A DNA stretch of 45,908 nt from a virus. The position numbers were made by a program, and so were the translations under genes. Below the pieces are notes generated by a model. That model was given only the letters and a program-made list of their open reading frames with translations. It made no database searches and was not told the DNA's origin. Positions 1 to 45,908 of the stretch are shown piece after piece. Numbering within the stretch: the stretch's first letter is position 1; every line of letters begins with the position of its first letter. The stretch spans positions 1 to 45,908 of the IMG/VR virus record IMGVR_UViG_3300047510_002652, one strand, 5' to 3'.

Positions 1-1
1 G

Positions 2-163
2 ACTTCACAGGTAAACTCATTGCCAAACAACTCACTGCCACTCGCTGATAGATTAGAGAGAGCATTCTTCATTCAATTTATTAGGTTGATTGATGATGTG
101 CAAGGTAAGCAGAGATTGAAATCTGTACGCCCTCAGAAACATCAACTGCACTACACTAAATGA
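2..163 (+). CDS. 3' end of an unidentified gene (partial)
   Basis: An open frame enters from the left edge and runs 53 codons to TGA at 161-163. The visible C-terminus has an amphipathic stretch (LADRLERAFFIQFIRLIDD) followed by a basic tail rich in K, R, Q and H. This frame is preferred over the competing frame that stops at 48 because a terminator-like hairpin begins only 5 nt after its stop. The product is not recognised; too little is visible to assign a family. It belongs to the transcription unit before the tail cluster, since the hairpin and a new late promoter separate it from the next gene. Confidence 0.5.
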   Translation, partial: TSQVNSLPNNSLPLADRLERAFFIQFIRLIDDVQGKQRLKSVRPQKHQLHYTK

Positions 164-168
164 CACTG

Positions 169-190
169 GGGGCAGTTAATTTGCCCCTTT
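169..190 (+). terminator. Rho-independent-type terminator
   Basis: GGGGCA (169-174) pairs perfectly with TGCCCC (182-187) around a 7-nt loop, followed by TTT and, after CG, TTT again. It lies 5 nt after the stop of the partial gene and ahead of a late promoter, so it probably ends the upstream unit. The T-tract is short and interrupted, so termination may be partial. Confidence 0.7.
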
Positions 191-198
191 CGTTTATA

Positions 199-241
199 TC
201 GGGGGCGGCCGGGCGATGGGACTCCTAACCCTTCCCTAACC
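199..241. other. GC-rich patch with CCTAACC direct repeat
   Basis: Between the terminator and the late promoter, 200-220 is almost entirely G and C (runs of five, two, three and three G with a CGGCCG core), unlike the AT-rich surroundings. It is followed by two copies of CCTAACC (224-230 and 235-241). No gene is visible here. Role unknown; a structured leader or a recombination scar are possibilities. Confidence 0.4.
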
Positions 242-262
242 TACAAAAGTATCCAGACGACC

Positions 263-270
263 GATAAATA
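263..270 (+). promoter_or_regulatory. T4-type late promoter GATAAATA
   Basis: GATAAATA matches the T4-like late promoter core (TATAAATA, first base variable). It lies in the gap after the terminator and 54 nt before the ATG at 325, so it should drive the unknown/PAAR unit. By T4 spacing transcription would begin near 276. Confidence 0.65.
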
Positions 271-324
271 TTGCGAAGGGATCCTAAAAATAAAAAAAAT
301 CCCGCCAAAAAAATTTCCCAGAAT

Positions 325-1497
325 ATGACAGGCATCCTACAGGTCAATCCAACGTGTGGCATATATCCATTACCAGATACTGCGACGAGAATAGGAGGAC
401 TTGGAGCAACTAGTTTGATTAATTCGATACCTGCAGGAATCTACGAATTCAAACCAGTACCTCCAGTGGCACCCGAGTTCATTCGGAAATTACTTGGAAA
501 GATGGGTAGTCTTCCCGAGAAACCGCCCATATATGTAAGTCCATACGATAATTTTTTATTACCTGTAACTGCGATACCGATTCCAGTCGTCCCGAATTGT
601 TATATCAGTGGAATGACAATCACTGGTCCGATTGCATGTATGTTAGAGGATCCGTTACCTGTATTAAGTTTTCCAAAAGCACTTAGATCTCTAGGTGCTA
701 CAATGCGTATTGGAATATCTCCATGGTGGGCACCGGGATTGTTCTTTGAACCATTTGTAAGAGTCACATATCCCCAACCATATATTCCACCAGCACCAGT
801 GAGTGCAACACCAGCTGGAACAGGACCAGGATATCTATCGTATACTGTAAACATTCAAGGATATCACACAGATCGAAACTGGACAGATCGTGAATGGATT
901 ACAAAAGAGAAAGATGTAATTGCGAAGTACAATATTAATGGAAGATGGATTAAACCATGGAAACCAGGAAAAGAAAAGTTTCCAATTAGTGCATTATCAA
1001 TTCGTAAGTTAGTACCATCTGCAATTACACCATATACATTCTTTTCAACAAATATTTTAACAGCAGCAGCATGTGAAGAGGTGATGGTGCCATATTTGAG
1101 ATGTGCTGAGCATATCATGTCATATAAACCATCTGAGATCAAGGCAATGAGATTTTACTATCTTGTCATGATTGATAGTGTGATCTATCCTCCTTATACT
1201 CCTCCTCAACCTCCACCGCCGTCAATTATCATTAAGACGCCTTACATTGCACATATGACAGTAGATGCACAGAATGATTGGATGGGTGCATTTAAAATGA
1301 TTGTTGCACAGAGACTATGCAATGGTCCATGTGAACGGGGACAATACGATGATATGAATAAAGTACCGGACAAGGAAGGTACTGATGAATTGGAGACGAT
1401 GTGTTTCAGAGATGAAGCAGATTTGGAAGAGTATATTTTAGAACTACAGAATAATTTCCAAGAACATCTAAATAAACAGAGCGGTAGTCCACCATGA
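325..1497 (+). CDS. Cys- and Pro-rich structural protein of unknown function
   Basis: A 390-residue protein I cannot assign to a family. The frame stays open back to a TTG at 271, but that TTG abuts the late promoter at 263-270 and would lie upstream of the expected transcript start, so the ATG at 325 is preferred. Neither start has a clear Shine-Dalgarno. Eight cysteines are visible, including C-N-G-P-C near the C-terminus, plus a polyproline stretch (YPPYTPPQPPPPS) and an acidic, helical C-terminal tail (DEADLEEYILELQNNF). There is no signal peptide or membrane segment. It overlaps the following PAAR gene by 4 nt (ATGA), which implies translational coupling. Inference: a tail-tip or spike-associated structural protein that works with PAAR; the Cys pairs could bind metal or form disulphides. 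Confidence 0.6.
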   Translation: MTGILQVNPTCGIYPLPDTATRIGGLGATSLINSIPAGIYEFKPVPPVAPEFIRKLLGKMGSLPEKPPIYVSPYDNFLLPVTAIPIPVVPNCYISGMTITGPIACMLEDPLPVLSFPKALRSLGATMRIGISPWWAPGLFFEPFVRVTYPQPYIPPAPVSATPAGTGPGYLSYTVNIQGYHTDRNWTDREWITKEKDVIAKYNINGRWIKPWKPGKEKFPISALSIRKLVPSAITPYTFFSTNILTAAACEEVMVPYLRCAEHIMSYKPSEIKAMRFYYLVMIDSVIYPPYTPPQPPPPSIIIKTPYIAHMTVDAQNDWMGAFKMIVAQRLCNGPCERGQYDDMNKVPDKEGTDELETMCFRDEADLEEYILELQNNFQEHLNKQSGSPP

Positions 1498-2030
1498 GTC
1501 TATTCCCTGCGTTATATGCCCCTGAGGACGTTACATCGGGTCATGGTTGTTGGCCACCTGTTGGATATGCACCACCTCCTGTAGGGGCATCTCCTAACGT
1601 ATTAATCAATGGTCTGCCAGTTCATCGAGTAGGAGATGTAACTCTTCCTCACCTATGTACTGGTCCAGATTTGCATCCGGATGTAATTTCTACCGGATAT
1701 CCCAAAGTACTGGTAAATGGTACACCAATTGCAATCAATGGAATGTCTGTACTGGCACCTTCTGGCGTCGTGAATGGTCTTGCGTCAGTCAATGTGATAT
1801 GTAAACCCGGACCAATGAATACTCCAAATCTGGCAGGTCTGGCGAAGATAGCGGCAGCAATTGCAGCAAGAGCATTGATTGGACCGCCGTTTGGAATTCC
1901 TGGTTCAAATGGTGGAATTCCTGGTGGTGGAGATTCTGATCAAACTAACGTTTTTCCGAACCCCGTTGCCGAATGGACAGACGAAAATCTACAAGATATT
2001 TTACGTTGTCTTGGTGGTGATGAGTCTTGA
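1494..2030 (+). CDS. PAAR-motif spike-tip protein (gp5.4-like)
   Basis: 178 residues. The first 105 or so carry the PAAR pattern: two related halves with a V-L-[IV]-N-G motif (around residues 36-40 and 72-76), RVGD at 45-48, PHLC at 52-55, and His at 17, 44, 53 and 61 with Cys55 as likely metal ligands. PAAR proteins form the sharp metal-bound cone that caps the central spike of contractile tails; T4 gp5.4 (about 97 residues) is the counterpart. This one has a C-terminal extension of about 70 residues: an Ala-rich helix (KIAAAIAARALIG), a Gly/Pro-rich linker and an acidic end. Extensions on PAAR proteins can carry effectors, but this one is short and shows no catalytic motif. It starts inside the stop of the previous gene. 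Confidence 0.88.
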   Translation: MSLFPALYAPEDVTSGHGCWPPVGYAPPPVGASPNVLINGLPVHRVGDVTLPHLCTGPDLHPDVISTGYPKVLVNGTPIAINGMSVLAPSGVVNGLASVNVICKPGPMNTPNLAGLAKIAAAIAARALIGPPFGIPGSNGGIPGGGDSDQTNVFPNPVAEWTDENLQDILRCLGGDES

Positions 2031-2066
2031 CATAAGCAAATTCCGAATATATAATGGTATTGGTTC

Positions 2067-2078
2067 AATTGATCAATT
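2067..2078. repeat. 12-bp perfect palindrome before a start codon
   Basis: AATTGATCAATT is a perfect palindrome directly abutting the ATG at 2079, where a ribosome binding site would normally lie. It could be a chance AT-rich palindrome or a weak hairpin or operator limiting translation of the small gene that follows. Confidence 0.35.
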
Positions 2079-2315
2079 ATGGAAGAACATCGTATCAAAT
2101 ACAAAACAGCAGACGGAACGCTGAAAGAGCAACGCTTTGATGACTTTAATGAATTTGCTGATGCAATTCAAGATGCCGCAATGAATTTTTATGAAACGGG
2201 TATGATGCCCTCAATGGATGTAGAGACAAAATATGGAGAAATCACCCGTAGAGAAACAGTTACTGGCAATAATTCAGCGGTTGAATTCCTTGGAGAGGAA
2301 GGTAGCAAAGATTGA
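2079..2315 (+). CDS. Small acidic hypothetical protein
   Basis: 78 residues beginning MEEHRIKYKTADGT, then an acidic amphipathic segment (FDDFNEFADAIQDAAMNFYE). No recognised domain. The start has no Shine-Dalgarno and sits against a palindrome (2067-2078), so expression may depend on readthrough or coupling from the PAAR gene 48 nt upstream. Its last 83 nt overlap the next gene in another frame. The protein-like composition supports it as real, but its role is unknown. It lies between the PAAR gene and gp25, a region where small baseplate accessory proteins or chaperones would be plausible. Confidence 0.6.
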   Translation: MEEHRIKYKTADGTLKEQRFDDFNEFADAIQDAAMNFYETGMMPSMDVETKYGEITRRETVTGNNSAVEFLGEEGSKD

Positions 2316-2442
2316 AGATAAACTTTCTCAATTCAAGATCATGTACAAACGTCCAGGATCTGAATCTTATGAGACTTTATCTGAAACACTTGACTTCCTT
2401 CACCAACGATGCTACAATAAAAATGAATCAGAGGTAGATTAA
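2233..2442 (+). CDS. Small coiled-coil hypothetical protein
   Basis: 69 residues. Residues 8-33 form a clear heptad-type helix (LLAIIQRLNSLERKVAKIEDKLSQF), followed by a short C-terminal segment with FLHQRCYNKNE. Its first 83 nt overlap the end of the preceding gene in another frame, unusually long for this compact genome. A shorter form starting at the internal ATG at 2341 would lose the coiled coil, so the long form is preferred. Function unknown; a coiled coil of this size suits a small oligomeric tail accessory protein or assembly chaperone. Confidence 0.55.
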   Translation: MEKSPVEKQLLAIIQRLNSLERKVAKIEDKLSQFKIMYKRPGSESYETLSETLDFLHQRCYNKNESEVD

Positions 2443-2445
2443 TCT

Positions 2446-2589
2446 ATGGCAAAGAGACCTTCGTTAACTGGTGGCGTTCATATTGAAGGCAAACCAAAGT
2501 GTACTCGTCAAGGTAGCAGTAAAAACACTAAGTATGCTGCTTCGTCACGAAATACTGCGAAAAAGAAATATCGAGGACAGGGCAGATAA
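2446..2589 (+). CDS. Very small, highly basic protein (47 aa)
   Basis: ATG at 2446, TAA at 2587-2589, 3 nt after the stop of the coiled-coil gene. It begins MAKRPSLTGGVHIEGKPKC and ends KKKYRGQGR: 13 of 47 residues are Lys or Arg and there is one Cys. The spacing and protein-like start support a real gene. A basic peptide this size may bind nucleic acid or act as a small capsid or tail component, but no function can be assigned. Its stop codon lies inside the late promoter of the next gene. Confidence 0.6.
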   Translation: MAKRPSLTGGVHIEGKPKCTRQGSSKNTKYAASSRNTAKKKYRGQGR

Positions 2590-2592
2590 ATA
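2585..2592 (+). promoter_or_regulatory. T4-type late promoter GATAAATA
   Basis: GATAAATA overlaps the TAA stop of the basic protein gene. Transcription would begin near 2598, giving a leader of about 57 nt that contains the whole hairpin at 2609-2647 before the ATG at 2655. Confidence 0.6.
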
Positions 2593-2608
2593 GTCCTGGA
2601 GATAGAAA

Positions 2609-2654
2609 CCTCCGTAAAAGTTCTACTTAGTAGTTCTTTTATGGAGGATTTTTT
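2609..2654 (+). terminator. Long hairpin plus T-tract sequestering the ribosome binding site
   Basis: A 12-bp stem (2609-2620 with 2636-2647, one G-T pair) continues, after a 2x2 TT internal loop, into a 4-bp stem CTAC/GTAG with a TTA loop. Six T residues (2649-2654) follow. The shape is that of an intrinsic terminator, but the 3' arm ends in GGAGG (2643-2647), a perfect Shine-Dalgarno 7 nt before the ATG at 2655, so it should also mask translation initiation. Confidence 0.75.
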
Positions 2655-2846
2655 ATGGCCTTATCTCCTGTAGATAAAAGTCAAGACTTTATTGAATCAG
2701 GAATGAAGTTGATTACAGATCCAGCATCTGATAGACTTCTGGAAAAAGTAAAAAAAGCAAAATATTCGATCCCAGAAAATCGCTATTCCAGACCATGTGG
2801 AGGTGCTGGTGGGTTCGATGATTTTGTAGAAAGATGGCATGAGTGA
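2655..2846 (+). CDS. Small hypothetical protein behind a regulatory hairpin
   Basis: 63 residues, MALSPVDKSQDFIESGMKLI at the start, a basic helical middle (LLEKVKKAK), then a Gly-rich turn with one Cys (CGGAGGFDDF). No known domain recognised. The start is fixed by GGAGG 7 nt upstream, but that site is buried in a long hairpin with a T-tract, so both transcription into the gene and its translation are probably restricted. It has its own late promoter (2585-2592) and is followed by another (2848-2855), so it may be transcribed as a single-gene unit next to the baseplate wedge operon. Confidence 0.65.
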   Translation: MALSPVDKSQDFIESGMKLITDPASDRLLEKVKKAKYSIPENRYSRPCGGAGGFDDFVERWHE

Positions 2847-2847
2847 T

Positions 2848-2855
2848 AATAAATA
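2848..2855 (+). promoter_or_regulatory. T4-type late promoter AATAAATA
   Basis: AATAAATA starts 2 nt after the stop of the 63-residue gene and 32 nt before the GTG of gp25. It probably drives the wedge operon gp25, gp6, gp7-like and the 193-residue gene, more than 13 kb of RNA. Confidence 0.6.
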
Positions 2856-2879
2856 GGTAAGAAGTTATAATCTATTCTT

Positions 2880-3269
2880 GTGCCTACATTTCAGACATTC
2901 AAAGATCTGAGCATTGCTTTCAAGCCACATCCCGTAACTGGTGATGTGGCAACAAAGAAAGATGTAGCGGCAATTCGCCAGGCCGTGGCAAATTTATTGT
3001 ACACGAAAAAAACAGAAAGACCATTTGCTTCCAGCATTGGAACAAATCTACATAAATTGTTGTTTGAACCACTATCTGTAACTACCGCAGGTTTGATTGC
3101 TGCTGAGATTAGAGATGTTTTACTTGCATACGAACCAAGAATATTGATTGAAGAACTCACAGTAGATGCTAATCTTAGAGATGACGGATTTGAAGTATTT
3201 CTAGCATTTAGAATTGTTGGTAGAACAGATCAACTTCTTCAATTAGATCTATTCCTGGAGAGACCATAA
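2880..3269 (+). CDS. 25: Baseplate wedge protein gp25
   Basis: 129 residues, close to T4 gp25 (132). It shows the family hallmarks: a dynamic N-terminal beta segment (PTFQTFKDLSIAFKP), ERPF at residues 46-49, the LFEP segment at 61-64, and EPR at 85-87 followed by I-x-I-E-E-L-x-V. gp25 is the conserved sheath-initiator-type wedge component that interacts with gp6 and gp53 and templates assembly of the contractile sheath. It starts with GTG at 2880; no other start in frame gives full length. The next gene starts 1 nt after its stop, fitting coordinated synthesis with gp6. Confidence 0.93.
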   Translation: MPTFQTFKDLSIAFKPHPVTGDVATKKDVAAIRQAVANLLYTKKTERPFASSIGTNLHKLLFEPLSVTTAGLIAAEIRDVLLAYEPRILIEELTVDANLRDDGFEVFLAFRIVGRTDQLLQLDLFLERP

Positions 3270-3270
3270 A

Positions 3271-5061
3271 GTGCCATACTCGCAAATTGCTAATTTAGAC
3301 TATCTTGAGATTAAGGAGAATCTGAAGACGTATCTCAGATCTCAATCAGATTTTAGCGACTATGACTTTGAAGGGTCTGCACTGAGTCATATTCTAGATG
3401 TATTATCATATAATACTTATTATACAGCATTCAATACAAATTTAATTGCGAATGAATTCTTTTTGGATTCTGCAACTCTTCGTGATAATGTAGTTAGAAT
3501 TGCTAAGCAACTTGGATACAGACCAAGATCAAGAGTTGCGCCAAAAGCAATTATTGATTTTACAGCAACTGTTACTTCACAAAACAAACCATCATCCTAT
3601 ACCCTAAAGAAGGGATCTGGTTTTGTTACCAATTTTGATAACACTCTTTATAGTTACGTTGTAATCGATGACGTAACGTATCCAGTTTCAAATGGTGTTG
3701 CAAATTTCCAGAATGTTGAAATCTATGAAGGAAGTTTAGTTACCGAATTTTACACTTATGATGAAACACAACCAAATCGTTTTATTTTATCCAACCCTCT
3801 TCTAGATGCATCTTCGATTCGTGTTGCTGTATTTGCGAATCAAGGTAGCACATCAAGAACAATTTTCCAACCAGCAACAAATATTCTTGAGATTACAGGA
3901 ACATCTGCAGTATATTTTGTTGAAGAGATTGATGACCAGAGATATGAAATTTCATTTGGTGATGGAACATTTGGTCTGAGATTAGAAACTGGAAACTATA
4001 TTGAAGTGTCCTATCTTGTTACTGCAGGACCGGATACAAATGGTGTTTCGACATTCAGATTTAATGGAATTCTAAAAGATAATGCTGGACAGAATTACCC
4101 CACTACAATTAATATCACTAATGTTGTAGAATCTTATGGTGGAGCAAATATTGAGGGAATTAATGAAATTAAATTCACTGCCCCAAGATATTTTGCAACT
4201 CAAAATCGTGCTGTAACAGCAGAAGATTTCAAACCCATTGTTGCAAAAATTTACCCAAATGTATCTGACATCATTTCTTATGGTGGCGAAGACGAAGTTC
4301 CACCAGAATATGGTGTAGTAAAACTTGTCATCAAACCAAAGGTTGGTGCAAAAATTTCAAACAATGTAAAGAGATTAATTGAAAGGGAACTAAAAGAGTA
4401 CATGGTTGCATCTGTACGTCCTGTTATTATTGACCCATCTATTCTTTACATTGAGATTAAGTCAACAATCTTCTACAATCGAGTGAGAACTACTCTCACC
4501 TCAAATGATATCATTTCAGGCGTAATTGCTGCTGTAGAGGATTACATCAATCTCTCAGGAACAGAAAAGTTTGGTGGTAAGTTTAGATACAGCAAATTGA
4601 ATAGTGTGATTGATAGTTCAGACGATTCAATTCAATCGAATGAAACATCGCTTACAATGAGAAAAGATTTTTATCCACAACTCAACTCTAAGTCTTATTA
4701 TGAAATTTGTTATCAAAATCCATTCGATAAAGAATGTGAAGGACCGACCGTATACTCGACTGGATTTATCGTCAGTGAATATCCAAGATTTACTGTCTAC
4801 CTCAAGGATTTGGATGGAAAAATGGTCCTATATAGGATAGGTGAAGATCAAAATGAGATCATTTTAAATAATAATATTGGTGAGGTTGATTACGAAAAGG
4901 GAGAAGTTAAAATCTTCGACATGACGATCATCAAAGGATCGTTCAATGATAACAAAATTGAGCTTAGGGTGGTCCCTGTCAAGAGAGACATATTTGCTTT
5001 CCGTGAGCAATACTTAGACGTTGATATCGAAAACAGCACTTTTATTGCACAATCCGAGTAG
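3271..5061 (+). CDS. 6: Baseplate wedge protein gp6 (baseplate J-like)
   Basis: 596 residues (T4 gp6 is 660). The N-terminus has the typical pattern Y-x-x-I-x-x-x-L-K-x-Y-L, then SDFSDYDFEGSALSHILDVLSYNTYY and N-x-x-A-N-E-x-F-L-D-S-A-x-L-R-x-N-V-x-x-x-A-x-x-L-G-Y, which marks gp6 and baseplate J-family proteins. The middle contains F-G-D-G-x-F-G (near residue 230) and the V-T-A-E-D-F-K motif (near 315), both characteristic. gp6 forms the dimeric wedge scaffold that links into the inner baseplate ring. GTG start at 3271, 1 nt after gp25; the gp7-like gene starts 5 nt after its stop. Confidence 0.93.
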   Translation: MPYSQIANLDYLEIKENLKTYLRSQSDFSDYDFEGSALSHILDVLSYNTYYTAFNTNLIANEFFLDSATLRDNVVRIAKQLGYRPRSRVAPKAIIDFTATVTSQNKPSSYTLKKGSGFVTNFDNTLYSYVVIDDVTYPVSNGVANFQNVEIYEGSLVTEFYTYDETQPNRFILSNPLLDASSIRVAVFANQGSTSRTIFQPATNILEITGTSAVYFVEEIDDQRYEISFGDGTFGLRLETGNYIEVSYLVTAGPDTNGVSTFRFNGILKDNAGQNYPTTINITNVVESYGGANIEGINEIKFTAPRYFATQNRAVTAEDFKPIVAKIYPNVSDIISYGGEDEVPPEYGVVKLVIKPKVGAKISNNVKRLIERELKEYMVASVRPVIIDPSILYIEIKSTIFYNRVRTTLTSNDIISGVIAAVEDYINLSGTEKFGGKFRYSKLNSVIDSSDDSIQSNETSLTMRKDFYPQLNSKSYYEICYQNPFDKECEGPTVYSTGFIVSEYPRFTVYLKDLDGKMVLYRIGEDQNEIILNNNIGEVDYEKGEVKIFDMTIIKGSFNDNKIELRVVPVKRDIFAFREQYLDVDIENSTFIAQSE

Positions 5062-5066
5062 AATAA

Positions 5067-8000
5067 ATGGCGATCAAGTTATCTAATTTAGTAAAGAAGC
5101 AGCTACCTGAGTTTATTTCTACTCATTATGATAGTTTTACTGCATTTGTAGAAAAGTACTACGAATCTTTAGAGATTCATGGACAACCATTGGACATTTT
5201 GTTCAATCTGTCCGATTACTATGACATTAATTACTATAGTAAAAATTTATTAGAAAGAGGTTCAAAACTCTCTCAACCTTTAGGTAGCAATGATGATACA
5301 ATCCATGTTGAAGATGCTGCTGGATTTCCAAGTGAGTATGGATATGTAAAGATTGGAAATGAGATTTGTTTCTATACAGCAAAGGATGGAAACAATCTTA
5401 CTGGAGTATTCCGAGGAGTTAGTGGAACAACTAAACTTGGAGATCTGTATAATGTATCAAAGTATCAGTCTTCATCTAAAGAAAATCACGAAGCAGGTGC
5501 TTTTGTACAAAACATAAGCAATCTGTTCTTATTTGCAATTGTAAAAAGTTTTGAAAATCAATATCTTGCAACAATTCCCAAGAGTTATCTTGGCGATACT
5601 ATTGATAAGAGAACTTTAATTAAAAATATTACAGATTTCTATAAAGCAAAGGGATCTGAAAAATCAATCAAGTTCATCTTCAATTCTCTTGTAGAGACTA
5701 GCAGAGGAACAGAAACTAGCATCAGAAAACCATCTGAGGAGGTCATGAAGGCTTCCACATCAGATTGGATCTCTGATTACGTCATGACTATTAACGTGCT
5801 CTCTGGAGACCCACAGAACCTAGTGGGAGAGAGAATTGAGCAGTTTGAACCATATGCATCTGCTGTGGTTGAGAAAGTAGAGGTTCTTGGAGATCCAACA
5901 AAGGCAAAGTTATTCTTAGACAAAGATTCAATTAATAATATCTTTAGCGTCTTTGGATATACGAGATTAGAATTACCAATCTCTTCTACTGATGTAAAGG
6001 ACTTTGTTATTGATGTAGTTTCAACAAAAGGTTGGAAATCTAATAATTCTAAATTATACATCAATAACGAAGAGTTTTTCTTCCAAGATAAGAATATCAA
6101 TCAATTTTTTATACAAAAAAGATCTGGTTCGTCAAACATTGCTGCTGGTGCTTTTGTATACAGCAGACCACCACTCAACATTAAAGGAGTGAGATTCTAT
6201 GTTTCTGGTAGTGTATACAATTTAACACCAAAATCTAAGAATCCATATTCTGTAGTTGGAGATCCAATTCTTGAAACAAACTCAGCAATTTCAAGTAGAA
6301 ATACTATTGTATATGATTTAGAAAATGCTGAGTATAGATGGATTGCAAATCAAAACAAAGAAAGACCATCAGTATTCAATAATACTGCATTAAATGAAAG
6401 ATTAAGTTCAGTTAATGCTAATGTTTCTTCAATATTTGAAGATGAAACCTACTTTTATATCTGTTCTTCCGGTTATCCAGAATTTACCATACTTGGTCCA
6501 GGTCCAGATCAAAAGTTAGAAAACAATAAGTATCTGAAACTGATTAGGAAGAATCCTCAGGTTAATACAGAAATTTATGATGTTCCACGAAATGATGCTG
6601 CTATTTTACTTGACGGCACATTAGTATACAGCAAAATTAGTGAAACATTTGTAAAGTATGGTCCTATTGAAGAAATTCGTGTTGTAAACAAAGGTTCTGG
6701 ATATAAAAAACCTCCAGTTGTACTTATCAACAATTCTCCAACAAAAGCAAAAGCAGTTCTCTCTGGAGACGTTGTAGAAAGAATTGAGGTTCTAACTGAT
6801 CAAATTTATAAGAAAACACCATCAATTGTTATTACTTCTGGTAGAAATGCTGTTCTGACGGCACTAGTTACTAGTGGAAGAGTTACAGATCTAGTTATTA
6901 CAGATCCAGGAGAATTTTATGTTGCTCCCCCAGAGATTGTAATTATTGATGCTCTTGGTAAAGGTAGACTTGCTAGATACACAGCAAGGGTTTCTTCATC
7001 CGGCAGAATTATTGGAGTTGATAAAATTGATGAGGGAAGAAATTATTCTGCTGCTAATGTTATTGTCCAGGTAATTCCTAGAGGTCAAAATGCAGAGGCT
7101 GAAGTAAATATCAAAAAATGGTATAAAAACAGATTCAACGAAATTGAAAGAGATGACAACAATGGTGGAATTGTAGAGAAGAAATTCCCAATTCTTACTG
7201 GTGGTAAGTCTTATGCTGTTGTTGGTAATCCAAAGAAATTGAGATTACTCAAAAATGACAACATTACTAATCAACTAGAAGAAAATCCAACTGGACACTC
7301 TAAGATACTTGGTTTTGCATATGATGGAAACCCAATCTATGGTCCATATGGATTTTCGGATCCTCTTACATTTGGATCTCCAATTGCTAGAATGCGTAGT
7401 GGATATGTCCAAAATCCAGCAAGAATCGATGGACCACCAGAAGAAGTATATCCTTTAGGAACGTTTGATGAGGATTACACTTGGGTTCCAAATGTAGAGT
7501 CTGGTAAATTATATCTTGACAAGAACAACGGAAGATTCTGTGTAACACCAGAATATCCAAATGGAATTTATGCTTATTTTGTCACAATTGACGGAACTGG
7601 AGAAGCAGAGTTCCCATATATTATGGGTAAGAGTTATTATGCAATCCCTGTAGATTCCAACTACAATTCTAATATTACTCAAAATGAGATTCCAAGATCT
7701 GTAAAAATTATTGATTTTTCTGACTACATTCCAAATGGTGTCGGATTCAGTGCAAATATTGCATCAATTGAAAGTGGTTCAATTGATTCTTTCTTTGTTG
7801 ATCAAACTACAAGAAAGCACAACCCAGGAAACAAAATTTATTTCAATGAGTCCGGTACTGATGGTTCTGGAGTCCAAGCAGAAGTTGGTGGTGTAATTGG
7901 GGAAGATGTAGAATATTTACTTGCCAAGAAAACCACTGCTGTATTGACTGCAGAGGAAAGTGTTTATTTGTTCCAGGATTACAAATTTAAGCAAAGAAAT

Positions 8001-11000
8001 ACTGGAATCTATGGAGTAATTGTTTCCGATGTAACATTTGATGATACTATTGTCCTAGAAGGGTTGACTGGAGAATTTAGTGAAGACGACACATATGATC
8101 TAGTTGATGCTATTACAGAGCAACCAGTTAAGATTTTATCTTTCTTATTGAACAAGAGCGGTTCATTTACTGCCGGATCAATTGTAAAACTGACTGATGG
8201 GAAAACAAAACCAGATTCAGTTAAAGCAACTGGTATCATCCTAGAATCAACAGCAAATCAGAATTCATTAAGAGTTCTTGTTTCATCTGGTAATTTCGAT
8301 TTGGGTATTGATAGTAAAGTACTTAGTCTTCAGAGTTCTACATTATCTGATGATGTTGGAATTGGAATTGTAACTTCTCGTAGTCTAAGTGAAGATATTT
8401 CTGTTTCTACTATTGATTATAACTATGCTATTGCAAAAACAGAGAATCCACATGGTCTAGTGGTTGGTGATGTTGTTGATGTTTTTGTAAATCCCGATGA
8501 CACAATTACAGAGAAGAAGTACTATGTAAGGAAGAAACTTTTCCAAGAATTAAAATTACGTGATAGAAAATTAAATGGAAGACTACAAGACACTGGTGTT
8601 GGTGCATTCACTATTCTATCTGGTGGATTCTATAGTGCCGAAGGTTCTTTCTCTGCAACTCTTGGAAATGCAGATGTAAATGCAATTATCACAAAATATC
8701 TAAATTTTTCTAGCCCAACACTCAATATTGTTGCACCTGGCACTGGATACTCAGTTGGTAACAGACTTCAGGTACTTGGTGGTTCAGGAACTGGACTTGT
8801 TGTTGATATTAATGAAGTTGGACCAAATGGAGAGATTCTTGATATAAGTGTTAATACTCCAGGAAAAAATTATTTACAAGATCAAAATGTATCTCCAGAT
8901 CAATCTCCTGGCAATGGTGCTATTATTCGTCTAGAATATGAGGAGTATTTTTCTTTATCGGACATTGAATTTATTGATAGAGGTTCAAATTTTGAAGAGG
9001 ATAATATCTTACAACTTGAAAATCTAGTTGGAGTAACACAATCGCGTCCTGCAGTAATTAGAGTAGATCATGCTGGATTATCGGATACTAATGATTCGAT
9101 GAAACTCAGTACAATTGAAAATGTTGCGATTGATGATTATCTTAAAATTGATAAAGAAATTGTAAGAGTAACTGGTGTGGATGCCCCAAATAAGAAAGTT
9201 CTTATTGAAAGAGGTCAAAAGGGAACCACTGCTGCCAGACATTTTAATAGAGCAGTAGTTGAATTTGACAATTTTGTATATACATTTACTGAAGGGGAAT
9301 ACATCCCAGAAATCGGCACTGGTGCTTCAAGTCCAAAGGTTTATCATTATAATCCAGATACAAACCTTCTTACTCTTACATATGAGTATGGAATTAACGT
9401 ATCTAATACTCCAAACATATCAATTTCTACATTCATTAGGGATGAAAGTGGACCAACAAGAAAAGAAGTTAAGATTTCGTCAGTTGGTCCTAAAGTCTTC
9501 AAACTTGAGTTCTCTGAGGATGATGAAAGCAATTTCGTAGTAAATCCTGACATTACTGCTCAAATTTACTACAAATATAAATTTGATACTAGTCACCCAA
9601 GTATGGTAAATACCTACTTGGATTTCTCACCAAGTTTAAATTATAATTTATTGACTCTTGAAAAAGTTGTTGGTGGTGTAGAACCAGGAACTGGAAGTTC
9701 GGATTCGTTTGTTGATGTAAAGTTTGGTTTTGGTCCTAGAGTTTCAGGAAATAATTATACAAATCCAGCAGATATTAGATTCTCAAATTATTATTATTTC
9801 ATTACTGCTGGTGGTGTGGAGACAGAAAGATCGAAACTTCAAATCATCAGAGATCCTTTGATTGGAAAGAAACCTGTTGCATTTGTAACTGATACTAAAT
9901 TCTTGTATCATATTACGCAACAACCACAAGAGCAAGGTACAGGATTAATCCAATACATAACATCTTCTCCTAAAGCAACAGGTATTATTCAATCTATCAA
10001 CATTACAAATAAGGGTGTTGATTATCTAAAACTTCCTTTGGTGGAAGGAATCTCTGTTCCTGAATTGGAAGCATCAGAATGGATTCCTGTCATGAATGAT
10101 TCTGGCGGTGTGGAAGAGTTCAAACTCGTAAGTCAGGGACAAAATTACATTTCCGCTAAAGTTGTTTTAGAAGGAGATGGTGAACCAGGAACATACAAAG
10201 CAATTGTGGTAAATGGCAAAGTAACAAATATTATTGTATTTGATCCAGGTAGAGGATATACTAAGATTCCTGAAGTAAGACTTATTGAGACATCAAATAA
10301 AATATATCCATATTCAAAAAATATTGGTACTCCAAAATCGATTAAAATTTACGATCCAGGCAGTTTCTATAATCAAGATGAAACTACAATACCAAAATAC
10401 ACATCTACTTTTGTTTTACTACTTTCTAATGTAGATTACAAAAATTTCAGTACCGGAACTAGAGTAGAGCAGTACAACTCATCAAATGAAGTTATTTTTA
10501 GTGGCGTTGTTGTAGAGAGTTTAAGAGAAGGTTCAAATATCTTAAGACTTAAGGATGTTGTTGGGGAACCAGATCTTCGTCTTCCACTTTTTGGTGCAAA
10601 AATTATATCTGTATTGTTCACTGATTATGAAGTAGAAATTAGATCTTACTTTGATAAACTTGGATATTTCAATTCTGAAAAAGGATTGATTAGTGCTGCT
10701 GGAAGTAAGATCACAGATTCTTATTACTATCAAGATTATTCTTATGTGATTAGATCTTATACTCCAATTGATATCTGGAGAGATCTGATTAAGGATGTTG
10801 TACACCCAGCAGGATTCCAGTTATTTGGTGAGGTAGTTGTTGAGGCAGAGGTCAAGCAAGTCTCTATACCAGAGAAGCAAGAACTCATTCCATTCAGCGT
10901 CACACTAAATGTAGGTATTCAAGACGCATTTACTTTCTCAAGCAAGAGTCAGGTTACTGAGTTAGTAGAGACAATTGCACTTGCTGATGTTCAACGAGGC

Positions 11001-14000
11001 GTTGGAAGAGTTGCTTTAGATTCTGAAGATCTTTCATCTACTTCAGTAAAAGAATTGATTTTAGATCAACCATTTGATGGATATATTGATTCGGATACTG
11101 GACTTATCTTTGGTAAGAGAGAATTCACATTACTTGACAAGAGAACAAATCAACCTGTTTTTCCATACAATGAATGTGCTGTTATTATCAGTGTAAATGG
11201 AATCGTTCAAGAACCAAAAGTTGCTTATACAATCAATGGTGCCAAGATTAAATTTGCGAGAGCACCACTAGGTCCACGCATTGATGAAGGACAATCATTA
11301 GAAGGAAGCACCTTTACTGGTAAAGCATTTAACTTTACTCAATCATCAAGAAACGAGCAATTCTTTAAGAAAACAAACGATATTTTCCAAAGAAGTGGTA
11401 TTTGGTTAGACTCAGCAAATCAAATTAGATTCAATAGAAACTTTATCATTGAAGAAACATTTGGTTATCTTAGTGCCAAATATCCAAATCTATCATTTGA
11501 TAAAGGAAAGTGTAGAAGAGATATTGGATATATCATTGATTCATTTGAGCATGATCTAAGATTTGGTGGAAACTCCAAGACTATAACATCAGGTAAATTT
11601 TATTACAATGCAGCAAATGAATTAGATTTCATCAACAATGAACTTGCGGAAACAAGAGATGCATACAAATATGCAGCAAAACTCTGTGCGGCTGCGATCA
11701 GAAACTGGGATGTAACCTTTATTGATGATCCAAGTACTCCAGATCCTCAATTTGAAGTTACCATTTCTGCAGATAGTGATATCATTACAGTTCCATCCAC
11801 ATTTGGAATTGTAGAGGGAATGTATGTAAGTTCTGGTTCCCAATTCCCAGAAAACACAAGAGTTATTGAAATTTTAGATCAGTATAATGTAAGGGTAAGT
11901 TCTAACTCATTCTCTGATATTACTGATGAAGAGGTATTTGTATTCAACATACCAATTGGTCAAGTTGTATTACCACCAGTTGGAAGTACTGAAGTTGAGT
12001 TTAATTATAATGGTATTATTGTTCAAACAGATGCAGAACTTATAGTTTCTGATGGCGTGACTGTTTCTATTACGGCAAAGGTAGCAAAACTACGTCAAGT
12101 TAGATTTGCCTTAAGTAGAGTAAATACTGGAAGATTTATTGATGCAGCAAATCTGATTTTAGTAAATCGTCAGTACATGATTGATCAAACAATCGAGTAC
12201 ATTAATCTAACATTCCCAGGTTTCTCATATCCAAGTGAAACCAAGTGTAGGAGAGACGTTGGATATCTAATCGATGCTGTTGTTTACCATCTGAAGTATG
12301 GTGGTCAAAATAGACTAATTGACTATGCCGAGAAGTATTTTCTTGCAAACAAATTAAATTATATCAAGAATGAACTTGCAGAAACTATTATAGCATTTGA
12401 GTATGTCTTTGCTATGATGATAGATGCTGTAGAAGATCCTGGTGCTCCATATCAAACAGTTAACTATTCTGTTGCTATTGATGAGGAAAATCCTATTAAC
12501 AGGTGTGCTGAAGTTAAGGCAGCAATTGACACATATAAAGAAATTTATACTTCCATTCTTGAAAATGGTCCAAATCTAATTCAAAGAGACTTTGGTAATA
12601 TTCAGAAGTCTGGCGCATATACGGAATTAAAGACAGTTTCAAATTACAATTTAATTGATGATGCAGAGTTACAACTATCAACACAGATCAATGGAATTTG
12701 GTTTGCTGCTGAATGTGCAAATGTAATTTCTACATTGTACACTTTACATCAATCACTTGATGAAATTTTAAACAATGGACCAGAATCTGTAGATGTTAGT
12801 ATTCCAGATTACATTAATGGAGAGAGTAAAGTATTTGATCTTTACACAGATTCTAACGAAATTTTCAAAACAGAATCAAATGAGGATCTACTAGTATTTG
12901 TAGATGGTGTATATCAGTCTGATAGATCATATAAAATTATTAGATCGGAAGATCCAAATGTTACTGATCAGATTGAATTCTCTGAACCACTCAAGTGGGA
13001 TCAAGATGACGCACAAATTAGACTGCAGGAAGGATTGAATATCAATACATTCCACGCATTCTCAATTGGCAACTACAGCAGAAGAAAGATTGATTCTAGA
13101 TTTGTTGGAATCCAAAAAGGACATACAATTCTTGATGCAAGGGGATTATCAACTGATGTTATTACAGATCAAAGATACTTAACAGTATTTGTTGATGGTG
13201 TATTGCAGCAGAGAGATAAAGACTATACTATTGCCGGAAACAGAATTATTTTTGATGAGGTTTTAAGAGAATCTGTTACTTCTGGTGTTAAGCAGCAGAG
13301 TAGAGTTGACATGTTCACCTATACTGGTGGATCAAACAATAATAATTTCTTTGCTTTTAATTTCCAAAGAAATGCATATGCTTCTATTGCTACTGCGGAA
13401 TTCTACTATGATCTTGGAACTGATGATCTTTATGATACTATTAAGGCATGGAGTAATCCTTCAGATGATTACCCAATCATTCTATTCAACGGAGATAATC
13501 CAGTTGGAACGATTTCTAGATTAGCAAGAATTTCCGAGCCATATCCAGGTGTATTTGCAGAAATTTTCACTACAAATAATCCACAACTTGATCCTAATCT
13601 TCCACTTATTTTCAAAAAGAACCTCCCTGGAGTTCCTGATCTAGAGTTCACATTCAATATTGTCTTTGACGAAGATACAACTCTTGTTGGACCAGAAACA
13701 TATGTTTATGGAACAATTCAAGTTAATGATGGAGTTACATTGACCGTAGGCGAGGGAGCAGAAGTTGTTTCTGTTAATACAGTATTTGATTACAAATTTG
13801 ACGAAGATGGAGATAGAATTTTTGAAAGAATTGTTTCTCCTTGGATGATTAACTATGGATTTATTAAAAATAATGCTTGGAGAATTACTAACAAAGTAAG
13901 TGCCAGCATCTTAGAAGGTGACAAAATTAAGATTGATGGTGAGAGCAATTTCAGAACTATTCTGTCAGTTCCTGATAAAGTTAGAACAACTAACTACAAT

Positions 14001-16283
14001 CCATTTGCATTTGCAAGCGATAATATTTTAGGAAAAATTATTACATCGCCTTCATTAGAAATTCCTGGTGGAAGAGGATTCTCTGCTACTGCAATTATTG
14101 ATCCTATAACTGGATCTGTAACTGGTCTTGAGTATGGAAATGTAGATAGTGTAAGATTGAATATCCTTGGCGAACCAATCCCAACTCTTGGGGAGGGATA
14201 TGCTCCAGGAATTTATATTGATTTTATTCCAGTAGATGGAAATGGTGGTGGAGCGTATGGTAAAGTTCTGACCTTCAGAGGATCAATTGTTGGTGCTGAA
14301 ATTGTTGAGGGTGGTTCTGGTTATACCCAACCACCAATCTGTATTCTCACCAGAGGATTTGATATTATCAAATCTCATAGAGCAGTTGTTGCGGATATTC
14401 AAAGAAACTTGAATATTGAATTGGCACTGCCATCTACGATTTATCAGCAAGTTACTATTGAAACTCCAAATCTTTCAGAATTTGGTGCTTACATTGTTAT
14501 TGGTGCTACTGATCCAATTGATGAGTTTGTTCTTAACAAAATTCTGGAGACTCCAACACTTCCAGTATCTCTTGCTCTGCCAGAGCAAAAGAAAGTCGAG
14601 ATTGTATCTCTACTACAACCACAACTCTTTGCCACATCAGACCAAGCAAAGATTGTGGAAACTCTATGGACTCTTCCAATCGATTCTGGACTTGCAATTG
14701 GAGAAACAACTGCAGCAAAAGCAGAAGCATCTCTTACTATTCAATCTACCGTTGGTGCTGGTAATACGTTATCAACTCCAGAAACAATCAATCAGATTGC
14801 TGCTCTCATCAACTCTACCTTCAATATTGGAGAGTATGTACTATTTGTAACAAGTACAAATGGATTCCCGAACGAAGGTCTGCTTCAAATTGGAACAGAA
14901 GTAGTTCAATATAGTTCCAAGGCACCAGATAGATTCATTATCACAATTCGTGGAGCATTTGGATCGGTTGAACAACTGCATCCAGTTGGAACAATTGTTA
15001 GACAATTCCTACCATTTGTTTCTATTAATAGAGCACCTACTCAAGTCATTGAGACTGAAAATGATATCCCTGCAGGAGCAGTTGAGATTCAACAGAATAG
15101 TGAATTTGTATTCAGAATTACATCTGATAACCAAGTAATGGCTGCTGTCATTCTTGGAAATGCTGATGATATCAGTGATTCCAGAATCAACCGAAATATT
15201 GAACAGATTATAGAAATTGATGCAACAATTCAAACTGAAATTCTGAAGATAGATTCTACCTTCACATTTAATGAAGTTCCAATTGGAATGACAGATGGAG
15301 AAACAAATATCAGTATTCTTCTTGAAGGAGAAGGAGGAGAAGTTGATGTTTCTACATACCCAACCTCTCTAAGTGTAATTGCACAATCCACAACTGCAAT
15401 TGGAGATATTGATGACTTTACTTCAGAACTGACAATTATTCCTAAAGCATCTGAAGACTTTGTTGTAATGCCATCTTCGATTCTAGAGAGCAACATTACA
15501 ATTCTAACAGAGACACAACCTGATATTGATGTTCTTGTCAATACATACGAAATCTTTGTTGGATCTATTGATATTACTCCAGTATCCAGAACTTACGTTG
15601 AAGTAGATTCTGTTGCTCATGGTGCTCTAGATACAACTACTGAAATTCTGATACCAATTCGTACTGAACTACAGGTTGTAGCAATTAATGTTGAGATTAT
15701 TTCCGAAGCAACTCCTCTAATTGAAGCAGCAGTTGCTGATGTTGATGCAGTAATTGTTGCTCTTGGCAATAGTCTGTCAGTCAGCAGACAGATCACTATG
15801 TTCCAAGAGACCAGACTTGAGGATCTAGAGAACAACAATTTGATCATGCCAGATGGAGTTAATGCTCCACCTAGCGACATTACCACAGTTGTCGAGAATG
15901 CTGTTCAGGTAGCAACAATTAATGTTGAAACAATTCTTGAGGCAACAAGCTTCGTTGAAGAGATTGTATCAGATGAAGATGTAACAATCATTCCACTTGG
16001 ATCTTCAATCTCCGTAACAAGAGAAATCATTAATATTGGTCAACCAAATGTTGCAATTATCCCAGATCCAACATCATACAGACAGATTACTTCTACTCTG
16101 GATATGGATGAGGAGATTGTAACTCCTGCGGATGTTACACCTGAAATTACAACTACATATGATGGCGTAGGAATCAACGCTGGTGCATCTGATGATGTAA
16201 CTACTGACATGATGACAACCAGAGAAGGTGGTACTACAGATGAATTCATCGAAATCAACCCAACAGATATCGAGATCAACTAA
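5067..16283 (+). CDS. 7: Giant gp7-like baseplate wedge protein
   Basis: 3738 residues against 1032 for T4 gp7. It sits exactly where gp7 lies in T4, between gp6 and gp8. Residues 1-270 resemble the later part of T4 gp7: LPEF with D-x-F-x-A-F-x-E-x-Y, then FYKAKGSEKSIKFIF and N-L-V-G-E. VHPAGFQLFGE near residue 1912 matches the gp7 RFVHPVGFGF segment. Between these anchors lie many GxGY beta motifs (near 542, 1224, 1649, 1726) and a YHYH-type domain (about 735-865, YDGNPIYGPYG at 752-762). After 1935 come beta modules with F-V-D-G-V-x-Q, two Cys-containing CRRD helical modules (Cys2149 and Cys2394) with partner cysteines at 2480 and 2550, and RGxxG(T/S) motifs (near 110, 1380, 3290). From about 3100 to the end there is a low-complexity acidic, Ile/Val/Thr-rich tail with an internal repeat. 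It overlaps the next gene by 1 nt. Confidence 0.75.
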   Translation: MAIKLSNLVKKQLPEFISTHYDSFTAFVEKYYESLEIHGQPLDILFNLSDYYDINYYSKNLLERGSKLSQPLGSNDDTIHVEDAAGFPSEYGYVKIGNEICFYTAKDGNNLTGVFRGVSGTTKLGDLYNVSKYQSSSKENHEAGAFVQNISNLFLFAIVKSFENQYLATIPKSYLGDTIDKRTLIKNITDFYKAKGSEKSIKFIFNSLVETSRGTETSIRKPSEEVMKASTSDWISDYVMTINVLSGDPQNLVGERIEQFEPYASAVVEKVEVLGDPTKAKLFLDKDSINNIFSVFGYTRLELPISSTDVKDFVIDVVSTKGWKSNNSKLYINNEEFFFQDKNINQFFIQKRSGSSNIAAGAFVYSRPPLNIKGVRFYVSGSVYNLTPKSKNPYSVVGDPILETNSAISSRNTIVYDLENAEYRWIANQNKERPSVFNNTALNERLSSVNANVSSIFEDETYFYICSSGYPEFTILGPGPDQKLENNKYLKLIRKNPQVNTEIYDVPRNDAAILLDGTLVYSKISETFVKYGPIEEIRVVNKGSGYKKPPVVLINNSPTKAKAVLSGDVVERIEVLTDQIYKKTPSIVITSGRNAVLTALVTSGRVTDLVITDPGEFYVAPPEIVIIDALGKGRLARYTARVSSSGRIIGVDKIDEGRNYSAANVIVQVIPRGQNAEAEVNIKKWYKNRFNEIERDDNNGGIVEKKFPILTGGKSYAVVGNPKKLRLLKNDNITNQLEENPTGHSKILGFAYDGNPIYGPYGFSDPLTFGSPIARMRSGYVQNPARIDGPPEEVYPLGTFDEDYTWVPNVESGKLYLDKNNGRFCVTPEYPNGIYAYFVTIDGTGEAEFPYIMGKSYYAIPVDSNYNSNITQNEIPRSVKIIDFSDYIPNGVGFSANIASIESGSIDSFFVDQTTRKHNPGNKIYFNESGTDGSGVQAEVGGVIGEDVEYLLAKKTTAVLTAEESVYLFQDYKFKQRNTGIYGVIVSDVTFDDTIVLEGLTGEFSEDDTYDLVDAITEQPVKILSFLLNKSGSFTAGSIVKLTDGKTKPDSVKATGIILESTANQNSLRVLVSSGNFDLGIDSKVLSLQSSTLSDDVGIGIVTSRSLSEDISVSTIDYNYAIAKTENPHGLVVGDVVDVFVNPDDTITEKKYYVRKKLFQELKLRDRKLNGRLQDTGVGAFTILSGGFYSAEGSFSATLGNADVNAIITKYLNFSSPTLNIVAPGTGYSVGNRLQVLGGSGTGLVVDINEVGPNGEILDISVNTPGKNYLQDQNVSPDQSPGNGAIIRLEYEEYFSLSDIEFIDRGSNFEEDNILQLENLVGVTQSRPAVIRVDHAGLSDTNDSMKLSTIENVAIDDYLKIDKEIVRVTGVDAPNKKVLIERGQKGTTAARHFNRAVVEFDNFVYTFTEGEYIPEIGTGASSPKVYHYNPDTNLLTLTYEYGINVSNTPNISISTFIRDESGPTRKEVKISSVGPKVFKLEFSEDDESNFVVNPDITAQIYYKYKFDTSHPSMVNTYLDFSPSLNYNLLTLEKVVGGVEPGTGSSDSFVDVKFGFGPRVSGNNYTNPADIRFSNYYYFITAGGVETERSKLQIIRDPLIGKKPVAFVTDTKFLYHITQQPQEQGTGLIQYITSSPKATGIIQSINITNKGVDYLKLPLVEGISVPELEASEWIPVMNDSGGVEEFKLVSQGQNYISAKVVLEGDGEPGTYKAIVVNGKVTNIIVFDPGRGYTKIPEVRLIETSNKIYPYSKNIGTPKSIKIYDPGSFYNQDETTIPKYTSTFVLLLSNVDYKNFSTGTRVEQYNSSNEVIFSGVVVESLREGSNILRLKDVVGEPDLRLPLFGAKIISVLFTDYEVEIRSYFDKLGYFNSEKGLISAAGSKITDSYYYQDYSYVIRSYTPIDIWRDLIKDVVHPAGFQLFGEVVVEAEVKQVSIPEKQELIPFSVTLNVGIQDAFTFSSKSQVTELVETIALADVQRGVGRVALDSEDLSSTSVKELILDQPFDGYIDSDTGLIFGKREFTLLDKRTNQPVFPYNECAVIISVNGIVQEPKVAYTINGAKIKFARAPLGPRIDEGQSLEGSTFTGKAFNFTQSSRNEQFFKKTNDIFQRSGIWLDSANQIRFNRNFIIEETFGYLSAKYPNLSFDKGKCRRDIGYIIDSFEHDLRFGGNSKTITSGKFYYNAANELDFINNELAETRDAYKYAAKLCAAAIRNWDVTFIDDPSTPDPQFEVTISADSDIITVPSTFGIVEGMYVSSGSQFPENTRVIEILDQYNVRVSSNSFSDITDEEVFVFNIPIGQVVLPPVGSTEVEFNYNGIIVQTDAELIVSDGVTVSITAKVAKLRQVRFALSRVNTGRFIDAANLILVNRQYMIDQTIEYINLTFPGFSYPSETKCRRDVGYLIDAVVYHLKYGGQNRLIDYAEKYFLANKLNYIKNELAETIIAFEYVFAMMIDAVEDPGAPYQTVNYSVAIDEENPINRCAEVKAAIDTYKEIYTSILENGPNLIQRDFGNIQKSGAYTELKTVSNYNLIDDAELQLSTQINGIWFAAECANVISTLYTLHQSLDEILNNGPESVDVSIPDYINGESKVFDLYTDSNEIFKTESNEDLLVFVDGVYQSDRSYKIIRSEDPNVTDQIEFSEPLKWDQDDAQIRLQEGLNINTFHAFSIGNYSRRKIDSRFVGIQKGHTILDARGLSTDVITDQRYLTVFVDGVLQQRDKDYTIAGNRIIFDEVLRESVTSGVKQQSRVDMFTYTGGSNNNNFFAFNFQRNAYASIATAEFYYDLGTDDLYDTIKAWSNPSDDYPIILFNGDNPVGTISRLARISEPYPGVFAEIFTTNNPQLDPNLPLIFKKNLPGVPDLEFTFNIVFDEDTTLVGPETYVYGTIQVNDGVTLTVGEGAEVVSVNTVFDYKFDEDGDRIFERIVSPWMINYGFIKNNAWRITNKVSASILEGDKIKIDGESNFRTILSVPDKVRTTNYNPFAFASDNILGKIITSPSLEIPGGRGFSATAIIDPITGSVTGLEYGNVDSVRLNILGEPIPTLGEGYAPGIYIDFIPVDGNGGGAYGKVLTFRGSIVGAEIVEGGSGYTQPPICILTRGFDIIKSHRAVVADIQRNLNIELALPSTIYQQVTIETPNLSEFGAYIVIGATDPIDEFVLNKILETPTLPVSLALPEQKKVEIVSLLQPQLFATSDQAKIVETLWTLPIDSGLAIGETTAAKAEASLTIQSTVGAGNTLSTPETINQIAALINSTFNIGEYVLFVTSTNGFPNEGLLQIGTEVVQYSSKAPDRFIITIRGAFGSVEQLHPVGTIVRQFLPFVSINRAPTQVIETENDIPAGAVEIQQNSEFVFRITSDNQVMAAVILGNADDISDSRINRNIEQIIEIDATIQTEILKIDSTFTFNEVPIGMTDGETNISILLEGEGGEVDVSTYPTSLSVIAQSTTAIGDIDDFTSELTIIPKASEDFVVMPSSILESNITILTETQPDIDVLVNTYEIFVGSIDITPVSRTYVEVDSVAHGALDTTTEILIPIRTELQVVAINVEIISEATPLIEAAVADVDAVIVALGNSLSVSRQITMFQETRLEDLENNNLIMPDGVNAPPSDITTVVENAVQVATINVETILEATSFVEEIVSDEDVTIIPLGSSISVTREIINIGQPNVAIIPDPTSYRQITSTLDMDEEIVTPADVTPEITTTYDGVGINAGASDDVTTDMMTTREGGTTDEFIEINPTDIEIN
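11433..11723 (+). repeat. CxxD helical module, copy 1 (in gp7-like protein)
   Basis: Coding repeat of about 97 residues starting near N-R-N-F-I-I, with CRRDIGYIID, DLRFGGN, then ELAET and a helix ending AAIRNWD. Related to the modules at 12154, 28773 and 33499. Confidence 0.7.
12154..12430 (+). repeat. CxxD helical module, copy 2 (in gp7-like protein)
   Basis: Second copy in the same protein: N-R-Q-Y-M-I, CRRDVGYLID, HLKYGGQN, KNELAET. It is followed by two C-x-x-V helices (Cys codons at 12504 and 12714), so this protein has two CRRD cysteines and two partner cysteines. Confidence 0.7.
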
Positions 16284-16864
16284 TGACTAAAATTTCTCTC
16301 ACAGACTTTCCACTAAAAGTTGAATTATTTGATGGTTCTACTTTAGAACTTAGAAATTCTCCTATTATTGGCAGGAAAGCAATTCAAGATAACTATATTC
16401 TTAATACCAGTGTAGGGCATCTAGAGGGATTCAATAGAAATGCAAATATCGAGCAGGGTACTATTCTATACCAAGCATCATCCGATATTAACTTAGATGC
16501 TACGCCACCAATTTTGGGAGTTTCTCCAACATCAATTTTTGACCAAGATCCTTTAATTACATTGGAATCTTTTGAAGAAAGACCATACTCAATGTATTCA
16601 TTGCAGGGGTTAAATCCAGCAACCGGAATACCATCCATTAACTTGTCTGGTGCCATATTCAATTCATTCCCATCAGCATCAGTTTTGCAAGTTCAAGGAT
16701 CAGTAAATCCTTTAGGAAACTTTCCAGATTCTGGGAAAGTTCAATTGAACAACGATGTTATTACCTACACAGGTAAGACAACAAATACTCTTACTGGCAT
16801 TACACGCAGCAACCCATCAGCAACTCACACTGCTGGTGATTATATGCGGACAATTTCGGTTTAA
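16283..16864 (+). CDS. Small structural protein with RGxxGT-like C-terminal motif
   Basis: 193 residues, starting on the last base of the previous stop (TAATG), so translation is coupled to the gp7-like gene. The N-terminus is beta-like (ISLTDFPLKVELFDGSTLEL). The C-terminal 45 residues (KVQLNNDVITYTG, then ITRSNPSATHTAGDYM) match a small module found three times in the giant upstream, where the core is I-G-x-E-x-x-x-Y followed by RGxxGT and HxxG. No enzyme motif is present. Inference: a baseplate protein that assembles with the gp7-like giant. It has no T4 counterpart that I recognise at this position. Confidence 0.65.
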   Translation: MTKISLTDFPLKVELFDGSTLELRNSPIIGRKAIQDNYILNTSVGHLEGFNRNANIEQGTILYQASSDINLDATPPILGVSPTSIFDQDPLITLESFEERPYSMYSLQGLNPATGIPSINLSGAIFNSFPSASVLQVQGSVNPLGNFPDSGKVQLNNDVITYTGKTTNTLTGITRSNPSATHTAGDYMRTISV

Positions 16865-16876
16865 GAAAAAAAGTAT

Positions 16877-16884
16877 TATAAATA
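16877..16884 (+). promoter_or_regulatory. T4-type late promoter TATAAATA
   Basis: Exact T4 late consensus TATAAATA, 12 nt after the previous stop and 33 nt before the ATG of gp8. Probably the promoter for gp8. Confidence 0.75.
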
Positions 16885-16917
16885 AAACAAGAAAAACGAT
16901 CTGTTAGATTAAAGACA

Positions 16918-18951
16918 ATGCCAGCACTTATTACAGATAAATTTAGAGTATACAATGCCAAGCAATTCCTTGAGTCATTTGATGAAGCAGTCGGCACCGA
17001 GCACTTCTTCTTTGTAGGACGTTCTAAGGATTGGGCATCTGTCGTTGAGTATTTCGGACTCACTGGTACTGCTCCCAGTGTAGGAGATACCATCACGATC
17101 ACTACTTCCACTGGTTCCAGAACTGCTTCAATTCTATCTGAAGTTGAAGGAGCATGGTTAGTTGGTGGACTTGATCCAGCAGTCATTACAGATCTAGAAT
17201 TTGGTCGTTCAATTACCTTTACTGGCGGTACTGCTTTACTTCTGAAGGCAAGAGCATCAACCGAAGACGAACCACTACGTCCAGTAGACAACCTTAAGGA
17301 AAAGTTTGACTACTACAGAGAAATCATTGCTGCTAAGAGAATTTATAAGTCAACTCTTGGAGATGGTAGCGCAACTGCTTCACCAGATCAGAGTTACGTC
17401 TCTGCAGTTATTCCAAGAATTGACTTTGGTTTCACTGAGCTGAACGCCCCACGTACTGCCCCATATGATATGTGGCGTCATGATTATTCAGCAACACCTA
17501 ACTTTACAAGAAGATCTCAAGGTGCAACTGGCGAAGCTGCTATTGCTAACCTTGATCTAATCGTTCGTAATGAGTACTACGAAGTATTCATGTGTATCGA
17601 TAACAACTACACTATCACCAGTGCTGGCGCTCCTGGTGTTGGTGGAGTACCTGCTTCTGCTGCTAATGGTCCAAGATATACTAATGCTACTATTGCAGCA
17701 AATGCTGATACAACAGGATTCCACCTTGAGTCTGGAACATATAGAGATACAGCAAACTACAGATGGAAGTATCTCTACACTCTGACAACTACAGATGTTC
17801 TGAGATTCCAATCACAGAAGTTTATCCCACTTGCTCAATTTAACACAACTCCTGGTCCTGGTGGTCCTGGTGTTGCGAAGGCAATTGTTGGTCCAGAAGT
17901 TGTTTCAATTATCAATCCAGGTACTGGGTGGACCGATGGAACATACTACACACCAATTAATGGTGATGGACAAAAGAGTAATAACCAATACAAGATTTGT
18001 AAGTTTGTTGTGAGTGGTGGTGCAATTACTTCGGCAAGAGTTCTTTATCCTACTGAAGTTGCAACTGCTGCCGCTGGTGCTCAGTTAAATGCTACTGAAT
18101 ATACTTATGCATCGGTAGACGTAGCAAATCCCGGTCCAACCACTAACATTGAGCAAAGACTCAAGTTTGGTGTTTATACCAACGTTGGTCTGACAGCTGC
18201 AGCAACTGCTGGTCAGATTGGTGATGGTTCTGCTCTGGAAGTAATCATTCCACCACAAGGCGGATATGGTAGTGTTACAGAAGGTACATTCCAAGAGCAA
18301 GTTAACGCTAAGCGCGTAATGTGCAACATTCGCCTAACATTTGATGAAGGTCAAGGAGACTTCCCTGTATCAAACGACTTCAGAAGAATTGGTCTTCTGA
18401 GAGATCCAAAAGCATATAACGGAGCAGGTGGTACTGACATTACTCTCAGCACACCAACAGTCCGTAACACATATGCTGTTGTTTTTGATGCTGGTACAAG
18501 TATTGGATCCAACTTCATTCCTGACGAAGAGATCTCACAAACTCTAGTAACAAGTGCAGGTAGAACAATTACAGCAAAAGCAACAGTAGTTGAGTGGCTG
18601 CCAGTTGATCCTGACGATGTAGCATCTGGTGGTATTCTAAGATACTATCAGGATCCCGTTCTCCATAGAGATAACGGAACAGTACGTCACTTCTCAACCG
18701 TTACTGGAGACATTGCAACTGCAAACCCAATCGTTGGTGAAGAGTCTGGTGCAAGTGGTACTCCTGACTACACAGTTAGCGGTTCTGCATTCTCAACCAA
18801 CCTTCTTGGTTCAACTCCAGATTATCCAGCAAGCGTTCTCTACCCAGAGATCGAACCATATACTGGAGAAATCATCTACGTTGAGAACAGAAGACTGATT
18901 ACCCGTGCTGCTGACCAAATCGAGGACATCAAACTAGTCATTGAATTCTGA
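16918..18951 (+). CDS. 8: Baseplate wedge protein gp8
   Basis: 677 residues, twice T4 gp8 (334). The ends are diagnostic. Near the N-terminus T-D-K-F-R, then FFFVGRSKDW, matches the T4 segment ending FGRSEPW. AVIPRIDFG with a following Y-D-M-W corresponds to T4 AVIPRRDWG. The C-terminus (Y-T-G-E-I-I-Y-V-E-N-R, then AADQIEDIKLVIEF) matches T4 GEMIYMENR and DQTEEINILFTF. gp8 forms the dimer that bridges neighbouring wedge parts, binding gp7 and gp10 in T4. The extra length lies in the middle and includes one GxGY-type motif (NPGTGW near residue 333), suggesting an inserted beta domain. It has its own late promoter and a weak Shine-Dalgarno. Confidence 0.9.
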   Translation: MPALITDKFRVYNAKQFLESFDEAVGTEHFFFVGRSKDWASVVEYFGLTGTAPSVGDTITITTSTGSRTASILSEVEGAWLVGGLDPAVITDLEFGRSITFTGGTALLLKARASTEDEPLRPVDNLKEKFDYYREIIAAKRIYKSTLGDGSATASPDQSYVSAVIPRIDFGFTELNAPRTAPYDMWRHDYSATPNFTRRSQGATGEAAIANLDLIVRNEYYEVFMCIDNNYTITSAGAPGVGGVPASAANGPRYTNATIAANADTTGFHLESGTYRDTANYRWKYLYTLTTTDVLRFQSQKFIPLAQFNTTPGPGGPGVAKAIVGPEVVSIINPGTGWTDGTYYTPINGDGQKSNNQYKICKFVVSGGAITSARVLYPTEVATAAAGAQLNATEYTYASVDVANPGPTTNIEQRLKFGVYTNVGLTAAATAGQIGDGSALEVIIPPQGGYGSVTEGTFQEQVNAKRVMCNIRLTFDEGQGDFPVSNDFRRIGLLRDPKAYNGAGGTDITLSTPTVRNTYAVVFDAGTSIGSNFIPDEEISQTLVTSAGRTITAKATVVEWLPVDPDDVASGGILRYYQDPVLHRDNGTVRHFSTVTGDIATANPIVGEESGASGTPDYTVSGSAFSTNLLGSTPDYPASVLYPEIEPYTGEIIYVENRRLITRAADQIEDIKLVIEF

Positions 18952-18970
18952 TACAATCTGAATTCTTAAC

Positions 18971-18978
18971 TATAAATA
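18971..18978 (+). promoter_or_regulatory. T4-type late promoter TATAAATA
   Basis: CTATAAATA (18970-18978), the extended consensus, lies 18 nt after the gp8 stop and 35 nt before the ATG of the 2733-residue gene. Confidence 0.8.
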
Positions 18979-19013
18979 AGGTTAGGAAATACAGTGCGTA
19001 ACACTAATTTAAT

Positions 19014-22000
19014 ATGGCACAGAATACTAACCTTAACGTATCCCCATATTATGATGACTTCAATAGGAATAAAGACTTCTACAGAGTATTATTCCGACCT
19101 GGATATTCAGTTCAAACTAGGGAATTAATTACTCTTCAATCTATTCTTCAGGAACAGATTGAAAGGTATGGTAACTACCAATTCAAACAGGGCGAACTGG
19201 TTATTCCAGGTGAAGTCGGATTAAATACAAAACTGAATTATGTTAAGTTATCTTCTGTATCTGAAGTTGCGGTAAACATTGATGGAGAAATCGTATACAA
19301 GAAATACGATATTTCTCAACTAGTTGGCGAAACTCTTGTTGGAGTAACCTCTGGTGTTCAAGGTATCGTAAAAGCAATCAAATTTGAAACAGCAGAAAAC
19401 TCTGATACGATCTTCGTTTCGTATATCAGCAGCGGTGATTCAAATAACGAAAAGACATTTAGACAGGGGGAACTCCTAGAGGTAATTAATGGAGTTAATA
19501 CCCCTGTTTTAACTGTAGGAACTGATGGTGCTGTACTTCCAAATTTCATTGAAATTAATGACATTGAAACTGGATCAGTAGAAACTAGATTCAGTCCAGC
19601 ATTAGGATTTGCTAGTGCTGTAAATATCCAAGAAGGTATCTATTTTATAAACGGATTCTTTGTTCGTAACAATGAGCAACTTCTTGTTATCGATGCATAC
19701 AACAACAAGGCATCCGCAAAAATTGCATTTAATATTGAAGAAAGCATTATTATTCCTGAAGAAGATGACACTTTATATGACAACTCCAGAGGTTCATCTA
19801 ATTTCTCTGCTCCTGGTGCTCACCGCTTAAAGATTACTCTTAAAGCACAAAAGTATGAGTATACAGAAATTCCAGACAAAAATAGCATTGAACTGCTTTC
19901 CATTAAGAATGGTAATGTAGAGAAAAAAATTAAGCAAAAAGATTATAACGTTCTTGAAGAAACTCTTGCAAGAAGAACTTATGACGAGTCGGGTGATTAC
20001 GTTGTACAAAATTTCTCTTTTGATGTAAGAGAATATGTACAAAAAAATGGAAACACTGGTCTTTACACATTAAATTCTTCAACTGGTCTTGTAAATGGAC
20101 TTTCACTTTCTTCTGCATCTCAGAAATTAGTAGGAACAATTGGACCAGGAAAAGCATATGTAAAAGGATATGAAATTGTAAATAAAGAGACTAAGTATGT
20201 CACTTTAGATAAATCAACAGACACAATTAATAGAAGTGATGTCACCATTAAATCCAAAGGTGGCAGTTCATTTTATGTAACTAATGTATATGGTTCAATA
20301 CCAGTAAATGCTGAGGGTGTGGAGTTGGATGCGTATCCAACAGTCTACATGTACAATGTATATAATGATGGTGGAACTGGTCTTAATGGATCTACCAGTA
20401 CATTTAGAAATACTCTGGAAAACAGAGGTAAATTAATTACGCAATCTGAACCAGATGATGATGGATTCTTCCTCAATCTGCATCCAAGTGATATTGGAAT
20501 TAAAACTATTTGGGTAGAAAGAAGTACTCAAATTTTGCCAAGTTATGATGAAACATACTTACCTTCTCCAGGTGAATATCTGTGGATTATTCAATCTTAT
20601 GCTCAACAAGATGGATCTACAGTTACTAAAACAGCACAAACAAATTTTGTCAAGATTCTTAGTACTGCGTTAGTTAAGAATGAAAAGGTATCTCCTAACT
20701 CTGATGTAAGATATGCAGAGATCACCATTGCTGGCAGGAGAGACATTGTAGACGCTTTCTTCAAGGATTTTGACCTAGGAGACGAGGACGCAAGAAGAAG
20801 GGTCTTCCTGAGCAATGCTGACGCCTTTGACGTTAATAATTTACCAACAGAGGATGAGAACGGATTTCCAATTATTCCACCACCAATTAAATCAAACGTA
20901 TATTGGGGAACAATTGTTGACTATACTGAAACACAAACTCCATTGGTTGGAGTTTGTAAGCCATCAAACTTCTACTTAACTGAGGTTGGAGAAGGATTTA
21001 ATCCGATTAAAGATAAAATTGCTTCAAAGGGAATCAAAAATCAACAAGAATCTTATAATGGTATTTTCTCATTCTCATATTTTAATCCAGTATTCTTTAC
21101 TAGAATCAAATTAACAGAAAATATTAATCAAGGATTTGGAATTGGTAAGTATGTTATTGGTTCTAGAAGTGGTGCATTTGGCGTAGTAGAAGGATCTACT
21201 GGTGGTGTATATTCATCAACAAATGTACTACATTTGACCGTACAATCTGGAACTTTTGTGGAGGGCGAAACAATTGTTGATGAAGATGGATATAGTTTAG
21301 AAATTGCAAAGAGCAATACTATTTCGCATTTTATTGTACATAATCAAGGTACTGCATATGATCAGGCATCTGTAGTTATTCTTGATGGAGTAATTTACGA
21401 CAAATCTAAAATCTCAATCAACAGAGTTGATGATGGCATCAATATTGGAACCATTACTATTTTAGATCCAGTTGTGAGATCTGTAATTTATGATAACCCA
21501 CCAGTAGTAGAACTCACAAATGGTCAACAGGCTAAAGTTTCTGCTGTTTTGTTCAAGGATACCGTTCACACATATTCACCGATAGAAGTTAAATCTTTCT
21601 ATTCTAAGTATGGATCTGGTTCTCAGGGAGAAAATATCTTCACTGCAGATACAGTTTCTGATGTTGCATCATACGCAAATTATGTAAAAATTTCAGATTC
21701 TACATTTACTGGCGCAAAAGGATTTAACTATCTTTCTGTTAATTCTTTAGCAGTAGATCTCAGTAAATTCTTGAAAGAAGGAGATATCATTCAATATGTA
21801 CAACAGAACGGAGCAGTTGTAAGATCAATAGTTTCTTATGCAACAACTGCAATTGGAAATGAAAAAGCAAGAGTTTATATTGATTCTGCTCTAAGAGATA
21901 ATGTGGTTGGATCTGTTCTTCTAAGAATTTCTTCCAAAATTGAAAACCCATCAGCATCTCTAGTTTTCAGAACAGGATCCAAAGGGGTATCTAATATTGT

Positions 22001-25000
22001 TAAAGATATCACAAATTCTAAAATTTCCTATTTCTTTAGGAGAGATTTTGTGGCAACTGGATCTTCTTCTGGTGGTTCATTAACATTTGCTGCTCAATTA
22101 CCATACGGAACACAAAGATTTGTAACATTTACAAAAGAAAATTATGTAATGACTATCCTATCTCCAGGCATTGGAGATGAGGTATATTTTAATGCAGGAG
22201 ATATTGTTTATGTAAAAGATGAGTTTGTTAGTATTGTAAATTCCACAGATAGTGATAGTGGTCTAATTGCTGGTAGTGCCACAATTACTTTCCCAGAGAA
22301 TTTCTTTGGATCCGGAATGTCTGAATATCCAAAAGTAAAACTGACAGCAACCCTTGAAGTATCAAGAGCAAAACCAAAGTTAAAGTCAGCAATCACTAAC
22401 AAAAGAATTGTTGTTACTTCTTCCAATGATAGAGTAATTCCATTTAGAGGAAATGATTATGATAGTGGTGCTATTGGCGTCTTCTCATATTCTGACGTAT
22501 ATAAATTAAGATATGTTTATGAAGGATCTTTAGCAAATCCACCAAAAGTAGATAGTAGTGGAATTTTGGTTGACGGAAAAGATGTCACTGATAAGTTTGT
22601 GTTTGATAATGGACAAAGATCAAATTATTATGACGTTGCTAGACTCATTCTAAAGCCAGGTGAGCAAGTTCCAACTGGAAGACTTGTTATTGGATTTGAT
22701 TATTTTGAGCATACTCAAGGAGAATTTTGCACGGTTGATTCTTATGTTCATGAATCTGGTGTTGATGTTTCCGAAATTCCAACATACGAACTACCAGATG
22801 GCATTGTTTCTCTTGGAGATGTCATTGATTTTAGACCAAAAGTTGACACCACAGTAGTAACTAGTGGATTCCAAAATACTTCTATTCTGGGATCACAAAA
22901 TTATATTTCATTTAATAAAGAAGGAGGAAATCCATCTGTTACTCCAGCTGGTGATATTAATTTAGAGTACACTATTAAGTTTGACGAATCAAGTTATCTT
23001 GATAGAATTGATGCCCTTTTTGTTGATAAGAACGGACAATTTATTATTAAGAAAGGAAATGCATCCAAGAATCCTTCTAAACCAGATTTGATTGAGGATT
23101 CAATTCCACTCTATTATGTTCATGTTCCAGCTCTTACTAAAAATGTAGAGGACGTTAAGATCGTTCCTGTGGAAAACAAGCGTTACACAATGAAAGATAT
23201 TGCCAAATTAGAGAAGCGTATCGAGAGACTGGAATATTATACATCGCTCAGTATTCTTGAGCAGCAAACCTTAAATATGCAAATCAAGGATGAATTTGGA
23301 TTTGATAAGTTTAAGAGTGGATTCCTTGTTGACAACTTTGAAACGCATGGTATTGGTGATATTTCTTCTTCTGAATATGTTTGTGCTATCGATCCTCAGC
23401 AATCTGTGCTGAGACCACAAGTATATGAAGATAATCTAACTCTTGTTGAAGCAAATAGTAGAGAGGACGAAAGATTCTTCTCTGGATATAAGAGGTCTGG
23501 AGATATCATTACATTACAATATACAGATGTTGAACTTCTTGGAAATACCTCTGCTACCACCACAATTAATCCAAATCCATTTGTGGTACTGCAGTACGTT
23601 GGAGATGTAAACGTAAATCCAACTATGGATCAGTGGTATGATACAGAAGTTGTACCTTTAGTTACAAACAATAATACTAACCTCTTTAGCATCTATATTG
23701 CCAAGAAGAATGATCCAAAGGTTGCACTCTCTTCTATTTTCAATTCTTATTTGATTAACTGGACTGGTGTTTTTGGAGGATTCTCCACTATCAATTCACT
23801 TTCCGATAATACTACTCTACAAGCAGAGTCTAAGACCACACAATCAGTTATTGCAAGTTCTTCTAATGTAAGTCCAAATAATAACGAAATTGGTAAAGGA
23901 ATTGCATCCGAGACAATCAACGGAATATCAATTTCTTCTTCTGTTAAGTTCTTTGCTCGTAGCATTCCAGTGAAATTTGTTGTCACTAGAATGAAACCAA
24001 AGACCAGAATCTATCCATTTATTGATGGTAGAGATATGAGCAGATGGGTTATTCCCGACTCTAGTTTTAGTGGAGTTGTTGGATCGTCACTATCTGCATT
24101 TGGTTCAACAATTGTTACAGATGAATCTGGAAATGCCAGCGGAATTCTTTTAATTCCTGCTGGATATCCTCCAATTGAAGGTACATTCTGGACAGGAAGA
24201 ATTGTAGATGTAGAGTACGATAAGGGAGCAGAAAGAGTACATTTAACTAGTGGAAAGAAAACTCTCAGATTTACTTCCAGTGATAAGGATGAAGAAAAGG
24301 ATGTTGTGGAAACTTATGCAGAAGTAAGTTTCTATTCTTCCGGAATCAAGCCAGAAAATCCACCTTCAATCATTTCTACACAACCATCATACTTCAAGTC
24401 AAATGAAGGTATCCAATTTGTTGAAAGTAATACTGATCTGAAAATTAGACCAAATCCTCTCGCTCAAACATTTAGAATCGAGAACTATGATGGTGGTATA
24501 TTTGTAACGGAATTGGATTTATATTTTAGCAAAAAGAGTAATAGTATCCCAATTAAAGTATACTTGACTGATGTTGTATTTGGAAAACCAGGAAAGAATA
24601 TCATTCCTGGAACAGAGAAAGTTCTTCTACCTAAGACTTACCTGAGGGTATTCGTAAGCGGAAATATTACTATTGTCAAAGATGATGTTATTACCGGAGA
24701 GAAGTCTGGTTGTTCTGGAATTCTGGAAAAGATTCTCGATAGAAATGGAAATGAGGTTGTCCTCATTGGAGATATCAATTATAATTTAACAAATGAACAG
24801 GTCTACACATTTGTAATTTCAAATCACAATGGCAAGGAATATTTACAAAATGAGACTTTAACTTCTGGTGCTATCAGAACATTCAATGCTAGAAATAACA
24901 CAAATATTCAGGTAAGGATTGCCAAGGATTTTGGAAGAATTACTAAATTTGAAGTTACTAATGTTGGATCTAACTATGAAGGAGCAATTCTGAATGTAGA

Positions 25001-27215
25001 GAGTCCTCAACTTCCAGGAGAAAGTCAGGCAGCTGCAGTTCCATTCATTTCCAATGGTATTCTATATGATGTCGGTCTGTCGCTAAATGGTTCAGGTTAT
25101 ACGGATCCTCCATCAGTAATCGTAAAAGGTATTGGTGATGGCGCTAGCGGAGCAATCGTCAAGGCAATCCTTGAGATTGATACACTCGCAGTAAGAATGG
25201 GTGTTGCTGTAGATGATGGAACAAATCAAAATTCAACTACAAAAACAACATTTAAATTTGATCATCCTGTATATCTGCAGAATGATGTTGAGTATTGTTT
25301 ACAAATTGAAACCGACTCTACAGATTATGCTCTATGGACATCAAAACTTGGAGATATTGAATTAGTAAATGGAACTAAGGTAAGTTCCCAACCATTCTTG
25401 GGATCCTTATACAAGTCACAAAATACAGATACATGGGTAGAAGATCTGTTTGAAGATCTCAAATTTAGTCTCAAGAGAGCAAAATTTGATACATCTAAGA
25501 AATCAATTCTGACACTTGTAAATGAATCGGTTCCATATCAGAAATTAATTTCAAATCCATTTGAAACAAATTCCTCTTCTAATACAAACGCTACATCAGA
25601 TCTCTTTAGAGCAAATAATTCTGTTGTTAAGGTGTATCAGCGAGATCATGGATTTGAAGATTCTGGTCTATCCAATACATTCTTCAGGTCTGTGGAAAAC
25701 TTCTCTGGTATTTCTGGAGCAACATTTACTCAAAATTATTATAAAGTAGATTCTGTAGATCTTGATCACTTTACAATTAGGTCAGTCTCTCAGGCAGGTC
25801 AAAGTGCTAGAGGTGGTGGTACTTCAGTATATGCTCCAAAGAATGTTAAATTTGAAAAAATTTATGCAGATATTGCATATTTACAATCTCCCAAAACAAA
25901 AATTTCTTCTGAGATTAAGACCACCAATGTTGTTCCAATTGATAACGACACAAAAGTATATACCTCATATACACAATCTGATTATGAAGTTACATTCTTA
26001 AATCAAGAGCAATTCTTTGAAAATCAAAAGTTTATTGTTTCTCCACTCAATGAGGTTCTGAATGGAACCGGAAAGTCTCTATCATACAGACTAGAACTTT
26101 CTTCAGATGTAGATTATCTTTCCCCATTGATTGACCTTAGAAATGTAAGTGTTAAAACTTCATCAACAAGAATTGATAATTCAACAGGTCAAGAAAAGAG
26201 ATATGGTAAGCGTTATCAAACTCTTTCATTCTGGTCAGTTTATTCATTCACTATTGCAGGAGTAAACACAACTATAAATCCAATTGCAACAAATCAAACT
26301 TTAAGAGGAAGATCTTCAGGAGCAGAGGCAGAAATTGTTTCTGCAGAAGGAACTGCTTTAGTTGTCAGAATGATCAATAATGGAATCTTTGAAAGTGGTG
26401 AGGGACTTATTTTTGGAGATCCAAGTAACTATGATTTGAATGACGATATAAACGTTAGAATTGATAATGAAAGTCTGGTTGAAAAAATAGTTCCACCATT
26501 CCAAATTAATGATATTTTGGTTGCTTTTAATCCAATTGCTGACGTTGAATATACTAATATTATTGGAGGCAGAATTGTCAATTGGGACAAGAATGCAAAT
26601 AAACTGACTATTAATGTAGAGAAGAAACCAATCAATAATGATTTCTCTGCTCCAAGTCTTCCTAATGGAGATTATGCCAGAAATTCTGTTGTGGCAAAGC
26701 AGGTTAATGATATTATCAGAGTAAACGATTATGCCAAGTTTGATGGTTCTCTACCAGGAACAGAACTACATCTTAAAGTTAAAGAGATGTATTTTGAGAA
26801 TGGTGTTGAATATAGGGGAGATTCTGAGATTACAAACACATCGTCAAAATCTAAGTACCTCACAAAAGAAGCATCTTTGAATACTCCAGCAACAACTCTT
26901 GATGTAAGATTAACTGCAGTTAGCAAAACAATCAGTGATATCAAAGTATTCTACAGAACACTGGAAGTGTCATCTCAAGATGTTCTTTCAAATCTCAAGT
27001 GGAATGAACTTACTCTTGATGAAACGTCGGTTAACTTTAAAAAGAAAGATACTATTTCTTCAATCTTTGAGTCTAGATCTGATTATCAAGAGTATAAGTA
27101 CTATGTAAATGATCTTCCAGAATTTACTAAGTATCAAATCAAGATTGTTCTTAGATCATCAGATCCAGTATTCCCACCAAAAATTCAAGACGCAAGAGTT
27201 GTTGCTTCTCTCTAA
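19014..27215 (+). CDS. Giant DUF4815-type tail/baseplate structural protein
   Basis: 2733 residues. The N-terminus (N-V-S-P-Y-Y-D-D-F, F-Y-R-V-L-F-R-P-G-Y-S-V-Q-T-R-E-L, LQSILQEQIERYG, VIPGE) has the pattern I associate with DUF4815 phage structural proteins. A coiled coil lies near 1390-1440 (DIAKLEKRIERLEYYTSLS). Near 1645-1680 comes a segment with PKTRIYPFIDGRD, and near 1808 RPNPLAQTF, then F-V-T-E-L-D-L-Y-F, a combination seen in large tail proteins of several phage groups. GxGY-type motifs appear near 777, 1984 and 2026. The C-terminus ends in an F-x-x-Y-Q-I-K-I-V-L-R-S type beta segment. Inference: an outer-baseplate or fibre-base protein taking the place of the T4 gp9-gp12 region; I cannot tell which. 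The next gene starts 2 nt after its stop. Confidence 0.75.
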   Translation: MAQNTNLNVSPYYDDFNRNKDFYRVLFRPGYSVQTRELITLQSILQEQIERYGNYQFKQGELVIPGEVGLNTKLNYVKLSSVSEVAVNIDGEIVYKKYDISQLVGETLVGVTSGVQGIVKAIKFETAENSDTIFVSYISSGDSNNEKTFRQGELLEVINGVNTPVLTVGTDGAVLPNFIEINDIETGSVETRFSPALGFASAVNIQEGIYFINGFFVRNNEQLLVIDAYNNKASAKIAFNIEESIIIPEEDDTLYDNSRGSSNFSAPGAHRLKITLKAQKYEYTEIPDKNSIELLSIKNGNVEKKIKQKDYNVLEETLARRTYDESGDYVVQNFSFDVREYVQKNGNTGLYTLNSSTGLVNGLSLSSASQKLVGTIGPGKAYVKGYEIVNKETKYVTLDKSTDTINRSDVTIKSKGGSSFYVTNVYGSIPVNAEGVELDAYPTVYMYNVYNDGGTGLNGSTSTFRNTLENRGKLITQSEPDDDGFFLNLHPSDIGIKTIWVERSTQILPSYDETYLPSPGEYLWIIQSYAQQDGSTVTKTAQTNFVKILSTALVKNEKVSPNSDVRYAEITIAGRRDIVDAFFKDFDLGDEDARRRVFLSNADAFDVNNLPTEDENGFPIIPPPIKSNVYWGTIVDYTETQTPLVGVCKPSNFYLTEVGEGFNPIKDKIASKGIKNQQESYNGIFSFSYFNPVFFTRIKLTENINQGFGIGKYVIGSRSGAFGVVEGSTGGVYSSTNVLHLTVQSGTFVEGETIVDEDGYSLEIAKSNTISHFIVHNQGTAYDQASVVILDGVIYDKSKISINRVDDGINIGTITILDPVVRSVIYDNPPVVELTNGQQAKVSAVLFKDTVHTYSPIEVKSFYSKYGSGSQGENIFTADTVSDVASYANYVKISDSTFTGAKGFNYLSVNSLAVDLSKFLKEGDIIQYVQQNGAVVRSIVSYATTAIGNEKARVYIDSALRDNVVGSVLLRISSKIENPSASLVFRTGSKGVSNIVKDITNSKISYFFRRDFVATGSSSGGSLTFAAQLPYGTQRFVTFTKENYVMTILSPGIGDEVYFNAGDIVYVKDEFVSIVNSTDSDSGLIAGSATITFPENFFGSGMSEYPKVKLTATLEVSRAKPKLKSAITNKRIVVTSSNDRVIPFRGNDYDSGAIGVFSYSDVYKLRYVYEGSLANPPKVDSSGILVDGKDVTDKFVFDNGQRSNYYDVARLILKPGEQVPTGRLVIGFDYFEHTQGEFCTVDSYVHESGVDVSEIPTYELPDGIVSLGDVIDFRPKVDTTVVTSGFQNTSILGSQNYISFNKEGGNPSVTPAGDINLEYTIKFDESSYLDRIDALFVDKNGQFIIKKGNASKNPSKPDLIEDSIPLYYVHVPALTKNVEDVKIVPVENKRYTMKDIAKLEKRIERLEYYTSLSILEQQTLNMQIKDEFGFDKFKSGFLVDNFETHGIGDISSSEYVCAIDPQQSVLRPQVYEDNLTLVEANSREDERFFSGYKRSGDIITLQYTDVELLGNTSATTTINPNPFVVLQYVGDVNVNPTMDQWYDTEVVPLVTNNNTNLFSIYIAKKNDPKVALSSIFNSYLINWTGVFGGFSTINSLSDNTTLQAESKTTQSVIASSSNVSPNNNEIGKGIASETINGISISSSVKFFARSIPVKFVVTRMKPKTRIYPFIDGRDMSRWVIPDSSFSGVVGSSLSAFGSTIVTDESGNASGILLIPAGYPPIEGTFWTGRIVDVEYDKGAERVHLTSGKKTLRFTSSDKDEEKDVVETYAEVSFYSSGIKPENPPSIISTQPSYFKSNEGIQFVESNTDLKIRPNPLAQTFRIENYDGGIFVTELDLYFSKKSNSIPIKVYLTDVVFGKPGKNIIPGTEKVLLPKTYLRVFVSGNITIVKDDVITGEKSGCSGILEKILDRNGNEVVLIGDINYNLTNEQVYTFVISNHNGKEYLQNETLTSGAIRTFNARNNTNIQVRIAKDFGRITKFEVTNVGSNYEGAILNVESPQLPGESQAAAVPFISNGILYDVGLSLNGSGYTDPPSVIVKGIGDGASGAIVKAILEIDTLAVRMGVAVDDGTNQNSTTKTTFKFDHPVYLQNDVEYCLQIETDSTDYALWTSKLGDIELVNGTKVSSQPFLGSLYKSQNTDTWVEDLFEDLKFSLKRAKFDTSKKSILTLVNESVPYQKLISNPFETNSSSNTNATSDLFRANNSVVKVYQRDHGFEDSGLSNTFFRSVENFSGISGATFTQNYYKVDSVDLDHFTIRSVSQAGQSARGGGTSVYAPKNVKFEKIYADIAYLQSPKTKISSEIKTTNVVPIDNDTKVYTSYTQSDYEVTFLNQEQFFENQKFIVSPLNEVLNGTGKSLSYRLELSSDVDYLSPLIDLRNVSVKTSSTRIDNSTGQEKRYGKRYQTLSFWSVYSFTIAGVNTTINPIATNQTLRGRSSGAEAEIVSAEGTALVVRMINNGIFESGEGLIFGDPSNYDLNDDINVRIDNESLVEKIVPPFQINDILVAFNPIADVEYTNIIGGRIVNWDKNANKLTINVEKKPINNDFSAPSLPNGDYARNSVVAKQVNDIIRVNDYAKFDGSLPGTELHLKVKEMYFENGVEYRGDSEITNTSSKSKYLTKEASLNTPATTLDVRLTAVSKTISDIKVFYRTLEVSSQDVLSNLKWNELTLDETSVNFKKKDTISSIFESRSDYQEYKYYVNDLPEFTKYQIKIVLRSSDPVFPPKIQDARVVASL

Positions 27216-27217
27216 TT

Positions 27218-27418
27218 ATGGATAATTATTATAAAGTACAGGATCACGAAAATTTATATCGTGATCCTGTTTCTGGAGCAATTTTGTCTTCAGGAAAACC
27301 ATTGCAGAACAAACTAAAACAGCACTTAGATTCAACTTCCCAAGACATAAATAGTTTGAAGGAAGAAATAAGAGAACTAAAACTTCTGTTATTGGAGCAC
27401 ATTAAGAAACATGGCTAA
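27218..27418 (+). CDS. Small coiled-coil protein between two giants
   Basis: 66 residues. The N-terminal half (YKVQDHENLYRDPVSGAILS) contains no known motif. The C-terminal half (residues 38-64) is a leucine-rich heptad helix (INSLKEEIRELKLLLLEHIKK). It starts 2 nt after the previous giant and overlaps the next by 8 nt, so the three are probably co-translated. The gene also carries a perfect 12-bp inverted repeat (27238-27270) and a late promoter core (27346-27353), so its DNA may matter for regulation as well as coding. Possible role: oligomerisation partner or chaperone for a neighbouring giant; function not established. Confidence 0.65.
   Translation: MDNYYKVQDHENLYRDPVSGAILSSGKPLQNKLKQHLDSTSQDINSLKEEIRELKLLLLEHIKKHG
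27238..27270 (+). other. Perfect 12-bp inverted repeat inside a coding region
   Basis: The arm at 27238-27249 is the exact reverse complement of 27259-27270, with a 9-nt AT-only loop. It starts 20 nt into the 66-residue gene. No T-tract follows, so it is more likely an RNA processing, stability or translation-attenuation structure than a terminator. Confidence 0.7.
27346..27353 (+). promoter_or_regulatory. Intragenic late promoter CATAAATA
   Basis: CATAAATA lies within the 66-residue gene, 57 nt before the ATG of the 2909-residue gene. No other copy of the core is seen between the 2733-residue gene and this point, so it is the best candidate for independent expression of the downstream giants. 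Confidence 0.5.
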
Positions 27419-30400
27419 AAGAGAAGTAAAAAGATCATTTACGTTTGAACAGCAGCGTCAAGAAATCAATCTCCTAGCAGATGACTTAGGGGATAGAGAG
27501 CAACTTGATACGCTATCTACAGAGGGTCAAAGTTCTCTTGTGGAGGCCATTAATGAAGTTATCGATACCCCTGAAGATGAGGTATTTGTAAGTGAAGTCG
27601 TAGCGACAAATGCCGAACAAAAGATTCTTTTTGCTGACGAATCTACGTTTGTGGAGTCAGCAAATTATGTAGCTTCTGGTAAAGCATCAGGAACAAATCC
27701 AGAATCTGCTGATTATGCAAAGTTGGCATATGATGCTGGAAGAGGAGTAGATGAAGATAGATTTACTTACAACTCACAGAATCAAATTTTAAGAGTAAAT
27801 AACGTTAAGGCAGACATCAGAAATAGAAATTCTGATGAGGTTCTTGATGCACTTGGTCAGGAAGTTCTCGATGTTAATACTGATGTAGATGGTCACTCAC
27901 CATCAGAAACTGCAAGATTAACTGGTAGATTGAGAACAAAGGCAACTAATTCTCCAATTGAAATTCAGAAAAATTTAATTAAATTGGAAGAGTCTGCTAG
28001 AATGCAGATTACTAATTCTTCTGCAATTGATCTTTTTACTGGAGTTGATGTTGGTGCATATGTTAATGTAACAAACAATAAGAAAATTCTTTACGTTAGC
28101 GCAGACGACGAAAATGCATCTGATCTGCCAACTAATGATGGTAGTAATATTAACAGACCATTTAAGTCAATTGAAAGAGCACTAATCGAGGCAGCAAAAA
28201 GAAGTTACGTTGCCCCTGGGGCCGGTAATGAAATTGGAGAGCCTGGTGCCGACCTCTTTGAAAATTTCACAATCTTACTATTTCCTGGAGAATATATTAT
28301 TGATAATACGCCAGGTGTTGACGAGAACGGCGTAGCTTACTCACCAGCAGATATTGAAGAAGAGATTAAATCAAGACCTGGAGAAGCATATCATACTACA
28401 GCATCTTTTGCTGATGAATTAAAAAAATTCAATCCACCAGAGGGTGGTCTTATTGTTCCAAGAGGTACATCTATTGTAGGTCTTGACCTTCGTAAAACTT
28501 TAATTAGACCAAAGTATGTTCCCGATCCTGCAGACGTTGCAGTTAAGAACTCTTGCATGTTTAGACTTACTGGTGCTTGCTACATTTGGCAATTTACCAT
28601 TAAAGATAATCTTTCTGTTCAAGAATCTCACCACAAATTAACTGCATTTGAATTTGCAAGTTATGATCAACTAGAACTCTACTACAAAAAAATTGACAAG
28701 TATAGTAGAAAAGATGAATCTACAAATCCTCCTGCCGGAAGATATAAAGATGCAGAGAATTTACTTTTAGATAACAAAAGATTTATTGCTCAACTTGCAG
28801 TTGCATATGTCGAGAGAAACAATGCAACACTTGCTGCAAATGTAGATAATCCATCTGCAGTCCCAGGAGAAACAATTGGTGAGGCATGTGTAGACGATGT
28901 TGCATTACTAATTGAAAAGATTGCATATAACTTAGCACACGGCGGAAACAATAGAGTAGTTGATGCCGCACAATTTTATATTGATAATCCAGTTCTTGCT
29001 GGAGAGGAACCAGAATCTAAACTTGTATTTGAAGCAGCAAATGAAATTTGTCAGTATGTAATTAAAAATTATAATGTAATTGAGGATAAAGATGGTGTAA
29101 TAACTAGAAATTTTGCTCCTGGTGGAGTAAGTGTTCTGGACACAACAGCACTTAACGTTGACACTGCTTTTGCTCAACAAATTTATGACTTCAATCTTGC
29201 CCCAGACGTTTCCACTTCCACATCTGGGTATGAGATTGATGATAATACCGACCCAGCAAATTGCAGTAACGTTGCCTCAGCAATTGATACTTTATGGACT
29301 ATCATTACTGATACTGTAGATTCGATCATTAATGATCCAACTCCTTCGGTTCCTGAAATTCCCATTAACCCAACTGGCGAAGAGGACTACAACCAGAGAA
29401 TTGAAGAAAACAGAATTGTTGGTTTTGTACAGAACAAATATCTATCTGACACAGTTGCATCAGCATCTCCATATGTATTCAACATCTCTCTACGTTCTGT
29501 CTGGGGTCTGTGTGGTCTTCTGAGCGATGGTGCTCAATCTACTGGTCTGCGCTCGATGGTTCTCGCGCAGTACACTGGAATCTCACTACAGAGGGATGAT
29601 AGAGCGTTTATTCTAAATGGTACTACTACAGAAGTTGTAGATGATCCAGATCAAAGACACACTGTTTCTATTGCTGAATACAGATCAGATTGGAGACATT
29701 ATCACATCAAGTCCACAAACAACTCATTCTTGCAAATCGTGTCTGTGTTTGCTGTGGGTCAGGCAGACCACTTTACTGTGGAAACTGGTGGAGACCATTC
29801 AATTACAAACTCTAACTCAAACTTCGGTAATCAATCTCTGATTGCTGTATCTCACAGAACGGAGATCTTTAAGCAGGATAACGGAGCATATATTGTCGGA
29901 TTAGTTCCACCTAGAGGTCTTGATAGTACTAGAGAAAGTAGAGTTAATATTTACAATATTGATTTTGGTTCTACTCTTGCTAGATTTAAAGCAGCAGACG
30001 AAAATGATGCCACTGATGGATTTAGAAAAATTTATCTAAAGGTTGGTGGACAATCATTAATTAAAGAGGGTGATATTCCAGAATACTATTCTATCATTCC
30101 AGGGACAAATCAAGAACAAGCAGAACTATTGCTTGATGATGTAAATTATCTCTTAGGAAAGAGAAGATATTCCGATGGATTCCCAGAAGCAGTTTATGCA
30201 CGTTTACCAAAAAACTTTGAGCAACCAGAACTTGTTACATATGCTTCTAGACTGAGAGACAATCAATATCTAGTTCCATCACCTCAGGTTTACGATCCAA
30301 GAGATACTTATAGTGAGGGTAAAATTTTAACTGATGGTGCTGGTGTATCTGGTGGATCTATTTCTGCTGCAGCAATTGAAACATCAGTTAAAAATTTCTA

Positions 30401-33400
30401 TGCTCTTGATCCAACAATTAACCTAAATTCACAGCAAGCTGGATTTGGAACTACAAACTTAATTACTAACACAAACCTAACTGATGCTGGATTTACAACA
30501 AACTCAATTTATTTTGGAGCAGCAACCTCTGGTGGTTCTGCTGCCTCTACAACAAGGTACAAATTAATTATTGGTCAAAATATTTCCACCTTCTTATTTG
30601 CAATTACTGAAGGAAATATTAAAACAATTGCATGTCAAGGAACATCGCAACCAACATCAGGAACAGATCCAGACGAAGAATATGTAGTTTATCAGGCAGT
30701 TTCTGGAATTCCACAATCTGGTCAAATTCAATACACATATACTCAGGTTGACTATGGTGCTGCTTCTCTAAACGCTGGGAGAGCAACTGGACAAGGAGCC
30801 AGATTCAACATCTATAGAACTAAAAACGAGTCAAGATACGTTGTAGAAATTCTAGCAGCTGGAGTTACATACAACATTGGCGATACATTTACTATTGATG
30901 GTGCTGATCTTGGTGGATTCTCCTCATCAGATCCTGCGGGACATGTATTAACAGTTGATTTATTAAATGGTGGTACTGGTTATACAGTTGCCAACAATGT
31001 TGCAACTACTGGTGGTGCTCCTGGATCCGGTTTAACTGTAGATATTTTAGAAGTTGATGGTGATGGAACAATCACCAAGTTAAGAGTTAATAATGGAGGA
31101 TCTGGATATAATGCAGCCGGTGGTGCTGGAATTACAATTAGTCAAAGTGGAAATACATCAGCAACGGCAGAAACAGCAATTGTTGAGGCAGATCCATCAA
31201 CAACAAATAATGATCTCGTTCTTCACGTTGTTGCCAATAGTAACAGCGGAGAGGGAATTGGAAGAGGACAAGATTACATTGTAACCTTTGATGATCCTGT
31301 TGATACTGACACACTTTCAGTTAGAATGTATGTAACTGATGTAACTCTACCGACAAACGTATCTATTGAAACTAATGACTTGTATACGTTTGATTCAATT
31401 TCTGATGAAGATTACACAATTCCTTCTGGTGGTTTTGATGCCAGGTATATATTCTCTCTTTCTGGAGGAGTTTCTTCCCCATCACCATGGCAGCATCTTG
31501 GTCAGTTTGTAAATGGAGTAAGTGCTATTGTAACATCAACAATTATTACAAAGAACAGAATTGTTGGTGGATCTGGATTTACAGCAGATGCTGGATTTAA
31601 TACCATCACATTCCCAGGTTCATACTTAGGTGGTTCTGATGGATTAAATGATTTTACAGTAACAATTTCATCTGTTGGTGGAGCAACTATCAACACACTC
31701 AACTTTAATGATGATGATACCCCAAAGAGAAGATATTATGGATGGGAATTTGCAAGAACTGTAAATGGTGAATTCTATGGAAGATTAGCAATTCTTGTAG
31801 ATGATGAAAGAAAAGGTGCATCTACTGTTATCTATGGAATTCCTGGCGAATTTAATTATACAAATACAGGAATTTTATTTAATGGATATAGCACAGAAAC
31901 AACAATTGCTGGTAGTGCTACCACAATTCCAGATCTTCAGTTTACTAGAACAATTACATCAATTCAAAATAATTCCCCAGGATCTTTAACATTTACAATT
32001 ACAGTTTCAAATCCAAGTGGAAAACCAGCACATCCATTCTTTAAAGGAGATCTAGTATACTTCGACAACACAAATGCTAACAATGGTCAATCCCTTGTTG
32101 GTCCATATGTTGTTAGAGAAAGAATTGGAAATACATCGTTTGAAATTTCAATCTCTAATGCAGCATCATTGCCAGCAACTGGACAATGGATTGTTGGTGG
32201 AGATGTTTACAAATTCTCTAAAGAAATTACAATTCCAGTTAAAGTTGTAGTTGGAAATATTGTAAATCTAAGTCAGGGAGAAGTTACAGATATTTACCCA
32301 AATGATTGGGTAATTAATGCTGTATCACAAAATTACGAGAGTGGATGGACATCTTCAGGTTCTGAATTAAGTTATGATGATCAATTTATTTTAGATACTG
32401 GAGCAAGTACTCCTTTCTTACCTCAACAACAAATTACATTTACAATCCTTGAGAACCTACTGATTACTAGAGGTCCACTTACTTATAGCAGTGCTGGTAT
32501 TAAGGAAGAAGGATATCTATCTGGTAGTGCTCTAGGTGTAGACTATAAACCATACGATAATAGTAAAACTCTAGAAGAAAACACTTTTGTGTATTCCCCA
32601 GAGAACTCTACAGACAATGAAACTTTATCGCTATTCAGAAGAATTACACAGAAGGTGGATACCAATCCAGTTTCTGGAGCACTTGAAAAATCAGATGGTT
32701 TTGAATTTAACAATAACATTATTAATAGTCTGTATGTTAAGAGAATCCAAGACTCTAGGGCAGCAAACGGAAACAATGAACTTCTTTGGAGATTAATTTG
32801 TAAACTTCCTAAAGATGGATATAATAATATTAAACTAAGAGCACCAGAAGGAAAGTTTGTTTTACATCTTAAGGATCCAGGAATTGGATTTGGGGATGAG
32901 ACATTAGACTTCCCATTTGTGTATGATTCTCAACACACAGGGGTTATTAGAGATATTGAAGTTCTTACCTTAGGAACAAATCAAACTGCTGTTGCTCCAA
33001 CTGCCACAGAATTTATCAAAACAGTTAAGAGAGGTGGAACAGGTGCTTATGTTAACTATAATTTAATCGATACATCAAATACTCCAGGTGCGGAAATTTT
33101 GAGACCAAGTGGTGCTACATTTACTGTGTCTGGCGGAGAAGTTACTATTGTATCTCCTGGTCAAAATTATAACAATGGAGATAGAATAACTCTTCCTGGT
33201 GGAACAATTATTAAGGTGACTAAGGCAGTTTCTACTTATCCAAAAACATTCTACATTAGGCAAGTAGAACCAATTGTAGAATATGAATATAATTCAAGAG
33301 ATGGTTATTATTTACTGACGATGCTAGATGGTAATGTTTACGAAGAGTATGATCTAGCGACAGATTCAGTTTCAAATAATACTAAGACAATTATCTACGG

Positions 33401-36140
33401 AAAGCAAAGATTAATTGGTCTCGAAGAACTTTCTGGTGATGGAATTGCTAATGAAGTTAATCATTTAAAGCAAGATGGTTCTGATCTTATTGAGAAAAAT
33501 AGATTATTCATTCAGCAAGAATGTGCTGGATTCATTAAGGCAGAGTCTCAATCTGGTCAGCAATTTGCTGGATTTGTAAATCCAGATGCTGATAGATGTT
33601 CAAGAGATGTTGGACATTTACTGAATGGAATCATTAAAGATCTTCGTCAGGGTGGTAACAATAATACCATCAACAATGCTCAGTATTATTTCTCTACTGG
33701 AACTCAGAAATTTATTGAAACAGAACTTCCACAAACAAGAGCAGTGTTTGAATATGCTAAGCATCTTGCAATTGCTTCCATCAGAAACTTTGATTTCTGG
33801 GAACTGGCAACTGCAGTGACTAGCACGACAACAACTGTTGGTGATTCACTAACTCTTCAATCAACTGATGGGATTGTTGAGGGTATGGAGGTATATGAAA
33901 CAACCGGAGTTACTACTCTTCCATCAAACCAAACTCAATATAATGCAGCAGTTGCTGGACAGGCACGTATTGGATGGGTTGGTAAAGTAAATAGATCAAC
34001 TAATGTTGTGACAGTATTTACCACGGGAGTTGGTGGAATTAACAAGAACAGAAACTTAACTAGAATCGGTTCTGGTCAGGTTGGAACCAATTTCCCTGTT
34101 TTCAGATTTAGAATGGTTGCCGGCATGGGAGATGGAGATTGGAGAACAGAAGCAGCAACAAATACAACAGAACCAGTAATTGATAATACTTTGATTATTG
34201 ATTATGACCATGCAACTGGTGAATGTCAAAGTGTTGTTAATGCTGTAAATGTTCTTTATGATATTCATGATGAAATTCTAACCGCTGAAGAGGCAGACGT
34301 TACAGCATCAGCAAATATCGCAACATTCAATTCAGCATCTCTAACTGATGGGTCATTTATTAGAATTTTTGGTGCTCAAAATGCCGCATTTAATGGCGAA
34401 GATATTGAAGTATCTCAATTGAGTCCAGGAGTATTTACTTACGACTTGGCAGTATCTTTCCCAACTATTACTACAGATAAGATTCTTTATTATGTTTCTT
34501 CCGTAAATTATACAGAACCAACAAAGGCTTCGTATGATACAGAAGAAATTTATATTGAAGGTCTGGGATATAGTCAAAATATTAACTATCTGTATCCAGA
34601 ATTAGATCTAGATAATCCAAAATGGAATCCACTTCCATCTGTATCACAATACAGAAAAGAAGTTGGAAACACAATTATTCGTGATAATGAACTTGAAGTA
34701 GATGATTACGAAAGAATTAGTCAATATTCAATCACAGCAGAATCAACCAAGAAGATCTTAAATTCAATTCTCACCGGAGGTGCTGGTGCAACTGGATATA
34801 ATATTAGATCGTATTCCGAAATTGATTTGGAATCAGAATTCCAATTGAGTTCCTATCCAGGATCCCCATCATTGGTAACTGATGACGTAATGCAGGCACC
34901 ATATGGACCTGAAGATTCTAGAAATGAGTATGGTGTTCCTAAATCTCCAGTATTAGAATTTACATCACAAAACGTTCCTATCTTTACTGATAGATGTATT
35001 CTATTCGACAAAGCAGTTCCTGTTTCATTCTATAGACCATCTATTATTCGTGCTTCATCACATACGTGGGAATATGTTGGATTTGGTCCAGGTAACTACT
35101 CCACTGGTCTACCTCAGTTCCAAGACATCACACTTACTCAACAAGAACTTGTTAACTCACAAACTGCTGAATATGGTGGTGGATTTGTTGCTTCTTCAGG
35201 TACTAACTCTGTTGGTGATTTTTATATTGGAAACCAAGTTATTGATGCTAAGGGCAACCAGAGTAATACTCTTAATTTCCCAAGAGTTAAGACTTCTGCT
35301 GAAAATAGACTAATTGATTACACCAATCTAGATTCTCTTGCTGGAAATAGTTCTACTGCATCATTTAACCCTTCATCTTTCTCTGCGATTTTAACCAATG
35401 ATCTGCAGGCAATTCAAGAAGCACAGAGAAATTCCTTTAAAGCATCAAACATTGAATCCTCTATTTTAACTACAGGAACTCTTAAGATCAATAATAAAAT
35501 TTCAATTGCAAATAACGTATTTGAAAATGAGGATAATTTCCCCGTAGCAAGACAAGATGTTTATGGATTTACAAAGCGTAGTCCAATCAACTGGTTCAAT
35601 ACAGATCCAGCAACAGATGAATATCAAGATCTTGCTGATACGTTTATCTCACCAACAGACCTTGCCGATTGGGCAAACGTAAACTCACTTATTCCTTCTC
35701 AACCAGTTGCTTGGGAAGTTGTATTTAAAACAAACACATTTAATGAGGTATCTAATGTTGGTGATGTAAATATCAACTCAACATTAACTAAGTCAGTAAA
35801 CTTTGCCGTGAGTGGAATTGATCCAATTGATGAAAGATGGTATGACGCTGTTACAGATACAATTTCTATTCCATTAGGTACTCCAGTAGATAATGTGAAT
35901 AACACAACCCTCGCAACTTATGATGGTAGAGCGGGACAAATTTATATCACATTCCCCAATTCAGTAAAAGCGGCAGCAATTATTCCAACAAATATTTGGA
36001 AACCACTTGAAAATACTTGGACTGGTGTAAGTCCGGTTGATGGTTCGCCAACTACATATATTCAGGGAGATAAATTTGTAATCAGTTACTACATTGCTTC
36101 CGGTCAAATCATTTACTCAGTCAGCACACTCGACGCATAA
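27411..36140 (+). CDS. Giant fibre-like structural protein with CxxD modules
   Basis: 2909 residues. The N-terminus has L-x-x-L-S-T-E-G-Q-S-S-L-V-E-A-I-N-E-V, a pattern common at the head of trimeric phage fibres. Near 248 comes RPFKSIERALIEAA followed by I-L-L-F-P-G-E-Y, typical of a right-handed beta-helix entry. Two CxxD helical modules are present (Cys493 and Cys2063), each followed by a partner C-x-x-V helix (Cys618 and Cys2272). GxGY motifs occur near 1186, 1228 and 1916. The C-terminal third has WEYVGFGPGNYST and GDFYIGNQVID, motifs I associate with large cyanophage fibre-like proteins. It ends in a beta domain without a lysozyme or protease motif. Inference: a trimeric fibre or baseplate-attached adhesin. 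It overlaps the previous gene by 8 nt and is followed 6 nt later by another giant. Confidence 0.7.
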   Translation: MAKREVKRSFTFEQQRQEINLLADDLGDREQLDTLSTEGQSSLVEAINEVIDTPEDEVFVSEVVATNAEQKILFADESTFVESANYVASGKASGTNPESADYAKLAYDAGRGVDEDRFTYNSQNQILRVNNVKADIRNRNSDEVLDALGQEVLDVNTDVDGHSPSETARLTGRLRTKATNSPIEIQKNLIKLEESARMQITNSSAIDLFTGVDVGAYVNVTNNKKILYVSADDENASDLPTNDGSNINRPFKSIERALIEAAKRSYVAPGAGNEIGEPGADLFENFTILLFPGEYIIDNTPGVDENGVAYSPADIEEEIKSRPGEAYHTTASFADELKKFNPPEGGLIVPRGTSIVGLDLRKTLIRPKYVPDPADVAVKNSCMFRLTGACYIWQFTIKDNLSVQESHHKLTAFEFASYDQLELYYKKIDKYSRKDESTNPPAGRYKDAENLLLDNKRFIAQLAVAYVERNNATLAANVDNPSAVPGETIGEACVDDVALLIEKIAYNLAHGGNNRVVDAAQFYIDNPVLAGEEPESKLVFEAANEICQYVIKNYNVIEDKDGVITRNFAPGGVSVLDTTALNVDTAFAQQIYDFNLAPDVSTSTSGYEIDDNTDPANCSNVASAIDTLWTIITDTVDSIINDPTPSVPEIPINPTGEEDYNQRIEENRIVGFVQNKYLSDTVASASPYVFNISLRSVWGLCGLLSDGAQSTGLRSMVLAQYTGISLQRDDRAFILNGTTTEVVDDPDQRHTVSIAEYRSDWRHYHIKSTNNSFLQIVSVFAVGQADHFTVETGGDHSITNSNSNFGNQSLIAVSHRTEIFKQDNGAYIVGLVPPRGLDSTRESRVNIYNIDFGSTLARFKAADENDATDGFRKIYLKVGGQSLIKEGDIPEYYSIIPGTNQEQAELLLDDVNYLLGKRRYSDGFPEAVYARLPKNFEQPELVTYASRLRDNQYLVPSPQVYDPRDTYSEGKILTDGAGVSGGSISAAAIETSVKNFYALDPTINLNSQQAGFGTTNLITNTNLTDAGFTTNSIYFGAATSGGSAASTTRYKLIIGQNISTFLFAITEGNIKTIACQGTSQPTSGTDPDEEYVVYQAVSGIPQSGQIQYTYTQVDYGAASLNAGRATGQGARFNIYRTKNESRYVVEILAAGVTYNIGDTFTIDGADLGGFSSSDPAGHVLTVDLLNGGTGYTVANNVATTGGAPGSGLTVDILEVDGDGTITKLRVNNGGSGYNAAGGAGITISQSGNTSATAETAIVEADPSTTNNDLVLHVVANSNSGEGIGRGQDYIVTFDDPVDTDTLSVRMYVTDVTLPTNVSIETNDLYTFDSISDEDYTIPSGGFDARYIFSLSGGVSSPSPWQHLGQFVNGVSAIVTSTIITKNRIVGGSGFTADAGFNTITFPGSYLGGSDGLNDFTVTISSVGGATINTLNFNDDDTPKRRYYGWEFARTVNGEFYGRLAILVDDERKGASTVIYGIPGEFNYTNTGILFNGYSTETTIAGSATTIPDLQFTRTITSIQNNSPGSLTFTITVSNPSGKPAHPFFKGDLVYFDNTNANNGQSLVGPYVVRERIGNTSFEISISNAASLPATGQWIVGGDVYKFSKEITIPVKVVVGNIVNLSQGEVTDIYPNDWVINAVSQNYESGWTSSGSELSYDDQFILDTGASTPFLPQQQITFTILENLLITRGPLTYSSAGIKEEGYLSGSALGVDYKPYDNSKTLEENTFVYSPENSTDNETLSLFRRITQKVDTNPVSGALEKSDGFEFNNNIINSLYVKRIQDSRAANGNNELLWRLICKLPKDGYNNIKLRAPEGKFVLHLKDPGIGFGDETLDFPFVYDSQHTGVIRDIEVLTLGTNQTAVAPTATEFIKTVKRGGTGAYVNYNLIDTSNTPGAEILRPSGATFTVSGGEVTIVSPGQNYNNGDRITLPGGTIIKVTKAVSTYPKTFYIRQVEPIVEYEYNSRDGYYLLTMLDGNVYEEYDLATDSVSNNTKTIIYGKQRLIGLEELSGDGIANEVNHLKQDGSDLIEKNRLFIQQECAGFIKAESQSGQQFAGFVNPDADRCSRDVGHLLNGIIKDLRQGGNNNTINNAQYYFSTGTQKFIETELPQTRAVFEYAKHLAIASIRNFDFWELATAVTSTTTTVGDSLTLQSTDGIVEGMEVYETTGVTTLPSNQTQYNAAVAGQARIGWVGKVNRSTNVVTVFTTGVGGINKNRNLTRIGSGQVGTNFPVFRFRMVAGMGDGDWRTEAATNTTEPVIDNTLIIDYDHATGECQSVVNAVNVLYDIHDEILTAEEADVTASANIATFNSASLTDGSFIRIFGAQNAAFNGEDIEVSQLSPGVFTYDLAVSFPTITTDKILYYVSSVNYTEPTKASYDTEEIYIEGLGYSQNINYLYPELDLDNPKWNPLPSVSQYRKEVGNTIIRDNELEVDDYERISQYSITAESTKKILNSILTGGAGATGYNIRSYSEIDLESEFQLSSYPGSPSLVTDDVMQAPYGPEDSRNEYGVPKSPVLEFTSQNVPIFTDRCILFDKAVPVSFYRPSIIRASSHTWEYVGFGPGNYSTGLPQFQDITLTQQELVNSQTAEYGGGFVASSGTNSVGDFYIGNQVIDAKGNQSNTLNFPRVKTSAENRLIDYTNLDSLAGNSSTASFNPSSFSAILTNDLQAIQEAQRNSFKASNIESSILTTGTLKINNKISIANNVFENEDNFPVARQDVYGFTKRSPINWFNTDPATDEYQDLADTFISPTDLADWANVNSLIPSQPVAWEVVFKTNTFNEVSNVGDVNINSTLTKSVNFAVSGIDPIDERWYDAVTDTISIPLGTPVDNVNNTTLATYDGRAGQIYITFPNSVKAAAIIPTNIWKPLENTWTGVSPVDGSPTTYIQGDKFVISYYIASGQIIYSVSTLDA
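28773..29070 (+). repeat. CxxD helical module, copy 3 (in 2909-aa protein)
   Basis: Most diverged copy: N-K-R-F-I-A, CVDDVALLIEK, NLAHGGNN, then a helix with F-E-A-A-N-E-I-C. The partner cysteine codon is at 29262 (C-S-N-V-A-S-A-I). Confidence 0.6.
33499..33799 (+). repeat. CxxD helical module, copy 4 (in 2909-aa protein)
   Basis: N-R-L-F-I-Q, CSRDVGHLLN, DLRQGGNN, ETELPQT, ASIRNFD. The ending and the DGIVEGMEV segment after it closely resemble copy 1 in the gp7-like protein (AAIRNWD, then FGIVEGMYV). The partner cysteine codon is at 34224. Confidence 0.7.
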
Positions 36141-36146
36141 TATAAA

Positions 36147-39100
36147 ATGGCAGTACCTGTTAATTTTTTACGCAATAAGAACCCCAACTTTAATCTTAGG
36201 GGTGCCTTAAAAGTTAATGCAATTTTTGTAACTGATAATGCTGCGGGGACAGAACCATTTCAAGGATGGTTGGCGGATAACAACGTAGTTACTAGTTTTA
36301 ATGATGCTCTGATTCAAAATAAGATTGGAGTAGTTGATACCGATGGATTTAATATTGTACAATCAAATAGATTTGCTTACTCCACTATGAGTGAGGGACA
36401 AAAGATTGTTCGTCAAAATTTTATTAGAGTAACTTTTACAAGTCCTATTGATATCACAAATGGGACTGCAAATTCCGGAAACATTCTAGAATTTGTTTCA
36501 AATGATTTACCTTTTGGAACTCTTGATCCCCCATCAAATGGAAAGCAATACAGACTTCATAGTATCATTAGGGAAAAGGAAATTGCTATTGATGGAGTTC
36601 AATCAGTTACAAATAATGGAAATGGAACTTGGACTGTAATTTTAAACACTGATTTTAGAGAAGATCTGCAAGAATATTCACCAGCAACAAGTACAGGAAA
36701 TAATATTCTTGAAGGAGATTCGGTTGTAATCTTTGGAAATGCATTAGCAAATGGTGCTGCTACATCGTATAATGGAACATACATTTTGGATGCAGCAACT
36801 AGCACATCCATTACATACACAACTACATCAAATCCAAATGGAGTAAGTACATTTTTATATCCAGGAAGATTCTACAAATTGTCAAATGAAGCTATTTTTG
36901 TTGAGACTATTCGTGCAGTAGCAACTGGAGTTTCATATAACTCAGGAACTTCTACAGTCAATTTGAATGTTGTAGGTGTAACTTTAAGGGGAACAATTAG
37001 AGTTGGTCAACTTGTAACTGGAATTGGTGTTCCTGCTGGTGCTTCAGTTGTGGGATACAATGGAGTTACAAAAATTTTAACCATCTCTACTAATTTTACA
37101 CAGAACGTTGGTGGTGGCACTTTAACACTTGAACTTTTAGATTCACAAACAGATTTGCCAGTTGAGAGGGGGGCTGTGGCAGCGCCAGGATCACCAGCAA
37201 TGTTTATTAATGCTGGTCCAGTTACTGATTCAATTACTGTTAAGACTCCAATTAACTACTATGTTTATGGAGATGTGAGACTTAAATATTTTTGGTCTTC
37301 ATTTACAGATAATGGAACTTTTAGTGGTTGGACTCAAAACGTTGCTCCAGATACATATCAAACATTATACAATGGAGGAACATTAAGTTCTGGAACTACT
37401 TTACAATTAATTGGTTCAAATCCAGTTTTCTCTTCGGAAGATACATTCAACAATATTATTAAAACTCTTGGAATTAATAGAGGAGGAGGCATCGGTGGTG
37501 ATTACAAACCAGTTGGAAGATCTGCTTTATTATACATTTCTGCAACAGATTCTCAAGGATTGACTTCTGGTGGGGGCGGTGGTCCAAACAGAGGAACATC
37601 TACGCCAGCATATCCAGTAAGAGCAGCAGTAGATGCTGTTAATGATTATGGTGGATATTGGGTTGGTGTCATTGGTGGTTCATTTACTGGTGGTTGTCAA
37701 AATGAAATTCAAACATTTAGATCAGATACAGACGATGGAATCTTAGGAGATCCTAGAGGATTTATTCCAATTAAAGGAGAAGTTACAAGTGTAAGAGTTG
37801 GTGTTCCAATAGAAGAAGCATTTTTTGTATCCAATGCAACAACAATTAATGGAGTATCTGTTCCGGGAAATTCAGTTGTTGGAGTTACATATTTTAATCA
37901 TGCTTTTGGAAATCCTGAAGATCAACTTAGAATTAGAGTAAAAAATAATACAAATTCTTCTCCATCTATTAATGGATTAAGAGATATTGTAGTCATCGAT
38001 GACAAGCAATTTTATTTTAGATTTCCAGATGATATTGGATCATTATCCAATATCACAAATTATGATGATTGTGGATATGCTTTAAATATCACAGCATTGC
38101 TCACAGTTCCGAAAGGATTTTATAGAAAATCCACGTTTGAATATATTGATCCAGTAAGTTTAAGTGATAGTAGAAATATTGTAAGTAGTGGAGATGGATT
38201 TACATTGTCAGAACAACCAGGAATTGGTCGTGACAGGAAAGATATTTTAGTTACTATTGGAGTTACTGAGGGAACAGGAACACTTCAATATTTTTCGATG
38301 TATCCATTGGGAGATTTCTTTGCTTCTTTACCAGAAACTGGAGTAAATGGAATACCATATTTTGCATATCCAATCGATGGTGTATCTGATATTAAATTTA
38401 GAGTTAAAACATACAACGTTGGATCTACAGAATATCTAGAAATTAGAGATGCAGAGGAAACACCAAATGATTTATTGGATGCAGGTACTACAGAGGTAAC
38501 TCCAAAAACAGAATTTGTAATTGTTACATATCCAATTGAATATGTTGCAGAAGTTGTGCAGACAAACAATACAACTGAAATTGTAGTTGATAATCTTGAG
38601 TTGTTCACTGGAGAAGGATACCAGGAATCTAGAGGTTTTGTGAGAATTACAGATCCTGGTTCCACTTATTCTAATGGAACTACTGGAACATTTGCAGCAG
38701 ACAATGTAACTACAACGGCAACAAGCGGAACTGGAACTGGTCTTAAATTGACGATTCAGTTTATTGCTGGATCTGTGGAAGATATTACAATTACAGATAG
38801 AGGAACTGGTTATGCTCCTGGAGATACTGGAGTAATTAATGCCCCAGTTGGAGGTAGTGTTAATAATCCGTTCAAGGCAACGTATGTTGTCAGATCAATT
38901 GATGATTCGGATTTTGCTGGTCAAGAATGGACATTAGAAATTTTTGATACTAATAGTCAGGGTCCACCAGTAGATTTCATTGGACAAGGAGATAACTGGG
39001 TTAACCCAGTTATCTTGTCATCAAAGACTCAAGTAGAAGTAGATAGTATTGTACGGAATGGCAGTCAATATACATTAACTTTAAGCAAACCAATTTTAAG

Positions 39101-42100
39101 TAGCATAAATGATACGTTAGTTGCATTCTGTTATCCAAAAGATAATAGAAGATTGAGCGTATATGTAAAAGCATCAAATAATTTCAAAGACATAAATGCT
39201 GAGGCAGCAATTAATGCCGGATTAGTTCCATCTACTTCGGATGCTTCAATCACATTTAGTGGATATGGTTATTCCAAGGGAGATATTTTAACTCCTTCTG
39301 ATGTTGTATATCCACCAGCAAATGTTATTGCTGCTGTCTGGACTAGAGACACAGAAATCTCTCAAGATGGATTCTTGTGGAATGGAGAATCTGTTGGCAC
39401 TGGAGGTCCATATCAAATCTTTAATGTTCCGGGAAACCTTGGGGGAACTGGTGCTGGATTTGAAGTTACTCCAACTGTTATTGGACTTTATAATGTAGAA
39501 TTAATTGATCAGGGATCTAATTATCAGATATCTGAAATTTTAACAATCCCTGGATATGAATTAGGTGGTGCTACAATTCCAACATTTGCAAGATTAACTA
39601 GTAAAGTTACATCTGCTGATTTAACAAATTCTGGTTCTGGATATACACCAAGCACTACACTTACTAATGTCTCTACTACGCCAGATGTATTTAATAATAA
39701 TGGGGATGGAACTTTAACATTTAATTTCACTACAAATTCTTCTGGACAAATTATTGGTCCTCTTGTTGTTAACAATGGCGGAAACAAATATAAAATTGGA
39801 GATACTGGAACTATTGGAACAGGAACTGCAACATATGAAATAACATCAGTGCAAGAATCTGGAAATAAAGGTTCTGGATACGGGGTATCAGTAACATATA
39901 CAAATCAACCAACGACTGTAATTAGTGGAAGTGGTGACGGAAATTTAACATTCAATTTTAAATCTGCTGCTGATGGAACAATTGACGTTACTTCTTTAGA
40001 TATTCAAACACCAGGAACAGGATATCAAATTGGTGACATTGGATTCATTACTGGAGGAACAACAAATGCTGTATATCAAATTGTCAATACTCTAAATGAT
40101 GTAACTATTCAAGTTACAAATATTATCGATAATTCTAATGTTGTTGTTACTACGCAAGATCCTCATGGTTTTATTCCTCCTCTTGGAAGAACTTCTGTGG
40201 ACATCTTAGTTCAAGATATTATTTCAACATCTGGAGAAGGAAATTTTAATGGAAGAAAAGTTGCTGACATTATTGACTCAGTAACATTAAGATATGATCA
40301 AAGTAATTTCCCAGGAATTTATACTTCGGGAGGAACTATTTTTAATGTCTCGCCAGACGTTGTAAACGATACATTTTCTTCTTTTAGAAATGAATTGTTC
40401 TTGAATGTTAATATAACTCCAAATGATCCTGCTTATCCAAAAATTGTTTTTATAGAATCAGTAACCTACGCATCTCCAATTGTTACGGTAACAACTTCAG
40501 TTCCTCATAAGTTCACTACTGGTGAGAGAGTACAAGTTTCTGGAATGAAATTTACTCGACTTGTTGGTGAAGAATTGAACGCTGGTAATGTTCCGATTAC
40601 AGTCACAAGTCCAACTACTTTCACATATTCAAAAGCAGTATCTGGTAATTTAGGAACTCATATTCCTGGATCAGGGGAAGTTACAAACCCATATGTTAAA
40701 GTTCTTGGTGGAGTATTCACAAAGGATTTTTATAGAATTGTATTTGTGAATACTTCAAACACAACTATCAATTTAGTTGATGAAAATTTAGATCCAATTA
40801 TTGGTGAAGTCATTGAACCAGATAAAACTAGAGATTTTCTTGTTAGAGATATTAATTTCAGACAGATCTCTAACGATGGGGATTTTGTTACCGATGGACC
40901 AAAGCACGATTTCTACATCACAGCAAATAATGAAATTACAATTGTTTCAAGAGGAATTGATAATGTAAACAAAGTAAACTTTTTGTTTATTGACTTTATT
41001 CAAGAATCTTTAGAATTTGAAGTTACTACATTTGAAGACCATGGGTTATGGGAAGGAAATTATTTTGAACTTGTTTTTGATAATAATAATATAGTTAGTG
41101 GAGCAGCAATGACTGCTGCCAGAATTGCTGAGTATGAACCAGGAACAAATCAATTTGATATTGTTTCAAAAAGAATTGACAATAAAACATTCAGGTACAA
41201 AGTGTATGAGGCAGGCAGAGATGATTCTACCTATCTTGCTGCTCCTGGAGGAAACCCAAGAAGCACATCAGATGTTACCAGTCTAGGAGCAGCAACTCCG
41301 GTTGGGAATACAGTGCCGAGTTTGGGAAGTTGTATTAAGACAGTTGGAGTTGGCACAGGAGACTTCGATACATTTTTAGGATTGAGTGGTGGTGTCTCGC
41401 AAGATTTAGTCAAATTTACTGGTTTGAAAGGATTCCCTGGGGTTCAACCAACAGAAGAATATTACATTGTAAATTTAAATGAAAACGCAGTTGGTGGAAA
41501 TACAACTTTAGTTAGATTACAAATTTCAAAAACTAGGTCTGGAACTCCACAAACGTTCTCTCTACAAATAACTGGAGCAACATATAATAGAGAAACTGAA
41601 GAAGCAAGAGTTGATGTGAATGGTCTGACTCCTCATGGACTAGTTGCTGGCGATGTAGTTAATATCAATGGTGTTTCTTCTGCAGACTTCAACGGAACGA
41701 AGACAATATCATTTATTGTCTCCCCCACAAGTTTCACTTATCCAGCCCCAGCAGTAAGTGGAATTGCTGATATAACAAATCAATCATTTACTAAAAATAT
41801 TATTAGTGGTACTACAGTATGGAACCAATTTACAAAGGCACTTAACTGGACATCAGGAAATAATTTTGTCACTATTAACACAGGAGGAAGTCCAAACAAC
41901 AGAGCAAGATTTTCTGGAGATATTGCTGAGGGAATGGTTCTGAGTGGAAACGCAGGTATCCCTGCTGGCACCTATGTTACTGATGCTTCTCAATTACCAA
42001 TTATATTTTTATCAAATAACGTAACTACTACAGCAAGTAATGCTACAGTAACTTTTACTGCAGGAGCAACAAATACAGGAAACTTTGGAGCAATTGCTTT

Positions 42101-43070
42101 AAATAGTACGGGAACATTCCCAGGAATTACTAACCTTGCAATTGGACAAAAAGTAAGTGGAACTGGAATTGGTGCTAATGCAAAAATTATTAAAATTTAT
42201 TCTTATCCATTTCCCGCATCTGGTATAACGTATTTCTATTGTGTCGTAGATAAATCTCATACGGCAACCCTATCTTCAGCAAATACATTCACATTTAGCG
42301 ATAACCAGAGTGGAGGAAAATCTGTTAGAGTAAGGAACATGGTTGGTATTCCACAAGTTGGCGCAGAAATTGAAAGTATTGGAGGATCTGGAAATATTTT
42401 TCTTAGTGGAACTTTGATTACAAATGTTTCTACCTATACTATTGGTGGTACTAGTGGTTATATTTTAAGTCTTGATACGGATTTAATAAACAATTTTATT
42501 GACCAAACAATTAAGATTTATCCAAGTTCTAGTCCATCAGTTACAAGTGCAACTATTAGTCCAATCACAAAATCATTTACTCCAGATGGAACTACTATTG
42601 CAACGACAGAGGCACAAAAAGATTATATCTATCTTCCAGAACAAAATATTGCTGGACAACTTCAACTTATTTCTGATACAACTGGATGGGATCATGTTAA
42701 ATTAGCAAAGGAAACTGGTGGAGCATTATTCTTCCAGTTAGGATTTCCACTCCTGTGCAATGGAGTATTTGGTCAAAATACTATTACTATTGTCAGTGGA
42801 GATAGTGCAGCACTCTCTACATTAGTTGGCGATCTCGGAACAGATACAGTAGGTGTATATGGAGAAGGTATTTCTCCTGGTGCTACAATTGCTAGTATTG
42901 GTGGTAATACAATCACACTTTCTGCTGGATTTACAAATACAAAGACATTTACCAATCAATATGTAGGGTTTGCCAGACCTAATAGTGTTTCCATCTTCCC
43001 TAAATACACACAGGAGTTCGGAAGAATTCTTGGTAAAACATTTGCCGAATGGTTATTTAAAATCGCTTGA
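36147..43070 (+). CDS. Giant repeat-rich tail/fibre protein
   Basis: 2307 residues, with the start 6 nt after the previous giant and no late-promoter core in the gap, so it is probably co-transcribed with it. The N-terminus (M-A-V-P-V-N-F-L-R-N-K-N-P-N-F-N-L-R-G) is followed by beta-rich sequence with three repeat types: GxGY or similar motifs (near 834, 884, 1035, 1120, 1160, 1208, 1240, 1288); H-G-F/L or H-K-F motifs followed by a G-x-x-V strand (near 1333, 1449, 1626, 1826); and G-x-G-I/V-x-x-G motifs (near 290, 2005, 2238; a related GNAGIPAG near 1930). There is a Gly-rich linker (TSGGGGGPNRG) near 475. It ends F-G-R-I-L-G-K-T-F-A-E-W-L-F-K-I-A, a helix unlike the rest that may dock to another protein. 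No enzymatic motif seen. Inference: elongated outer tail or host-contact protein. Confidence 0.65.
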   Translation: MAVPVNFLRNKNPNFNLRGALKVNAIFVTDNAAGTEPFQGWLADNNVVTSFNDALIQNKIGVVDTDGFNIVQSNRFAYSTMSEGQKIVRQNFIRVTFTSPIDITNGTANSGNILEFVSNDLPFGTLDPPSNGKQYRLHSIIREKEIAIDGVQSVTNNGNGTWTVILNTDFREDLQEYSPATSTGNNILEGDSVVIFGNALANGAATSYNGTYILDAATSTSITYTTTSNPNGVSTFLYPGRFYKLSNEAIFVETIRAVATGVSYNSGTSTVNLNVVGVTLRGTIRVGQLVTGIGVPAGASVVGYNGVTKILTISTNFTQNVGGGTLTLELLDSQTDLPVERGAVAAPGSPAMFINAGPVTDSITVKTPINYYVYGDVRLKYFWSSFTDNGTFSGWTQNVAPDTYQTLYNGGTLSSGTTLQLIGSNPVFSSEDTFNNIIKTLGINRGGGIGGDYKPVGRSALLYISATDSQGLTSGGGGGPNRGTSTPAYPVRAAVDAVNDYGGYWVGVIGGSFTGGCQNEIQTFRSDTDDGILGDPRGFIPIKGEVTSVRVGVPIEEAFFVSNATTINGVSVPGNSVVGVTYFNHAFGNPEDQLRIRVKNNTNSSPSINGLRDIVVIDDKQFYFRFPDDIGSLSNITNYDDCGYALNITALLTVPKGFYRKSTFEYIDPVSLSDSRNIVSSGDGFTLSEQPGIGRDRKDILVTIGVTEGTGTLQYFSMYPLGDFFASLPETGVNGIPYFAYPIDGVSDIKFRVKTYNVGSTEYLEIRDAEETPNDLLDAGTTEVTPKTEFVIVTYPIEYVAEVVQTNNTTEIVVDNLELFTGEGYQESRGFVRITDPGSTYSNGTTGTFAADNVTTTATSGTGTGLKLTIQFIAGSVEDITITDRGTGYAPGDTGVINAPVGGSVNNPFKATYVVRSIDDSDFAGQEWTLEIFDTNSQGPPVDFIGQGDNWVNPVILSSKTQVEVDSIVRNGSQYTLTLSKPILSSINDTLVAFCYPKDNRRLSVYVKASNNFKDINAEAAINAGLVPSTSDASITFSGYGYSKGDILTPSDVVYPPANVIAAVWTRDTEISQDGFLWNGESVGTGGPYQIFNVPGNLGGTGAGFEVTPTVIGLYNVELIDQGSNYQISEILTIPGYELGGATIPTFARLTSKVTSADLTNSGSGYTPSTTLTNVSTTPDVFNNNGDGTLTFNFTTNSSGQIIGPLVVNNGGNKYKIGDTGTIGTGTATYEITSVQESGNKGSGYGVSVTYTNQPTTVISGSGDGNLTFNFKSAADGTIDVTSLDIQTPGTGYQIGDIGFITGGTTNAVYQIVNTLNDVTIQVTNIIDNSNVVVTTQDPHGFIPPLGRTSVDILVQDIISTSGEGNFNGRKVADIIDSVTLRYDQSNFPGIYTSGGTIFNVSPDVVNDTFSSFRNELFLNVNITPNDPAYPKIVFIESVTYASPIVTVTTSVPHKFTTGERVQVSGMKFTRLVGEELNAGNVPITVTSPTTFTYSKAVSGNLGTHIPGSGEVTNPYVKVLGGVFTKDFYRIVFVNTSNTTINLVDENLDPIIGEVIEPDKTRDFLVRDINFRQISNDGDFVTDGPKHDFYITANNEITIVSRGIDNVNKVNFLFIDFIQESLEFEVTTFEDHGLWEGNYFELVFDNNNIVSGAAMTAARIAEYEPGTNQFDIVSKRIDNKTFRYKVYEAGRDDSTYLAAPGGNPRSTSDVTSLGAATPVGNTVPSLGSCIKTVGVGTGDFDTFLGLSGGVSQDLVKFTGLKGFPGVQPTEEYYIVNLNENAVGGNTTLVRLQISKTRSGTPQTFSLQITGATYNRETEEARVDVNGLTPHGLVAGDVVNINGVSSADFNGTKTISFIVSPTSFTYPAPAVSGIADITNQSFTKNIISGTTVWNQFTKALNWTSGNNFVTINTGGSPNNRARFSGDIAEGMVLSGNAGIPAGTYVTDASQLPIIFLSNNVTTTASNATVTFTAGATNTGNFGAIALNSTGTFPGITNLAIGQKVSGTGIGANAKIIKIYSYPFPASGITYFYCVVDKSHTATLSSANTFTFSDNQSGGKSVRVRNMVGIPQVGAEIESIGGSGNIFLSGTLITNVSTYTIGGTSGYILSLDTDLINNFIDQTIKIYPSSSPSVTSATISPITKSFTPDGTTIATTEAQKDYIYLPEQNIAGQLQLISDTTGWDHVKLAKETGGALFFQLGFPLLCNGVFGQNTITIVSGDSAALSTLVGDLGTDTVGVYGEGISPGATIASIGGNTITLSAGFTNTKTFTNQYVGFARPNSVSIFPKYTQEFGRILGKTFAEWLFKIA

Positions 43071-43080
43071 TGGAGTTACA

Positions 43081-43269
43081 ATGAATACTGAAACGTTACG
43101 CAAAAATTTTGAGGAGCAACTCAAAAAAATCAATGAACAAATTATTGGCATTGAATCTGATTTAAAAAGAGCACTAGAATACAGAGCAAAACTTGTCGGT
43201 GGTATGGAAACTTTAGACCTTCTAGAGAAGGGTGAAGTTCCTGAAGAAATGCCAGAAGTTACAGAGTGA
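43081..43269 (+). CDS. Small coiled-coil protein
   Basis: 62 residues from the ATG at 43081, chosen because GGAG lies 6-9 nt upstream and because the in-frame upstream start at 42970 would lie deep in the previous gene. Residues 3-45 form one long helix with heptad leucines and isoleucines (LRKNFEEQLKKINEQI, then LKRALEYRAKL), ending in an acidic tail (GEVPEEMPEVTE). Short proteins of this design are frequent beside fibre genes in marine T4-like phages, but their role is not settled; trimerisation or assembly help is plausible. The stop precedes the terminator-like hairpin by 7 nt. Confidence 0.75.
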   Translation: MNTETLRKNFEEQLKKINEQIIGIESDLKRALEYRAKLVGGMETLDLLEKGEVPEEMPEVTE

Positions 43270-43276
43270 TCTAGAT

Positions 43277-43313
43277 TCCCCCTTCCATAAATAGTTGAGA
43301 AGGGGGATTTTCT
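43277..43313 (+). terminator. Terminator-like hairpin with promoter in loop and RBS in 3' arm
   Basis: TCCCCCTT (43277-43284) pairs perfectly with AAGGGGGA (43300-43307), followed by TTTT. The 15-nt loop contains the late promoter core CATAAATA (43286-43293). The GGGGG of the 3' arm (43302-43306) lies 7 nt before the ATG at 43314 and serves as the ribosome binding site, so upstream transcripts should terminate or hide the site. Confidence 0.75.
43286..43293 (+). promoter_or_regulatory. Late promoter CATAAATA inside hairpin loop
   Basis: By T4 spacing a transcript from this core would begin near 43299, after the 5' arm of the surrounding hairpin. Its own RNA would therefore not form the hairpin and the ribosome binding site would be free. 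Confidence 0.6.
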
Positions 43314-43664
43314 ATGTCAGCAGTTCCGATTAATCTAACCATAGAGTCTGGTTCCGACTGGGCAGTTGAGTTCAATCTTCGTGACGAGAACGGAGATTAT
43401 ATTGACCTGACTGGATATACTTTAAGTTGTAAGATGGCAAGAAACTATACAACGACAACAAAGTATAGTTTAAATCCTCAGATCATAACTCCTGCCACTG
43501 GTCTTATAAAACTATCAATGCCTAATACTGGTGGAACTTTAGTCACCAAAACGCAAGATTTGAAACCAGGAAGATATCTTTGGAATCTATTAATTACCAA
43601 TCAAGGTGGAGATACTGATAGAGTTATAGAAGGTGTAGTTGTAGTCAAACCAGGAGTTCTATGA
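43314..43664 (+). CDS. Small Ig-like/BppU-like structural protein
   Basis: 116 residues. The pattern I-x-S-G-S-D-W, F-x-L-R-D-E-N-G-D-Y-I-D-L-T-G-Y-T-L-x-x-K-x-A-R-N, then I-x-L-S-M-P-N-T and G-R-Y-L-W-N-L-L-I-T ending V-I-E-G-V-V-V-V-K-P-G-V resembles the N-terminal beta-sandwich of BppU-type baseplate proteins and many small phage structural proteins. That is a resemblance, not a proven homology. It probably attaches a fibre or fills a gap at the tail periphery. Its ribosome binding site is in the hairpin described at 43277-43313. It overlaps the next gene by 4 nt (ATGA), so the pair is co-translated. Confidence 0.7.
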   Translation: MSAVPINLTIESGSDWAVEFNLRDENGDYIDLTGYTLSCKMARNYTTTTKYSLNPQIITPATGLIKLSMPNTGGTLVTKTQDLKPGRYLWNLLITNQGGDTDRVIEGVVVVKPGVL

Positions 43665-43942
43665 AATACCAAGTTACATTGAGCGGCAACAATAATTACA
43701 ATGTAACTCTACCAAGAGTAGATAGAAAAAAATTAGTTGATGTAGATACCACGCCACCAGGAGCAGATTTTGGTGATCTTTCTTTATCGGAACTTGGAGA
43801 TGTTGATCCTTCAAATAGACAAAATGATTATGTTTTAATTTGGAATGCCACTACACAGAAGCATGAGTATGTTCCAACATCTGAGGTATTGGATCGTGCT
43901 GATGGAGTAGATGATGGCGCAACAAATTACGGAAGTTATTGA
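43661..43942 (+). CDS. Small structural protein ending GSY
   Basis: 93 residues, ATG overlapping the previous stop. A beta-like N-terminus (YQVTLSGNNNYNVTLPR) is followed by LSLSELGDVDPS and Y-V-L-I-W-N-A-x-x-x-K-H-E-Y-V-P, a motif that recurs in marine phage fibre proteins as L-x-D-V-D and V-L-x-W-N. It ends D-G-A-T-N-Y-G-S-Y, similar to the ends of the next two genes. Probably a small fibre-associated or connector protein made together with the Ig-like protein. Confidence 0.7.
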   Translation: MKYQVTLSGNNNYNVTLPRVDRKKLVDVDTTPPGADFGDLSLSELGDVDPSNRQNDYVLIWNATTQKHEYVPTSEVLDRADGVDDGATNYGSY

Positions 43943-43945
43943 TTA

Positions 43946-43953
43946 AATAAATA
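43946..43953 (+). promoter_or_regulatory. T4-type late promoter AATAAATA
   Basis: AATAAATA lies 4 nt after the stop of the 93-residue gene and 32 nt before the ATG of the 516-residue fibre-like gene. Confidence 0.6.
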
Positions 43954-43984
43954 CAAATAGTCAAAGTATAATTGGGAACGATAA

Positions 43985-45535
43985 ATGGCGGCACCTAGAC
44001 TTCAACTTAAAAGGGGAACTACTGCCCCAGGTTCAATCTTCTACGAAGCAGAACCAATTGTAAGATACAACAGCGGTATCACAGAACTTCATATTGGAGA
44101 TGCTGGCGGTACTGGTACTGGTGCTGGAACGATTGTGGCATCGGAATCAGCTTATGCTGCTGTATCTCAGATGCTTGTTGCTGCCAGTTCTGCTGGTTCA
44201 GGTGAGGTAAGAATTTACGAAGATACTGACGAAGTTGGATCAAATTTTGTAACTCTTAAAGTTCCAGCTCTTGCTGCTAGTTATATTCTCACTCTTCCAT
44301 CAAATGATGGAGATAATGGTCAGTTCTTAACCACAGATGGTAATGGTCTTCTATCATGGACAACTGCTTCCATTACAAGTTTCACAACATTTGCTGTTGG
44401 TGGAACAGCAGCAACTTCAGGAACTGATAATATTGTTGCCGATACTTCTGGTGATACTTTCACATTTGCCGAGGGAGAAGGCATTAATCTGTTTACTAAT
44501 GCTACAACAGATACCCTAACAATTTCTGCTGAGTTAGCAAGCACAACCAATCCTGGTGTGGCATCTTTTGCTGCCGCTGACTTTGATGTAAGTGCTGGTG
44601 GTGAAGTTACTATCAATAGCATTAGTTTAACAACACAAACAGATGGCAACTATGTTGCTTCTATTACTAATGGATCTGGAATCACAGGTGGCAACGGAGG
44701 ATCTGAAGGTGCTGCTCTAACATTAGCACTTGACATCAATGGTCTTACAGCAGAGTCTGCCATTGCTGATGCTGATACATTCCCATTCTATGATGCCACA
44801 GCATCAGCAAATCGTAAAGCAACTGCCGATAATCTAAGAGATTATGTTCTCGGTGGAGTATCTGGAGACATTACAATTAATGCTTCTGGTGTTGCTACTA
44901 TTGCTGCCAACTCAGTTGCTCTTGGAACAGATACAGATGGTAACTATGTTGCTTCGGTTGCTACATCGGCAACTGGTGGTCTGACTGGTGGTGCCGCTGG
45001 TAGTGAAGGTGCTGCTCTTACTCTTGAACTCAAGAACAATGCTAACCTAACAAACAACTCAGTTCTGAAGTGGGATGCCACTAACGATCAACTGGTAAAT
45101 TCAATCGTTACTGATGATGGTGCTACCGTAACTATTGGTGGTAACTTAACGGTTAATGGAACTACAACCACCGTTAATACAACCAACACAGTTATTTCTG
45201 ATGCTCTGATTGAGTTAGCAAATGGATCAACTGGTGCTCAAGCAGCAACCAGAGATTCTGGTATCGTAATTGAGCGTGGAACCGATAGCAATATCTTCTT
45301 CGGTTATGACGAAGGTGTTGACGTATTCGTAGCAGGAACCACAACAGCAACTGGTGCTACAAATGGCGACGTTGCTCCAACTCCAATTGCTTTCCTCGCT
45401 GGCGCATTTAACGTAACTGATACTGCTGGAACTAACCAAGCAATCGTAAGTTACCTTGCTGCTGACGGACTCTTTACTGGTTCTGCTGCTGGTAGATATC
45501 TACAAAACGTAACAGTTGATTGTGGAACATATTGA
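43985..45535 (+). CDS. Fibre-like structural protein
   Basis: 516 residues, Ala/Gly/Thr/Ser-rich and poor in charged residues. The N-terminus (LQLKRGTTAPG, then ELHIGDAGG) is the QLRRGT-type head common on phage fibre proteins, also seen in weaker form in the truncated gene at 45792. The centre contains two related copies of T-D-G-N-Y-V-A-S...G-S-E-G-A-A-L-T-L starting at residues 219 and 317. Near 385-400 is V-N-G-T-T-T-T-V-N-T-T-N, then A-L-I-E-L-A-N-G and a D-S-G-I-V-I-E-R-G segment with FFGYDEG, a module I associate with cyanophage and pelagiphage fibres. It ends VTVDCGTY. No intramolecular chaperone or lyase motif is visible. Likely a host-contact or decoration fibre with its own late promoter. 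Confidence 0.72.
   Translation: MAAPRLQLKRGTTAPGSIFYEAEPIVRYNSGITELHIGDAGGTGTGAGTIVASESAYAAVSQMLVAASSAGSGEVRIYEDTDEVGSNFVTLKVPALAASYILTLPSNDGDNGQFLTTDGNGLLSWTTASITSFTTFAVGGTAATSGTDNIVADTSGDTFTFAEGEGINLFTNATTDTLTISAELASTTNPGVASFAAADFDVSAGGEVTINSISLTTQTDGNYVASITNGSGITGGNGGSEGAALTLALDINGLTAESAIADADTFPFYDATASANRKATADNLRDYVLGGVSGDITINASGVATIAANSVALGTDTDGNYVASVATSATGGLTGGAAGSEGAALTLELKNNANLTNNSVLKWDATNDQLVNSIVTDDGATVTIGGNLTVNGTTTTVNTTNTVISDALIELANGSTGAQAATRDSGIVIERGTDSNIFFGYDEGVDVFVAGTTTATGATNGDVAPTPIAFLAGAFNVTDTAGTNQAIVSYLAADGLFTGSAAGRYLQNVTVDCGTY
44639..45032 (+). repeat. Duplicated TDGNYVAS module (98-residue period)
   Basis: Two copies, at Thr219 and Thr317 of the fibre-like protein, share TDGNYVAS, a Gly-rich middle and GSEGAALTL. 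They are 294 nt apart, and the DNA is still visibly similar across the shared blocks. Confidence 0.7.
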
Positions 45536-45541
45536 TAAATA
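45534..45541 (+). promoter_or_regulatory. T4-type late promoter GATAAATA
   Basis: GATAAATA overlaps the TGA stop of the fibre-like gene and lies 22 nt before the ATG at 45564. It is followed by a small inverted repeat (AATAGTA and TACTATT, 45541-45556). Confidence 0.6.
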
Positions 45542-45563
45542 ATAGTACTTACTATTATTCGTT

Positions 45564-45770
45564 ATGAATCAAGTTCAAGTAGATTACGCCCTTCTGGTTG
45601 AGGTGATGACAGAGAAACTCTCTGCTCAGCTCAACCAGATTGTTGCTTTAGAGGCGAGAATTAGAGCGTATGACAAGGCACTTACCGAGGCATTAAATAA
45701 TGCCCCAGAAGCGAAAACCCCTTCCCGTAAAAAATCTGTAAATACAGAACAGGATGCTGGGACATATTGA
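45564..45770 (+). CDS. Small helical protein ending DAGTY
   Basis: 68 residues. Residues 5-44 form one long amphipathic helix (VDYALLVEVMTEKLSAQLNQ and onward to LEARIRAYDKALTEAL), followed by a flexible basic linker (KTPSRKKSVN) and the tail E-Q-D-A-G-T-Y. The helix-linker-tail design and the shared G-T-Y terminus with the preceding fibre-like protein suggest the tail may be recognised by a common partner, but this is inference. It has its own late promoter, and the next fibre-like gene starts 21 nt after its stop. Confidence 0.7.
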   Translation: MNQVQVDYALLVEVMTEKLSAQLNQIVALEARIRAYDKALTEALNNAPEAKTPSRKKSVNTEQDAGTY

Positions 45771-45791
45771 ATTCCTACATAGGCAAATTAA

Positions 45792-45908
45792 ATGGCAACA
45801 CCAAAAGTTCAGGTATTAAGATCAGCAGTTCCAAGTAAAATTCCAACTACATCACAACTAGACTCAGGAGTTGTGGCCATCAATACATATGATGGCAAGA
45901 TGTATTTC
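45792..45908 (+). CDS. N-terminus of a fibre-like protein (partial)
   Basis: ATG at 45792; the frame is open for 39 codons to the window edge. M-A-T-P-K-V-Q-V-L-R-S-A-V-P-S-K, then L-D-S-G-V-V-A-I-N-T-Y-D-G-K-M-Y-F fits the usual phage fibre head, in which a QLRR-type strand is followed by G-E-L-A-x-N-x-x-D-G-K-L-Y. It resembles the head of the gene at 43985, suggesting a run of related fibre genes continuing to the right. Confidence 0.65.
   Translation, partial: MATPKVQVLRSAVPSKIPTTSQLDSGVVAINTYDGKMYF

Follow-up and report, generated by a model that had tools for sequence, protein, structure and literature searches.

A late promoter motif in the loop of a T-tailed hairpin before a tail gene of a marine T4-like phage

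In phage T4, an RNA structure in the leader of gene e lowers lysozyme synthesis approximately 100-fold, and late transcripts lack its 5′ arm, according to the account of this gene in PMC3014915. Further hairpin-regulated late genes are soc, 49, I-TevI, segB and mobE, as far as they are treated in PMC3014915 and PMC2988022. According to these accounts, read-through RNA likewise hides the ribosome binding site (RBS) of T4 soc, gene 49, I-TevI and segB and of Aeh1 mobE, and the late transcript lacks the 5′ arm; several of these cases are homing endonucleases inside early units, and the parts of both papers that deal with them describe no recurrent terminator-type element. Intrinsic terminators of T4-like phages, known from TransTerm predictions, are GC-rich hairpins followed by a T-tract at operon ends, and no late promoter in the loop is described in the sections of PMC1524935 and PMC3037559 that cover them. 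T4 late promoters follow a rule by which TATAAATA occupies positions −13 to −6 (PMC1524935, where it treats T4), and PMC2984593 documents NATAAATA as the late motif of S-PM2 and Syn9. The literature searched gave no account of marine phages with late promoters nested inside terminators.

The window, that is, the whole stretch of DNA analysed here, is a 45.9-kb IMG/VR virus record (45,908 nt) from a T4-like phage with tail genes closest to those of cyanomyoviruses; the source is a marine T4-like phage. The locus has the following features:

43081..43269, plus strand: small phrog_580 ORF of 62 aa (PHROGs match, 4.3e-12), the last gene before the hairpin
43277..43285, plus strand: hairpin 5′ arm, TCCCCCTTC, expected only in read-through RNA; covaries with the 3′ arm in relatives
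43286..43293, plus strand: late promoter core CATAAATA in the loop; fits the cyanomyovirus late motif
43299..43299, plus strand: predicted +1 by T4 spacing, 6 nt past TAAATA; first base of the 3′ arm
43299..43307, plus strand: hairpin 3′ arm, GAAGGGGGA, containing the Shine-Dalgarno (SD) sequence GGGGG (43302-43306)
43308..43311, plus strand: T-tract after the stem, which may act as an intrinsic terminator tail and belongs to the spacer between SD and ATG; common to most relatives
43314..43664, plus strand: tail protein gene, 116 aa (phrog_1084 / phrog_3304, 'L-shaped tail fiber protein assembly'), with homologues in cyanophages

From the TGA of the phrog_580 ORF (43267-43269), which ends 7 nt 5′ of the hairpin 5′ arm, the sequence runs through tctagatTCCCCCTTC (ending at 43285), CATAAATA, gttga (43294-43298), GAAGGGGGA, TTTT and ct to the ATG at 43314. 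The arms had been placed correctly at 43277-43284 and 43300-43307 in the first-pass annotation; an extra C-G pair (43285/43299) extends the stem to a perfect 9 bp, in which 43277-43285 pairs with 43299-43307 around a 13-nt loop. The sequence also bears out its placing of the promoter core in the loop, of GGGGG in the 3′ arm exactly 7 nt before the ATG, and of TTTT after the stem. Folding gave a minimum free energy of −20.7 kcal/mol (z = −3.8), and none of 200 shuffles was equally stable. A sigma-70/terminator consensus scan of the window did not call the element. Rfam returned no family for the window at the gathering threshold, nor at E ≤ 1 for nine loci that included element-bearing ones, and a blastn search of the region against isolate phages matched only a downstream structural gene.

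The window has nine copies of ATAAATA, all of them on the plus strand and, judged from the ORF list, at most approximately 70 nt upstream of a gene start. The motif therefore behaves as a late promoter, its core standing upstream of late genes on the sense strand as in T4. Only the copy before the tail gene is nested in a hairpin. For this copy the T4 rule puts the predicted +1 at 43299, in agreement with the start near that position proposed earlier, so that a local late transcript would lack the 5′ arm.

The first-pass annotation had further held that read-through RNA would be terminated or untranslatable for the tail gene and that the locus resembles T4 gene e. Folding in silico agrees with read-through RNA being untranslatable, with an unpaired SD fraction of 0.00 in read-through RNA and approximately 0.60 in RNA starting at 43299. 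The resemblance also holds: the gene e leader (ACCTTCTATAAATACTTAGGAGGTATTATG) has the same layout, with a late promoter in the loop and both SD and predicted start in the 3′ arm, and its computed SD accessibilities (0.00 vs. 0.60) equal those of the window. As expected of a gene e-type element, the SD of the window is paired in computed read-through RNA, and the promoter is placed so that the predicted transcript drops the 5′ arm. The upstream transcript of gene e is early and e is a lysis gene, whereas the window element is flanked by tail genes. A pure SD-sequestration switch in the style of gene e, with no real termination, would account for this geometry, identical down to the predicted +1 in the 3′ arm, and such switches are established for T4 e, soc, 49 and I-TevI (PMC3014915) and for segB and mobE (PMC2988022), within what these papers report on those genes. 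We nevertheless consider such a switch by itself unlikely, as gene e has no T-tract, whereas the window hairpin has one and also looks like a terminator. In most marine elements TTTT to TTTTTTT directly follows the stem, usually as a longer run than in the window, and elements without an SD in the arm are common. The marine form resembles the control of the T4 lysozyme gene and adds a T-tract to it. With this tract, and with the GC-rich hairpin that it shares with the predicted terminators of T4-like phages, the marine hairpin is plausibly an intrinsic terminator as well. For the window copy, termination is the less certain half, with a 9-bp stem followed by only four T, a 13-nt loop and no call by the scan.

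We think it probable that the locus is a nested operon junction, in which one inverted repeat combines a T-tailed hairpin, a late promoter in the loop and, here, an RBS in the 3′ arm. Polymerase coming from the upstream tail operon would make the full hairpin, and this would end the read-through transcript at the T-tract; in RNA reading past the tract, the SD of the next gene would stay paired. A late sigma factor of the gp55 type would bring polymerase to CATAAATA in the loop, and late RNA, beginning at the first base of the 3′ arm, would be unable to form the hairpin and would leave the SD exposed. The tail gene would be expressed mainly from its own late promoter. The observation made in the first-pass annotation is confirmed and its interpretation is supported in substance: the sequences show the geometry, the compensatory arms, the recurrence and the spacing constraint, and the start site, termination, timing and translational effect are inferred.

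Two near relatives (L002 and L003) are almost identical at the element. In the 51%-identical homologues L004-L008 the arrangement reads ACCCTTCC-TAAATAGTTTG-GGAAGGGT, with the promoter kept and the stem rebuilt from other arms. Among 17 distinct phrog_580-linked elements, the eight inner arm positions pair at 0.99, compared with 0.42 when arms were swapped between elements in a register-aware test; a variant that let the arms pick their best register was less clear (0.79). A MAFFT alignment of the hairpins, in which the arms were misregistered because loop length varies, was not used. Arm sequences vary among clades and the arms are conserved by compensation, as a gene e-type element would require. 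Covariation preserving both stem and promoter, proposed earlier as a check, was found in the relatives with phrog_580 upstream.

The arrangement recurs widely in IMG/VR. An SD-type pattern (CCTCC..TAAATA..GGAGG.TTTT) matched at least 120 loci, compared with 4 for the control core TAATAA, which has the same composition as TAAATA. Among the matches listed, an ATG follows 6-10 nt past GGAGG in 113 of the 120 SD-type loci; of 94 distinct elements, 90 have 5 nt or more between TAAATA and the 3′ arm, with peaks at 5 nt and 8 nt, and 93 have a purine (A or G) as predicted +1. CCTTC-type hits that lack the T-tail show a flat distribution of this distance. The spacing constraint in T-tailed hairpins therefore indicates a promoter position from which transcription would begin at the 3′ arm or immediately ahead of it; for phrog_580-linked elements, the start is predicted 0-5 nt inside the arm. 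The pattern CCTTC..TAAATA..GAAGG brought up more homologues of the tail gene and of the neck protein gene g13 with the same arrangement (this wide pattern and its control were used for contexts only, not for counts). Among the matches listed, phrog_580 precedes 27 of 38 T-tailed CCTTC-type elements and none of the 86 hits without a T-tail.

The promoter within the hairpin is common to all elements, and loop promoter and T-tract together form their common denominator. This would fit a pure terminator that holds a promoter in its loop owing to genome compactness, the SD pairing being incidental, as would the stop codon of the upstream ORF, typically 5-10 nt 5′ of the stem. It would also fit most phrog_580-linked relatives, in which the ATG lies 13-17 nt beyond the arm, so that SD masking is not conserved; in these relatives, masking is the less certain half of the nested junction. 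The SD lies in the 3′ arm at the correct spacing, however, in the window, in five isolates (S-WAM2, S-RSM4, S-CAM1, Syn1 and S-MbCM7) and in the majority of the 120 SD-arm loci among the matches listed (at least 120 loci in IMG/VR), and L004-L008 retain their arms although the T-tract is shifted away from the stem (GGGTATATTTT). We regard a pure terminator as rather unlikely. Computed SD exposure in the late transcript is low for L004 (0.19) and S-RSM4 (0.05) owing to pairing of the SD with coding sequence further downstream, and this measure is therefore supportive and not decisive.

The first-pass annotation had named homologues with the promoter but no complementary arms as evidence that would speak against it. 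Such homologues were found, only outside the phrog_580 clade: in P-HM2, DSL-LC02, S-SRM01 and Sf-CH8, the tail gene is preceded by a late promoter without flanking arms. In these four, and in S-SSM7 and ACG-2014f, a small phrog_473 gene stands upstream of the tail gene. In S-CAM1, by our reading of the sequence, a phrog_580-like gene overlaps the tail gene and no hairpin is present there. The element is therefore not essential to the tail gene, and since hairpin carriers have phrog_580 where armless homologues have phrog_473, it belongs to the junction after phrog_580 and not to the tail gene. That distant homologues manage without the hairpin would agree with a chance hairpin, or a protein-binding palindrome, around an ordinary promoter; the compensatory arm changes, the specificity for the core and the spacing constraint make this highly improbable, and clade-specific arm sequences do not suit a fixed protein site.

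A search with the exact 16-mer CCCCCTTCCATAAATA gave matches mostly in unrelated places. L016 (IMGVR_UViG_2791355148, approximately position 1075, minus strand), a phage that seems to be unrelated, has the same hairpin string TCCCCCTTCC-ATAAATACCTTA-GGAAGGGGGA just past the end of a gene, with no T-run directly after the stem; this hairpin may be unrelated, with ATAAATA in its loop by chance.

In 12 isolate genomes, TAAATA was nested in a T-tailed hairpin (stem of at least 7 bp plus T-tail) in 10 of 1855 occurrences, compared with 22 of 37,221 for 14 other hexamers of the same composition (Fisher test, P = 1.4e-6); this comparison is conservative in that part of the control hits come from the same elements, shifted by one base, a few of the TAAATA elements are mutually orthologous and so not all are independent, and the last few kb of P-HM2 and DSL-LC02 were left out. 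DSL-LC02 has one T-tailed nested element, and the same test gave none in Syn9, P-SSM2, P-HM2, HTVC008M and T4. The element stands before g13 in S-RSM4, S-WAM2, S-H9-1, S-MbCM7, ACG-2014e, S-PM2 (at approximately 66780-66815) and Syn1. In S-RSM4 and S-CAM1 it also separates the g43-uvsX-g41-mazG operon from a gene of no assigned function, and S-WAM2 has it at the same junction, somewhat further from mazG:

S-RSM4 44452-44490, minus strand: post-replication-operon element, before a phrog_8438 or phrog_1462 gene
S-CAM1 126703-126744, minus strand: post-replication-operon element, before a phrog_8438 or phrog_1462 gene
S-WAM2 143173-143205, plus strand: post-replication-operon element, before a phrog_8438 or phrog_1462 gene

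The mazG-junction pattern also matches in S-H9-1, S-MbCM7, ACG-2014e and Syn1, a result at the level of the sequence pattern. The junction after mazG is an early/late boundary, where the logic of T4 gene e would fit best. In the window both flanking genes look late, so control of timing is less obvious than after the mazG operon.

The hairpin at 2609-2657 had been assigned the same geometry as that of the tail gene. It does have the SD in its 3′ arm, and a T-run precedes the ATG, but its ATAAATA (2586-2592) is outside the hairpin on the upstream side, so that a transcript from this motif would contain the whole hairpin; it is a different element. The leader of the phrog_1414 gene (start 2655) at 2598-2653 (plus strand) is a candidate structured RNA. 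Its P1 stem is GGAG/CTCC in the window and AGGG/CCCT, CGGG/CCCG, AGAG/CTCT or AGTG/CACT elsewhere, with the loop ATAGNAAC and then AAAAGTTCT. The RNA occurs at no fewer than 120 loci, P1 covaries, and Rfam gave no match to it. AG(N)AAC and GTTCT could base-pair into a pseudoknot, whose strand was fixed by the search pattern, so that the covariation support extends to P1 and not to the pseudoknot. Among the matches listed, 103 of 114 distinct ORF-bearing loci also have the GTTCT strand in a hairpin immediately upstream of the start codon; with two alternative pairings for this strand, a switch is possible. In 55 of the 121 leader copies among the matches listed (window 2586-2600, L544-L663), 8-12 nt separate the end of an upstream TAAATA from the ATAGNAAC loop. 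This spacing puts the predicted late start of those 55 copies at approximately the first P1 base, and the leader RNA would stand at the very 5′ end of their late mRNA.

Although we would not quite call it probable, one inverted repeat may serve marine T4-like phages as a general operon gate that superimposes terminator, late promoter and often RBS and recurs at fixed boundaries (before g13, before the tail gene and after the g43-uvsX-g41-mazG replication operon), with only initiation in the loop expressing the next gene. If true, this would extend a type of regulation known for a few T4 genes to an element that recurs and can be located, and many late start sites could be predicted to the base from the nested geometry. 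It would explain how compact marine T4-like phages hold adjacent operons apart, an explanation testable in cultured S-PM2, Syn1, S-RSM4 and S-WAM2.
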